A DNA stretch of 64,000 nt from Roseospira goensis (GTDB lineage Bacteria; Pseudomonadota; Alphaproteobacteria; Rhodospirillales; Rhodospirillaceae): NCBI RefSeq assembly GCF_014197795.1, contig NZ_JACIGI010000010.1:62001-126000 (forward strand). Direction: 5' to 3'. Within the stretch, counting starts at the first letter, position 1, and every line of letters starts with the position of its first letter. The notes under the pieces are model-generated. The model did no database searches, was not told the DNA's origin, and saw only the letters and a program-made list of their open reading frames with translations. Made by a program: the position numbers and the translations under genes. This document shows positions 1 through 64,000 of the stretch, piece after piece.

Positions 1-346
1 CGATCACGGCGTCCAGCGGCGTGCCCTTGTCCCGCAGCAACGCCTCCAGCGCCTCGGCCTGGCCCACCGTGCGCGGCACGCCGTCCAGGATGAAGCCGTT
101 GGCGCAGTCGGGCTGATCCAGCCGCTCCGAGATCACGCCCATGATCTCGTCGTCCGACACCAGCCGCCCCTCGTCGAGGATCGCCTTGACGCGCTGCCCG
201 AGCGGCGTACCGTCGGCGATCGCCTTGCGCAGGATGTCCCCGGTGGAGAGCTGAGGCCAGCCGTGTTTTTCTTCCAAACGCTTCGCCTGGGTTCCCTTGC
301 CACCGCCCGGCGGGCCCAGAAGGACGATCCGACGCGCCTCGCTCAT
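1..346 (-). CDS. adk: Adenylate kinase (partial, N-terminal part)
   Basis: Adenylate kinase converts ATP plus AMP to two ADP in the cytosol. The visible N-terminal 115 residues carry the P-loop [10 protein letters not shown] at residues 11-20, the LSTGD segment that contacts AMP, and FILDGVPRT. The usual forms are GPPGAGKGTQ and DGFPRT, so both motifs are slightly atypical. The start ATG overlaps the secY stop as ATGA, placing it as the next gene of the spc operon, the usual alphaproteobacterial order. The C-terminal half lies beyond the left edge. Confidence 0.95.
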
Positions 347-1692
347 CCCCGTCTTCCCCTCAGCTTCGATTTCTTGATCAGGCCCTCGTACTGATGGGCC
401 AACAGATGGCTCTGGACCTGGGCCACGGTGTCCATGGTGACCGTGACCACAATCAGGAGGCTGGTGCCGCCGAAGTAGAACGGCACGCCGACCTCGGCGA
501 TCAGATACTCCGGCATGACGGAGATGGCGACCAGGTACAGCGCGCCGACCGCCGTCAGCCGCGTCAACACGTAGTCGAGATACTCCGCCGTGTTCTTGCC
601 CGGCCGGATGCCCGGCACGAACCCACCGTACTTCTTCAGGTTCTCCGCCGTGTCCTCGGGGTTGAACACAACCGCAGTGTAGAAGAAGGCGAAGAAGATG
701 ATGAGGGCCGAGTAGAGCGCCAGATAGAGCGGCTGCCCGTGACCCAACAGCGCGGTGATGCCGGTCAGCCACTCCGGCCCGCCCTGGCCGCCGCCGCTGA
801 ACCCGGCCACCGTCATCGGCAGCAGCAGCAGCGAGCTGGCGAAGATCGGCGGAATCACGCCCGGCGTATTGATCTTCAGCGGCAGATGCGTGCTCTCGCC
901 ACCGAACATCTTGTTGCCGCGTTGGCGCTTTGGATATTGCACCAGGATGCGCCGCTGCGCCCGCTCGATGAACACGATGAAGGCGATCACCGCCACCGCC
1001 AGAACCAGCAGGCCGACGATGATGACCGGCGACAGCGCCCCGGTGCGGCCCAACTCCAGGGTACTCGCCAACGCCACGGGCAGGTTGGCCACGATGCCGG
1101 CGAAGATGATGAGCGAGATGCCGTTGCCCACACCGCGGGCGGTGATCTGTTCGCCCAGCCACATCAGGAACAGCGTGCCCCCCACCAGGGTGACCACCGT
1201 CGTGAAGCGGAAGAACCACCCCGGGTCGATGACGGCGCTGGAGCCACCCGCGCTCATGCCCTCCAGGCCGACCGCGATGCCGTAGGCCTGCAAGGTGGTG
1301 ATGAACACCGTGAGGTAGCGGGTGTACTGGTTGATCTTCTTGCGGCCGGTCTCGCCCTCTTTCTTGAGCTGCTCCATCGTCGGGCTGATGGAGGTCATGA
1401 GCTGCATGATGATGGCGGCCGAAATGTACGGCATGATGTTCAGGGCAAAGATCGTCATGCGCGACAGCGCACCCCCGGCGAACATGTCGAACATGCCGAG
1501 GATGCCGCCCTGCTGCTGGGCGAAAATCGCCTCCAGCGCCACCGGGTCGATGCCCGGCAGGGGAATGTAGGTCCCCAGGCGATAAACGATGAGCGCACCC
1601 AGCGTGAACCAGATGCGCTTCTTGAGTTCGGTGGCCTTGGCGAGGACGCCGAAGTTGAGATTGGCGGCAAGCTGTTCGGCGGCGGACGCCAT
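343..1692 (-). CDS. secY: Preprotein translocase subunit SecY
   Basis: SecY is the channel-forming inner-membrane subunit of the SecYEG translocon. The 449-residue protein has the expected N-terminus ([20 protein letters not shown]), about ten hydrophobic segments and the cytosolic loop with [13 protein letters not shown] that contacts ribosome and SecA. It overlaps adk by ATGA, indicating translational coupling. It is the last translocation gene of the spc operon here and is separated from rplO by a 309-base spacer, unusual inside an otherwise tightly packed operon. Confidence 0.98.
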
Positions 1693-2001
1693 GCTCTACT
1701 CCCAAATCCGCGGACGGCCGGCCCCGGTGGTCGGCCCCGACCGTCCCTTCCGTGTGCGGCTTCGTGCGCGGCGCGGCCGGCGGCCGCTGCGGCCCCCGGC
1801 GCCGCCGGTGCGCGACTGCGCCCCCCGCTGCGACGACGAGGCGTCACGGCCTGTCCGTCCGTCCGACCAGCAGCCCGCGATTACACCCAGTTCGGGCGTC
1901 AGACGCAACCCCTGGGAGGATCGGGTCAACACCGACCACGCGGCCACCCGACCCTCCGAGGGGCAGCGTCGCCCCGCCGCGGCGGGGCGACGGCCCGTCG
2001 G
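1693..2001. other. rplO-secY spacer without a gene
   Basis: This 309-base GC-rich stretch lies between two co-directional genes. I see no convincing coding sequence. The frames open across it are low-complexity Arg/Gly/Pro shadows. The one structured element is a perfect palindrome near the rplO end, listed separately. Confidence 0.6.
1967..1992 (-). repeat. 26-bp perfect palindrome downstream of rplO
   Basis: The arms cgtcgccccgcc and ggcggggcgacg are perfect complements around a central gc. It begins about 10 bases after the rplO stop in the transcribed direction. There is no T-tract after it, so it is not a classical intrinsic terminator. It could be an mRNA-stabilising or attenuating hairpin between rplO and secY. 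Confidence 0.5.
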
Positions 2002-2505
2002 TCAGGCCGACTCGGACCCCGACTCCGGAGCCGCCGCCGGGCCCAGCCCGGTCACGGTGACGGTCCCGCCCTGGGCCTCGACCGCCGCGCGTGCCCCGGC
2101 CGACGCCCCGGTCACCGTGATGGTGACGGCGCTGGTCAGGGTGCCGGTGCCGAGCAGGCGCACACCGTCCCGGATACGGCCGACCAGGCCGGCCTCGACC
2201 AGCCTGGCCTCGTCGATGGGCTGGCTGGCGTCGAGCCGGCCGGCGTCGATGGCCTTCTGGAGCCGGCCCAGGTTCACCTCGGCGAAGTGCTTGGCGAACT
2301 TCGCGTTGGTGAAGCCGCGCTTCGGCAGGCGCCGGTAGAGCGGCATCTGGCCGCCCTCGAAGCCCTTGATCGACACGCCGGTGCGCGACTTCTGGCCCTT
2401 CTGGCCCTTGCCCGACGTCTTGCCGGTGCCCGAGCCGATGCCGCGACCGATCCGCTTGCGCGCCTTGGTCGCGCCCGCGTTGTCGCGCAGTTCGTTGAGT
2501 TTCAT
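2002..2505 (-). CDS. rplO: 50S ribosomal protein L15
   Basis: L15 is a large-subunit assembly protein. The N-terminus [20 protein letters not shown], the Gly-rich [20 protein letters not shown] stretch and the [18 protein letters not shown] motif are diagnostic. At 167 residues it is slightly longer than the roughly 145 of E. coli, because of a C-terminal Ala/Ser/Gly extension. It sits between rpmD and secY in the spc operon. Confidence 0.98.
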
Positions 2506-2564
2506 GATCGGAACATCCCTCTCGCAAACGGTCGCGCGCGCCGGACAGCGGCGAGCCGGGCCGC

Positions 2565-2771
2565 TCAGGCCGGCTCCACCGTCACCAGGTGCGCGACCTT
2601 GCGGATCATGCCGCGCACCGCCGGCGTATCCTGGATCACACGGGACCGGTGCATCTTGTTGAGGCCCAGGCCGACGAGCGTGGCCCGCTGGTCCGCCGTG
2701 CGGCCGATCGGGCTGCCCACCTGGGTCACCTTCAGGCGGCCGCCCTCGGCCGCGTTCGCGTCAGTGGCCAT
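2565..2771 (-). CDS. rpmD: 50S ribosomal protein L30
   Basis: L30 is a small large-subunit protein of 68 residues here. The sequence shows the family pattern [12 protein letters not shown], then [20 protein letters not shown], then MIRKVAHLV. It has a short extra N-terminus before LKVTQ. It lies 6 bases after rpsE and 59 bases before rplO, the normal spc-operon position. Confidence 0.97.
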
Positions 2772-2777
2772 GCTCGC

Positions 2778-3419
2778 CTACTCCCTGCCCGCGCCGGCCG
2801 CGGCGGCCTCCTGGGCCGGCGCCTGGGTCGCGCTGCCCGGCGCGCCGTCCCGCCGCCCGATGATGTCGCCCACCTTCTTGCCGCGCCGCGCCGCGACCTG
2901 GCGCGGCGAGAACGAGTTCTGCAGCGCGTCGAACGTGGCCTTGACCATGTTGTACGGGTTGGTCGTGCCGTTGCACTTGCCGACCACGTCCTGCACGCCC
3001 ATGGTCTCGAACACCGCGCGCATCGGGCCGCCGGCGATGATGCCGGTCCCGGCCGGCGCCGCGCGCAGGGTCACCCGGCCGGCGCCGAAGTGGCCCTTGA
3101 TGTCGTGATGCAGGGTGCGGCCCTCGCGCAGCGGCACCCGGATCATGGTGCGCTTGGCCTGCTCGGTGGCCTTGCGGATGGCCTCCGGCACCTCGCGGGC
3201 CTTGCCGGTGCCGAAGCCGACGCGGCCCTTGCCGTCGCCCACCACGACCAGGGCGGCGAAGGCGAAGCGCCGGCCGCCCTTGACCACCTTGGCGACGCGG
3301 TTGATGTGGACCAGCTTGTCCTTGAACTCGTCGTCGCGCTCGTCGCGGCGATCGCCGCCGCGCGACCGGCCCCGGTCCCGATCGCCGCCACCGCCCCGTT
3401 CGTTGGGATTGCGTGCCAT
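2778..3419 (-). CDS. rpsE: 30S ribosomal protein S5
   Basis: S5 sits at the decoding-side fidelity centre of the small subunit. The double-stranded RNA-binding domain is recognised by [18 protein letters not shown] and [13 protein letters not shown]. The C-terminal domain has [19 protein letters not shown]. The protein is 213 residues against about 166 in E. coli. The excess is an Arg/Gly/Asp-rich N-terminal tail of about 30 residues and an Ala-rich C-terminal tail. Such tails are common in alphaproteobacterial S5. Confidence 0.98.
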
Positions 3420-3451
3420 ATCTCGTCTACCTTCCCTCGAACCTTCGGTGT

Positions 3452-3814
3452 TCAGAACTGGAGGCCGCCCTCGCGGGCGGCATCGGCCAGAGCCTTCACC
3501 CGCCCGTGATAGATGTAGCCGCCGCGGTCGAAGACCACCGCGCCCACACCCTGGGCCACGGCCCGCTCGGCCACCAGCTTGCCGACCGCCGCGGCCGCGG
3601 CCGTGTCGGCCCCGGTCTTGAGCGTGGCGCGCAGGTCCTTGTCCAGCGTCGACGCGGCGGCGACGGTGCGCCCCGCCACGTCGTCGATCACCTGGGCGTA
3701 GATGTGCTTCGAGGACCGGAACACCGACAAGCGGGGACGGCCTCGGGCCTTCTTGCGGAGCGCGTAGCGGACCCGGCCGCGGCGACGCTCGAACAGCTGC
3801 TTCGCTGACGTCAT
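3452..3814 (-). CDS. rplR: 50S ribosomal protein L18
   Basis: L18 binds 5S rRNA in the central protuberance. The 120-residue product reads [20 protein letters not shown], then [19 protein letters not shown], and ends [20 protein letters not shown], all family hallmarks. The open frame extends further upstream, but the ATG at 3814 gives the standard length and lies 14 bases after rplF. Confidence 0.97.
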
Positions 3815-3828
3815 ACCCGTATCCCCGC

Positions 3829-4362
3829 CTACTTCTTCTTGCCTTCCTTGCGCAGGATGCGCTCGTCCGCGTACTTCACGCCCTTGCCCTTGTAGGGCTC
3901 GGGCGGCCGGAAGCCGCGCAACTCGGAAGCGACCTGCCCGACCCGCTGCTTGGAGGCGCCGGAGATCTCCACCTGGGTGGGGGCCGGCGCGACGATCTTC
4001 AGATCGTCCGGGATCGGATACGTGATGTCGTGGCTGTAGCCCAGCGACAGCACCAGGGTCTGGCCCTGCACCTGCGCCTTGTAGCCGACGCCGACCAGTT
4101 CGAGCTTCTTGGTGAAGCCCTCGCCGACGCCCTTGACCACGTTGTTGAGCTGCGCCCGGGTGGTGCCCCAGTGCATGCGCGCCTGCTTGTGCGTCGCCTT
4201 CGGACGGACCCAGATCTGGTTGTCTTCCAGGCTGGTCTCGACCTCGTCGGAGCACCGGTAGGTCATCTCGCCGAGCTTGCCCTTGGCCGTCACCACATTG
4301 TCCTCGATGGTGACGGTGACGCCGCTGGGGACGTCGACGGGGTATTTTCCGACACGTGACAT
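3829..4362 (-). CDS. rplF: 50S ribosomal protein L6
   Basis: L6 lies near the factor-binding site of the large subunit. The 177-residue protein begins [19 protein letters not shown] and ends with [19 protein letters not shown] plus a basic KEGKKK tail, the classical L6 signature. The chosen ATG gives exactly the E. coli length. An open frame continues upstream through rpsH but is not protein-like there. Confidence 0.98.
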
Positions 4363-4379
4363 GGTTTCGTCCCCCTCGC

Positions 4380-4778
4380 CTAAAACACCTTGCAGAGGAC
4401 TTCGCCACCCACGTTCGCCGCACGCGCCTCGGCGTCGCTCATGACGCCGCGCGGCGTGGACAGGATGGAAATCCCCAGGCCGTTGTAGACCTTGGGCAGG
4501 TCCTTGATCTTCGAGTAGACGCGCCGGCCGGGCCGGGAGACGCGGGCGATGGTGCGGATCGCGGGGGCGCCCTCGTGGTACTTCAACTCGACCACCAGTT
4601 CGTCCACGCCCTTGCGCACGTTCGCCCACGAATAGCCGCGGATAAAGCCTTCACGCTGCAGCACGTCCAGCACGTTCGCCCGCAACTTGGACGCCGGCGC
4701 CTTGATCACCGCCTTGCGGGCCTGCTGGCCGTTGCGGATACGGGTGAGCATGTCACCCAAGGGATCACTCAGAGCCAT
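4380..4778 (-). CDS. rpsH: 30S ribosomal protein S8
   Basis: S8 binds the central domain of 16S rRNA and, in E. coli, is the autogenous translational repressor of the spc operon. The 132-residue protein starts [19 protein letters not shown] and carries the [13 protein letters not shown] motif near the C-terminus (STxxGxMxxxEAR). It sits 12 bases after rpsN. Confidence 0.98.
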
Positions 4779-4790
4779 GGGCCACCTTCC

Positions 4791-5096
4791 TCACCAACTC
4801 GACTTGACCATGCCGGGGATCTGGCCCGTGGAGGCCAGGTCACGCAGCACCACGCGGCCCAGGCGGAACTTCCGGTAGACCGAATGCGGCCGGCCGGTCA
4901 GATCGCAGCGGTTCTTCACACGCACCGGGGACGAGTTGCGGGGCATCTTGGCCAGCTTCATGACCGCGTCGAACCGCTCCTCGGGGGAGACGTCCCGGTT
5001 CTTGACGACGGCCTTCAATTCCGCGCGCTTGGCGGCCCGCGTCTTGGCCATGCGGACGCGCTTCTTGTTGCGCTCGACGGCACTCACTTTCGCCAT
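4791..5096 (-). CDS. rpsN: 30S ribosomal protein S14 (long, zinc-free type)
   Basis: S14 is a small-subunit head protein. The 101-residue length, with no CxxC pairs, marks the long zinc-independent form. Diagnostic segments are [20 protein letters not shown] and [17 protein letters not shown], ending GMVKSSW. The ATG at 5096 gives the usual length. An upstream extension of the open frame overlaps rplE and is rejected. Confidence 0.98.
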
Positions 5097-5116
5097 GGGT
5101 TCGTTTCTCCAAGCGC

Positions 5117-5659
5117 CTAGTTCTGGAAGGGCATGTTGAACCCTTCCAGAAGGGTCCGTGCCTCGTCGTTCGTCTTGGCCGTGGTGCAGATCGTAATGTT
5201 CATGCCCCGCATCTTGTCGACCTGGTCGTAGTTGATCTCGGGGAAGATGATCTGCTCCTTGACGCCCATGTTGTAGTTCCCGGCGCCGTCGAAGCCGCTG
5301 GCCGGCACGCCGCGGAAGTCGCGCACGCGCGGCAGGGCGATGTTCACCAGGCGGTCCAGGAACTCGTACATGCGCTCGCGCCGCAGGGTGACCTTGCACC
5401 CCACCACCATGCCGTCGCGCAGCTTGAACTGGGCGATCGACTTCTTGGCGCGGGTGATGATCGGCTTCTGGCCGGCGATCGCGGTCAGGTCCTTGACCGC
5501 GCCCTCGATGAGCTTGCGGTCCTGGGCCGCCTCGCCGACGCCCATGTTGATGACGATCTTGTCGAGCCGCGGGACTTCCAGCGGGTTCTTGTACCCGTGC
5601 TTGTCCTTCAGGGTGTCGCGGACGACGGTGTTGTAGTGTTCATGCAGCCGTGCGGTCAT
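5117..5659 (-). CDS. rplE: 50S ribosomal protein L5
   Basis: L5 binds 5S rRNA and contacts the P-site tRNA. The 180-residue product has [16 protein letters not shown] near residue 30, then the [12 protein letters not shown] region and the C-terminal [19 protein letters not shown]. The ATG at 5659, ten bases after rplX, gives the E. coli-like length. Confidence 0.98.
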
Positions 5660-5669
5660 CGGGGCCTCC

Positions 5670-5987
5670 TCAGACGTCGATGACTTCGCCGGAGCGCTTG
5701 GCGAAGCGCACCTTGCGGCCATCCTCGAGAACCTTGAACCCCACCCGCGTCGGCTGGTTGTCCTTCGGATCCTCGTGCATCACGTTGGAGACGTGGATCG
5801 GAGCCTCCTTTTCGATGATGCCGCCCTGGGCGGTCTGGGTCTGGCGCTGGTGGCGCTTGACCTTGTTGACCCCCTGCACGATCACGCGGTCCTCCCGCGG
5901 CATCGCCTTCAGCACTTCGCCGTGGCGGCCCTTGTCGCGGCCGCTGACCACGACGACCTTGTCGCCCTTGCGGATTCGCGCGGCCAT
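5670..5987 (-). CDS. rplX: 50S ribosomal protein L24
   Basis: L24 is an assembly-initiator protein near the exit tunnel. The KOW motif is in the N-terminal [34 protein letters not shown] is also typical. The 105-residue product starts at an ATG that overlaps the rplN stop as TGATG, implying coupled translation. Confidence 0.98.
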
Positions 5988-6355
5988 CACAGCACCTCCG
6001 GCGCCAGCGAGATGATCTTCATGAACTTCTTGGCGCGCAGCTCGCGCGTCACCGGACCGAAGATCCGGGTGCCGATGGGCTCGTTCTGCTTGTTCAGCAG
6101 CACGGCCGCATTGCCGTCGAAGCGGATCACCGAGCCGTCGGGGCGGCGGATCTCCTTTGCCGTGCGCACGATCACCGCCCGGTGCACGTCGCCCTTCTTG
6201 ACGCGGCCGCGCGGGATGGCCTCCTTGACCGAGACCACGATGACGTCGCCCACGCCCGCCGTCATGCGCTTCGAGCCGCCCAGGACCTTCACGCACATGA
6301 CCCGCCGGGCGCCGGAATTGTCGGCGACATCCAGGTTGGTCTGCATCTGGATCAT
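5987..6355 (-). CDS. rplN: 50S ribosomal protein L14
   Basis: L14 forms intersubunit bridges. The 122-residue sequence begins [20 protein letters not shown], contains [15 protein letters not shown] and ends [13 protein letters not shown], exactly as expected for the family. It overlaps rplX by one base (TGATG) and follows rpsQ by 32 bases. Confidence 0.99.
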
Positions 6356-6387
6356 GATGACTATTCCCTAAGAGTACCCGCGACTGG

Positions 6388-6651
6388 TCACGCGCCCACC
6401 GGCGCGTCCTGGTCCGCGGTGGAGTCGAGAACGACTTCCCAGGTCTTGCGCTTCGAAATGGGAGCGCACTCACGGATTCGCACGATATCGCCCACCTTAC
6501 ACTGGTTGGCCTCGTCATGCGCGGCGAACTTTTTCGAACGCCGGATGAACTTCTTGTAGACGGGGTGCTTGAAGCGACGTTCCACGCTCACGACCACGGT
6601 CTTGTCGTTCTTGTCGCTGACGACCACCCCCTGAAGGATACGCCTCGGCAT
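6388..6651 (-). CDS. rpsQ: 30S ribosomal protein S17
   Basis: S17 is a primary 16S rRNA-binding protein. The 87-residue product has the family segments [34 protein letters not shown] and the C-terminal [20 protein letters not shown]. It lies between rpmC and rplN in the spc operon order. Confidence 0.98.
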
Positions 6652-6665
6652 CGGTCCTGCTCTCC

Positions 6666-6905
6666 TTACGACGTGGCGCCGGCGGCGGCCGCCTGGGCGG
6701 CCTGGGCCTTCTCGGCCTGGATGGTCTTGATGCGCGCAACCGTGCGGCGCACCTCCCTCACCCGGGCGGTGTTGGCGAGCTGACCGGAGGCGGCCTGGAA
6801 GCGCAGATTGAACTGCTCCTTCTTCAGCTCGATCAACTTGTCCCGGAGCTGATCCGGGCTCATCTGGCGCAGATCCTCCGCGCCGGTATCCTTGCCCTTC
6901 GCCAT
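6666..6905 (-). CDS. rpmC: 50S ribosomal protein L29
   Basis: L29 sits at the exit tunnel and is part of the docking site for the signal recognition particle and trigger factor. The helical core reads [19 protein letters not shown] and then [20 protein letters not shown]. At 79 residues it is longer than the usual roughly 65, owing to a short N-terminal extension and an Ala-rich C-terminal tail. Confidence 0.97.
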
Positions 6906-6911
6906 CGCTCC

Positions 6912-7325
6912 TTACTCCCCGATGCGGGCCACGAACTTGGTCTTGATCGGCAGCTTGGCCGACGCCAGCTCGAACGCGCGGCGCGCGACCTCTTCCGAGA
7001 CGCCGTCCAGCTCGAACATGACACGGCCGGGCTTGACCTTGGCCACCCAGTACTCCGGCGAGCCCTTGCCGGATCCCATGCGGACCTCGGCCGGCTTCTT
7101 GGAGACCGCCACGTCCGGGAAAATCCGGATCCAGAGCCGCCCCTGGCGCTTCATGTAGCGCGTGATGGACCGGCGGGCGGCCTCGATCTGGCGCGCCGTG
7201 ATGCGCTCGGGCTCCACCGCCTTGAGGCCATAGGCGCCGAAGTTGAGCGCGCTACCGCCCTTCGCCTCGCCCTTGATGCGGCCCTTGTGAAACTTGCGAA
7301 ACTTAGTGCGTTTCGGACTCAGCAT
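6912..7325 (-). CDS. rplP: 50S ribosomal protein L16
   Basis: L16 organises the aminoacyl-tRNA binding region of the large subunit. The 137-residue sequence starts [19 protein letters not shown] and has [20 protein letters not shown] and [19 protein letters not shown], all typical. It is six bases upstream of rpmC in the transcribed direction. Confidence 0.99.
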
Positions 7326-7377
7326 TGTCTTTCCGCTCCTTCAGCCCGGCACGGACCGTCGCGCGACCCCCGGGGGG

Positions 7378-8049
7378 TCAGCGCGGCGTGTCGCCGCGGC
7401 GCCGGTCCTGGGCCATGGGATCGTGCTCCAGGATCTCGCCCTTGAAGATCCACACCTTGACGCCGCAGCTGCCGTAGGTGGTCTTGCCCGTGGCGGTGCC
7501 GTAGTCCACGTCGGCGCGCAGCGTGTGCAGCGGCACCCGGCCCTCGCGGTACCATTCGGTGCGCGCGATCTCGGCACCGCCCAGGCGGCCGGCGCAGTTG
7601 ATCCGGATGCCCTGGGCGCCCAGACGCATGGCGTTCTGCACCGCGCGCTTCATGGCGCGGCGGAAGGCAACGCGGCGCTCGAGCTGCTGGGCGATGTTCT
7701 CGGCGACGAGCTGTGCGTCCAGTTCCGGCTTGCGGATCTCGACGATGTTCAGGTGAACCTCGTTGCCGGTCATCTTCTGCAGATGCTGGCGCAGCTTCTC
7801 GATGTCCTGACCCTTCTTGCCGATCACCACGCCCGGCCGCGCCGTGTGGATGGTGATGCGGGCCTTCTTGGCCGGCCGCTCGATGACGATGCGCGACACC
7901 CCGGCCTGCGCCAGGCGCTTCTTGAGGTACTGGCGGATCATCAGGTCCTCGTGGAGGAGATCCGCATAGTCGTGGTCGGCGTACCAGCGCGAGTCCCAGG
8001 TGCGGTTGATGCCCAGCCGCAGACCGACCGGATTGACTTTCTGTCCCAT
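7378..8049 (-). CDS. rpsC: 30S ribosomal protein S3
   Basis: S3 forms part of the mRNA entry channel. The N-terminal [20 protein letters not shown], the KH-domain [16 protein letters not shown] and the C-terminal [19 protein letters not shown] are diagnostic. The 223-residue length is normal. Its ATG overlaps the rplV stop by one base (TAATG). Confidence 0.99.
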
Positions 8050-8429
8050 TACGCCAACTCCTCGCGCTCACGCACCACGATCGTCAGGTTCGCCCAGGGC
8101 TTCAGGATCTTGCCGACCCGGCCGCGGGCGCGGGCGCGCCACCGCTTCATGACCAGCGACTTGCCGACGTAGGCCTCGGTCACCACGAGCTGATCGACGT
8201 CGAGCTGGTGATTGTTCTCGGCGTTGGCGATGGCGGACTCCAGCACCTTGCGCACCTCGACGGCGATGCGCCGGTTCGAGAAGGCCAGCTCCGACAGCGC
8301 GCGCTCCACCGGCATGCCGCGGATCGACGCGGCCACCAGGTTCAGCTTGCGCGGGCTGGTGCGGATCATGCGGGAGACCGCCCGGGCCTCGGTATCGTCG
8401 AGGCGACGTTCCGCAGACGTCTTGCCCAT
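8049..8429 (-). CDS. rplV: 50S ribosomal protein L22
   Basis: L22 lines the nascent peptide tunnel through a long beta hairpin. The 126-residue protein has [36 protein letters not shown] and the C-terminal hairpin region with [20 protein letters not shown]. It ends in overlap with rpsC and starts two bases after the rpsS stop. Confidence 0.98.
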
Positions 8430-8431
8430 GG

Positions 8432-8710
8432 TTATCTCCTCTTCGCCTTCTTGTCGGCGGCGTGGCCGTAGTAGGTGCGCGTGGGCGAGAACTCGCCGAA
8501 CTTGTGCCCGACCATGTTCTCGGTCACCAGCACCGGCACGAACTTATGCCCGTTGTAGACCCCGAAGGTGAGGCCCACGAACTGCGGCAGGATGGTCGAA
8601 CGCCGCGACCAGGTCTTGATCACTTCATTGCGGCCGGAGGCGCGCGCCGCCTCGGCTTTCTTGAGAAGGTAGCCGTCGATGAACGGACCTTTCCAAACGG
8701 AACGAGCCAC
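8432..8710 (-). CDS. rpsS: 30S ribosomal protein S19 (GTG start)
   Basis: S19 is a small-subunit head protein that contacts S13 and the A-site finger. The product begins with the conserved [17 protein letters not shown] segment and ends [18 protein letters not shown], for 92 residues. The start is a GTG at 8710: a strong AAGGAGG lies at 8717-8723, six bases upstream, and no ATG gives a plausible N-terminus. Confidence 0.97.
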
Positions 8711-8721
8711 GAGCGGCCTCC

Positions 8722-9558
8722 TTACTTCTTCTTCGCCTGGTGGCGGCTGCGCATAATCAGGCGGTCGGTCTTCTTGTTCGACCGCGTGCGCTTGCCCTTG
8801 GTCGGCTTGCCCCACGGCGTGACCGGGTGGCGGCCGCCGGAGGTGCGGCCCTCGCCGCCGCCGTGCGGATGGTCGACCGGGTTCATGACCACGCCGCGCA
8901 CGTGCGGGCGCTTGCCCATCCAGCGCTTGCGACCGGCCTTGCCGAGCTTCTCGTTCGCGTTGTCGGGGTTCGACACCGCGCCCACGGTCGCCATGCATTC
9001 GCCGCGCACCATGCGCAGTTCGCCCGACGACAGCCGGAGCTGGGCGTAGCCCTGGTCCTTGCCGATGAGCTGGGCATAGCAGCCGGCCGAGCGCGCCATC
9101 TGACCGCCCTTGCCGGGCTTCAGCTCGACATTGTGCACGATCGTGCCGACCGGCATGCCCTTCAGCGGCATGGCGTTGCCCGGCTTGATGTCGGCGCGCT
9201 CGTCGGCGATCACGGTGTCGCCCACGCCCAGGCGCTGCGGCGCCAGGATGTAGGACAGCTCGCCGTCCTCGTAGCGCACCAGGGCGATGAACGCGGTGCG
9301 GTTGGGGTCGTACTCCATCCGCTCGACCGTCGCCGGCATGCCCATCTTGCGCCGCTTGAAGTCGACCATGCGGTAGCGCCGCTTATGACCGCCGCCGCGC
9401 TGCCAGGCCGTGGTGCGACCCTGGTTGTTGCGGCCGCCGGTCTTGGTCAGGCCCTGCGTCAGGCCCTTGACGGGCTTGCCCTTGTGCAGCCCGCCGCGGT
9501 CGACCAGCACCAGGTTCCGCATCCCCGGCGTGACCGGGTTGAACTGTTTCAGTGCCAT
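8722..9558 (-). CDS. rplB: 50S ribosomal protein L2
   Basis: L2 is required for peptidyl-transferase activity and subunit association. The 278-residue protein starts [20 protein letters not shown] and carries the signature [19 protein letters not shown], including the functionally important histidine region. It is four bases after rplW and eleven before rpsS. Confidence 0.99.
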
Positions 9559-9562
9559 CGGA

Positions 9563-9877
9563 TCAGACCCCCGTGCCGACGTCGATGGAATGGCCCTCGG
9601 CCAGGGTCACGATCGCCTTCTTGACGTCGGACCGCTTGCCGATGGTGCCCCGGAACCGCTTCACCTTGCCCTTTTGGATCAGGGTGTTGACGGCCGTCAC
9701 CTTGACGTTGAACACGCCTTCCACCGCCTGCTTGATCTCCGGCTTGGAGGCGTTTAGCGGCACCTTGAAGGTGAACTGATTGTACTGGGACCCCATGGTC
9801 GCCTTTTCGGTGATCACGGGGGCGCGGATGATGTCGTACATCCGCTCCTTGTCGAGGGTCGCCACCGGCTTGCTCAT
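9563..9877 (-). CDS. rplW: 50S ribosomal protein L23
   Basis: L23 forms the ribosomal docking site for trigger factor and SRP. The 104-residue sequence has [20 protein letters not shown] and [19 protein letters not shown], family hallmarks. Its ATG overlaps the rplD stop as ATGA. Confidence 0.98.
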
Positions 9878-10494
9878 TTCAGGCGCTCCTGCAGGTGGGC
9901 CACGGCGTCCTTGGTCAGCACCAGCGTGTCGCGGCGCAGGATGTCGCGCACGTTCGCGCCCTGCTGCGGCAGCACATCAAGGCCGACGATGTTACGGGCC
10001 GCGCGGGCGAAGCCCTCGTTCACCGCCGGGCCGTCGATGACCAGCGCACTGGTCCAGCCCAGGGCCGCCAGGCGGGCCGCCAGGTCCTTGGTCTTGCCGG
10101 TCTCGGACGTGGCCGCGTCCAGCACCACCAGCTTGTTGTCCGCCAGCTTGGCCGACAGCGCCGTCTTCAGGCCCAGCTTGCGGACCTTCTTGGGCAGGTC
10201 GTGGGCGTGCGAGCGCACCACCGGGCCGAACACCGTCTGGCCGCCCCGGAACTGGGTGGCGCGGCGCGAGCCCTGGCGCGCCCGGCCGGTGCCCTTCTGC
10301 TTGAAGGGCTTGGCCGTGGTGCCGCTGATCTCGCTGATGCCCTTGGTCTTGTGCGTGCCGGCCTGGCGCCGGGCCAACTGCCAGCGCACGACCCGGTGCA
10401 GGATGTCGGGGCGCACCGCGACGCCGAAGACGGCCTCGTCCAGATCGACGCTGCCGGCCGCCTCGTTGTCCAGCGTGATGACGTCGTGCTTCAT
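9874..10494 (-). CDS. rplD: 50S ribosomal protein L4
   Basis: L4 lines the exit tunnel and in E. coli autoregulates the S10 operon. The 206-residue protein contains [19 protein letters not shown] and [20 protein letters not shown], the expected extended loop and core segments. It overlaps rplW by four bases and starts five bases after rplC. Confidence 0.98.
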
Positions 10495-10499
10495 GACTC

Positions 10500-11243
10500 T
10501 CAGCTCTCCTTGCCGGCGCCGTCGCCGTCACCGTCGGCGCCCGCGGCTTCGGCCGGGGCCTCGTCCGCCGCGGCCTTCACGCCGGCCGGCATCGGCACAC
10601 CCTCGGGCAACGCCTTCTTGAGGGCATCCGAGATCTCGACCCAGCCGCCCTTGGCGCCGGGGACGGCGCCGCGCACCATCACGAGGCCGCGCTCGGCGTC
10701 GACATCGACCACCTTCAGGCTCTGCACCGTGACCCGCTCGAAGCCCAGGTGACCGGCCATCTTCTTGCCCTTGAACACCTTGCCGGGGTCCTGGCACTGG
10801 CCGGTGGAGCCGTGCGAGCGGTGCATGATCGACACACCGTGCGTCGCCTCCAGGCCGCGGAAGTTATGCCGCTTCATGGCACCCGCGAAGCCCTTACCGA
10901 TGCTGGTGCCGACCACGTCGACATACTGCCCGGGCACGAAATGGGCCGCCGACAGCTCGGTGCCGGGCGCGACCAGACAGTCGTCGGACACCCGGAACTC
11001 CACGACATGCCGCTTGGGTTCCACCCGCGCCTTGGCGAAATGGCCGCGCATCGCCTTCGAGGTGTTCTTCACCTTGGCGCGGCCAGCGCCGAGCTGCACC
11101 GCCACGTAGCCGTCCGTCTCGCGCGTGCGGTTGGCCACCACGTGGCACTCCTCCACCCGCAGCACGGTGACCGGAACGTGGACGCCCTCGGCATCAAACA
11201 GTCGGGTCATGCCGACCTTCTGCGCTATCAGACCGGAACGCAT
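10500..11243 (-). CDS. rplC: 50S ribosomal protein L3
   Basis: L3 is an early assembly protein close to the peptidyl-transferase centre. It begins [20 protein letters not shown] and has the signature [20 protein letters not shown]. At 247 residues it is longer than the roughly 210 of E. coli because of an acidic Ala/Glu/Asp/Gly C-terminal tail. A 200-base spacer separates it from rpsJ and holds a GC palindrome (arms at 11282-11289 and 11291-11298). Confidence 0.98.
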
Positions 11244-11443
11244 CGTCCTTTATCCTCAAATCCTTGGACCCGACCCCGGAGCCGGCCCGCCGGGCCGGTC
11301 CTGACGGACCGCATCGCGTGATCGCACACCGGACCGCGACGGCCTGCCGGATGCCGGCCGCGCGCCGCACCCCGGTCGTCCCGTCGCGCCGGACGGTCCC
11401 CGCCGACCCGCGCCCGTGGGCCGGCCGGCGGCGCCGCCGTCGC

Positions 11444-11752
<309 letters not shown>

Positions 11753-12131
11753 CATGGCCATGCTCTGACCCAATCCTGTGCAATCCAGCGTCAATCTGCG
11801 ATCCGCCCCGTGTCCCCGCCGGCCAGGCCGACGGTTGCGAAGCGGTGGGGCCCGACGCACGGCCGGGAGATCCCGTGTCCGGCGCCTTCCCGTGACCCCC
11901 CGGGGGTTCGCCGAACCAACGTCGAAAAAAGAACACCAAAAGAGACCGCAGCGGCTGTCTTTCGGGGCTCCCCCGCATCACCCGGCCCGGCGCGGGGTCC
12001 GCCGGCCCGGATGCCCGCCCGGCCGAGCCCGGACGCCACCCATCCCCGACCGCTTCCGGCCGGAGGAAGACGCGGACGGGTCCGGCGGCCGAAAGGCCGA
12101 TCCCCCGGACCCGATCCGTGCCCGAACACCC
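11753..12131. other. Spacer between tuf copy 1 and rpsJ
   Basis: About 380 bases without a credible gene. On the transcribed strand it includes a T-rich run (minus-strand reading TTCTTTTTTCGACG, about 11919-11932) and a CCCCCGGGGG palindrome near 11900. This would be a natural place for an S10-operon promoter or a leader target for autoregulation by L4. I see no well-spaced -35/-10 pair. Confidence 0.4.
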
Positions 12132-12133
12132 TG

Positions 12134-12171
12134 CCCGCCCGGGGCGCGCCGCGGGGGCGGCGCCGGGCGGG
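12134..12171 (-). repeat. Hairpin immediately 3' of tuf copy 1
   Basis: The arms cccgcccgg (12134-12142) and ccgggcggg (12163-12171) can form a 9-bp stem about 10 bases after the tuf stop. No T-run follows, so it is not a standard intrinsic terminator. An identical copy follows tuf copy 2 at 29880-29917, so it belongs to the block homogenised between the two genes. Confidence 0.6.
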
Positions 12172-12180
12172 ACCTGGAGA

Positions 12181-13371
<1,191 letters not shown>

Positions 13372-13479
13372 TCTCTCTGGTCTCCGTTCGCACGGTCGGG
13401 TTGGAGGGTCTGGACTCGTACTCGCCCGGTCGCGGCGGGCCGCCGATGCGCGGCCGCCGCCGGCGGCCGTCCCGCGGCC

Positions 13480-15558
<2,079 letters not shown>

Positions 15559-15612
15559 GTCAGCTTCCTCGCGGGCCTGGACGGTGTGGGGCGCGGTGTC
15601 GCGTCGAAGGGG

Positions 15613-16095
<483 letters not shown>

Positions 16096-16467
16096 TTACT
16101 TGGGACGCTTGGCGCCGTACTTCGACCGGCGCTGACGACGATCCTTCACCCCCTGGGTGTCCAGGGTGCCGCGGATAATGTGGTAGCGCACGCCCGGCAG
16201 GTCCTTCACACGGCCGCCACGGATCATCACCACCGAGTGCTCCTGGAGGTTATGCCCCTCGCCGGGAATGTAGGAGGTGACCTCGAAGCCGTTGGTCAGA
16301 CGCACGCGCGCCACCTTCCGGAGGGCCGAGTTCGGCTTCTTCGGCGTGGTGGTGTAGACGCGCGTGCACACGCCGCGCTTCTGCGGGCAGGCCTGCATGG
16401 CCGGCACCTTGTTTCGTTTGACCTGCGGCGTCCGCGGCTTGCGGATCAGCTGGTTGATCGTCGGCAT
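16096..16467 (-). CDS. rpsL: 30S ribosomal protein S12
   Basis: S12 is a decoding-centre protein and the classical site of streptomycin resistance. The 123-residue protein starts [20 protein letters not shown] and keeps the [19 protein letters not shown] and [18 protein letters not shown] segments. Both lysines in which resistance mutations occur are wild-type (KKPNS and [11 protein letters not shown]). It is the first gene of the str operon, about 285 bases downstream of its predicted promoter. Confidence 0.99.
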
Positions 16468-16759
16468 CCAACAACCGTCCCTATGTGTCTCGCGTCTCTG
16501 TCTCGCGTCATGCGCCTCGCGCCTGACCGTCGGCTCCACAGCGGAGCCCGCGCACCGGCCCGAGCGATCCCCCGAACCCGCGCCCCCAAGGCAAACACGA
16601 CGCGCCCCAAGCGGACGCGTCGGTACAAAAGAACCCCGCGGGCCCCCTGGTCGAGGGCCCCGAGTCGAGGGGGGAGGCCGTCGGGCCTGGTCATGAGTCG
16701 GGCCCAGACGCGCACGGCAGCGCGGGTTCAAAGCGCGCGCCAGCGCCTCGGGAGCGCGC

Positions 16760-16788
16760 ATACTATGCATCGGCCCCTACCCCGTCAA
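16760..16788 (-). promoter_or_regulatory. Predicted sigma70 promoter of the str operon
   Basis: On the minus strand a TTGACG -35 box (16783-16788) and a TAGTAT -10 box (16760-16765) are separated by exactly 17 bases. It lies upstream of rpsL and downstream of rpoC, where the str promoter should be. Transcription would start near 16753, giving a leader of roughly 285 bases. The -35 box also lies inside a small GACGGGG/CCCCGTC hairpin. Confidence 0.7.
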
Positions 16789-16895
16789 GCCCGACGGGGG
16801 AAAAACCGTGCACCACCAACCCGGTTCCCGCCGGCACCGACGGCCGGCGCGGCCGTCGGTGGCCATCCGGCCCGCGACCGCCGCCCCGTCGGCGG

Positions 16896-16912
16896 AAAAA
16901 ACCGGCCCCGGT
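16896..16912 (-). terminator. Weak intrinsic terminator after rpoC
   Basis: Read on the minus strand, ACCGG-GG-CCGGT is followed directly by a run of T (16896-16901), about 120 bases after the rpoC stop. The stem is short with a tight loop, so efficiency is doubtful. The position between rpoC and the str promoter fits the end of the rpoBC transcript. Confidence 0.45.
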
Positions 16913-17031
16913 CGCCCGCCGCGGCCGCCCCCGCGCCGTGCGCGGCCCGCCGCCCACCCGCTTTACCGGCGGGCCGCGGGCGACTCGACGGCGCGCGCAG
17001 GCGGAGTCGCCCGCCCGCGGGTGCGCCCGGA

Positions 17032-21315
<4,284 letters not shown>

Positions 21316-21425
21316 CTATCGTCGTCGCTCGCGCATCATCGCTTGCGGCATATGGGGTGCGGCCGCCGCCACCGGAACCCGCCACCGGAATCCGGCCGCG
21401 GCCGCAGCCCGTCATCGACCCGCCG

Positions 21426-25607
<4,182 letters not shown>

Positions 25608-25875
25608 TGCCGCTCCTTACCTGCTGTCCTGCCTGCGCCACCCCTGTGCGGCCGTGACCCTGGCCACGCCGCGTCCGCCATCGTACCCTGCGGACCGCCC
25701 GGCGGCGGCGGCCCGTGCCCCCCGATCGTCTGTCCGGACGCCCGCCGCCACCGGCCACGGCGCATCCGGATCGCCCCGTCCTGCAGCGGAGCCCGCAACG
25801 CCCGAAAGCCGGGGGGACTGCCGTCGTCCCCCCGGCCCGGCGGTGCTGTGTCGGACGTGTCCGCCCGTGCGGTCC

Positions 25876-26259
25876 TTACTTGACCTCGACGGTGGCGCCC
25901 GCGTCCTCAAGCTTCTTCTTCATCTCCGCGGCCTCATCCTTGGTGACCGCTTCCTTCACCGGCTTCGGCGCGCCCTCGACCAGTTCCTTGGCCTCCTTCA
26001 GGCCCAGGCCGGTGATGGCGCGGACTTCCTTGATGACGTTGATCTTCTTGTCACCGGCCGAGACCAGGATGACGTCGAACTCGGTCTTCTCTTCCTCGGC
26101 CGCGGCCGCCTCGCCGCCGCCCGCCGGCATGGCGCCGGCCACCGCCACCGGGGCCGCCGCCGACACGCCCCACTTCTCCTCGAGCATCTTGGACAGCTCG
26201 GCGGCTTCCAGGACGGTCAGGGCGGACAGGTCTTCGACCAGCTTTTCCAGATCGGCCAT
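25876..26259 (-). CDS. rplL: 50S ribosomal protein L7/L12
   Basis: L7/L12 is the multicopy stalk protein that recruits translation GTPases. The 127-residue acidic protein has an N-terminal dimerisation helix ([19 protein letters not shown]), an Ala/Gly-rich hinge and the C-terminal domain with [20 protein letters not shown]. It follows rplJ by 65 bases. A 268-base spacer precedes rpoB, a common place for partial termination. Confidence 0.99.
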
Positions 26260-26324
26260 TCTACAACACTCCTCGTCGGATCGACTTGAACAGGGTTCGG
26301 TCTAGGGGATGGGGATCGCGGCGA

Positions 26325-26852
26325 TCACGCCGCCTCGCCCTGGGATTCGGCATCGGCATGGGCCTTGAGCACCCGGGCCAGCTGACCGGCCGGCGCCTGC
26401 GTGACGCTGGCCACCCGCTGCGCGGGCGTGGTGATCAGGCCGGCGAGCTGCGCCCGCAGCTCGTCCAGCGACGGCAGCTTCGCCAGGTTGCCGACGCCCT
26501 CGGCGTCGAGCACCTTGCCCTGCATGGCGCCGCCCAGGATGACCAGCTTGTCGTTGGTCTTGGCGAACTCCACGCAGGCCTTGGCCGCCGCCACCGGATC
26601 CGCCGACGTGGCAATCGCCGTCGGGCCGGTGAACAGGTCGCTCAGACCCTCGAACTCCGTACCGTCCAGAGCGAGTCGGGTGAGCCGGTTCTTGGTGACC
26701 TGGAACCGGGCCCCCACCTCACGCACCTTGCGCCGGAGCGTCTCCATCTGTGCCACCGTCAGACCCTGGTAGTGGGTGACGATGCAGACGGCCGACTCTC
26801 CGAACTCGGCCTGCAGGCGGGACACGAGTTCCTTCTTTTCGTCTCGGTTCAC
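26325..26852 (-). CDS. rplJ: 50S ribosomal protein L10
   Basis: L10 anchors the L7/L12 stalk and in E. coli represses its own mRNA. The 175-residue protein has MNRDEKKELVSRLQAEFGE, then KVREVGARFQVTKNRLTRLA, and a C-terminal amphipathic helix region. It is preceded by a 509-base leader, consistent with autogenous control, although I cannot fold the L10 target by eye. Confidence 0.98.
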   Translation of the reverse strand: MNRDEKKELVSRLQAEFGESAVCIVTHYQGLTVAQMETLRRKVREVGARFQVTKNRLTRLALDGTEFEGLSDLFTGPTAIATSADPVAAAKACVEFAKTNDKLVILGGAMQGKVLDAEGVGNLAKLPSLDELRAQLAGLITTPAQRVASVTQAPAGQLARVLKAHADAESQGEAA

Positions 26853-27361
26853 GTCCGTCTCCGCTGACTGGGTCCGCGGCCCGGACCGGCCATCGGCCGG
26901 CCCCGCGCCACGGACGCGGTTCTCGTCCTCGCGCCCGCGTCACCGCAGGACCCATCCCCTGCCCCCGTCCCCCATGGGGGCGGTGGCACCGGGAGCCGGA
27001 TCCCGCGCGCCACGCGCTCGCGGGACCTGCCCTCGGAAAGTTCAAGCCGCGCCGTCGAGGAGTCCCCCGCCGCCACCCCGGATGACCCCGGCGTCGCGAC
27101 GGCCGACCCTCGCCGGTCGTACCCGTCACTTCCCGTCTGCGCGGGCGGGAGGCCTCCCTTCAAGGCCCGGCCCGCCCCTTTGGACGGATCCGGACCACCC
27201 ACGGTCTCGGACAGGGTGGAACGGCCGCCGGCATTGCCGGCCCCGTTCCGCGATCGGCCACCGCCCCGCCCGAAGACGACTGCGGCGACCCATTCCTGCG
27301 CCGGCGCGGACCCACGATCCGCGACCGGCAAACGGTGCGACCCGCCTCGCGCCGGCCGCCC
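26853..27361. other. Long leader between rplA and rplJ
   Basis: This is a 509-base GC-rich region with no convincing gene. It contains a 12-bp perfect palindrome gggaggcctccc at 27147-27158. By analogy with E. coli it should hold the rplJL promoter and the L10-binding leader. I find no -35/-10 pair with good spacing. Confidence 0.5.
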
Positions 27362-28063
27362 CTACACCGGGGTGGCGACCGAGGCCACGTTGACCCGCAG
27401 GCCCGGCCCCATGGTCGAGCTGATCGACACCTTCTTCAGGTAGGTGCCCTTGGCGCCCGTGGGCTTGGCCTTGACGATGGCATCCACGAAGGCGTGGATG
27501 TTCTCGGCGAGCTGGTCGTCGCTGAAGCTGATGCGACCGACACCGCCGTGCACGATGCCGGCCTTCTCGACGCGGAACTGCACCTGGCCGGCCTTGGCCG
27601 CCTTGATGGCGTCGGCCACGTTCGGCGTCACCGTGCCCAGCTTGGGGTTCGGCATCAGGCCGCGCGGACCCAGGATCTTACCCAGGCGGCCGACGATGCC
27701 CATCATGTCCGGCGTGGCGATGCAGCGATCGAACTCGATGGTGCCGGCCTGGATGGTGGCCATCAGGTCCTCGGCGCCCACCACGTCGGCGCCGGCGGCC
27801 GTGGCCTCCTCGGCCTTGTCGCCCTTGGCGAACACCGCCACCCGCACCGTCTTGCCGGTGCCGTGCGGCAGCGAAACGACGCCGCGCACCATCTGGTCGG
27901 CGTGGCGCGGGTCGACGCCCAGGTTCATGGCCACCTCGACGGTCTCGTCGAACTTGGCGGTGGCGCGCGCCTTGATCATCTGCACGGCCTCGGGGAGATC
28001 GAACGCCGTGTTGCGGTCCAGCCCCTCGTAGGCCTGACGCAGTCGCTTGCCCTTCTTCGCCAT
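27362..28063 (-). CDS. rplA: 50S ribosomal protein L1
   Basis: L1 forms the mobile stalk at the E site and in E. coli represses the L11 operon. The 233-residue product contains the signature [20 protein letters not shown] and ends with [20 protein letters not shown]. It starts six bases after rplK. Confidence 0.99.
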
Positions 28064-28068
28064 GCCGC

Positions 28069-28497
28069 TTACTCCACCACGCTCAGGCCCATGGACGAGG
28101 CCGATCCCTTCACCATCTCCATCGCCGCCTCGACCGTCGGACAGTTCAGGTCCGGCATCTTGGTCTGGGCGATCTCGCGCACCTGCTCCAGCGTGACGGT
28201 GCCGACGGTGCCACGGCCCGGCGTCTGCGAGCCCTTCGGCAGACCGGCGGCCTTCTTCAGGAAGTAGCTCACCGGCGGAACCTTGGTGATGAAGGTGAAG
28301 GAGCGGTCGCCGTAGGCCGTGATGACCACGGGGATCGGCATCCCGGGCTCCAGGTTCTGCGTCGCGGCGTTGAAAGCCTTGCAGAACTCCATGATGTTCA
28401 GGCCGCGCTGGCCCAGCGCCGGACCCACGGGCGGTGACGGCTTGGCCCCGCCGGCCGGGATCTGGAGCTTGATGTATCCGACAATCTTTTTCGCCAT
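28069..28497 (-). CDS. rplK: 50S ribosomal protein L11
   Basis: L11 belongs to the GTPase-associated centre and is needed for RelA activation. The 142-residue protein begins [20 protein letters not shown] and keeps the proline-rich [20 protein letters not shown] and the C-terminal rRNA-binding domain. A 207-base spacer separates it from nusG. Confidence 0.99.
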
Positions 28498-28704
28498 GAT
28501 GTCCTCGGCACGTCAGTCACGTGTCTCTTGTGTCCAAGGGGCGTGGTGCGGTCCCCCGTGGCCTTCCGGGGGCAGCCTTCCACGCGGACCGGGCGCCGCC
28601 GCGCGGGCGTCACCCGGGCGACCCGCCGTCCACCCGGACGGTGGGTCGAGTCGAGCCGGCCCCGCAGGACGCGGCTCACGGCCGGCGCCAGGGCCGCGAC
28701 CGGC

Positions 28705-29235
28705 TCAGAGCTTCTCGACCTGCGAGAACTCCAGCTCCACCGGAGTCGAGCGCCCGAAGATCGACACCGACACCTTGAGCCGGGCGCGTTCGTCGTCGAC
28801 GTCCTCGACCAGACCATTGAAGGAGGCGAACGGGCCGTCGGCCACGCGCACCTGCTCGCCGATCTCGAAGGTGATGGCCGGCTTGGGCCGTTCGATGCCC
28901 TCCTGCACCTGGTGCAGGATGTGGGCCACCTCCTTCTCGGAAATCGGGGCGGGACGCCCGCGCCCGCCCAGGAAGCCGGTGACCTTGGGTGTGTTGGTGA
29001 CCAGATGCCAGCTTTCGTCGGTCAGCGCCATCTTGACCAGGACGTAGCCGGGGAAGAACTTGCGCTCCGCGTTCACCTTGGCGCCGCGGCGCACCTCCAC
29101 GACCTCCTCGGTCGGCACCAGGATCTCTTCGAACAGGTCCTCCATGCCCTTCTGGGCTGCCTGTTCGCGGATCGACTGCGCCACCTTGTTCTCGAATCCG
29201 GAATAGACGTGGATGACGTACCAGCGGGCATCCAT
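28705..29235 (-). CDS. nusG: Transcription termination/antitermination protein NusG
   Basis: NusG binds RNA polymerase and couples it to Rho or to ribosomal S10. The 176-residue protein has the NGN domain ([28 protein letters not shown]) and a C-terminal KOW domain ([17 protein letters not shown]). It is six bases downstream of secE in the transcribed order. Confidence 0.99.
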
Positions 29236-29241
29236 GCCGAC

Positions 29242-29439
29242 TTACCCTCCCAGACCGAAAATGAGCTGCACGCCCCAGGCGAGGCCCTGATCGACCACGA
29301 AGAAGAACAGCGCGGCAAGAAAGACCATCACGAACACCATCAGGGTCGAGATGCCGGTCTCCTTGCGCGACGGCCAAGTGACCTTGTTCAGCTCCTGGCG
29401 GACCTGCCGCACGAACTGGCCGGGATTCGTCTTTGCCAT
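29242..29439 (-). CDS. secE: Preprotein translocase subunit SecE
   Basis: SecE clamps SecY in the translocon. The 65-residue protein is the short one-TM form: an amphipathic segment with QVRQELNKVTWPSRKETGI, then one membrane helix (TLMVFVMVFLAALFFFVVD). The ATG at 29439 gives the family length. It lies between tRNA-Trp and nusG. Confidence 0.98.
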   Translation of the reverse strand: MAKTNPGQFVRQVRQELNKVTWPSRKETGISTLMVFVMVFLAALFFFVVDQGLAWGVQLIFGLGG

Positions 29440-29640
29440 GTGACCGCTAATCTCGTCCGCTTCCGGTTCCCGCCGCCTTGGGCGGCCCTGGTGGCTGTCG
29501 CCGGGCGCCTGGCACCCGGTGATCGCGTCCGCCCGGCGGGGCGCGCTGGGCTGTCGCCGACCCGCCCGACTCCACCACCCGCGACACCCACGCGGGGCTG
29601 GCGGACGGGGGCACGACGGACGGGGACCGGGCAATGGCCA

Positions 29641-29716
29641 TGGCAGGGGCGGCAGGACTTGAACCCGCAACCCCCGGTTTTGGAGACCGGTGCTCTACCA
29701 GTTGAGCTACACCCCT
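29641..29716 (-). tRNA. tRNA-Trp (CCA)
   Basis: A complete 76-base cloverleaf including an encoded 3' CCA. The acceptor stem AGGGGTG pairs with CGCCCCT (one G-T). The D-arm is GTAGCTCAACTGGTAGAGC, the anticodon loop CTCCAAA and the T-loop GGTTCAAGTCC. It lies between tuf copy 2 and secE. In E. coli the tRNA at this spot is Thr; Trp here fits the alphaproteobacterial arrangement as I know it. Confidence 0.98.
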
Positions 29717-29879
29717 CCAGGGCCATGCTGCCACGGCGCCGCCGGACCTGTGGTCCGAGGTGCCACACCGTGGCCGTCCCGCCGACCGCGGCGGGCGGCG
29801 GCGGCGGTGTCTCCGCCCGACCTCCCGGGCGGAGCCGCCTCTCTTACCCGGGTTGACCGTTCGGATCAACCCCTTTTTG

Positions 29880-29917
29880 CCCGCCCGGGGCGCGCCGCGG
29901 GGGCGGCGCCGGGCGGG
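29880..29917 (-). repeat. Hairpin immediately 3' of tuf copy 2
   Basis: This is the second copy of the 9-bp-stem hairpin found after tuf copy 1, sequence-identical over the stem and loop. Identity with the copy 1 locus starts at 29878 and runs through the gene to its start codon. What lies beyond it differs: a ccccttttt-type tract here. Confidence 0.6.
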
Positions 29918-29926
29918 ACCTGGAGA

Positions 29927-31117
<1,191 letters not shown>

Positions 31118-31326
31118 GGTCTGTCCCGTCCTCGTCTGTTTGGCGCGTGGCGCGGGTCGGCCGACCGCCGCCCCATCGTCGCGATCTTGATTCACGAACG
31201 CCCCGGACCACCCCTGCCTCCGGCGGCCGGCCCGCATGCGCGTGCGTCACCGCGCCCCGACCGGATCGGCGGGCGGCATCGCCGCGCGGGGCGGCACGGC
31301 GTCGTCCCGGACAGAAGAGAGTGGGG

Positions 31327-31400
31327 TGGAGCGGGTGATGGGAATCGAACCCACACAACCAGCTTGGAAGGCTGGGGCTCTACCATTGAGCTACACCCGC
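31327..31400 (-). tRNA. tRNA-Gly (TCC)
   Basis: A 74-base cloverleaf with encoded CCA. The acceptor stem GCGGGTG pairs with CACCCGC. The D-arm is GTAGCTCAATGGTAGAGC, the anticodon loop CTTCCAA (reads GGA codons) and the T-arm GTGGGTTCGATTCCCAT. It lies upstream of tuf copy 2. Confidence 0.98.
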
Positions 31401-31408
31401 ACCCCCAG

Positions 31409-31493
31409 TATCCCGCTTGGCAGGCTATCCCGCTTGGGCGGCTATCCCGCCTGGGCGGGCGTCCCGCTGGGGCAGGCATCCCGCGTGGGGCTC
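31409..31493 (-). repeat. Five-unit 17-bp tandem repeat between two tRNA genes
   Basis: Five consecutive 17-base units lie at 31409, 31426, 31443, 31460 and 31477. The first is tatcccgcttggcaggc and the others diverge at a few positions while keeping the atcccgc...gg core. Unit 3 is a near-perfect hairpin (cccgcc-tg-ggcggg). The array fills most of the transcribed spacer between tRNA-Tyr and tRNA-Gly. Confidence 0.85.
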
Positions 31494-31516
31494 CGCGGCC
31501 GGACGGGAAGCGTGGT

Positions 31517-31602
31517 TGGTGGAGGGGGTTGGATTCGAACCAACGTAGGGTTTCCCCGCCGGATTTACAGTCCGGTGCCTTTAACCACTCGACCACCCCT
31601 CC
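31517..31602 (-). tRNA. tRNA-Tyr (GTA)
   Basis: An 86-base class II tRNA with a long variable arm and encoded CCA. The acceptor stem GGAGGGG pairs with CCCCTCC. The D-arm is GTCGAGTGGTTAAAGGC, the anticodon loop CTGTAAA and the T-arm GTTGGTTCGAATCCAAC. It is the first gene of the tRNA-tuf-secE transcript. Confidence 0.98.
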
Positions 31603-31635
31603 AGGGGTCGCTTCCCGCCGCCGCGGAGACCCCGC

Positions 31636-31663
31636 ACTATGGGGATTTCCGGCCCCATGTCAA
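31636..31663 (-). promoter_or_regulatory. Predicted sigma70 promoter of tRNA-Tyr/tRNA-Gly/tuf
   Basis: On the minus strand a consensus TTGACA -35 (31658-31663) and a CATAGT -10 (31636-31641) are 16 bases apart. Transcription would begin near 31629, about 27 bases before the mature tRNA-Tyr end. The strong -35 fits a stable-RNA promoter. Confidence 0.65.
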
Positions 31664-31752
31664 TGATGATTTGCGTCGTTTCAAAGCGTTCCGCAGACCG
31701 CGCGTCCATGGTAACGCGGACCACGCCGTCCCCGTTCCCCGGAGCCTCTGTC

Positions 31753-32634
31753 ATGTCCCGTCCCCCCCGGTCCGGCCGCCCCGGCCGCCGCTCCGCCGCC
31801 CCACCGCGCAGCCCCGCCCGGGCACCCGCCGGCCCGTCGCGGGACGGGCCGAGCGCCCCCGGACCGCTGCGCCTGTACGGCCGCCACCCGGTCCTGGCCG
31901 CGCTCGCCAACCCAACGCGCCCCCTGTCGCGGCTGCTGGCCACCGCCGAGGCGGCGCCCACCGTGAGCGACGCCGCGGCCGGCCGCGGCCTGACCGTGGA
32001 GACGGTCGCGCGCGCCGCGCTGGACGCCCTGGCGCCGCCCGGGGCGGTACACCAGGGGCTGGTGCTCGAGGCCGGCCCCCTGCCCGAGCGCGCCGTGGAG
32101 GACATAGCCCCCGCCGGCCCGGCGGAGTCCGCCGTGGTGGTGGTGCTGGACCAGGTCTCCGACCCCCACAACGTGGGCGCCATCCTGCGCTCGGCGGCGG
32201 CCTTCGGCGCCCGCGCCGTCGTGACCCAGGACCGCCACAGTCCGGCCGAGACCGGCACGCTCGCCAAGGCGGCTTCCGGCGCGCTGGAGCGGGTGCCGCT
32301 GGTGCGGGTGGCGAACATTGCCCGCGCCCTCGACGCCCTGCGCGATCGCGGGTACTGGAGCGTCGGGCTGGCGGCCGAGGCGCCCACCACCCTGGCCGGC
32401 GCCCGGCTGACGGGGCCGTTGGCGCTGGTGCTGGGCGCCGAGGGCAGCGGCCTGCGTCGGCTCACCCGGGCGCGGTGCGACCACCTGGCCCGATTGCCGA
32501 TGACCGACGCGGTGGAGAGCCTCAACGTCTCCAACGCCTGCGCCGTGGCCCTGTACGAACTGCGCCGCACCACCCTGGAGGGCCGGGCCGGCCGGGAAAA
32601 CGCGGACAGGGCGACGGGTGGATCTTCTGCTTGA
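31753..32634 (+). CDS. rlmB: SpoU-family 23S rRNA 2'-O-methyltransferase (RlmB-like)
   Basis: SpoU/TrmH-type SPOUT enzymes methylate ribose 2'-O. RlmB acts on G2251 of 23S rRNA. The N-terminal substrate-binding domain begins at RLYGRHPVLAALANP, and the SPOUT knot has VVVVLDQVSDPHNVGAILRS, LVLGAEGSGLRRLTRARCD and LPMTDAVESLNVSNACAVAL. The ATG at 31753 has GGAG eight to nine bases upstream and gives 293 residues. Its 40-residue Arg/Pro-rich tail precedes the domain. It is divergent from the tRNA operon. TrmH-family paralogues are hard to separate by eye. Confidence 0.9.
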   Translation: MSRPPRSGRPGRRSAAPPRSPARAPAGPSRDGPSAPGPLRLYGRHPVLAALANPTRPLSRLLATAEAAPTVSDAAAGRGLTVETVARAALDALAPPGAVHQGLVLEAGPLPERAVEDIAPAGPAESAVVVVLDQVSDPHNVGAILRSAAAFGARAVVTQDRHSPAETGTLAKAASGALERVPLVRVANIARALDALRDRGYWSVGLAAEAPTTLAGARLTGPLALVLGAEGSGLRRLTRARCDHLARLPMTDAVESLNVSNACAVALYELRRTTLEGRAGRENADRATGGSSA

Positions 32635-32667
32635 GAGCGGCGACGATGCCGAGACAGCGGGCAAAGG

Positions 32668-32808
32668 TTGGGCACCGCGAAGCGGTGCCGGGGCGCGCCG
32701 GCCGTCAAGGCGAACGTGGTCCTTGCGGCGCTCAAGGGCGAGAAGACTCTGGCCGCGTCGGCCCAGCCGTTCGCCATCTCCCCGAACCAGATCACCGCAT
32801 GGCGCACC
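32668..32808 (+). pseudogene. Remnant of an IS3-family orfA transposase
   Basis: A short stretch translates as KANVVLAALKGEKTLAASAQ followed by FAISPNQITAWRTQ. This matches the helix-turn-helix of IS3-family OrfA proteins (typically KAKVALEALKGEKT...HPNQITQWK). The rest of orfA, all of orfB and the inverted repeats are missing, so only about 45 residues survive. It lies between rlmB and the nitrogen operon and marks past insertion at the core/accessory boundary. Confidence 0.7.
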
Positions 32809-32859
32809 CAGCCTCCGCATGGCTCGGGCAGCAGCGCATTCAAGGGACTCTCCCTTGAA

Positions 32860-32981
32860 TTTCGACGCATTATAAATCCAGTTACTATCTTGAACACCCC
32901 CGTCCTCTGGAAAGTAAAATAAAAATCGTCGATTTTTTCGAGACACAGTTGCCTTTCCCAAGACCAGCTCTTTGGATTCTA
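32860..32981. other. AT-rich intergenic patch with an A/T hairpin
   Basis: This is the most AT-rich stretch in the window. It contains the inverted repeat aaaaatcg-t-cgattttt (32921-32937) just beyond the stop of the allophanate hydrolase gene. On the minus strand the stem is followed by further A/T, so it may act as a weak terminator for that operon. It also suggests DNA of different origin beside the IS3 remnant. Confidence 0.45.
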
Positions 32982-34772
32982 TCAAACCCCTGTCAAATAC
33001 TGCCTCCATCCGCCCCGGTCCGTAATGTCCTCGCCACCGGCGATCGCGGCCGGCTCGCACACGAACCCCTTCACGCGGCGCCCGTCCGCCAGATCCATGG
33101 TGCCAATGGCCAGGGGCGGCGGCACCTCCTCCACGAAAGCGCCGAAAGCCGCCTGCGTCATCCGCCAGACCTCGGCGAGGATGCCCGGCCCAATGAATCC
33201 CGGGTCGCGGACCAGACCGGGCTTGGGCGGCACCGTCCCCGCCAGGGCATACAGGCGGTAGTCCCGGGCCGTCCGTGTGGTCTCCACCAGAACCGCGCCC
33301 CGGTCGGTCAACTGGTGATTCAGCGGCATGCCGCTCAGATGGGCGCCGACCACGGCGAGGTCCACCAGGTCCGGCGCATCCTGGACAACCAGGGCGGGCA
33401 CCGGCACCCGATCCCGACCGGCACCGAGGCCAAGGGCCCGATGCAGCCGGTCGCCCAGCACCGCCAGGGCGGCGTCGGTGAAGGCGGGCGCGATCAGCGT
33501 CACCCCGAAGGCCAGGCCCCCAGGCGTGAACCCGGCCGGCACCGCCACCGCCGCCAGATCCAGCAGATTCACGAAGTTGGTGTACAGGCCGAGTGTCGCG
33601 TTCAGGGCGACCGGGTCGGTCTTCACGGCCTCGACCGTGTACTGCGTCGGCGCGGTCGGCAACAGCAGGGCATCCACGGTGGTCCAGACGGCGGCGCAGG
33701 CGCGTTCATGGGCCTTCAGCGCATAGATCCCCTGGAAGGCATCCACGGCCGAGGGCGCCGGTCCGTCCAGGATGATTCCCGCCACGGTGGGGTCGCAGTC
33801 GGCCCGATGGGCGGCGATGAAGCCCCCCACTGCGGCCGCACGCTCCGCCACCCAGGGACCGGCGTACAGCAGCCGCGCGGCCTCCCGGAACGGACCGCAA
33901 TCAATCTCCCGGATCGTCCAGCCCAGGCCTTCGGCGCGGGCAACGGCGTCCTCGTACAGAGCCGCCGTCGCCGCGTCACCACAGAAGTCGCGGTCGGCCG
34001 GCGCCAGCACACCCACGGCCGGCGCCTCCAGGGGCAGCGGCCGGGACCGGGCCGGACGCGACCAGGGGTCGGCGGGATCGAAGCCTTCCACGACCCGCCG
34101 CACCGCATCGCCGTCGGCGCAGGTCAGGGAAAAGATCGACACGCAGTCCAGGGACCGGCAAGCCGGCACCACGCCGGCGGTGCTGAGCAGACCCCGTGTC
34201 GGCTTGAGGCCGACGATGTTGTTGAAGGCGGCGGGCACCCGGCCGGATCCAGCCGTGTCGGTGCCCAGAGCGAAGGAGACCAGCCCCGCCGCCACGGCCA
34301 CCGCCGATCCGCTGCTTGAGCCGCCGGAAATGTAGCGTTCATCGAACACGCACCGGGGCGCGCCGTAGGGGGAGCGCGTGCCCACCAGCCCGGTGGCGAA
34401 CTGGTCCAGGTTGGTCTTGCCGACGAGGATGGCGCCCGCCTCAAGCAGACGGTCCACGACGAACGCGCCCCGCTCCGGGCGATAGCGGTACACCGGGCAC
34501 CCCGCCGTGGTCTCGAGGCCCTCGGCATCGAGGTTGTCCTTCACGGCGAAGGGAATGCCGGCCAGGGGCGCGTCCAGGGGGACCGCCCGGGCCCGGGCCA
34601 GGGCCTCCGCGCGGGGCGTCAGGGCGATCCACACGGCCGGGTCCGGCGACCGGTCGATGCGATCATAGACGGCGTTGATCACCGCCTCGGGCGTCTGCGT
34701 GCCGGCGGCGTAGGCGGCCCTCAGCGCCAGCACACCCAGATCGAGAGCCCTCGTGTCGAACTTGGACGGCAT
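32982..34772 (-). CDS. atzF: Allophanate hydrolase
   Basis: Allophanate hydrolase converts allophanate to two ammonia and two CO2. The amidase-signature domain spans roughly residues 1-430, with catalytic Lys78 (AVKDN), the cis-Ser in GGSSSGSA (residues 150-157) and the nucleophile Ser176 in GTDTAGSGR. The C-terminal domain, from about residue 430, is the allophanate-specific half (PLNHQLTDRGAVLVETT). The 596-residue length matches full AtzF. It is the last gene of the riboswitch-controlled operon and starts three bases after the carboxylase stop. Confidence 0.93.
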   Translation of the reverse strand: MPSKFDTRALDLGVLALRAAYAAGTQTPEAVINAVYDRIDRSPDPAVWIALTPRAEALARARAVPLDAPLAGIPFAVKDNLDAEGLETTAGCPVYRYRPERGAFVVDRLLEAGAILVGKTNLDQFATGLVGTRSPYGAPRCVFDERYISGGSSSGSAVAVAAGLVSFALGTDTAGSGRVPAAFNNIVGLKPTRGLLSTAGVVPACRSLDCVSIFSLTCADGDAVRRVVEGFDPADPWSRPARSRPLPLEAPAVGVLAPADRDFCGDAATAALYEDAVARAEGLGWTIREIDCGPFREAARLLYAGPWVAERAAAVGGFIAAHRADCDPTVAGIILDGPAPSAVDAFQGIYALKAHERACAAVWTTVDALLLPTAPTQYTVEAVKTDPVALNATLGLYTNFVNLLDLAAVAVPAGFTPGGLAFGVTLIAPAFTDAALAVLGDRLHRALGLGAGRDRVPVPALVVQDAPDLVDLAVVGAHLSGMPLNHQLTDRGAVLVETTRTARDYRLYALAGTVPPKPGLVRDPGFIGPGILAEVWRMTQAAFGAFVEEVPPPLAIGTMDLADGRRVKGFVCEPAAIAGGEDITDRGGWRQYLTGV

Positions 34773-34775
34773 GGC

Positions 34776-37700
34776 TCAGTCCTTCGTCACGATCAGCACG
34801 GCCTCGCCCGCCTGCACGGTTTGGCCCGGCTGGATGCACGCCTCGTGGATAACACCGCCCTGGGGGCTGGGAACGCGGATCTCCATCTTCATGGACTCCA
34901 GGATCGCCACGTCCTGGCCGGCCGAGACCCGGTCACCCGGCGCGACCAGCAGCTTCCACACCGATCCGGGGATCGGCGCGTCCACGGTGACCGCCCCATC
35001 GGGCAGGTCGAGCGCAACGCCGGACGCGGCCGGGCCGCCGTGCTCCTCGGCGACCTCGGCCAGCCCCAGCTCCGCCCAGCGCTGCCGCTCGGCCTGGAAC
35101 GCGCGATCACGATGGGCCTGAAACGCGGCGATATCCCCCGCGTTGCGGTCCAAGAATGCGCGGTAGTCCGCCAGCCGGAACACATCCCGCTCGATGCGGA
35201 GCGGGTAGGCGCCGTGCGGGAACGCGGCCCGGGCTTCGGCCAACTCTTCCGCCGACACGGGGAAGAACCGCAGGCGGTCGAAAAAGCGCAACAACCAGGG
35301 TTTGTCCGGCTCGAACGGCGCCGGGCTCCGCCAGCGGTTCCACATCTGAATGGTGCGGCCCACGAACTGGTAGCCGCCGGGGCCCTCCATGCCGTAGACG
35401 CACAGGTACGCCCCGCCAATCCCGACCGCGTTTTCGGGAGTCCAGGTGCGGGCCGGGTTGTACTTGGTGGTCACGAGGCGGTGGCGGGGATCCACCGGCG
35501 TGGCCACCGGTGCGCCCAGGTACACGTCGCCCAGGCCGAGCACCATGTATTCAGCCCCGAAAACGATGTCCTTGACCGCCTGCTCATCCTCCAGGCCATT
35601 GATCCGGCGAATGAACTCGATGTTGGACGGGCACCAGGGCGCGTCGGGCCGGACGCTCGACTGATACTTGCGGATGGCCTCCCGCGTGCTTTCGTCGTCC
35701 CAACTCAGCGGCAGGTAGACGGTCCGGGACGGCACGGTGATGCCGTCGACCGGCGGAAGCTCCGCCTCCGCCCGTTGCAGGATATCGAGCAGCCGCGCCG
35801 TGGGCAGCGCCGCGCTGTCGTGGTGGATCTGCAACGATCGGATGCCGGGCGTGAGGTTCAGAACCCCGGGCACCCGCTCCGCCGTCAGCCACTCCATCAG
35901 GGTGTGGGCCTGGAAGCGCAGGGTGAGGTCGAGCTGGTCGGGGCCGAACTCCACCAGGGTGTAGGCATCCCCGGCCCGGCGATAGGTCAACCGGGTGCCA
36001 TTGCTCTCGCCCTCGGCCAGGACGGCGCCCTCGGGGGACCGCCCCGCCGACGCCACCACCGGCGCGGACACCGGCACACCGGCGATGGTGGCCTCGGCGG
36101 CGCGGCGCAGGGACTCGGCCTTGTCCGCGGAGACGGCATGGAAGCGCACCCGGTCGCCCGGTTTGAACTGGCCGATCTTCCACAGCTCGGCCTGGATGAT
36201 GGTGGCCGGGCAGACGAAGCCGCCCAGGCTGGGGCCGTCGGGTCCCAGGATGATCGGCATGTCCCCGGTGAAGTCGATGGTGCCGACGGCGTAGGCGTTG
36301 TCGTGGATGTTGGAGGGGTGCAAACCCGCCTCGCCGCCGTCCTCCCGCGCCCACTGGGGCTTGGGCGCGATCAACCGCACGCCCGTGCGGGCGCTGTTGA
36401 AGTGCACCGTGTGGGTGGTGCCAAAGAACGTGGCGATATCGTCCTCGGTAAAGAAATCAGGGGCGCCGTGGGGGCCGTAGAGGACGGCGACGTCCCAGTC
36501 ATGGGTCAGGTCCGGCCGTCGCTCCTCGGGCAGGCGGTTGCCGCACGGGCGCAGACCGTCCGTGTCCTGGCGAAGGCGCAACGCGTCCCCGGCGCGCAGG
36601 GCTCCGGTGGCGTGGCCGCCGAACCCGCCGAGGGTGAAGGTGGCTGCACTGCCCAGGTACAACGGCACGTCCAGCCCGCCGCGCACCGCCAGATAGGTGC
36701 GCTGGCCCGGCCCGCTCACGGTTCCGAGGGCCAGGGTCTGTCCGGCGCGGACCGGAACGGCCTGCCACAGGGAAACCGGCGCGCCGTCCAGTGACGCCAT
36801 CATGTCGGCCCCACCGAGGGCAATCACCGCGTCGCCGAGGAACCGCAGGGTCGGGCCGGACAGGGTGCACTCCAGCCCCGGCGCGCCCTCCGGATTGCCG
36901 AGCAGGCGGTTGAGCAGCCGGAAGGAGCGGGCATCCATGGGGCCGCCGGGCGGAACACCCACGTCCCAGTACCCCACGCGGCCGGGCCAGTCCTGGACCG
37001 TGGTCAGGGCGCCGGGGGCCAGAACCTCGATGCCGCGGCCTTCGGGCGGAACCTCCCCCAGCACCCGGGTGGCCACCGCACCATCGGCGAACCAGGGCGC
37101 GGCGGCGATCTGGCGCAGGTAATCCAGGTTGGTGTCGACGCCGTCGATCCGCGTCTCGCCCAGGGCCTCGCGCAACGCGGCCACCGCCCCGGCGCGATCC
37201 GGCCCGATGACGATCAGCTTGGCCAGGAGGTTGTCGTAGAACGGCGTGACCTCGGTTCCGGTCTCGATCCAGCCATCCAGCCGGACCCCCTCGGGAAAGG
37301 CGACCCGCGTCAGCGTCCCGCTGCCGGGGCGATAGTCGCGCACCGGATCCTCGGCGTTGATGCGCACCTCGATGGCCGCCCCATGGGGGGTCAGGGACAG
37401 GGTGTCCAGCGGCGGCATGTCGCCCGCCGCCTGCCGCACCATCCAGGCCACCAGATCGACGTCATACACGGCCTCGGTCACGCCGTGTTCCACCTGAAGG
37501 CGGGTGTTGACCTCCAGAAAATAGAAGCGGCCGCTTTCGGCGTCGTAGATGAACTCTACCGTGCCGGCCGATTCATAGGCCACCGCTTGCCCCAGCGCGA
37601 CCGCCGCCGCGTGCAGGGCGTGGCGCATCGTGTCGGGCAGGTTCGGGGCCGGGGTCTCCTCGACCACTTTCTGATTGCGCCGCTGAAGGGAGCAATCCCG

Positions 37701-38375
37701 CTCGCCCAGCGCCACGACACCACCCCGGCCATCACCGAAGATCTGCACCTCGATATGGCGGGCCGTCTGGACGTACTTTTCCAGGAACACCCCGTCGTCG
37801 CCGAAGTTGCTGGCGCCGAGGCGCCGCACCACCTCGTACTCGGTGGCCAACTGGGCCGCGTCGCGGCACAGCCGCAAGCCGATGCCGCCGCCCCCGGCGG
37901 TGCTTTTCAGCATCACGGGATAGCCGATGTCGGCGGCGGCCGCCGTCGCGGCCTCCCGGCTGTCGAGCAGGCCCGACCCGGGCACCAGCGGCACGCCGGC
38001 GGACTCCGCCGCCGCCCGGGCCTCGTGCTTAAGGCCGAAGCGGCGCAGGTGCTCCGGGCGCGGGCCGATGAAGGCGATGCCCTCGGCGGCCAGACGCTCG
38101 GCAAACGCCACGGTCTCGCTCAGAAAGCCATAGCCGGGATGCACCGCCTGGGCGCCGGTCTCGCGGCAGGCGGCCAGCACGGCGTCGATGTTGAGATAGC
38201 TTTCCCCGACCGGCGGCGGGCCAAGCCGAACCGCGCGGTCGGCCTCGCGCACGTGCGGCGCATGGCGATCGGCGTCCGAATACACGGCCACCGACGTGAT
38301 GCCCATCGCGGACAGAGTCCGGATGATCCGGCGGGCGATCTCCCCCCGGTTGGCGACAAGAACGGTTGTGAACAC
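34776..38375 (-). CDS. Biotin-dependent guanidine (urea-type) carboxylase
   Basis: This large enzyme uses ATP, bicarbonate and biotin to carboxylate guanidine or urea. Order of domains over 1199 residues: biotin carboxylase (about 1-450; MFTTVLVANRGEIARRIIRT, HPGYGFLSE, FLEVNTRLQVEHGVTE), a KipA-like part (about 455-790), a KipI-like part (about 800-1030), and a C-terminal biotinyl domain with ESMKMEI, biotin on Lys1163. It would usually be annotated urea carboxylase. The guanidine-I riboswitch and the paired DUF1989 genes argue that guanidine is the true substrate. I cannot read substrate specificity from single residues here. Confidence 0.88.
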   Translation of the reverse strand: MFTTVLVANRGEIARRIIRTLSAMGITSVAVYSDADRHAPHVREADRAVRLGPPPVGESYLNIDAVLAACRETGAQAVHPGYGFLSETVAFAERLAAEGIAFIGPRPEHLRRFGLKHEARAAAESAGVPLVPGSGLLDSREAATAAAADIGYPVMLKSTAGGGGIGLRLCRDAAQLATEYEVVRRLGASNFGDDGVFLEKYVQTARHIEVQIFGDGRGGVVALGERDCSLQRRNQKVVEETPAPNLPDTMRHALHAAAVALGQAVAYESAGTVEFIYDAESGRFYFLEVNTRLQVEHGVTEAVYDVDLVAWMVRQAAGDMPPLDTLSLTPHGAAIEVRINAEDPVRDYRPGSGTLTRVAFPEGVRLDGWIETGTEVTPFYDNLLAKLIVIGPDRAGAVAALREALGETRIDGVDTNLDYLRQIAAAPWFADGAVATRVLGEVPPEGRGIEVLAPGALTTVQDWPGRVGYWDVGVPPGGPMDARSFRLLNRLLGNPEGAPGLECTLSGPTLRFLGDAVIALGGADMMASLDGAPVSLWQAVPVRAGQTLALGTVSGPGQRTYLAVRGGLDVPLYLGSAATFTLGGFGGHATGALRAGDALRLRQDTDGLRPCGNRLPEERRPDLTHDWDVAVLYGPHGAPDFFTEDDIATFFGTTHTVHFNSARTGVRLIAPKPQWAREDGGEAGLHPSNIHDNAYAVGTIDFTGDMPIILGPDGPSLGGFVCPATIIQAELWKIGQFKPGDRVRFHAVSADKAESLRRAAEATIAGVPVSAPVVASAGRSPEGAVLAEGESNGTRLTYRRAGDAYTLVEFGPDQLDLTLRFQAHTLMEWLTAERVPGVLNLTPGIRSLQIHHDSAALPTARLLDILQRAEAELPPVDGITVPSRTVYLPLSWDDESTREAIRKYQSSVRPDAPWCPSNIEFIRRINGLEDEQAVKDIVFGAEYMVLGLGDVYLGAPVATPVDPRHRLVTTKYNPARTWTPENAVGIGGAYLCVYGMEGPGGYQFVGRTIQMWNRWRSPAPFEPDKPWLLRFFDRLRFFPVSAEELAEARAAFPHGAYPLRIERDVFRLADYRAFLDRNAGDIAAFQAHRDRAFQAERQRWAELGLAEVAEEHGGPAASGVALDLPDGAVTVDAPIPGSVWKLLVAPGDRVSAGQDVAILESMKMEIRVPSPQGGVIHEACIQPGQTVQAGEAVLIVTKD

Positions 38376-38378
38376 GGC

Positions 38379-39017
38379 TTAATCCCAGATCAGCACGTCG
38401 ATGGGGGTGGGGTCGTAGGCGTTGCAGGGGTTGTTGAGCTGCGGGCAGTTGGAGATGAGAACGATCACGTTCCGCTCCGCCCGCATCTCCACGTATTTCC
38501 CCGGCGCGCTGATGCCGTCCTCGAAGGTCAGGCCCCCGTCCGGTGTGATCGGAACGTTCATGAAGAAGTTGATGTTGTGGGCAATGTCCCGCTTGGTCAG
38601 CCCGAACTCCGGATGCTCCTGCACGGCCTTCAGCCAGCTGTCCCGGCAGGCGTGCATGTGCTTTTTCTCCAGGGCATAGCGCACGGTGTTGGATTCCGTG
38701 GCGCAGGCCCCGCCCAGGGTGTCGTGGCGGCCGCAGGTGTCGGCGACGATGGTCAGCAGGGGGCGGCCCGCGTCCGAGCGCAGCACGCTGCCCGTGGTGA
38801 GATAGACGTTGCCCTGTTCGCGGATCGTATCGACCGCGCTGTAGTGTTCCGCCGGATCGTCCGCGTTGAAAAACAGGGTATCGGCGGCCTGGTTGCCGTG
38901 GGTGTCCAGGATGCGCAGGGTCTGGCCCTGGCGGACCACCTTCATCCAATAGTCCCCGGCCGGCACCGTGTCGTGCAGAACGGCGGCGGCGGTGTCGCGT
39001 GTGCTTTCGGTCAGCAT
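38379..39017 (-). CDS. DUF1989 protein, carboxyguanidine deiminase subunit (Cys-containing)
   Basis: This family is usually named urea carboxylase-associated protein. In guanidine-degrading bacteria two such proteins form the carboxyguanidine deiminase (CgdAB). The 212-residue product has the putative metal or catalytic cluster [13 protein letters not shown] (Cys95, His98, Cys105) and [16 protein letters not shown] near the C-terminus. The ATG at 39017 has GGAGG seven bases upstream; the open frame extends further but overlaps the neighbour. It is translated just before the carboxylase. Which Cgd subunit it is cannot be decided here. Confidence 0.82.
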
Positions 39018-39034
39018 GGATCGGTCCTCCCGCC

Positions 39035-39778
39035 TCAATGGCCCGCCGTCGGCGCGCAGACCGTGTACAGCTCTGTGTTGGCGAAGCCGCGCTGGTTTTC
39101 CGGCCGGAAGGTGCGGCAGTAGTCGTCCTGCGCGACCGGCTCGGCCCGATGGAACTGGTACGTGATGGGCCGGCGCGGATACGCGTCGGCCGTGTTCATG
39201 GGGTGCGGGCAGGTGTGGAACAGCACCAGGGTGTCCATCTCGAACCGCAGGGCCACGGAGCTCCCGGCCGGGCTGTTGCCGGGGTCGAAGGTCATCGCCC
39301 CGGCCTCGTCGGTCTGCACCCGCGAGAACAGGTTCAGCGGCGCGGGAAGATCGCGGCGCGTCAGACCGTACTTGGCGCCCTCGACCAGGAAGCTGTCGCG
39401 GCCGTTCTGGGTCCAGTCGTTGCGGGCTTCCTGATAGGTGCGGGTGCCCCATTTTTCGGCCACCATGGCGGCGGTCAGGGTGCCACCGACGGTGTCGTGC
39501 CAGCCCACGGTGTCCTCGACGATGGAGCAGAAGATGCGGCCCATGTCGGAGTACAGGCAGTGGCCCCGGGTCAGCTTGAAGGTGTGCTGGCCCTTGAGCG
39601 TGTCGGGCGCGTTGTAGCGTTCCAACGTGTTGGCCGGGTTGAAGAACACCATGCCGACGTTGGCGCCACCCTCGACGTCGATCAGACGCAGGGTGATGCC
39701 ACGCCGCACCGTGAAGGACCAGTGGGCCCCGCCGGGCAGGCTGTCCTCGTACAGCGGTGTCGCGAGTGAGGAGGTCAT
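39035..39778 (-). CDS. DUF1989 protein, carboxyguanidine deiminase partner subunit
   Basis: A 247-residue paralogue of the adjacent DUF1989 protein, with [20 protein letters not shown] and [16 protein letters not shown]. Where the partner has two cysteines ([13 protein letters not shown]) this one reads [13 protein letters not shown] at about 89-101, keeping His94 but neither Cys. That suggests a catalytic/structural division between the two. Its start overlaps the stop of the upstream ATPase gene as ATGA. Confidence 0.8.
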
Positions 39779-40653
39779 GCGGTCTCACCGTCGCGGGAGG
39801 CCGGGTCGTCCCGGCGCGTTGTTGAACCCGGGGCCGGGTCGTCCCGGTCGGCCTGGGCGGCCATGGCCGCCAACTCCTCGCCCAGCTCATCCGTCGCGGA
39901 GCCGTGTTCGGCTTCCCGCAGGCGCTCCTTGATGGGCGCGGCCGGATCAAGGGCAATGTCAAAGGTGATGCGGGCGCCGAAGCGCGAGGCGTCTTTTTCC
40001 GTGGGGCGGTCGAAGGCCACCACGCGGGTGCCCAGATAGAACGCTTCGCGCAGATCGTGGCTGACCATGAACACGGTCATGCGGGTGTCCCACCACACCG
40101 AGAGCATCAGATCATGGATATCGGCGCGGATGCCCGGGTCCAGCGCGCCGAACGGCTCGTCCAGCAGCAGAATCCGGGGCTTGCGGGCCAGCGCCTGAGC
40201 GATGGCGAGCCTCTGTTGCATGCCGCCCGACAGTTGGGCCGGGTACTTGCCGCGCGCGTCGCCCAGGCCCACGCCCTCCAGGAGGGCGCCGGCCTCGTGC
40301 AGCGCGGCCCGCCGGGCGCGCCCGAACAGCCGCCCGGTGAAGGGCGCGCGCGCGAACTCCTGGCCCAGCGCCACGTTTTCGACCGCCGTCAGATGCGGGA
40401 ACACCGAGTACTTCTGGAACACCACGCCACGATCGGGCTGGGGCTCATCGGCCAGCGGCTGGCCGTCGACGAGAATGGACCCCCGCGTGGGCTTCTCCTG
40501 ACTCAGCAGCATGCGCAGGAAGGTGGACTTGCCGCAGCCGGACGGGCCGACCAGCGAGACGAAGGAATGCGGGGCGACATCCATCGTGATGCGCTCCAGC
40601 ACCACCTGATCGCCGTACTCCTTCCATAGGTTGCGGACTTCGACGCGGCTCAT
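39775..40653 (-). CDS. ABC transporter ATP-binding protein (NitT/TauT type)
   Basis: The ATPase of the importer encoded here. Walker A is GPSGCGKST (residues 36-44), the signature LSGGMQQR and Walker [13 protein letters not shown], followed by the switch histidine in MVSHD. It has 292 residues with a polar C-terminal extension of about 45. The start at 40653 overlaps the permease stop as ATGA and has GGAGGG upstream. The operon context makes guanidine the likely cargo. Confidence 0.9.
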
Positions 40654-41474
40654 CGGCTGCCGCCCTCCAGGGCGAACCAGGGGAACAGGCGGGTCTGAAG
40701 CGCGCGCAGCAGCCAGTCGAAGGAAAACGCCAGCACCGTGATCCAGGCCACGTAGGGCAGGATGACGTCCATCGCCAGATACCGGCGCATCAGGAAGATC
40801 CGATACCCCAGCCCGTCCTGCGAGGCCACGGCCTCGGCCGCGATCAGGAACAGCCAGGCCGCGCCCAGCGACAGCCGCACCGAGTCCATCAGGCGCGGCC
40901 ACACCTGCGGCAGCACCACGCGGGTGCAGATCTGCCACGTCGACGCCCCCAGGGTCTGCGCCTTGATGATCTGCTCGGTCGGCAGTTCGGCCACGCGCAT
41001 CGCGATGTCACGGGCGATGAACGGACCGATGCCCGCGAACACCAGTACGAACTTGGAGAGTTCTCCCAGGCCGAACAGGATGAACAGGATCGGCAGGATC
41101 GCCAGCGGCGGGATCATCGCGACGGCCGACAGAAAGCCGCCCAGCGTGGCCCGCGCGTACGGCAGCAGCCCCACCGACACCCCCACCAGAAGCCCGAACA
41201 CGGTGGCGATGGCGACGCCCCCGCCGATGCGAGTCAGGCTCGCCACCGTGTCGACCCACAGCAGGTAATCGCCGGTGCGCTTGTCCGGGGTGAAGGCCAT
41301 GCGTTCGATGGCGTCGCCCAGCGCCCTGAACGACGGCAGCAGCTTGTCGTTCGGGTTCTCCGCCAACCGAAGGTCCGAGCCGATGGCGTAGGCGGCGATC
41401 AGCAACGCAAACGGCAGCATGGCCAGAAGGAGGCGCGTGGGACGGTCCGGGTGCCTGTTCACCAGACGGGTCAT
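40650..41474 (-). CDS. ABC transporter permease (NitT/TauT type)
   Basis: A 274-residue inner-membrane permease with about six hydrophobic segments. The EAA-type loop that contacts the ATPase reads IIKAQTLGASTWQICTRVVL. It overlaps the ATPase gene as ATGA. The homologous SsuC/TauC permeases carry small organic nitrogen or sulfur compounds. Here the riboswitch suggests guanidine or a derivative. Confidence 0.9.
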   Translation of the reverse strand: MTRLVNRHPDRPTRLLLAMLPFALLIAAYAIGSDLRLAENPNDKLLPSFRALGDAIERMAFTPDKRTGDYLLWVDTVASLTRIGGGVAIATVFGLLVGVSVGLLPYARATLGGFLSAVAMIPPLAILPILFILFGLGELSKFVLVFAGIGPFIARDIAMRVAELPTEQIIKAQTLGASTWQICTRVVLPQVWPRLMDSVRLSLGAAWLFLIAAEAVASQDGLGYRIFLMRRYLAMDVILPYVAWITVLAFSFDWLLRALQTRLFPWFALEGGSR

Positions 41475-41507
41475 GGCGGCGATCCTGTGGAGGGCGGGAA
41501 CGGACGG

Positions 41508-41546
41508 GTGGGAACGAGGCGTGGGAACGAGGCGTGGGAACGAGGC
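41508..41546. repeat. Three-unit 13-bp tandem repeat
   Basis: The unit gtgggaacgaggc is repeated three times without a mismatch, with a degenerate partial copy just before it. It lies in the 131-base spacer between the binding-protein gene and the permease gene, inside the transcribed operon. It could alter the spacing or stability of that intercistronic region. Confidence 0.85.
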
Positions 41547-41605
41547 GCGGGATTGGACCGGGGCGACGCCGGCAGGAGACGGCGCCGCCCCAGTCTCCGC
41601 CGGTC

Positions 41606-42697
41606 CTAGAGGTCGCCGTCCGCCGCCATATCCATGTACCGGGTGGTGAAGCGCAGCTTCACGTTGGCCGCGTCGCCCATCACCGTCCCATCTGCGAATT
41701 CGATGCCCACCACATCGGCGCTGGGGGCGCCGTCGCCCAGCAGGCCGTGGTCGAACAGGAAGGTCCGCACCGAATCCATGGTCGTCTTCAGGTCGGCTGA
41801 GGCGCCAAAGGCCGCAGCCTCGGCCGGATCGAAGAACATCTTGGTGCTGGCGAGTTGCATGTCGTAGCCGGCCAGATCCGTCCCGGACGCCTTGCCCATG
41901 GCGGCCCGGGCGGCGCGGCCCTCCTCGGTGTCGGACATCATGATGCTCATGGTCTCGTACCAGGCCCCGGCGAGCGCCTTGCCGAGGGCCGGGTTGTCGG
42001 CCAGCGTCTCCGAGTTGACCACCGTCAGGTCGATGATCTCGCCCGGAATGTCCGAGGAGTCGAACACCTTGGTGGCGTTCGGCATGGAGAGGATCTCGGC
42101 CACCAGGGGGTTCCAGGTGACGACGGCGGTCACGTCGTCGGTCTGGTAGGCGGCGATCATGTCGGCGTCGGAGGTGTTGACCACGGTGACGTCGCGCTCG
42201 GCCTTGCCGATGGTCTCCAGCGCCCGCGCCAGCAGATAATGCGAGACAGACAGTTCGACCAGATTGACGTTCCGACCGATGACGTCCTCGACCGCGTCGC
42301 CGTCCTTCAGGATCAGCGCGTCATTGCCGTTGGAGAAGTCGCCGATCAGCAGGGCGGTGGTATCCACGCCACCGACAGAAGGAATGCCCAGGGCATCCAT
42401 CTGGGTGGCGGTCACACCGTCGAAGGCGCCGGCGGTGTACTGGTTGATCGACTCGATGTAGTCGTTGAACTGCACGACCTCGATGTCGATGCCGTACCTG
42501 TCGGCCCACTTGTCCACGATGCCGGTGTCGGCCGCCCATCCCCACGGCATCCAGCCGACATAGATGGACCAGGCCAGCTTGAAGCTGGTCCTTTCGGCCG
42601 CCTGGGCGGCCGGAGCGGCCGCGGTCAGCCCGATGGCGACGATGGCCACGGCCGCGATCACGGTGTTCCGGAAGACCGTCTTGAAGGGATTCGTCAT
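41606..42697 (-). CDS. ABC transporter substrate-binding protein (NitT/TauT type)
   Basis: A periplasmic binding protein of 363 residues. It has a cleavable signal peptide (hydrophobic core VIAAVAIVAIGLTAAAPAAQ, cleavage probably after AQAAE-type Ala-X-Ala near residue 34). The mature part starts SFKLAWSIYVGWMPWGWAAD and contains WNPLVAEILSMPNA, both typical of the NMT1/THI5-like fold. It is the first gene behind the guanidine-I riboswitch. A GGGAG lies eight bases before the ATG. Probable ligand: guanidine (inference). Confidence 0.9.
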   Translation of the reverse strand: MTNPFKTVFRNTVIAAVAIVAIGLTAAAPAAQAAERTSFKLAWSIYVGWMPWGWAADTGIVDKWADRYGIDIEVVQFNDYIESINQYTAGAFDGVTATQMDALGIPSVGGVDTTALLIGDFSNGNDALILKDGDAVEDVIGRNVNLVELSVSHYLLARALETIGKAERDVTVVNTSDADMIAAYQTDDVTAVVTWNPLVAEILSMPNATKVFDSSDIPGEIIDLTVVNSETLADNPALGKALAGAWYETMSIMMSDTEEGRAARAAMGKASGTDLAGYDMQLASTKMFFDPAEAAAFGASADLKTTMDSVRTFLFDHGLLGDGAPSADVVGIEFADGTVMGDAANVKLRFTTRYMDMAADGDL

Positions 42698-42703
42698 GTC
42701 AAA

Positions 42704-42735
42704 CTCCCAAGGTTCTGACCTGTCCCGAACCTTGT
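42704..42735 (-). promoter_or_regulatory. Ribosome-binding site abutting a possible switching hairpin
   Basis: On the minus strand CAAGGTTC (42734-42727) and GAACCTTG (42715-42708) can form an 8-bp stem, with the GGAG ribosome-binding site next to it. The ACAAGGT of the first arm is also perfectly complementary to ACCTTGT at the 3' end of the riboswitch aptamer (42790-42784). Mutually exclusive pairing could link guanidine binding to expression. The direction of the switch is not evident. Confidence 0.45.
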
Positions 42736-42780
42736 GGGCTTGACGATCACGGCGAAACCTGCCGGTGGCCGGCGGCCAAC

Positions 42781-42917
42781 CCTACAAGGTCTCCCGGGAT
42801 TTTGTCCCGCCGTGTACCCAAGGGCTGTTGACCCCAAGGGCTGCAGCTCTCGGACCAGCCGTTCGCCATCTCGCGCCTTCGCGCACAGTACCGAACCGGA
42901 ACCCTAGCCGCTCTTGT
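42781..42917 (-). promoter_or_regulatory. ykkC: Guanidine-I riboswitch (ykkC class)
   Basis: Read on the minus strand, the leader contains the hallmark segments of the ykkC aptamer in order: GGCTAGGGTTCCGG (from about 42910), GGCTGGTCCGAGAGC (near 42860), ACGGCGGGACAAAATCCCGG and GGGAGA (near 42795). A P1 stem can form between ACAAG (42917-42913) and CTTGT (42788-42784). This RNA class senses guanidinium and commonly precedes guanidine carboxylase operons. It starts at the predicted transcription start and lies about 85 bases upstream of the binding-protein ATG. Confidence 0.95.
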
Positions 42918-42921
42918 GCTT

Positions 42922-42950
42922 CGTATGCCGAATTCCCGGCCGCGACGCAA
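42922..42950 (-). promoter_or_regulatory. Candidate promoter of the guanidine operon
   Basis: On the minus strand TTGCGT (42945-42950) and CATACG (42922-42927) are 17 bases apart. The match to consensus is modest. The predicted start near 42915 coincides with the 5' edge of the riboswitch, which strengthens the call. Confidence 0.4.
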
Positions 42951-43183
42951 CCCCCAATCTGATGAAAATGAATGCAGACGGGGGACCCCCGCCCTCATAT
43001 GCACAGATCCTGGGCAGGCGGGCCGCCGTGCGGACACGGCCGGACACCGACGCGCGTCCCCAGCCCATCCCGACCAGCCAATCCCGAAAGAAGTCCGCCA
43101 CCCAAAAGCCAAGTGGACAGCGTCCGGTGAGAAATGCGGGCCACCATCGGCGATGGCTCCAAGCATTCAGACCTCCGTGACGG

Positions 43184-43843
43184 TCAGCTCATGTGACGGG
43201 TGATGAACCGCCGCAGGGTATCGGCGTTCCAGGGGCGGTTGCGCACGGTGGCAAGGCCGGCTTGATTCAGCGCGGCCGCGGCCTTGGTGGGGTGGGCCGC
43301 GCCATCGAGGCCCGCCGCTGTCAGGGTCGCGTCGACGCGCTCGGCCAGCACGCGGGCGCGGTCGGCCTCGCGCCCCGGCCCCTCCGGTCCCGTCAGCAGC
43401 GTGCGCACCGCCTTGAAGTGCCCGATGGGGTCGAACAGGCCCAGGCCCTCAACCGGCATCGGGTCGGGCGGCAGACCCAGGGAAGACACCGGCGCCATGG
43501 CGATCTGTTGCTGGATGTGGCTGTTCTGCCGCCACCCGGACGCCGACGCGAAATCCACGTACAGAAGCTGCGCATCGTTGTCCTTGGCCGTGCGCAACAC
43601 CGCGACCAGGTCCGGCACGATGGCGTCACTGGGGCGGTCACCGGGCTCCAGATAGACCGCCTCGGCCAGCAGTTTGCCCTTGCACGCGGCGACATGGGCG
43701 CGGATGCGCGCGCGCTGATAGGCGATGGTCCGGCTGGCCTTTCCGCCGGCCTCCGGGTCCCGGGGCAGCGTGGTGAAGCCGAAGGCCGGCAGCGCATAGG
43801 TCCAGGCAAAGCCCACGAAGGTGCGATAGTCTCCCCAGGTCAT
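43184..43843 (-). CDS. Hypothetical protein resembling a serine-recombinase without its catalytic part
   Basis: A 219-residue protein I do not recognise in full. Residues about 42-100 (AYQRARIRAHVAACKGKLLA, then ...VLRTAKDNDAQLLYVDF) resemble the second half of a resolvase catalytic domain. The C-terminus (AAALNQAGLATVRNRPWNAD then TLRRFI) resembles the helix-turn-helix 'recombinase' domain. The N-terminal catalytic YxRVST serine motif is absent, so it is probably not an active recombinase. GGGAGG precedes the ATG. It lies upstream of the guanidine operon on the same strand. Confidence 0.6.
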   Translation of the reverse strand: MTWGDYRTFVGFAWTYALPAFGFTTLPRDPEAGGKASRTIAYQRARIRAHVAACKGKLLAEAVYLEPGDRPSDAIVPDLVAVLRTAKDNDAQLLYVDFASASGWRQNSHIQQQIAMAPVSSLGLPPDPMPVEGLGLFDPIGHFKAVRTLLTGPEGPGREADRARVLAERVDATLTAAGLDGAAHPTKAAAALNQAGLATVRNRPWNADTLRRFITRHMS

Positions 43844-43863
43844 GGCCCCTCCCGCGTGCGCTC

Positions 43864-43892
43864 CGGAAAACTCCGACGTCGTCAGTTTTCCG
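43864..43892. repeat. Inverted repeat between divergent genes
   Basis: The 9-bp arms cggaaaact (43864-43872) and agttttccg (43884-43892) flank an 11-base centre. It sits between the start of the recombinase-like gene (minus) and the truncated phosphatase gene (plus), so it could be an operator or a structural remnant. Confidence 0.5.
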
Positions 43893-43965
43893 CCTCCGGT
43901 TGGCGTAGGGTGAGCCCTATCGGATGCGCCGTCCAGCGCCCAACACCCAACCGGGAGGCCCCGCC

Positions 43966-44310
43966 ATGACGAAGACCACGCCCTGTCCCCTGCCCCTGAC
44001 CGAGGCCCTGGCCGTCGCCCGCGACGCAGCGGTGCTGGCCGGCGCGCTGCTGCGCGAGAGCGTCCACCGGCCCGTCGGACCTGAAGGCGACCATGGCAGG
44101 AACGCGGCCGACACCGCGGCCGAAATCCTGATCCGGGACCGCGTGCAGGCGGCCTTCCCCGACACCACGTTCACCGGCGAGGAGACGAAGCCGGTCCCCG
44201 GCCAGCCCGGCCAGCCCGAATGGGTCGTCGATCCGCACGACGGCACGGCGACATCGGCGGAGGGTACGGACCCTTCGAATGCGCCTTCCGCTCCGGGGCT
44301 CTCGACCTGA
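43966..44310 (+). pseudogene. Truncated inositol monophosphatase-family protein
   Basis: The frame opens at an ATG with a GGGAGG upstream and encodes 114 residues. The alpha-helical start (LTEALAVARDAAVLAGALLR), the AADTAAEILIRDRVQAAFPD segment, the GEET metal-ligand motif and WVVDPHDGTA (family form DPxDGT) are clear. A normal family member is about 260 residues; the part after the DGT motif is missing. A shifted frame at 44259-44345 has a protein-like tail (GGYGPFECAFRSGALDLIMT), so a deletion or frameshift is likely. Confidence 0.7.
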
Positions 44311-44368
44311 TCATGACACGGTTGGAAGAGGTGGCGGGGACGTGACCTCCCACGCTGACAGGATCCCC

Positions 44369-45355
44369 TCACGGCAACGCCCCCCACGCCTGCCGATGCG
44401 GGTGGACCATGGCGGTAAGTTCGGGCGGGCTGAGGACCTCGACGCGGTCGCCCCAGGTGTAGAGGTGCCAGGCCATCTCCAGCAGGCCGCCGGCGCGGAA
44501 GCGCACGATCAGGGACCCGTCCGACTGGTCCTCGGCTGTCTGGTCGGGGTGGAAGGCATAGGCGCGGGCCTCCTCGGCGACGTCCGCAGAGAACCGCCAG
44601 GCCACGTCCACCGGGTCTTCCTGGAACACGCCGAAGGCCTGTTTCGCGAAGGCGGTGATGTCGAAGCCGGGCGGGCGCTCGGCCGGCTGGTCCAGGGGTT
44701 CGATGGCGGTGATGCGCGGCAGGCTGAACAGGCGCAGGCCCTCCGGCGCGGGGTCGCTCTGGTGACCGACGAGGTAATGCCGGTGCCCGTGCAGCACGCC
44801 ATAGGGATGCACCAGCCGCGCCGTCGGCGTGGGATCGCGCCGCGAGCCATAGGTCAGACGCACGGCCACCCCGGCCTTCAGGGCGTTTCGCAGGGCATCG
44901 GCGATATCCAGGTTAAGACGCGGGCGCGGGCCGGGGCGACAGGCGAGGCCCTCGGCCTCCAGCAGGGCTTCGACGTCCGGTTCGACCCGGCGGGCGTGCT
45001 CCGGCGGCATCACCGCGCGCAGCTTGGCCGACAGCCCGGCCAGGGTGGCGGCATCCAGATCGCGGCCCTGGGCCTCCAGCAGGCGCACGGCGGAGTCCAG
45101 AACGGCCAGCTCGTCCGCCGGCACCGAGGCCAGCCGGTCGAGCGTGCCGGGCGGGATGTGCCAGCGCTTCTGGCGGTCCTCGCCCTCGGTCTCGATGGCC
45201 TGGGGGAAGACGCGCAACACCGCGTCCCGCATGCGCATGGCGGTGCGCCGGCCGACGCCGAAGCGCTCCTGGATCTGGCGCAGGGTCAGGCCGGCGCGGG
45301 CCGCCTGCATCTCCAGGGCCAGGGTCAGCAGGGCCTCGCCCTTTTCATGGCGCAT
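44369..45355 (-). CDS. WYL-domain transcriptional regulator
   Basis: A 328-residue regulator with an N-terminal winged helix (GLTLRQIQERFGVGRRTAMR, about residues 22-41) and a central WYL domain (AVRLTYGSRRDPTPTARLVH then PYGVLHGHRHYLVGHQSDP). A C-terminal WCX-like part ends WAWHL/YTWGDRVEVLSPPEL. WYL proteins sense ligands such as nucleic-acid fragments and often control DNA-repair or defence genes, but its target is unknown. It is divergent from a small unknown gene with a 121-base shared upstream region. The start at 45355 was chosen for GGAG and family length. Confidence 0.85.
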   Translation of the reverse strand: MRHEKGEALLTLALEMQAARAGLTLRQIQERFGVGRRTAMRMRDAVLRVFPQAIETEGEDRQKRWHIPPGTLDRLASVPADELAVLDSAVRLLEAQGRDLDAATLAGLSAKLRAVMPPEHARRVEPDVEALLEAEGLACRPGPRPRLNLDIADALRNALKAGVAVRLTYGSRRDPTPTARLVHPYGVLHGHRHYLVGHQSDPAPEGLRLFSLPRITAIEPLDQPAERPPGFDITAFAKQAFGVFQEDPVDVAWRFSADVAEEARAYAFHPDQTAEDQSDGSLIVRFRAGGLLEMAWHLYTWGDRVEVLSPPELTAMVHPHRQAWGALP

Positions 45356-45476
45356 GGGGGACGTCTCCGGCGAAAAAAGAACAGAGAGCGAACATGGGTG
45401 ACCGCTTTTGACTCGCTCCAGCGTGTATATGATGGGGATCGGAGCCGCCCGGCCCCCGCATATGGAGCCCTTGCCC

Positions 45477-45839
45477 ATGGCCCAGCCCCTCATCCCCGGC
45501 GCCCTGCTGATGCCCTCCGGCGCGCTGCTGCTGCGGCGGCGGGACGGCCTGCTGATGCTGGCGCCCTGGGACGGGCGATTGGGTGATGGACGGCTGCGGG
45601 CCGGGTGGGTGAGCGCGCAGGGTGTGACCGAAGATGACATACCCCGGCCGTTCACGCAAAGGGTTGTTTTGTTTGATCGACGCGGGGTTTGGCTGTGGCC
45701 GGGACCGCTGCTGGAGAATGACCCAGCGGCCACCGGCCGGGCCGATTACGCCGCGGTCTTTGGCGCTATTCCGGTTGTCGAGCGGCTGCGGATGGCGGAG
45801 CGGGCGCTTGACCTGGCGCCTTTGATGGACGAAGCATGA
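45477..45839 (+). CDS. Hypothetical protein, divergent from the WYL regulator
   Basis: A 120-residue protein I do not recognise. It starts MAQPLIPGALLMPSGALLLR and is rich in Leu, Arg and Gly, with a Trp-containing centre (GVWLWPGPLLENDPAATGRA). There is no signal peptide or membrane segment. GGAG lies nine bases before the ATG at 45477. Its position makes it a candidate target of the neighbouring WYL regulator. Confidence 0.55.
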   Translation: MAQPLIPGALLMPSGALLLRRRDGLLMLAPWDGRLGDGRLRAGWVSAQGVTEDDIPRPFTQRVVLFDRRGVWLWPGPLLENDPAATGRADYAAVFGAIPVVERLRMAERALDLAPLMDEA

Positions 45840-45909
45840 CCGCTTCTGGCCTGTCCATCAGGAAAGATGCTCCTGACCGCCGCCGTCCGGCCCCAGGAGT
45901 GCCCCCGCC

Positions 45910-46164
45910 ATGACCGCCGATCCGATCCCCGACCAAGCCCGTGCGCCGTCGGCGGACGACCGGCCCTCCGCCGACGCGCTGTCCCGCGCGGCCCGGGAGC
46001 ACCTCGCCGATCTGCTGTTCGCGCTGGCCGACCTGAAGACGCAGGCCATGCGGGCGGAGGCCCCCACCCTGGCCCACCGCCTGGAGGCCCTGATGGCCGC
46101 CATCGCCGCCGCCGAGGCCGCCTGCCTGCCGAGGCCGTCGCCCCGACCCAATCTGCTGCATTGA
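45910..46164 (+). CDS. Small hypothetical protein, Ala-rich helix
   Basis: An 84-residue unknown protein with a long predicted helix (ADALSRAAREHLADLLFALA then DLKTQAMRAEAPTLAHRLEA). AGGAG stands a few bases before the ATG. It follows the previous small gene by 70 bases and may be cotranscribed. Nothing identifies a function. The high Ala content of this GC-rich DNA makes the call uncertain. Confidence 0.5.
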   Translation: MTADPIPDQARAPSADDRPSADALSRAAREHLADLLFALADLKTQAMRAEAPTLAHRLEALMAAIAAAEAACLPRPSPRPNLLH

Positions 46165-46174
46165 TGCGGCGTTG

Positions 46175-46636
46175 ATGGCGTTGCCAGCCAACCCGCCTTC
46201 GCCCCCGCTCTGCGCCGCCTGCTGCAAGGGACCACCCCCGGCGGAGCTGCGCGTCGTGCCCGGGCTGTACTGGCACCGCCTGACCGAGGACGCGGTGGTC
46301 GCCGTCACCGGGGCCGACCTGCCGCCGCAGGTGGATGGTGAGGCCCGCGAGCCCTGGACCAGCTTCGCGGTCAAGGCTGGCCAGCGCCTCACCTTCGGCC
46401 CCCTGCGCGACGGCGCCCGCGTCTACATCGCCGTGGCCGGCGGTCTCGACACCCCGCCCGCCCCGACGCCGGGCCGGCACCATCCGCCGGTCCGGCCGCG
46501 GGCGAAGAGGCAAGGCCACCGGAAACCAAGGGGCGCGGCCCGCAACGACCGCGCCCCGTTCCGTCCCCCTGCCATCAGGCCATGGAGCCGATTGTTCGAA
46601 ATCGGAACCGCAGATGCGGTCCGATTTCGAACGTGA
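46175..46636 (+). pseudogene. Fragment of a KipA/allophanate hydrolase subunit 2-like protein
   Basis: Residues about 25-95 of this frame (RLTEDAVVAVTGADLPPQVD, then WTSFAVKAGQRLTFGPLRDG and ARVYIAVAGGLDTPP) match the KipA-like carboxyltransferase fold. The same fold in the carboxylase of this window reads VIALGGADMMASLDGAPVSL and TYLAVRGGLDVP. The first 60 or so and the last 190 residues of a normal KipA protein are missing. After about 46463 the sequence loses similarity and runs into a palindromic repeat. I read it as decayed. Confidence 0.65.
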
Positions 46637-46644
46637 ATCGGCTC
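46585..46644. repeat. Nested palindromic element, locus A module 1
   Basis: A 60-bp compound hairpin with outer arms gagccgatt and aatcggctc. The middle arms are gttcgaaatcgg and ccgatttcgaac, and the inner hairpin accgc-agat-gcggt. The middle arms recur at locus B (55483-55495 and 55511-55524) with different outer arms. Confidence 0.85.
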
Positions 46645-46659
46645 TACATTATTGATTTT

Positions 46660-46721
46660 ACAGCCGATTATCGCGACAAACCGAAGTCGTGTCGCGATTC
46701 CGGTTTGTCGCAATCGGCTGT
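46660..46721. repeat. Nested palindromic element, locus A module 2
   Basis: Outer arms acagccgatt (46660-46669) and aatcggctgt (46712-46721) enclose inner arms gcgacaaaccg and cggtttgtcgc (46673-46683 and 46701-46711). The same inner pair and right outer arm occur at 55612-55660. The element overlaps the end of the MaoC-like gene and encodes its last 17 residues and stop. Confidence 0.88.
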
Positions 46722-47201
46722 AACCGACGCCTTGCGCCCCATCATGAGACGCAGCGGGCGGTAGACCATCACGGTCTCGCCGCGCTGGTTGCGCACCGTG
46801 TTGAGGGTGCGCACGAGACCGCGCGGCCCGGTGCTCTCCGGACGCACCTCCAGAACCTCGATCTCGACCTCGACCGTATCGCCAGCAAACACCGGTCCCT
46901 TGATGTCCAGGTCGGTGCCCAGGAAGGCCAGCCCGGTTTCCTGGGCCGTGGCATTGAGGACCAGCCCCTCCGCCACCGCGAACACCAGGGCGCCGGGGCA
47001 GACCTCGCCGCGGATGGCCGCTTGTGTGCGCCGGTACTCGGCGTTGGTGAACAGGACCTCGATCATCCCCGCGAGGCCGACGAACCGGCTGATATCGGTG
47101 CTGGAGATGGTGCGACCGTAGGTCCGGAACCGGTCTCCCGGCTGCAACTCCTGCCAGAAGAAGCCGCGGCCGAGAAGAAGGGGCTCGTCGGTCTCGGTCA
47201 T
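46668..47201 (-). CDS. MaoC-like hot-dog domain protein
   Basis: MaoC-type proteins hydrate enoyl-CoA esters. The 177-residue product has the hot-dog pattern with CPGALVFAVAEGLVLNATAQ and LDIKGPVFAGDTVEVEIEVL. The canonical hydratase motif (GDxNPxHxD) is not evident: the equivalent reads LAGMIEVLFTNAEY, so the catalytic Asp/His pair seems missing. The last 17 residues (from TADCDKPESRHDFGLSR) are encoded by a palindromic repeat, so the native C-terminus was replaced. Placed next to a CoA transferase and an acyl-CoA dehydrogenase, it probably acts on the same thioester. Confidence 0.8.
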   Translation of the reverse strand: MTETDEPLLLGRGFFWQELQPGDRFRTYGRTISSTDISRFVGLAGMIEVLFTNAEYRRTQAAIRGEVCPGALVFAVAEGLVLNATAQETGLAFLGTDLDIKGPVFAGDTVEVEIEVLEVRPESTGPRGLVRTLNTVRNQRGETVMVYRPLRLMMGRKASVTADCDKPESRHDFGLSR

Positions 47202-47239
47202 GGGAAACGTCTCCCGAAAGGGCGCGTGGTCGCGCAGCG

Positions 47240-48499
47240 TCACAGGTCGGTGGCCAGGGACGCCGCCACCGGCGGCCGGGAAGCGGCGCCAACGGCGCCG
47301 CTGGCCGCCAGGGCCGCGATCCGGCGCGGGTCGTAGCCGATGTCCCGCAGGACCTCCTCGGTCTGCTCGCCCAGCCGCGGTGGCGGCCGGGTCAGGCCGG
47401 CAGGGGTCTGCGAGAACCGCGTCGGCACCGCCGTGGTGCGCACGGTGCCCTCGCTCGGATGGGCATACTCGACAAAGAAGCCGGTCGCCTTGAGGTGCGG
47501 ATCCTCGGGCAGATCGTCGAGGGACTGCACCGGGACGCCCGGCACGTCGATCTCGTCCAGGATGCGGATCCATGCCGCCGTCGTCCGCGCCGCCACCAGT
47601 TCGGCGACCAGGCCGTACAGGGTGCCGATGTGACGGCTGCGGGTGGCGGGATCGACGACGCGGGGATCGTCGGCCATCTCCGGCCGTCCGGCGGCGCGGA
47701 AAAAGCGCTGCCAGTGCGCGGTGCTGTAGGGCATGACAGCCATGTAGCCGTCCCGGGTGGCATAGGGCCGACGGTGCGGGGCGAGCGCACGGTCGTAGCC
47801 CATGGGCCGGTCGGCGGGGGGAAACGTGCCGGCCCCGAGGTGTTCGACCAGCAGGAACGAGGCCATGGATTCGAGCATCGGAACCTCGACCTCCTGCCCC
47901 CGGCCGGTCCGCGCCTGGTGGAACAGGGCGGCCATGACCGCATAGGCCGCGGTCAGCCCGGTCGTCTTGTCGGCCACCACCGTGGGCGCATAGCGCGGCT
48001 CGCCCCCCGCCCGGCCCGCCAGGTCGGCCAGGCCGGACAGGCTCTGGATCACGTCATCGTAGGCCGGCCGGTTGCCGTACGGCCCGTCCTTCCGGAAGCC
48101 CCAGGCGTTGCAGTAGACCAGGCGCGGGTTGTGCGGCGCCAGCGCGGCGTAGTCCAGTCCGAGGCGCTGAATCGCCTGCGGCCGCATGCTGTGCAGGAAA
48201 ACGTCGGCGTCGCGCACGAGGTCGACCAGGACCGCCCGCGCGTCCGGGCGTTTCAGGTCGAGCACGACGCTCCGCTTGTTGCGGTTCACGCCCAGGAAGA
48301 CCGCCCCCATGCCGGGGTGGCGGGATGGTTCGATGTGACGGGTGATATCCCCCTCCGGCGCCTCCACCTTGATCACGTCCGCCCCCAGGTCGCCGAGGAT
48401 CATGGTCGCATAGGGGCCAAGCACCACCGAGCTGAGGTCGATCACCCGGACCCCGTTGAGCGGCCCGTGCGGCGCCGTGACTGTTTCTGTCTGTTCCAC
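47240..48499 (-). CDS. CaiB/BaiF-family CoA transferase
   Basis: Class III CoA transferases move CoA between carboxylic acids through an aspartyl-CoA anhydride. Typical segments are LNGVRVIDLSSVVLGPYATM, LGDLGADVIKVEAPEGD, NRNKRSVVLDLK and the probable nucleophile Asp177 in VVADKTTGLTAAYAV. The GTG at 48499 has AGGGGGGA seven bases upstream and gives 419 residues; a TTG 15 codons earlier is less likely. It is divergent from the acyl-CoA dehydrogenase, with a shared 122-base regulatory region. Confidence 0.9.
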   Translation of the reverse strand: MEQTETVTAPHGPLNGVRVIDLSSVVLGPYATMILGDLGADVIKVEAPEGDITRHIEPSRHPGMGAVFLGVNRNKRSVVLDLKRPDARAVLVDLVRDADVFLHSMRPQAIQRLGLDYAALAPHNPRLVYCNAWGFRKDGPYGNRPAYDDVIQSLSGLADLAGRAGGEPRYAPTVVADKTTGLTAAYAVMAALFHQARTGRGQEVEVPMLESMASFLLVEHLGAGTFPPADRPMGYDRALAPHRRPYATRDGYMAVMPYSTAHWQRFFRAAGRPEMADDPRVVDPATRSRHIGTLYGLVAELVAARTTAAWIRILDEIDVPGVPVQSLDDLPEDPHLKATGFFVEYAHPSEGTVRTTAVPTRFSQTPAGLTRPPPRLGEQTEEVLRDIGYDPRRIAALAASGAVGAASRPPVAASLATDL

Positions 48500-48580
48500 C
48501 GTGTCCCCCCTGTCCGGCCGACCGGTTGTGAATGGTAGTTCCAAAACCCTGGCAGACCGTGATAGCCTTCGTCAACAAAA

Positions 48581-48605
48581 TGAAAGAGTGTTTCATTATA
48601 TGAAA
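48581..48605 (+). promoter_or_regulatory. Triple half-site operator before the acyl-CoA dehydrogenase
   Basis: Three alternating half-sites with 10-bp pitch: TGAAA (48581), TTTCA (48591) and TGAAA (48601), each separated by five bases. The centre forms the perfect palindrome GTTTCAT-TAT-ATGAAAC (48590-48606). The same triplet occurs before the TRAP binding-protein gene at 54900-54924. The IclR regulator encoded between them is the obvious candidate binder. Confidence 0.6.
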
Positions 48606-48621
48606 CGGAGGAGACGGCATC

Positions 48622-49785
48622 ATGGATTTCGCGCTCAGCGAGGATCAGGTTCGGTTGCAGGAGACGGCGCAGGCATTCGCCACACGGGAGATGACGCCGG
48701 TGGCGCGCAACCTTGAACGCACCGGCGCCCCCCTCGACAGGGCCTGGCTGTCCCGCTACGCCGAGATGGGCTTTCTCGGCCTCAACATTGATCCGGCCTA
48801 CGGGGGCCTGGGCCTCAGTGACCTGGACGCGGTCCTGGTGATCGAGGCATTCGCCAAGATACACCCGGCGGTGGCGTTCCCGATTTTCGAAAGCTGCGTG
48901 GGGCCGGTGAAGGCCGTCGAGCGGTTCGCGCCCGAACCCCTGAAGGCCCGCCTGCTGCCCGCCGTCTGCCGCGGCGAGCGGGTCATCGCCGTCGCCATGT
49001 CGGAGCCGGACGCCGGCAGCGCGCTGACCGACCTGCGCACCCGCGCCGTCGTAGACGGCGACCAGGTCCGCCTGTCCGGCATGAAACGCTGGTGCAGCGG
49101 CGGCGGACACGCCGACGGCTATGTGGTCTACTGTCGCCTGTCGGATGCGCCCGGGGCCAAGGGGCTCGGCGCCGTTTACGTTGATGCCGACACCGACGGC
49201 CTGTCGTTCGGCCCGCCCGAGCGCCTGATGGGCTTCCGCGGCATTGCCAGCGCAGACATCCACTTCGACGACGTTACGGTGCCGGCCGGAAACGTCATCG
49301 TCCCCGCCGGCGGCTTCGGTCGCATGATGGAAGCCTTCGACCTGGAGCGCTGCGGCAATGCCACCATGTGCCTGGGACTCGCGGCCGCCGCCCTGGAGGA
49401 CGCCCTGACCTATGTCCAGGAGCGGCACCAGTTCGGCAAACCGATCGTCGACTTCCAGGCGGTCCAGCTCAAGCTGGCCGACATGGCCATGCAGGTGGAG
49501 GCCGCCCGCCTGTTGATCCACCGTGCCGTCAGCCGCGCCGAGGGTGGTTTTCCGTCGGTGGCCGACAGCTCCATCGCCAAGTGCTTCGCCAACGAGATGG
49601 TCCGCACCGTCTGCGGCACGGCGATGCAGCTCCTGGGCGGCTATGGCTATTCGACCGAGTATCCCATGGAACAGCGGTTCCGCGATGGCTGGGGTTGGGG
49701 CATCGCCGGCGGCACCATCGACATCCAGAAGGTCAACATCGCCGCCGCGCTGGTCGGTCGCCGCTTCAATCAGAGGGCGCGATAA
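48622..49785 (+). CDS. Acyl-CoA dehydrogenase
   Basis: An FAD flavoenzyme oxidising an acyl-CoA at C2-C3. The 387-residue protein begins MDFALSEDQVRLQETAQAFA and has VIAVAMSEPDAGSALTDLRT, the AGNVIVPAGGFGRMMEAFDL region and the C-terminal LLGGYGYSTEYPMEQRFRDG. The usual catalytic-Glu motif YEGTSEIQ reads IAGGTIDIQK here, so the base is either elsewhere or altered, as in some subfamilies. GGAGGAG precedes the ATG. The substrate is unknown; the neighbours suggest a CoA ester made by the CaiB-type transferase. Confidence 0.92.
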   Translation: MDFALSEDQVRLQETAQAFATREMTPVARNLERTGAPLDRAWLSRYAEMGFLGLNIDPAYGGLGLSDLDAVLVIEAFAKIHPAVAFPIFESCVGPVKAVERFAPEPLKARLLPAVCRGERVIAVAMSEPDAGSALTDLRTRAVVDGDQVRLSGMKRWCSGGGHADGYVVYCRLSDAPGAKGLGAVYVDADTDGLSFGPPERLMGFRGIASADIHFDDVTVPAGNVIVPAGGFGRMMEAFDLERCGNATMCLGLAAAALEDALTYVQERHQFGKPIVDFQAVQLKLADMAMQVEAARLLIHRAVSRAEGGFPSVADSSIAKCFANEMVRTVCGTAMQLLGGYGYSTEYPMEQRFRDGWGWGIAGGTIDIQKVNIAAALVGRRFNQRAR

Positions 49786-49885
49786 TCCGAAAGATCATCC
49801 CCCCTGTGCACAGAGCGCCGGCAGTGTACACTCAGACACTCCGGCCTCCTTCCGGAGCTGCCGTCACGACGAGACCCGAAGGCGT

Positions 49886-50677
49886 ATGGCATCCTTCAAT
49901 CCGGTAACCGCCCTGACCCGCGGGCTCGATGTCCTGCGGACCGTCAACCAGCTCGGCACAGCGTCCGTCGGCCAGGTGCACGCGGAGACCGGCCTGCACA
50001 AGGCCACCATCGTGCGCATGCTGGAGACACTGGAACACGAGGGCTACATCGCCCGCAGCCACAACGAGGCGAAGTACCACCCGACGGGCCGCGTGCTGCT
50101 GCTCGCCTCGGGCTACGACCTGCACCGGCGCGTCGCCGAGATCGCCGACCCGATCATGGGCGAGTTCCGCCGCAGCATCGGGTGGCCATCGGACGTGGGG
50201 GTGTTCGACGAGGACGCCATGATCATCGTCCTCACCAGCCGCGCCTTCGGCACGCTGTCGTTCAACCGCCAGGTGGGTGCGCGCGCCCCGCTGTTCGGCA
50301 CCGCCCTGGGGCGCGCGTTCATCTGCCACGCGCCGGCCGCGGTGCGCACAGCGGCCGCGGCACGCCTGGCCGCCTCCCCCGATCCCTGGGACGCCCCGGC
50401 CCGCGACCCGGCCGTCCTGCGCGCGCTGGTGGACGACGTGGTCGGCCAGGGCTATGCGGTCATCGACGAGACCCTGTGTACCCAACGCTACGACAAGGCG
50501 ATCTGGGCCGTCGCGGTACCGATCCGCGCCGGCGACCGGGTGTTCGGCTCGGTCAACGCGATGGCCCTGCGCAGCGCCATCGACCTGAACACCTTCGTTG
50601 CAGGGATCCTGCCGCCGCTGCGCGAGACGGCGGCGCGGCTGGCGGCCGGTCTGGCGGAGACCGCGCCGCGCCCCTGA
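49886..50677 (+). CDS. IclR-family transcriptional regulator
   Basis: A 263-residue regulator. The N-terminal winged helix covers ALTRGLDVLRTVNQLGTASV to HKATIVRMLETLEHEGYIAR (about residues 10-60). The C-terminal ligand domain has ARAPLFGTALGRAFICHAPA and VDDVVGQGYAVIDETLCTQR, then VAVPIRAGDRVFGSVNAMAL. A 10-bp palindrome agtgtacact (49823-49832) in its 100-base upstream region could be an autoregulatory site. It lies between two copies of the TTTCA-N5-TGAAA operator and probably represses the acyl-CoA and TRAP genes. Confidence 0.93.
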   Translation: MASFNPVTALTRGLDVLRTVNQLGTASVGQVHAETGLHKATIVRMLETLEHEGYIARSHNEAKYHPTGRVLLLASGYDLHRRVAEIADPIMGEFRRSIGWPSDVGVFDEDAMIIVLTSRAFGTLSFNRQVGARAPLFGTALGRAFICHAPAAVRTAAAARLAASPDPWDAPARDPAVLRALVDDVVGQGYAVIDETLCTQRYDKAIWAVAVPIRAGDRVFGSVNAMALRSAIDLNTFVAGILPPLRETAARLAAGLAETAPRP

Positions 50678-50743
50678 CGAGCCGACCCGGCCCCGGTCGT
50701 GCCAGCAGCCTTTGACAAGGTCCGGTGAAGTCCGGGGCTGGTT

Positions 50744-51076
50744 TCAGACGCCGAGGGCCGTCAGCAGACCATAGACCGCGGTCCCCACGGCGATACCGGC
50801 GAACGGCCCGCGCGTCCAGGCGCACAGCACACCGGTGCACAGCAGCGCGACCGCCGCCGCCGTATCGAAGGCCGCCCGCCCGGTCCCGGTGTCGAAGAAG
50901 CAGATCAGCATCACGAACGACACCACCACGGCATCGCCCGCATAGCGCAGCCAGCGGTCCACCACCGCAGGCAAGGTGAAACGCGTCAGCAGCACCACGG
51001 GCAGCGCCCGCAGGACGAAGGTCACGCCGACCAGCACGGCGGCCACGGCCAGCGGATCAGCGGCGCCGGACAGCAT
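50744..51076 (-). CDS. azlD: AzlD-family branched-chain amino acid transport subunit
   Basis: AzlD is the small partner of AzlC; the pair exports branched-chain amino acids or analogues. The 110-residue protein from the ATG at 51076 is mostly membrane (LAVAAVLVGVTFVLRALPVV, VVVSFVMLICFF). It overlaps azlC by 20 bases, a typical arrangement. Confidence 0.85.
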   Translation of the reverse strand: MLSGAADPLAVAAVLVGVTFVLRALPVVLLTRFTLPAVVDRWLRYAGDAVVVSFVMLICFFDTGTGRAAFDTAAAVALLCTGVLCAWTRGPFAGIAVGTAVYGLLTALGV

Positions 51077-51785
51077 GGTCCACGCCGACGGCAGCGGTGG
51101 CAACAAGGGCCGGCGCGATCAGCAGCGCCGCGGAGGCCGACAGGGTCTGCGCCAGCCACAGGGTCAGCGCGGCGGCGCCGGCCACGAGCCCCAGGGTAAA
51201 GACGGCCCGGTACGGAAGGGTGGTGGCGATCATCGCCAGCAGGAAGGCCGGCAGCACAAAGCCCGTCACGCTCTGGACCGATGGCGGCAGCACCGCCCCC
51301 ATCAGCGCACCGACAAGCGCCCCCAGGGCGAACACCGCATAGACGGTGGCCGCAAACCCGAGAAAGTAACCCGCGCTGCGGTCGCCGGTGACGCGCTCGT
51401 GGCGCGCCGCGGCGGCGAACGAACCGTTGGCAACGAGATGACTGGCCGCGAGTTGGCCGAGCAGCGGCAGGTCCCGGAAGCGGGCCGCCATGGACGCCGA
51501 CATCAGCATGAAACGCACGTTCACCGCCAGCACCAGAAGCACGATCCAGACCAGGTTCTCGCCCGCCTGCATGGCCTTGAAGGCGGCAATCTGGGCCTGG
51601 ATGCCATAGGCCAGGATGGTGGTCCCGGCCGCGTACCACGGCGGCAGGCCGAACTCGGTGACCGCGTAGTTGCCGAAGCTGGCGGCGAACACGAAGTACA
51701 CCAGCGACAGCACCACGGCCTCGCGCGCCCCCCGCCGCACCCCGGTCTCCGGCCGGCGCGGGCCGCTCCCGGCCCGCGCCCGCAT
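51057..51785 (-). CDS. azlC: AzlC-family branched-chain amino acid transport subunit
   Basis: A 242-residue membrane protein with LVYFVFAASFGNYAVTEFGL, AGENLVWIVLLVLAVNVRFM (containing the family NxRF motif) and further hydrophobic segments. The ATG at 51785 has a poor ribosome-binding site; a GTG overlapping the dctM stop (GTGA) is an alternative and would add eight residues. It is downstream of dctP-dctQ-dctM on the same strand, so a TRAP importer and an AzlCD exporter appear to share one transcript. Confidence 0.85.
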   Translation of the reverse strand: MRARAGSGPRRPETGVRRGAREAVVLSLVYFVFAASFGNYAVTEFGLPPWYAAGTTILAYGIQAQIAAFKAMQAGENLVWIVLLVLAVNVRFMLMSASMAARFRDLPLLGQLAASHLVANGSFAAAARHERVTGDRSAGYFLGFAATVYAVFALGALVGALMGAVLPPSVQSVTGFVLPAFLLAMIATTLPYRAVFTLGLVAGAAALTLWLAQTLSASAALLIAPALVATAAVGVDHAVRRR

Positions 51786-51805
51786 CCTACGCGGCTTCGC
51801 CCCGG

Positions 51806-53092
51806 TCACTGCATCTGCCCGGGCAGCCACAGCGTCAGGCCCGGCCACGTCACCAGGATGGCCAGCAGCACCAGTTCCACCACCAGGAACGGCAGCACGC
51901 CCTTGAATGCCTCGCCCAGCGGCACCCGGGTCACCGACGAGGTGACATACACGTTCAGACCCAGGGGCGGCGTGACCAGGCCGATCTCCACCGTCTTGGT
52001 GATGATGATTCCATACCAGATGCCGTCGAAGCCCAGCGCCGAGACGATCGGAAAGGTCAGCGGCACCGTCAGCACCAGGATGGCGATCTGATCCAGGAAA
52101 CAGCCCAGCAGCAGATAGACCAGCAGCAGCAGCAGCAGGATGCCCCATGGCGGCAGGTCCGCCTCGACCACCGCACGCACCAGATCCTGGGTGACCTGGG
52201 TATAGGTCATGAAGTATCCGAACACCATCGCGCCCAGGATGATCATGATGATCATCATATAGGTGCGCAGCGTGTTCTCCATCGCCGCGCGCAGGGTGCC
52301 GCCATTCAGCCGGCGCAGCGCCAGCACGATCGCCAGCGCGAACAGCGACCCCACGGCGCCGATCTCCGTGGGCGTCGCCACCCCGCCGTACAGGCTGCCG
52401 ATGACCACCACGATCAGCAGCAGGATCGGCCACACCGTCAGCATTGACCGCATCGCGGCGCGCAGGTCGAAGCTGGGCGCGCGCGGCATCATGTCGGGCC
52501 GACGCAGGGCGATCCAGACGATCACCAGGGTATAACCGGCCATGGTCAGCAGCCCGGGCACGATACCGGCGATCAGCAGCTTGCCGATGCTCTGCTCGGT
52601 CAGGATGCCGTAGATGACCAGGATGATGCTGGGCGGGATCATGATCGCCAGCGTTCCCGAGATGGCGATGATGCCGGCGGCCACCCGGGGGTGATACTGC
52701 AACCGCTTCATGTTGGGGAATGCGGCCGTGGACATGGTCGCCGCGGACGCCGTGCTGGAGCCGATCACCGCCGCCATCATGGCGCTGGCGGCAACGCAGG
52801 CAATCCCCAGGCCGCCGGGCAGGCGCCCGATCCAGCGGTAGCTGGTCTGGACGATATCGCGGGCGATGCCGCTGGCCGACAGGTATTCCGACATCAGCAC
52901 GAACATCGGAATGGTCAGCAGCAGGTAGGCCGAGGAGTGCTCGAAGAACGTCTCGGCCATGAGCGGTCCGACGATGCCGGGGCCCATGTGCGCGGCCAGG
53001 CCGAGCGCACCCGACGTGGCCAGGGCAAAGCCGATGGGCATGCCCAGGATCAGGAACAGGATCAGTCCGCCGATCCCGATAACGAGGCTCAT
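51806..53092 (-). CDS. dctM: TRAP transporter large permease DctM, copy 1
   Basis: The large TRAP subunit with about 12 membrane segments over 428 residues. Family features are LILGMPIGFALATSGALGLA, SSTASAATMSTAAFPNMKRL and PPSIILVIYGILTEQSIGKL, ending SVTRVPLGEAFKGVLPF. It is 51 bases after dctQ and three genes upstream of azlD in transcription order. Substrate probably an organic acid (family knowledge plus the CoA-enzyme neighbours). Confidence 0.95.
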   Translation of the reverse strand: MSLVIGIGGLILFLILGMPIGFALATSGALGLAAHMGPGIVGPLMAETFFEHSSAYLLLTIPMFVLMSEYLSASGIARDIVQTSYRWIGRLPGGLGIACVAASAMMAAVIGSSTASAATMSTAAFPNMKRLQYHPRVAAGIIAISGTLAIMIPPSIILVIYGILTEQSIGKLLIAGIVPGLLTMAGYTLVIVWIALRRPDMMPRAPSFDLRAAMRSMLTVWPILLLIVVVIGSLYGGVATPTEIGAVGSLFALAIVLALRRLNGGTLRAAMENTLRTYMMIIMIILGAMVFGYFMTYTQVTQDLVRAVVEADLPPWGILLLLLLVYLLLGCFLDQIAILVLTVPLTFPIVSALGFDGIWYGIIITKTVEIGLVTPPLGLNVYVTSSVTRVPLGEAFKGVLPFLVVELVLLAILVTWPGLTLWLPGQMQ

Positions 53093-53143
53093 GGGGGCCT
53101 TCCTTCTCTCGAGGCAGGGGATGCCACGGGCCGCAGATGCGGC

Positions 53144-53728
53144 CTAGACGGCGTCCACTTCCGTGTCGGGGTCGGTTGAGGTGCCGAGCACGCGGGCGTG
53201 CTGGGGGTCGATCAGGACCATCACGCCGTCCAGCACCAGGCGCAGGCACAGCAGCCCGCAGCCCAGCGGCACCCAGATGCGGGCCAGCCAGACCGGCCAG
53301 TCGACGACGCCGAAGAAGAGATCGGCGTTGACCCAGGCGTGCCAGGCCTCGCCGGCGGCATAGACGCAGATCACGGCCATGGTGACGGCGGCGATCAGGA
53401 AGTTGATCCCGAACAGGATCCCGCGCAGCCGCTCGCCCACCACCTGGTCGATGAAGCCGATCCGGATGTGGGCGCCGCGGCGCACGCCCCAGGACAGCGC
53501 CACCAGAGAGGTCATGCCCATGATGTAGTGGCTGGTCAGCTCGTACTGGAACTGCACCGGGGCGTTGAAGAAGTAGCGCCCGAGGGCATCGGCCGAGACC
53601 AGCAGCATGATGGCCGCCAGCCCCAGCACGCCCACGGCCGCCGCCGCGTGTTCGAGCCGCAGCAGCCCGGCATCGAGGAGACGGAACACGGGGGCAGGAT
53701 AGACGACGTCCTCTTCTGGATGGTGCAT
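53144..53728 (-). CDS. dctQ: TRAP transporter small permease DctQ, copy 1
   Basis: A 194-residue protein with four membrane segments (GVLGLAAIMLLVSADALGRY; YIMGMTSLVALSWGVRRGAH with the family motif; FLIAAVTMAVICVYAAG; IWVPLGCGLLCLRLVLDGV). The ATG at 53728 has GGAGG six bases upstream. It connects dctP and dctM. Confidence 0.92.
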   Translation of the reverse strand: MHHPEEDVVYPAPVFRLLDAGLLRLEHAAAAVGVLGLAAIMLLVSADALGRYFFNAPVQFQYELTSHYIMGMTSLVALSWGVRRGAHIRIGFIDQVVGERLRGILFGINFLIAAVTMAVICVYAAGEAWHAWVNADLFFGVVDWPVWLARIWVPLGCGLLCLRLVLDGVMVLIDPQHARVLGTSTDPDTEVDAV

Positions 53729-53829
53729 CCGAAACCTCCGGGACGGGGAAAATGGTGCGGTCGGGCGCGGAGCGCAGGGCAGCGCGGGGTGCGCCGCCCG
53801 GCCCCTGCGCCCGGCCAGGCGCACCCCGG

Positions 53830-54858
53830 TTAGGGCTGCATGCGCCGCTTGAAGTCGGCCAGAACCTCCGCCGCCGGCAGCCCGCGATCGGACATGCGCC
53901 GCACCCAGTCGGCCTCTGCCTCCGTCAGTGCCTCTTCCAGCACGGTCACCACGTCGGGCGGGAAGTCGTAGACGGTGATGCCCTGCGCCCGGAACTCCTC
54001 CAGCCGCTTGCCCACGTTCGCGTCCACATAGTTGGCCAGGTGGGTTACCGTCTCCTCGCCGGCCTGGCGCAAGGCCTCCTGCTCCGCGGGCGCGAGACCC
54101 TCGAAGGTCTCCTTGTTGATCGCGATGGTGATGACGAACGTCCCGAACGGGCCGTTGGTGCTGACCGATTCCGTCAACTCATCGACCCGATAGGGTTTGA
54201 CGCTGTTGATGGCGAACAGCGTGCCGTCCACGGTGCCGCGCTCCATCGCCACGTACATGTCCGGCGCCGGCATCGCCACCGGGGTCGCGCCCAGGCTTTC
54301 CAGCGTCAGGTTCATGGCCCCGCCGCCGGAGCGGACCTTCTTGCCCACGAAGTCCTCCGGGGTGGTCAGCGGCGGGGTGGCCATGACCATCTGATAGGGG
54401 TCGAGCATCACGCCCATCATGGGCACCGCGTTGCTGTCGAGGAATTCCTGACGCAGCGGGCCGTCCGCCTTCAGCATCGCCCAGTAGCCGGGCGATCCGG
54501 CCCCCGCCGTGGGCGCCATGCCGGGCAGCATGGAGACGCTGTTCAGCGGCAGCTTGTCGGAGAAGTAGCCGATGCCGACGTAACCGGCGTCGACGCGGCC
54601 GTCGCGCACCGCCGTCAGAATCCCGCCGGCCTTGGCGATCTGCCCGGCGGGGAAGTAGGTCCAGGAAATGGCCCCGTCGGACAGCTCTTCCGCGCGCTGC
54701 ATCCAGTACTTCATGCCCTCCTCGGCCAGATAGTGGCCGTCGGGGAACGAGTCCGCGAACGTCAGGACCGTCTCGGCGCGGGCCGCACCGGCCATGGAAA
54801 CACCCGCTGCCACCATGGCGGCCAGCGCGGCACGCCATGCGTTTGTCTGCATGCTCAT
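53830..54858 (-). CDS. dctP: TRAP transporter substrate-binding protein DctP, copy 1
   Basis: A periplasmic receptor of 342 residues with signal peptide (ALAAMVAAGVSMAGAARAE, cleavage after ARA). The mature part contains SFPDGHYLAEEGMKYWMQRA, VRSGGGAMNLTLESLGATPV and MERGTVDGTLFAINSVKPYR, the usual DctP ligand-cleft segments. The ATG at 54858 is six bases from a GGAG. It is the first gene of the dctPQM-azlCD transcript and sits behind the triple half-site operator. Confidence 0.94.
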   Translation of the reverse strand: MSMQTNAWRAALAAMVAAGVSMAGAARAETVLTFADSFPDGHYLAEEGMKYWMQRAEELSDGAISWTYFPAGQIAKAGGILTAVRDGRVDAGYVGIGYFSDKLPLNSVSMLPGMAPTAGAGSPGYWAMLKADGPLRQEFLDSNAVPMMGVMLDPYQMVMATPPLTTPEDFVGKKVRSGGGAMNLTLESLGATPVAMPAPDMYVAMERGTVDGTLFAINSVKPYRVDELTESVSTNGPFGTFVITIAINKETFEGLAPAEQEALRQAGEETVTHLANYVDANVGKRLEEFRAQGITVYDFPPDVVTVLEEALTEAEADWVRRMSDRGLPAAEVLADFKRRMQP

Positions 54859-54899
54859 CGTAGTCTCCAGGACGTTTCAACCTGTCAGCGCTGTTTTTG

Positions 54900-54924
54900 T
54901 TTCACTGTTTGAAATGGCGCTTCA
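54900..54924 (-). promoter_or_regulatory. Triple half-site operator before dctP copy 1
   Basis: TTTCA (54900), TGAAA (54910) and CTTCA (54920), each five bases apart. Read toward dctP this is TGAAG-N5-TTTCA-N5-TGAAA, the same arrangement as before the acyl-CoA dehydrogenase (48581-48605). It covers the predicted transcription start, so a repressor bound here would block initiation. Confidence 0.6.
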
Positions 54925-54929
54925 TTTTT

Positions 54930-54958
54930 AGTATTGCAGCCGGCGCAGAGCGGTGCAA
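54930..54958 (-). promoter_or_regulatory. Candidate promoter of the dctPQM-azlCD operon
   Basis: On the minus strand TTGCAC (54953-54958) and AATACT (54930-54935) are 17 bases apart. The -35 match is modest and the -10 reasonable. The start near 54923 would fall at the upstream edge of the operator. Confidence 0.45.
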
Positions 54959-55004
54959 CCCTGAACTGACTAGGGAGGCCTGACACCAAGAGGGAGACCC
55001 AGCC

Positions 55005-55433
55005 ATGCCGGACACGCCGCCCCCCACCCCGCCCGCCGCCGGGTCGTCCCCCCCGTTCATCGTCCATCTGGACACGCTACCGACCTACGCCCCGCCGGGA
55101 CATTCGGGCACCGTGAACCGGCGCCTGATCGACCCGGGCCTGACCGACACGGTGGACATGGTGCTGGGACTCATCGAGCCGGGCGGGAGCGCCGCGCCCC
55201 ATCGGCACGACACGGAATTCCAGGCCATCGTCATCCTGAACGGGCGGGCGACGGTGCGCCTGGGCGAGGCCCCGGCGCAGGACTGCGGGCCCGGCCACGT
55301 CGTGCGCATTCCGCCCGGGGTGGCGCACGAAGTGATCTCCGTCGGGCCGGAGCCGCTGAAGCTGATCGTGGTCTACAGTCCGCCGCTTAGCGCGGATCGC
55401 GATCAATCGAAAACACGCCGTGGTTCGGATTGA
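55005..55433 (+). CDS. Cupin-domain protein
   Basis: A 142-residue single-cupin protein. Metal-binding motif 1 is APHRHDTEFQAIVILNGRAT (His66, His68, probably Glu71) and motif 2 GPGHVVRIPPGVAHEVISVG (His108). Such proteins act as small dioxygenases, isomerases or ligand sensors; the role here is unknown. It is divergent from dctP. The last 15 residues (from LSADRDQSKTRRGSD) come from a palindromic repeat that has replaced the native C-terminus. Confidence 0.82.
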   Translation: MPDTPPPTPPAAGSSPPFIVHLDTLPTYAPPGHSGTVNRRLIDPGLTDTVDMVLGLIEPGGSAAPHRHDTEFQAIVILNGRATVRLGEAPAQDCGPGHVVRIPPGVAHEVISVGPEPLKLIVVYSPPLSADRDQSKTRRGSD

Positions 55434-55452
55434 TCGCGTGAATCCGCGCTAA
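55387..55452. repeat. Palindromic element, locus B module 1
   Basis: A 66-bp hairpin with outer arms ttagcgcggat / atccgcgctaa and inner arms cgcgatcaatc / gattgatcgcg. It overlaps the 3' end of the cupin gene, which stops inside it at 55433. It shares the nested-arm design but not the sequence of the other modules. Confidence 0.82.
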
Positions 55453-55464
55453 CTATATGATTCT

Positions 55465-55660
55465 CAGCCGATTAGCGCCGATCGCTCGAAATCGGAACCA
55501 CCGGGGTGGGGCCGATTTCGAGCGCGAATCGGCGCGATCTGTTGGTTTCAGAGCGGAACGCCCGAATTCGAAATCACCATGCGATTCCGTATTCGGGCGT
55601 TCCGCTCTATCGCGACAAACCGAAGTCGTGCCGCGATTCCGGTTTGTCGCAATCGGCTGT
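55465..55660. repeat. Palindromic element, locus B composite (three nested modules)
   Basis: The outer arms cagccgatt (55465-55473) and aatcggctg (55651-55659) and the inner pair gcgacaaaccg / cggtttgtcgc (55612-55622, 55640-55650) match locus A module 2. Between the left outer arm and the inner arm sits a 135-bp insert (55474-55608). It contains one hairpin sharing its middle arms with locus A module 1 (55475-55535) and one with perfect 18-bp arms (55550-55567 and 55591-55608, starting agagcggaacgcccg). This looks like modules inserted into modules. Confidence 0.82.
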
Positions 55661-55721
55661 AGTGGCCCGCCGATCCCCGCATGAGCGGGACGCGGCCCGG
55701 CGGCGCCGCCGCCGCGTCTAG

Positions 55722-55867
55722 CAGGCTGCGGAAAAATGATGTGCCACCGCTTTCGCAAAAGCCGCACCCCATATGCAGGGTTTCGAGCCGCTAGCCCCTA
55801 CTGCATATTGGCCCCTGCTTTCGCAAAGTGACGACAACAGGCCACGTTCGGGCTTTTCCGCAGCCTG
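55722..55867. mobile_element. 146-bp MITE with IS5-like ends
   Basis: Terminal inverted repeats caggctgcggaaaa and ttttccgcagcctg bound a 146-bp non-coding body. Both sides carry the tetranucleotide CTAG (55718-55721 and 55868-55871), fitting the YTAR target duplications of IS5-group elements. There is no transposase, so it would need one supplied in trans. The right-hand CTAG contains the stop codon of dctM copy 2. CTAG is itself palindromic, so part of the repeat length is ambiguous. Confidence 0.7.
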
Positions 55868-57115
55868 CTAGATCAGCAGCGGCAGGTAGGCGACCAGCAG
55901 CAGCACCGCAATCAGTACCGCCAGATACGGCAGCACCGCGCGCGCGATGCGCTCCAGCGGCAGAGCGGTGATCGACGAAGCCACGAACAGGTTGATCGCC
56001 ACCGGCGGGGTGACCATGCCGATGGCCAGGCCCACCACCAGGACCACCCCGAAATGCACCGGGTCGAGACCGAGCTGCAGCGCCAGCGGCAGCAGGATCG
56101 GGGTCAGGATGATCAGGGCCGAGGCGGTCTCGATGAACACGCCGGTCACCAGAATCAGCGCCAGGATCAGGAGCAGGAGCACCGCGGTGTTGGTCGACAG
56201 CGACAGCACGAAGGCGGCAATGGCCCCGGGCACCTGCCAGCTCGACAGGGTCCAGCTCAACACGGCGGAGGCGGAGATCACGAACATGATCACCGCCGTG
56301 GTCACCCCGGCGCGCACGACCAGGTGGTACAGGTCGGCCAGGGTCTGGTCCCGGTAGACGAACAGCGACACCAGGATGGCGTAGTTCACGGCCACCACGG
56401 CGGCTTCGCTGGGCGTGAAGACGCCGGAGAAGATGCCGCCCAGGATGATCACCGGCGTCACCAGCCCCCAGCTCGCGGAAACGAAGGTGCGGCCGATGGT
56501 CCGCAGGGAAAAGGCCGTGCCGTGCGGATAGGCGCGCCGATACGCCTGCAGGATGGCGATCAGCCCCAGCCCCAGCCCCATCGCCAGGCCCGGAATCACG
56601 CCGCTCAGGAACAGCGCGGCCACCGATTCCTGCGCGATCACCGCGTAGATGATCATCGGCACCGACGGCGGGATGACGACACCGATGGTACCGCTGGCCG
56701 CGATCAGGCTGGCGGCGGCGGCCGGATCATAGCCCTTGCGCTTGAGTTCAGGCACCAGGCTGGAGCCGACCGCCGCAGTGGTCGCGGCCCCGGAGCCGGA
56801 GATCGCGGCAAAGAACATACCGGCCAGGATCGAGGCGATCGACAACCCGCCCTTGAGGAAGCCGAACAGGCTGTCGGCGAACGCCACCAGCCGCCGGCTG
56901 ACCTGACCCTGGGCCATCACGTCACCGGCCAGCACGAACATCGGCACGGCCACCAGGGCGAAAGAGTTGATGCCGGCGAACATCTGCTGCGGCACCGCCA
57001 TCAGCGGCATGCTCTCCAGGTGCAGCGCGGCCATGGTGGCGCTCCCGATCGCCAGCGCGATCGGCAGACCGAGCAGCAGGAAAACGACGAACAGCGCGGC
57101 CAGGACCAGGCTCAT
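55868..57115 (-). CDS. dctM: TRAP transporter large permease DctM, copy 2
   Basis: The large permease of the second TRAP system, 415 residues, with PIALAIGSATMAALHLESMP, GSGAATTAAVGSSLVPELKR, PPSVPMIIYAVIAQESVAAL and GMVTPPVAINLFVASSITAL. The stop TAG lies in the target duplication of the adjacent MITE, so the reading frame ends exactly at the insertion boundary. The start at 57115 overlaps the dctQ stop as ATGA; in-frame residues upstream of it are not conserved. Confidence 0.94.
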   Translation of the reverse strand: MSLVLAALFVVFLLLGLPIALAIGSATMAALHLESMPLMAVPQQMFAGINSFALVAVPMFVLAGDVMAQGQVSRRLVAFADSLFGFLKGGLSIASILAGMFFAAISGSGAATTAAVGSSLVPELKRKGYDPAAAASLIAASGTIGVVIPPSVPMIIYAVIAQESVAALFLSGVIPGLAMGLGLGLIAILQAYRRAYPHGTAFSLRTIGRTFVSASWGLVTPVIILGGIFSGVFTPSEAAVVAVNYAILVSLFVYRDQTLADLYHLVVRAGVTTAVIMFVISASAVLSWTLSSWQVPGAIAAFVLSLSTNTAVLLLLILALILVTGVFIETASALIILTPILLPLALQLGLDPVHFGVVLVVGLAIGMVTPPVAINLFVASSITALPLERIARAVLPYLAVLIAVLLLVAYLPLLI

Positions 57116-57624
57116 GTCTCGGTCCCCCGCCGGGCCTGCGGCTGGCGTGGGTCGGCGCCGGCCAGGATGCGCAGCAGGTCCGACACGCACAGCAGCGCCA
57201 TGACCGCCGAACAGGCCGGCATGACAGCGTAGACATAGGTCATCGACAGCCGCAGCGACGGCGACTTCTGGAACCCCTGCAACAGCATGTAGCGATAGCC
57301 GATGACCGCCAGCGAGACCAGGAAGGCCAGGGCCACAAGCTGCGCGGCCACGGCGACAAGGCGGTACAGACGAGGCGGCAGCAGGTCCGTGACCACGGTC
57401 ACGGCGATGTGCCGCCCCTGCTGAAAGGCCAGCGCCGCCCCCAGGAAGGTGATCCAGATCAGCAGGAAGCGCGCGACCTCCTCGGTCCAGCTCACGCTGG
57501 TGAAGAAGACCCGCGAGACGATCTGTAGCGTGATCACCGCAATCAGCGCCACCATGCCCACGAACACCACGGGCTTAAGGACGGCGCCGACCGCCTGGTC
57601 GAACCGGGCCAGCCAGGTCAGCAT
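57112..57624 (-). CDS. dctQ: TRAP transporter small permease DctQ, copy 2
   Basis: A 170-residue small permease with four membrane segments, including VVFVGMVALIAVITLQIVSR, the motif SWTEEVARFLLIWITFLGAA and LVALAFLVSLAVIGYRYML. It overlaps dctM as ATGA and follows dctP by 24 bases. Confidence 0.92.
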   Translation of the reverse strand: MLTWLARFDQAVGAVLKPVVFVGMVALIAVITLQIVSRVFFTSVSWTEEVARFLLIWITFLGAALAFQQGRHIAVTVVTDLLPPRLYRLVAVAAQLVALAFLVSLAVIGYRYMLLQGFQKSPSLRLSMTYVYAVMPACSAVMALLCVSDLLRILAGADPRQPQARRGTET

Positions 57625-57648
57625 GTCAGGTTCCCCCCCGATCAGACC

Positions 57649-58638
57649 TCAGTCCAACTCCGCCCGGATACGCTCCAGGTACGGGCCGAACCGCTCGCCA
57701 TAGGTCTCATAGACCGGGGCCACGGCGGCACTGAAGGCGGCCAGATCGGCGTCCGCGACGATTTCCATGCCGCGGGCGCGCAGATCGGCGAGCTGCTGAT
57801 CCTCCATTTCGGCATTGAGCTGGCGCTCGTAGGCGGCGGCCTCACGCGCCGACTCCACCACGATTTCCCGGGCCTCCTCGGACAGGCCCGCCCACACCGG
57901 CAGGCCCATGACAAACAGCGCCGGCGCATAGGTATGGCGTGTCATGGTCATGTGGGTCTGGGTCTCGTCGAGCTTGAAGGCATGGACGACGTTGACCGGA
58001 TTTTCCTGGCCGTCGATGGTGCCCTGCTGCATGGCAGTCAGGGCCTCGGTCCAGGCCATGGGGATGGCGTCGGCCCCCAGTGCGCGGAAGGTGTCGATGT
58101 AGACCGGGTTCTCCATGACGCGGATGCGCAGGCCGTCCAGGTCGCCGGGATTGTGGATCGGACGCTGGCTGTTGGTCAGGTTGCGGAAACCGCGCTCGGC
58201 ATAGGCCAGGCCCTTGAGGTTGACCTCGGACAGCCGGTCCAGCAGTTCCTGACCCACGGCACCGTCGAGCACCGCATAGGCGGCCTCGCGCGACGGGAAC
58301 AGGAACGGCAGTTCGAACACCGCCATGTCTTCGAGGAAGTTGGAAACCGGCCCGTTGGTGATGACCCCCATGTCGACGGTGCCGATCTGCATGCCCTCGA
58401 GCAGCGTGCGCTCGTCGCCCAGCGTGGCGTTGGGGAAGATCTCGACGCTGATGGCGCCCCCGGACCGCTCCGCCACCAGGTCCTGGAACTTCATCGCGGC
58501 ATGGTGAAAGCCATCCTGCTCGTTCACCACATGCGCCAGACGCAGCGTGGTGGGGTCGATCTCGCTGCTTTGCGCCGTGCCGGCGCCCAGGCCGACCGCC
58601 GAAACGGTCAGGGCCGCGAAAAGCATCAGGTTCTTCAT
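57649..58638 (-). CDS. dctP: TRAP transporter substrate-binding protein DctP, copy 2
   Basis: A 329-residue periplasmic receptor with signal peptide (LMLFAALTVSAVGLGAGTAQ). The mature part carries RLAHVVNEQDGFHHAAMKFQ, LKGLAYAERGFRNLTNSQRP, LRIRVMENPVYIDTFRALGA and the cleft segment WTEALTAMQQGTIDGQENPV. The strong GGAGGAG and ATG at 58638 fix the start. Its place in a kinase/phosphatase cluster points to a sugar acid or polyol ligand (inference). Confidence 0.94.
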   Translation of the reverse strand: MKNLMLFAALTVSAVGLGAGTAQSSEIDPTTLRLAHVVNEQDGFHHAAMKFQDLVAERSGGAISVEIFPNATLGDERTLLEGMQIGTVDMGVITNGPVSNFLEDMAVFELPFLFPSREAAYAVLDGAVGQELLDRLSEVNLKGLAYAERGFRNLTNSQRPIHNPGDLDGLRIRVMENPVYIDTFRALGADAIPMAWTEALTAMQQGTIDGQENPVNVVHAFKLDETQTHMTMTRHTYAPALFVMGLPVWAGLSEEAREIVVESAREAAAYERQLNAEMEDQQLADLRARGMEIVADADLAAFSAAVAPVYETYGERFGPYLERIRAELD

Positions 58639-58654
58639 GGATCTCCTCCGAAAC

Positions 58655-58679
58655 CACGACCGAGCCGCGCCCGGTCGTG
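58655..58679 (-). repeat. Hairpin ahead of dctP copy 2
   Basis: Perfect 8-bp arms cacgaccg and cggtcgtg enclose nine bases, ending 16 bases before the dctP ATG in the 206-base gap after the HAD gene. A GTTTC follows on the transcribed strand. It could stabilise the dctP end of a processed transcript, a common way to raise binding-protein levels, or act as a weak terminator. Confidence 0.45.
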
Positions 58680-58844
58680 CAGCGTTACCCGAGAGACGGG
58701 CCGGCACCCTGCGGCAGCGGCCGGGCGGCCCTGTCCGGTGCATGCGCGACCGCCATGCTGTCGAATAACAGCATCCCGGGCAACGGGGTCAAGTCGAGGC
58801 GTGCGCCGACCGGCCGCCCCCCCGTCCGACCCGGCCGTCGCGGA

Positions 58845-59504
58845 TCAGGCCGCCGGGGTCCGTTCGAAGAAATCCAGGATCCGGACCGGAGTCGCGACAA
58901 TCACCGCCGCATGCAGCGCGGCCTCGCCCGGGTGTTGCAGGCCCACCGTCCGCAGTCCGGCCGACGCGGCCGACGCCAGCCCGGTGTTGCTGTCCTCGAC
59001 CGCCACGATGTCGGCGGGGGGAATGCCAAGCCGCGCCGCCGCCCGTTGGTAGGGCTCGGGCGACGGCTTGCCGGCGGTCACGTCGTCCAGGGCGATCGAG
59101 AACGCGATCCGGTCGAGGACGCCGAGCGCCGCCAGGTTGGCATCGACGACGCGCCGCTCGGAGTTCGACACGCAGGCCTGGGGAATCCCCAACGCGTGCA
59201 GCCTCCGGACCGCCTCGACGGCGCCGGGAACGGGGATCACCTCGGCGCTGTGGGTAACATAGAAGGCCCCGATATGCTCCAGCCACGCCGCCTTGTCGAG
59301 CGACGCCGGGAAGCGGTCCCGGAGCGTGACCCAGACATCGTCCATGTGCACGCCCCGGAAGGCCTGGTCCGGCAGGTCGGACAGGTCGGCTCCGAAGCAC
59401 ACCCCGGCGCTGAGCAGCGCGCGGTGATGCAGCGGCTCGCTGTCCACGAGGGTACCGTCGACATCCCAGGCCACGGCCTTTGGCGGAGAGTCAAAGGCGG
59501 TCAT
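58845..59504 (-). CDS. HAD-superfamily phosphatase (beta-phosphoglucomutase-like)
   Basis: A 219-residue HAD hydrolase with nucleophile Asp14 and acid/base Asp16 in WDVDGTLVDSEP. Motif II is ACVSNSERR, motif III Lys in AGKPSPEPY and motif IV AVEDSNTG. The helical cap begins after DSEPLHHRAL. The family includes sugar-phosphate phosphatases and phosphoglucomutases. The start overlaps the kinase stop as ATGA, so the two are translationally coupled and probably act on the same phosphorylated sugar. Confidence 0.9.
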   Translation of the reverse strand: MTAFDSPPKAVAWDVDGTLVDSEPLHHRALLSAGVCFGADLSDLPDQAFRGVHMDDVWVTLRDRFPASLDKAAWLEHIGAFYVTHSAEVIPVPGAVEAVRRLHALGIPQACVSNSERRVVDANLAALGVLDRIAFSIALDDVTAGKPSPEPYQRAAARLGIPPADIVAVEDSNTGLASAASAGLRTVGLQHPGEAALHAAVIVATPVRILDFFERTPAA

Positions 59505-61042
59505 GCGGAATCCGTCGCGGTTGGGGCGGTTGGGGCGGGTGTTGCGGCGGGGGGCTGATAAAGGCGGCGATACAGGTCGCGATAGTGCGCATAGCCGGGC
59601 TCGTACACGGCGGCATTGGCCGGATCCGGGTCAAGGACAGTGCCGAAGGTCACGAAGCGGGTGATCCCGGACCAGTCGTCCGACAGCCCCAGCCCCATCA
59701 CCGCGGCCCAGGCTGCACCGATGCAGGACCCCGGATGACCGGTCAGGCGCTGGACCGGGGCCTGCAACACGTCGGCCACGATGCCCATCCAGACGTCGCT
59801 CTGCGAGCCGCCGTCGGAGACGATGAAGCGCTCGGCCGGATGGCCGATGTCCCGCAGCACCTCGACGTGGTGGCGCAGGGCATAGGCATAGGCCTCCAGC
59901 AGCGCCCGCCACATGTGGCCGAGGTCATGTGACAGGGTGAGGCCCTCGAACACGCCCCGCGCCGCCGGATCGTGGATCGGGGTCTTCTCGCCCAGGAAGT
60001 ACGGCAGGATGGTCAGCCCGTCGGCGCCGGCCGGGCGGGCGGCCGCCAGCCCGTCCAGGACGGCGTGCACCGACCGGCCGGCCGCCTTGGCCGCCGCGGC
60101 CTCCGCCCCGGCGAAGGTGGCGATGAACCAGTTGAGCGCCGAACCGCCGGTGGACATGCACCCGTTCGGCATGAACAGGCCCGGCACCAGGTGATGGTCC
60201 AGGTACAGCCGCGGATCCGGCACCACCCGGTCGGTCGCCGTCATGATGTCGACCGCGCCGCCGAACTTGAGCAGCACGTCGCCCGGCGCGACCACACCGG
60301 CGGCCAGCGACGAGGCGACGATGTCCGCCGCCCCCCCGACCACGGGGGTCCCTTCCGCCAGCCCGGATTCGGCCGCGCCGCGCGCCGACACCCGCCCCAG
60401 GATCTCGTGCGAGACGACCCGGCGCGGGATGGCGGTGCGCGGCACATGCGCCAGCGCCACCAGGTCGTCGGCCACCGTGGCCGAGGCCACGTCGACGAAC
60501 CCGGCCTCCAGCGCCCAGTTCTGCTCGATGGCGCGGTCTCCGGTGAGACGGTAATTGATGTAGTCGTACGAGCCCATGACCGTAGCGATACGCGCGAACG
60601 CGTCCGGCTCGTGCTGCTCGATCCAGCGCAGCTTGGCCGCGACGAGCTGCTGGTTGATGCCGTTGCCGGTGCGGGCGAGGAAGGCGGCCGGGTCATTGGC
60701 CGCGCGCAGGGCGGCGACCTGTTCCCCGCACCGGCCGTCGCTCTGCTGGATGCTGGGCCGGATGACCGCGCCCTCGGCATCGAGCAGCACCACCGCCGGC
60801 AGCATTCCGGTTACGCCGACCGCGGCCACCGCCGCCGGCGCCAGGCCGGCCGTGGCCAGCAGCTCGCCGATGATGGCGCCGCAGTTGTCCCACCACTGGG
60901 CGGGGTCCTCCTCTGCCCAGCCCGCATGAGGCGAGTTGAGGGAGACGGGCCGGCTGGCCATGGCCAGCACCTCCCCCTCCGGCCGGATCAGGATTCCAAT
61001 GGTCGATGTGGTGCCGATATCGAGGCCAAGAACGACGGACAT
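59501..61042 (-). CDS. FGGY-family carbohydrate kinase
   Basis: A 513-residue ASKHA-fold kinase. The N-terminal nucleotide motif is GLDIGTTSTIGILI, the middle has GVTGMLPAVVLLDAEG and the C-terminal lobe FIVSDGGSQSDVWMGIVADV and GSCIGAAWAAVMGLG. FGGY kinases phosphorylate pentuloses, polyols or related sugars; the specific substrate cannot be read off here. The ATG at 61042 is close to the N-terminal motif as usual. It sits between the BtpA-like gene and the HAD gene. Confidence 0.92.
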   Translation of the reverse strand: MSVVLGLDIGTTSTIGILIRPEGEVLAMASRPVSLNSPHAGWAEEDPAQWWDNCGAIIGELLATAGLAPAAVAAVGVTGMLPAVVLLDAEGAVIRPSIQQSDGRCGEQVAALRAANDPAAFLARTGNGINQQLVAAKLRWIEQHEPDAFARIATVMGSYDYINYRLTGDRAIEQNWALEAGFVDVASATVADDLVALAHVPRTAIPRRVVSHEILGRVSARGAAESGLAEGTPVVGGAADIVASSLAAGVVAPGDVLLKFGGAVDIMTATDRVVPDPRLYLDHHLVPGLFMPNGCMSTGGSALNWFIATFAGAEAAAAKAAGRSVHAVLDGLAAARPAGADGLTILPYFLGEKTPIHDPAARGVFEGLTLSHDLGHMWRALLEAYAYALRHHVEVLRDIGHPAERFIVSDGGSQSDVWMGIVADVLQAPVQRLTGHPGSCIGAAWAAVMGLGLSDDWSGITRFVTFGTVLDPDPANAAVYEPGYAHYRDLYRRLYQPPAATPAPTAPTATDSA

Positions 61043-61101
61043 GACGGCCCTCCAGCAGAGGCACGGCAAATGTGGTGGCGGCCGCGGGGGCGCGGCCGCC
61101 G

Positions 61102-61153
61102 GCCCTCAGCGAAGGCCCTCAACGAAGACCCTCAGCGAAGACCCTCAGCGAAG
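61102..61153. repeat. Four-unit 13-bp tandem repeat containing a stop codon
   Basis: Four 13-base units (gccctcagcgaag, then three near-identical copies) cover 61102-61153. On the minus strand each begins GGTCTTCGCTGAG or a close variant, so the last codons GGT-CTT-CGC-TGA of the BtpA-like gene are tandemly repeated past its true stop at 61145. Confidence 0.88.
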
Positions 61154-61945
61154 ACCATTGACCACGTCCATGAAGCGGGACACCCGGTCGCCGTCCACGG
61201 GCTTCCAGGTATCGCCATCGACCTTGAAGTGGGTGCCGATCACCACCCCGGAGGCCAGGCTGAGGATGTCGCCGACGTTGTTGATGTTGACGCCGGTGTT
61301 GGCGAACACGGGCACCGTGGTGACGGTCTCGCAGACCTTGCGAAGATCCGACTGGTCCGCCGCCTGACCGGTCAATGGCCCGGACACCAGGATCGCGTCG
61401 GCGAGCGACGAGAACACGGCGCTGCGGGCGCGCAGCTCGATGGGACGCTGATCCAGGGAGTGCGCGAACTCGGCATTGATGTTGAACAGCATCTTCATGT
61501 CATCGCGCCGCAGGTCGTGGCGCAGGCGCGCGGCCGTGGCGCAGTCGGGCTCCCACAGTCCCATGTCCGAGGCGAACAGTCCGGTGAAGATCTCGCGTAC
61601 GAATGCCGCCCCGGTGACGGCGCCGATGGCCACGCTGGACAGCGGATCCCACAGGTAGTTGACGCCGAACGGCACCTTCAGCGCCGGCTTGACCGCCTGC
61701 ACCACCGCCGTCATGCCCGCGATGGCCTCCGGCCGGCCCTTGAACACGTAGGGCCGGTCGTTCTCGTTGCCGAACATGATGGCGTCCACGCCTCCGGCCT
61801 GAAGCTTTTCGACATCGGCCAGCACGTTCTCAATCAGCTTGTCCAAGCCGCCGTCGGCGTCATACAGGGGTGCCCCAGGCAGGGCACCGATGTGCGCCAT
61901 GGCGATCACGACCTTCTTGCGGTCGCCAAAGACGTCGAACACCAT
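61145..61945 (-). CDS. BtpA/SgcQ-family TIM-barrel protein
   Basis: A 266-residue protein starting FGDRKKVVIAMAHIGALPGA, with GGVDAIMFGNENDRPYVFK, VPFGVNYLWDPLSSVAIGAV and a C-terminal phosphate-site-like segment VPVFANTGVNINNVGDILSL. The BtpA family was named for photosystem I biogenesis in cyanobacteria. In heterotrophs SgcQ-type members lie in sugar operons and are presumed sugar-phosphate enzymes. It lies between the DeoR gene (15-base gap) and the FGGY kinase. Confidence 0.88.
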   Translation of the reverse strand: MVFDVFGDRKKVVIAMAHIGALPGAPLYDADGGLDKLIENVLADVEKLQAGGVDAIMFGNENDRPYVFKGRPEAIAGMTAVVQAVKPALKVPFGVNYLWDPLSSVAIGAVTGAAFVREIFTGLFASDMGLWEPDCATAARLRHDLRRDDMKMLFNINAEFAHSLDQRPIELRARSAVFSSLADAILVSGPLTGQAADQSDLRKVCETVTTVPVFANTGVNINNVGDILSLASGVVIGTHFKVDGDTWKPVDGDRVSRFMDVVNGLR

Positions 61946-61960
61946 CCTTCGGTTCCTTTT

Positions 61961-62863
61961 CTACAAGCTGGGACCCGGATCTCGGGTCCCCAACGTCGTG
62001 TCCAGGGGATCCACGACCGGGGGGGCGATCCGCACATCGACCCGCGCCGCATCCAGGGCGGCGCGCAGATCGGCGGGCGGCTCTGCGTTGGTGATGAGGG
62101 TGGTCACCTCGTGGAGCTGCGCCACCTGCACCAGGGAGACACGGTGGAACTTCGAGGCGTCGCAGAGGACGACGCGACGCTGGGCCCGCTGGATGTAGAC
62201 CCGCTTCACGTCCACCTCCTCAAAGGCGTAGTCGAACAGGCCGTTGGGCGTGATGCCGGCGACGCCGATGATGGCGATGTCGAACCAGAGGCGCTCGAAC
62301 TGGGCAATGGCGGTGGGTCCCACAACCGCCTGTTCGATCGGCCGCACCTTGCCGCCGGCCAGATAGATTTCGGCCGAGGTCTCCACCAGGCGCCCGGCCA
62401 GCCGGACGCTGTTGGTGAACACCTTGGCGTGGCGCGGCAGGTCCATAAAATCGGCCATCCTGTAGGTCGTGGTGCCGACGTCGATGGCCGTGGCGCGACA
62501 CTTGCGCACCATGCGCGCCGCCATGGCGGCGATGGCCGCCTTGGCCTCGTGCTCCCGCTGCAGCCGCGCGGCGAAGGTGGGCTCCTGCTCATCCACGACA
62601 ACCGGCGTTGCCGTGGCCACGGGCAGCGCCCCGCCGTGAGTTCGCGTCAGCAGCCCGCCCCGCTCCAGCTCCACCAGGTCACGGCGAATGGTCATTTCCG
62701 ACACGGCGAGTCGGGGCGCGAGCTCCGAGACGTGAACGGCCCCGTCGGCCTCCAGCGCGGCCACGATGAGACGATGGCGCTCCTGCGGCAAAGGCCGCTG
62801 CGGTCGCCGTTTTTCCGGCTGCGAGTCATGCTCTGGGACGGTCATCTGCTCCGCTTTCTCCAT
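61961..62863 (-). CDS. DeoR-family transcriptional regulator
   Basis: A 300-residue regulator. The helix-turn-helix is PQERHRLIVAALEADGAVHV to AVSEMTIRRDLVELERGGLL (about 25-70), followed by the THGGAL hallmark. The C-terminal sensor domain has AIDVGTTTYRMADFM and FDIAIIGVAGITPNGLFDYA, then LCDASKFHR, all typical. The ATG at 62863 (MEKAEQ) has GAGGG five bases upstream; other in-frame starts lie at 62887 and 62845. It is probably the local repressor, sensing a sugar phosphate, and the first gene of the minus-strand operon. Confidence 0.9.
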   Translation of the reverse strand: MEKAEQMTVPEHDSQPEKRRPQRPLPQERHRLIVAALEADGAVHVSELAPRLAVSEMTIRRDLVELERGGLLTRTHGGALPVATATPVVVDEQEPTFAARLQREHEAKAAIAAMAARMVRKCRATAIDVGTTTYRMADFMDLPRHAKVFTNSVRLAGRLVETSAEIYLAGGKVRPIEQAVVGPTAIAQFERLWFDIAIIGVAGITPNGLFDYAFEEVDVKRVYIQRAQRRVVLCDASKFHRVSLVQVAQLHEVTTLITNAEPPADLRAALDAARVDVRIAPPVVDPLDTTLGTRDPGPSL

Positions 62864-63003
62864 GGGAGCCCTCACGCTCTCCGCCATGGCCGGACCAGGG
62901 GTCAGCCGTGCGGGCGGCACCGGCCACCATGGCCACGGCCGGAACCGGATCCGCCGGTCGGCCGCCACTCTGCCACCCTCTGCGTGACAGCATAGGCCCT
63001 CAC

Positions 63004-63021
63004 TCGAACATATTCAAACAT
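63004..63021. promoter_or_regulatory. Candidate DeoR operator between the regulator and the dehydrogenase
   Basis: Direct half-sites TCGAACAT and TCAAACAT are separated by two bases (63004-63011 and 63014-63021), in the region between the divergent deoR-type and dehydrogenase genes. The core CGAACAT resembles known GlpR/DeoR-type sites. Related half-sites recur after the dehydrogenase gene at 63923-63946. Confidence 0.4.
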
Positions 63022-63091
63022 ATTTTACCGTTGTGAAGTGAGTTTGCGTTTGTTATGGTTTGTGGGTAGCATCGGACCGAAAGGCTTGACC

Positions 63092-63883
63092 ATGCGTACC
63101 GTGTCTTCCCCCTACGCGGACCTGGATGGGCAGCGCGCCTTCATCACCGGAGGCGCAACCGGAATCGGACGCGCCATCGCGACCGCCCTCGCCGCCCGCG
63201 GCGTGCGCGTGGCTGTCGGCGACCTGAACGCCGACGGCGCCGCCGCGGTGGCGCAGGACCTGGGCGCCACGGCGACATCCGTGGCCCTCGACGTCCGCTC
63301 CCGCACCTCGGTGGACGCCGCGTTCCGCCACGTGCTCGAGACTCTGGGTGGCTGCGATATCCTGATCGCCAATGCCGGCGTCTCCTCCATGAAGTCTGCC
63401 CTCGACCTGACGGACGAGGACTGGGATTTCAACATGGAAGTCAACACCCGCGGCGTCTTCCTGTCCAATCAGATCGCCGCCCGGCATTTCCTCGCCACGG
63501 GGACAGGCTGCATCGTCAACACCGCCTCCCTGGCCTCCAAGGTTGGGGCACCGTTTCTCGCCCACTATTCCGCCAGCAAGTTCGCCGTCCTCGGCTGGAC
63601 CCAGGCGCTGGCACGGGAACTCGGCCCCAAGGGCATCCGCGTCAACGCGGTCTGCCCGGGCTACGTCAAGACCGGCATGCAGGGGCGCGAGGTCCAGTGG
63701 GAAGCCGAACTGCGGGGAATCACCCCGGAGCAGGTGCTGGACGACTACGTCTCCCAGACCCCCCTCGGCCGTCTGGAGACACCCGAAGACGTGGCAGACG
63801 TGGTGGTCTTCCTGTGTTCGGATCAGGCCCGCTTTATGACCGGTCAAGGCATCAATGTCACCGGCGGTGTTTATATGACCTGA
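63092..63883 (+). CDS. Short-chain dehydrogenase/reductase
   Basis: A 263-residue classical SDR. The NAD(P)-binding motif is TGGATGIG at residues 19-26, NAG at 94-96, then Asn118, Ser146, Tyr159 and Lys163 (YSASK) form the catalytic set. PGYVKTGM and GQGINVTGGVYMT at the C-terminus are typical. Asp44 after the second strand (AVGDLNADG) suggests NAD rather than NADP. The ATG at 63092 has AAGG eight bases upstream. It is divergent from the DeoR gene and is probably the first oxidation step of the sugar or polyol pathway. Confidence 0.93.
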   Translation: MRTVSSPYADLDGQRAFITGGATGIGRAIATALAARGVRVAVGDLNADGAAAVAQDLGATATSVALDVRSRTSVDAAFRHVLETLGGCDILIANAGVSSMKSALDLTDEDWDFNMEVNTRGVFLSNQIAARHFLATGTGCIVNTASLASKVGAPFLAHYSASKFAVLGWTQALARELGPKGIRVNAVCPGYVKTGMQGREVQWEAELRGITPEQVLDDYVSQTPLGRLETPEDVADVVVFLCSDQARFMTGQGINVTGGVYMT

Positions 63884-64000
63884 TCAGAGCGGAATGCGGA
63901 CGTTCAGTCAGACGCACTCATTTGTTTGCATCTGTTTGATGTTCGCAAGACCCGGAGCCACCCTCGCAGAAGCATGGGCCCATGGCATCGATTGAATTGC
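63884..64000 (+). promoter_or_regulatory. Right-edge intergenic region with a second candidate DeoR site
   Basis: Three copies of a TGTTTGC / TGTTTGA / TGTTCGC half-site (63923, 63933, 63940) lie here, the reverse complement of the CGAACAT/CAAACA pattern at 63004-63021. A gene may start near the right edge (ATGs at 63974 and 63981), but too little remains to support it. Confidence 0.35.

Follow-up and report, generated by a model that had tools for sequence, protein, structure and literature searches.

The window analysed here, a stretch of 64,000 nucleotides from Roseospira goensis (contig NZ_JACIGI010000010.1, forward-strand positions 62,001 to 126,000), carries an operon whose listed genes all lie on the minus strand. 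The gene nearest the leader encodes a periplasmic substrate-binding protein (SBP; 41606..42697) with NMT1-type domains, which matches TIGR03427 at 534 bits against a cut-off of 334. It is followed by the genes for an ABC importer permease (40650..41474; PF00528), for which the taurine type is the best NCBIfam match, with none of the 18 models listed reaching its own cut-off, and an ABC importer ATPase (39775..40653; PF00005), whose ATG at 40653 is our own reading of the open reading frame. A TIGR03427 SBP is thus accompanied in the operon by both a permease and an ATPase, forming an importer whose presumed ligand is guanidine. The TGA of the ATPase gene overlaps the ATG of the gene encoding the DUF1989 protein UAAP1 (ATGA), assigned as carboxyguanidine deiminase subunit CgdB (39035..39778; PF09347; TIGR03425 339 bits, cut-off 206). 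A second DUF1989 protein, UAAP2, is assigned as subunit CgdA (38379..39017; PF09347; TIGR03424 341 bits, cut-off 285), so that both members of the pair exceed their family cut-offs; UAAP2 was profile-scanned as 38379-39023, and the start at 39017 is again our own reading. The operon continues with a predicted biotin-dependent guanidine carboxylase, known by its family name as urea carboxylase (34776..38375; TIGR02712 1820 bits, cut-off 1304), and ends with an allophanate hydrolase containing Amidase and AH_C domains (32982..34772; TIGR02713 756 bits, cut-off 511). These family matches confirm the import system, DUF1989 pair, biotin carboxylase and allophanate hydrolase that the initial annotation had placed behind a guanidine-I leader.

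The leader itself holds a guanidine-I riboswitch aptamer (42789..42918, minus strand), as that annotation had also proposed, for which a covariance-model search with cmscan gave an RF00442 match of 76.9 bits (gathering score 63; E 6.2e-12) covering the full model from 1 to 107. No other RF00442 match at E <= 0.001 occurs in the genome (4.18 Mb, 81 contigs, 98.6% complete), and a guanidine-I aptamer stands ahead of the operon in all 11 longer loci scanned and in 5/5 named plasmids. The usual expression platform of guanidine-I riboswitches is an intrinsic terminator, which lies outside the definition of the aptamer. A search for such a terminator between the aptamer and the SBP gene found none; a single terminator-like site in the region examined precedes the aptamer, and shuffled sequences average 0.7 such sites.

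A second aptamer, of the guanidine-II class, lies wholly within the coding frame of the ATPase gene (39801..39850, minus strand; cmscan RF01068 42.2 bits, gathering score 32), a frame that remains open across it, such that roughly the last 25 ATPase codons are the aptamer region. It too is the sole match to its family at E <= 0.001 in the same 4.18 Mb genome of 81 contigs. The initial annotation did not include it. Both of its hairpins have ACGA loops, and each is translated as RDDP. Between the aptamer and the cgdB start, and also within the ATPase frame, is a Shine-Dalgarno-like GGTGAG (39784..39789, minus strand), a weak match to the consensus. In minimum-energy folds of three stretches of the window, GGTGAG pairs with CTCAC just past the start codon in two, the third stretch being one without GGTGAG; P1 is missing in 2/3 stretches, and the shortest stretch forms neither hairpin.

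Two guanidine riboswitch classes in one operon bear on the substrate of its carboxylase. Residue 701 of the enzyme is an aspartate where the aligned position of K. lactis urea amidolyase is N1330, residue 950 is an aspartate aligned to K. lactis D1584, and a biotin-site-like MKM motif occurs at residue 1161. Aspartate at both K. lactis positions, 1330 and 1584, has been used to call guanidine carboxylases (PMC11410670), and the TIGR02712 match combined with D701 and D950 gives the same call here. In addition, a DUF1989 pair and an importer have been published for guanidine carboxylase operons (PMC12186494; PMC12508155). A urea amidolyase operon acting mainly on urea would agree with the NCBIfam names "urea carboxylase" and "putative urea ABC transporter", but the aspartate in place of asparagine at the 1330 position, the riboswitches of two guanidine classes and the DUF1989 pair make such an operon very improbable. 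The initial annotation had argued for guanidine over urea and had warned that default names, which also include "urea amidolyase associated", would mislead; the first point is supported and the second holds. Genes, riboswitches and specificity residue together support the prediction of a guanidine assimilation operon.

The overlap between aptamer and ATPase gene recurs in other bacteria. Among 49 distinct ATPase/guanidine-II junctions, the aptamer is wholly coding in 27, partly coding in 2 and non-coding in 20, though 27/49 is a biased frequency, since the sampling was partly chosen by embedding already seen and took 80 of 568 stretches in one scan. The junctions came from order-, class- and phylum-wide draws, from three family searches selected after embedding had been noticed, and from one CgdB homology scan, in which 80 of 568 confirmed stretches were taken; exact duplicate junctions were dropped. 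One further embedded case, locus L188 (34.0 bits, cut-off 32), has a broken third P1 pair and was missed by the hairpin finder, which needs at least four pairs per stem. Its addition brings the wholly coding cases to 28/50 junctions, and in a recheck of the fetched loci just two had an ATPase homologue yet lay outside the 49, namely L188 and L041, the latter repeating the L093 junction in truncated form. The tree was built without L188. In the phylum-wide draw, hairpins were placed in 87/88 newly read loci (the exception being L258), with five behind an ATPase gene, four of these being embedded. The overlap is present in all five of the annotated plasmids that were examined; because these had been selected for their similarity to embedded loci, this confirms the annotation rather than a frequency. 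Before the carboxylase gene, embedding occurred in 0/20 CgdA/carboxylase junctions of the 80-locus set.

Chance open frames in GC-rich DNA are common across guanidine-II loci, and only frames continuous with ATPase homology were therefore counted. The first nine frames picked as coding have a coding-like GC content by codon position; open frames in L020, L045, L278 and others show GC patterns typical of non-coding DNA and were left uncounted. In the 27 embedded cases, the ATPase stop falls between -14 and +29 nt relative to the start of the next gene. A stop within -16 to +30 nt of the next start is found in 27/27 embedded cases versus 27/59 other open frames (Fisher p 1e-7), which is suggestive only, because rows are related, the interval was set after the stops had been seen and ATGA arises easily.

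If RDDP...RRDDP were conserved in the ATPase tail as a peptide motif, the Rfam match could be a coding coincidence, and the GC-rich codons of RDDP do look like the aptamer motif. Both loops are read in the same frame in 18/27 embedded cases, mostly as RDDP, as such a motif would predict; in the other 9/27, however, at least one hairpin is read in another frame and yields other peptides. Five combinations of P1/P2 loop frames were found, namely (1,1) in 18 cases (19 with L188), (0,2) in six, and (2,0), (0,0) and (1,0) once each. Even within one genus, L187 reads the aptamer in a different frame from L177, L179 and L186, and 20 junctions have the same aptamer in non-coding DNA behind the ATPase gene. 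When the tail of the window was synonymously recoded with codons drawn by operon codon usage, only 972 of 100,000 recodings, about 1%, retained two such hairpins.

Across three embedded groups, pairwise differences at fourfold sites under the hairpins number 0/127, 0/47 (0/64 with L188) and 5/125, against 1091/3474, 398/1157 (601/1766 with L188) and 423/1865 in the gene bodies of the same groups, where the rate of difference is 23-34%. Silent sites under the hairpins are thus nearly frozen relative to the gene body, indicating selection on the RNA itself within the larger embedded clades. The covariation score of 19 coding aptamers was equalled in 0/500 shuffles, and likewise with L188 included and L135 excluded, though related rows inflate such scores. 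Pairs changed on both sides number 4/13 (counted with L188 but without the misaligned L135), a value reached in 36/500 shuffles (mean 2.2), so covariation is modest; further pair types are not unusual, with 130/500 shuffles as high. Conservation of the guanidine-II element at the RNA level is accordingly seen in the silent sites of embedded relatives together with this modest covariation. On the strength of the frame changes, silent sites and recoding, peptide conservation is rejected as the cause, and there is hardly any likelihood that the element is a coding coincidence.

It is proposed that the operon is under double guanidine control, which we regard as the probable arrangement: the guanidine-I switch would govern the whole operon and the translated guanidine-II switch its enzyme half. 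The guanidine-I aptamer in the 5' leader would allow expression of the whole operon when guanidine is present. The guanidine-II aptamer in the last ATPase codons would control translation of CgdB, CgdA, the carboxylase and the allophanate hydrolase. Ribosomes completing the ATPase would melt the aptamer and terminate only a few bases from where cgdB begins, after which the aptamer could refold, and two bound guanidines would favour a free ribosome site for cgdB. Import would thereby come first, and the ATP-costly degradation later, once guanidine is inside. What the sequence itself shows is the two aptamers, the pathway genes, the aspartate at the specificity position, the ATPase frame running across the aptamer, the recurrence of that arrangement and, for the larger embedded clades, silent-site selection on the RNA; beyond these we infer ligand binding, the ON direction, the activity of the window's own copy and the import-first logic.

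The window's guanidine-II aptamer could alternatively be a relic, in which loss or displacement of its stop codon extended the ATPase gene into an old non-coding switch, cgdB is now translated by stop-start coupling through the ATGA, and the aptamer has ceased to regulate. The embedded version occurs in only 2/4 operon-bearing genomes of the genus examined, with the aptamers of R. navarrensis and a Rhodospira MAG lying 151 and 287 nt beyond the ATPase stop, respectively, and in the window itself the ATGA overlap and the weak Shine-Dalgarno match favour coupling. A constrained folding test also gave no switch. In the 27 coding cases, mean accessibility of the ribosome site was 0.488 when folding was free versus 0.489 with the hairpins forced (4 up, 2 down); in 19/20 non-coding cases, the twentieth being left out as no start was found, it was 0.409 versus 0.406 (1 up, 2 down). 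As the signal is absent from coding and non-coding members alike, this test is blind to the difference between function and relic. On the other side, aptamer scores remain over the gathering cut-off, and in the larger embedded clades the silent sites of the hairpins have hardly changed despite wide divergence. Both hairpins are also identical between the window and R. marina despite a linker that differs at three amino acids, a weak argument from two sequences; with 0/5 fourfold differences under the hairpins and 103/256 body windows equally conserved, the Roseospira pair is too close to be informative on selection by itself. In the window's own lineage a relic is a possible but unlikely account of the aptamer.

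We tentatively suggest, with rather less confidence than for the operon itself, that riboswitches may be translated, and that in Alphaproteobacteria guanidine-II has repeatedly been absorbed into the preceding coding sequence. Each ribosome completing the ATPase would then melt and reset the sensor on its way to the start of the downstream gene, guanidine would be sensed afresh after every such passage, and the output would reflect both guanidine and the rate of importer translation.

The overlap is unusual in that switches of this kind are normally found outside genes. The available sections of published sources present riboswitches as non-coding or 5'-UTR elements (PMC7736828; PMC7266159), or as non-coding (PMC10043782), and on that description searches confined to intergenic DNA, or annotation that assumes coding sequences free of aptamers, would miss embedded copies. 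Among the literature matches listed, no guanidine-II or other natural bacterial riboswitch aptamer was recognised wholly inside an upstream coding sequence. The operon occurs in annotated, culturable strains, including Rhizobium etli CIAT 652 (plasmid pC), R. lentis BLR27 and a Thioclava, making the embedded switch directly testable. If true, it would be a ligand-sensing RNA that is reset by ribosomes translating its own host gene, and an RNA structure that dictates a protein tail in several reading frames would offer a clean natural experiment for telling selection on RNA from selection on peptide.

A guanidine carboxylase pathway was reportedly described by Schneider in 2020 for P. syringae, among others. 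The operon resembles the P. syringae pathway in its carboxylase, CgdA/CgdB, allophanate hydrolase, ABC importer and specificity-site aspartate, and no enzyme differences were found relative to the available sections of its account (PMC11410670). As in described guanidine-II (mini-ykkC) RNAs of RF01068, two ACGR-loop hairpins score over the curated cut-off beside guanidine genes, but the copy in the window lies in the translated frame of the upstream gene. The M. tuberculosis ppe2 B12 riboswitch, so far as the accessible text describes it, likewise combines a translational switch with an AUGA stop-start overlap of two frames (PMC11260477); its aptamer precedes and regulates a short uORF, whereas here the aptamer is the end of a full-length gene. 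The "riboswitch-like" BOX-I stem-loop of p53 mRNA, in the part of the source available, is also an RNA element that lies in a coding sequence and is called an aptamer, yet it belongs to a human mRNA, sits close to the 5' end of the gene it is part of and is unrelated to guanidine-II (PMC12510224). A close likeness is also seen to the operons of Vreelandella boliviensis (PMC12508155) and Raoultella/Klebsiella/Erwinia (PMC12186494), which carry two guanidine riboswitches and share a guanidine-I leader, an internal guanidine-II, a carboxylase pathway and an ABC importer. The guanidine-assimilation interpretation is already in print for other bacteria and is not new here. In those operons, as the available sections present them, guanidine-II is intergenic before the carboxylase gene (cgdB-gca) or controls the carboxylase and hydrolase; in the Roseospira operon it stands at the border between importer and enzymes, and this second switch within the coding sequence of the ATPase gene is the addition made here.

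The operon at 32982-42917, for which the initial annotation had set aside a urea carboxylase label in favor of guanidine assimilation, encodes a substrate-binding protein, permease, and ATPase, the DUF1989 proteins UAAP1 (CgdB) and UAAP2 (CgdA), a biotin-dependent carboxylase, and allophanate hydrolase. This gene content was upheld by NCBIfam and Pfam profiles: all products except the permease and ATPase scored above the NCBIfam curated cut-offs, and those two were identified through Pfam. Scanning the entire window with covariance models placed the guanidine-I aptamer, as proposed for the leader, at minus-strand positions 42918-42789 (76.9 bits, cut-off 63). Guanidine carboxylases are called by the residues at K. 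lactis positions 1330 and 1584, according to PMC11410670. By alignment with the K. lactis urea amidolyase structure 5i8i, aspartate 701 of the window carboxylase is the counterpart of asparagine 1330, and aspartate 950 corresponds to D1584. Aptamer, profiles, and both aspartates support the interpretation of the window genes as a guanidine operon. This reading is not new, since such operons, some of them combining guanidine-I in the leader with an internal guanidine-II switch, are described in a 2025 review (PMC12186494) and a 2025 study (PMC12508155); both the operon type and the two-switch arrangement are already known.

Upstream of the operon, a 219-aa open frame at 43184-43843 (minus strand) gave no hit in Pfam or NCBIfam at E ≤ 0.001, and a nearby 128-aa frame at 43924-44310 (plus strand), whose match to the 271-position inositol monophosphatase profile is confined to positions 4-97, looks like a truncated gene. 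CgdB is patchily distributed, with no match in three of seven genomes of the window's genus and strong matches in only four of 74 genomes of its family, all four from that genus.

The covariance-model scan also located a guanidine-II aptamer, absent from the initial annotation, at 39850-39801 on the minus strand (42.2 bits, cut-off 32), the sole match at E ≤ 0.001 across the genome. It lies within the coding frame of the importer ATPase, which ends in a TGA overlapping the ATG of cgdB. Each hairpin reads CCGGG-ACGA-CCCGG and is translated as RDDP, and the Shine-Dalgarno-like GGTGAG of cgdB is likewise part of the ATPase coding sequence. No guanidine-II aptamer wholly within an upstream coding sequence was found among the literature matches listed; because key older papers fall outside that search, this absence is not proof of novelty.

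In R. marina DSM 15113, the ATPase frame reads through the aptamer as in the window, and the aptamer lies 151 nt beyond the ATPase stop in R. navarrensis and 287 nt beyond it in a MAG titled Rhodospira of the same genus. A survey of 80 CgdB loci from named genomes, out of 568 confirmed stretches, yielded 42 aptamers with an upstream operon gene and two more without. Twenty of the 42 are flanked by CgdA and the carboxylase, and no frame reads through any of these; for the other 22 the ATPase is the nearest upstream operon gene, with 19 aptamers past its stop (three more than 2 kb away), one with the stop in the linker, and two wholly coding (R. marina and Blastochloris sulfoviridis). The same switch thus occupies two operon positions: between cgdA and the carboxylase gene in L088, L102, L110, and 17 other, mostly gammaproteobacterial loci, and between the ATPase gene and cgdB in most alphaproteobacterial operons here and a few others. 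Two loci with seemingly doubtful labels, L091 (titled a Klebsiella pneumoniae MAG) and L103 (Mycobacterium sp. KBS0706), encode CgdB proteins that share 70% and 68% identity with that of the window.

RF01068 searches across the order, class, phylum, and families extended the set to 49 distinct junctions with the ATPase at most 500 nt upstream of the aptamer, of which 27 are wholly coding, two partly, and 20 non-coding; L188, hidden from the hairpin finder by a P1 mismatch, raises the coding count to 28 of 50. The 27 comprise two Roseospira, one Blastochloris, and 8, 6, 5, 3, 1, and 1 cases in six families of the same class, hence seven or eight families, depending on whether Blastochloris is a member of one of these six. 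A tree built from the 49 ATPase cores requires four changes of coding state (bootstrap 3-5; shuffled mean 16.3), and strongly supported branches by themselves force two. These changes may be gains or losses; the differing reading frames argue for several gains, of a number not proven. On five annotated plasmids selected for similarity to embedded loci (R. leguminosarum GLR17, Rhizobium sp. NXC14, R. etli CIAT 652, R. lentis BLR27, and a Thioclava), the aptamer lies within the ATPase gene as annotators drew it in all five, and guanidine-I precedes the operon in each, as in 11 of 11 longer loci scanned. One of the 11, L120, gave no guanidine-II match at or above the cut-off; in L120 and L124 (Thermodesulfobacteriota/Deltaproteobacteria MAGs) the ATPase stop falls in the aptamer linker, leaving P1 coding and P2 not, an intermediate layout.

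Whether the RNA or the encoded peptide is conserved can be judged from several lines of evidence. The embedded hairpins are translated in five frame combinations, giving peptides such as RDDP...RDDP, GGTTRL...PGRPG, and RGRPW...GTTRR. Locus L187 (genome G697) keeps the aptamer in another frame (AGTTRPSMRGSAGTTW) versus RDDP in L177, L179, and L186 of its genus; it represents a natural frameshift sparing the RNA, or possibly an assembly error. Fourfold-site pairwise differences, counted without L187 and initially without L188, were 0/127 under the hairpins versus 1091/3474 in the gene body for family f81 (8 rows), 0/47 versus 398/1157 for f73 and f71 (5 rows; 0/64 versus 601/1766 with L188), and 5/125 versus 423/1865 for f70 (6 rows); equally conserved gene-body windows numbered 0/244, 0/234 (f73 and f71), and 4/185, respectively. 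The f70 differences fit the single row L193, in which a P1 C-G pair became T-A, a compensated change that exchanges R for H. Among 19 coding aptamers (including L188 and excluding L135, whose alignment is off by one column), pairing holds in 92.3% of cells, and covariation is modest: both-sided changes occur in 4 of 13 pairs (as high in 36 of 500 shuffles), and the score of 0.135 was reached by none of 500 shuffles and was at most 0.073 with partners slid. When the window tail was recoded synonymously 100,000 times, both hairpins survived in 972 versions. Taken together, frame combinations, fourfold sites, covariation, and recoding show that the RNA is under selection in the larger embedded clades. 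In L188 (genome G358, about 1500-1555; 34.0 bits, cut-off 32), a change disrupts the third P1 pair and at the same time replaces R with L in the tail, which reflects either lineage-specific decay or a mismatch that is tolerated.

For the window's own lineage, the main rival explanation is that the embedded aptamer is a relic. The two Roseospira rows (0/5 fourfold differences versus 25/143 in the body) say nothing alone about silent-site selection, since 103 of 256 body windows are equally conserved. Against the switch mechanism proposed below, a simple accessibility calculation with the hairpins forced gave no opening of the ribosome site in coding or non-coding members, and in two of three stretches the window RNA failed to form both hairpins cleanly.

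Among the 27 coding cases, the position of the ATPase stop relative to the following start ranges from -14 to +29 nt, with an exact ATGA in eight. In the 19 non-coding cases for which a start was located, the stop precedes it by at least 71 nt. Incorporation of the aptamer into the gene therefore also brings terminating ribosomes to the cgdB start. Guanidine-II is presented as a translational switch promoting initiation in PMC12186494. Guanidine-I probably gates the whole operon and guanidine-II the enzymes downstream of the importer, with guanidine-II being melted and then re-formed behind each ATPase ribosome. The M. tuberculosis ppe2 switch (PMC11260477) offers a related case, in which a riboswitch is combined with AUGA coupling.
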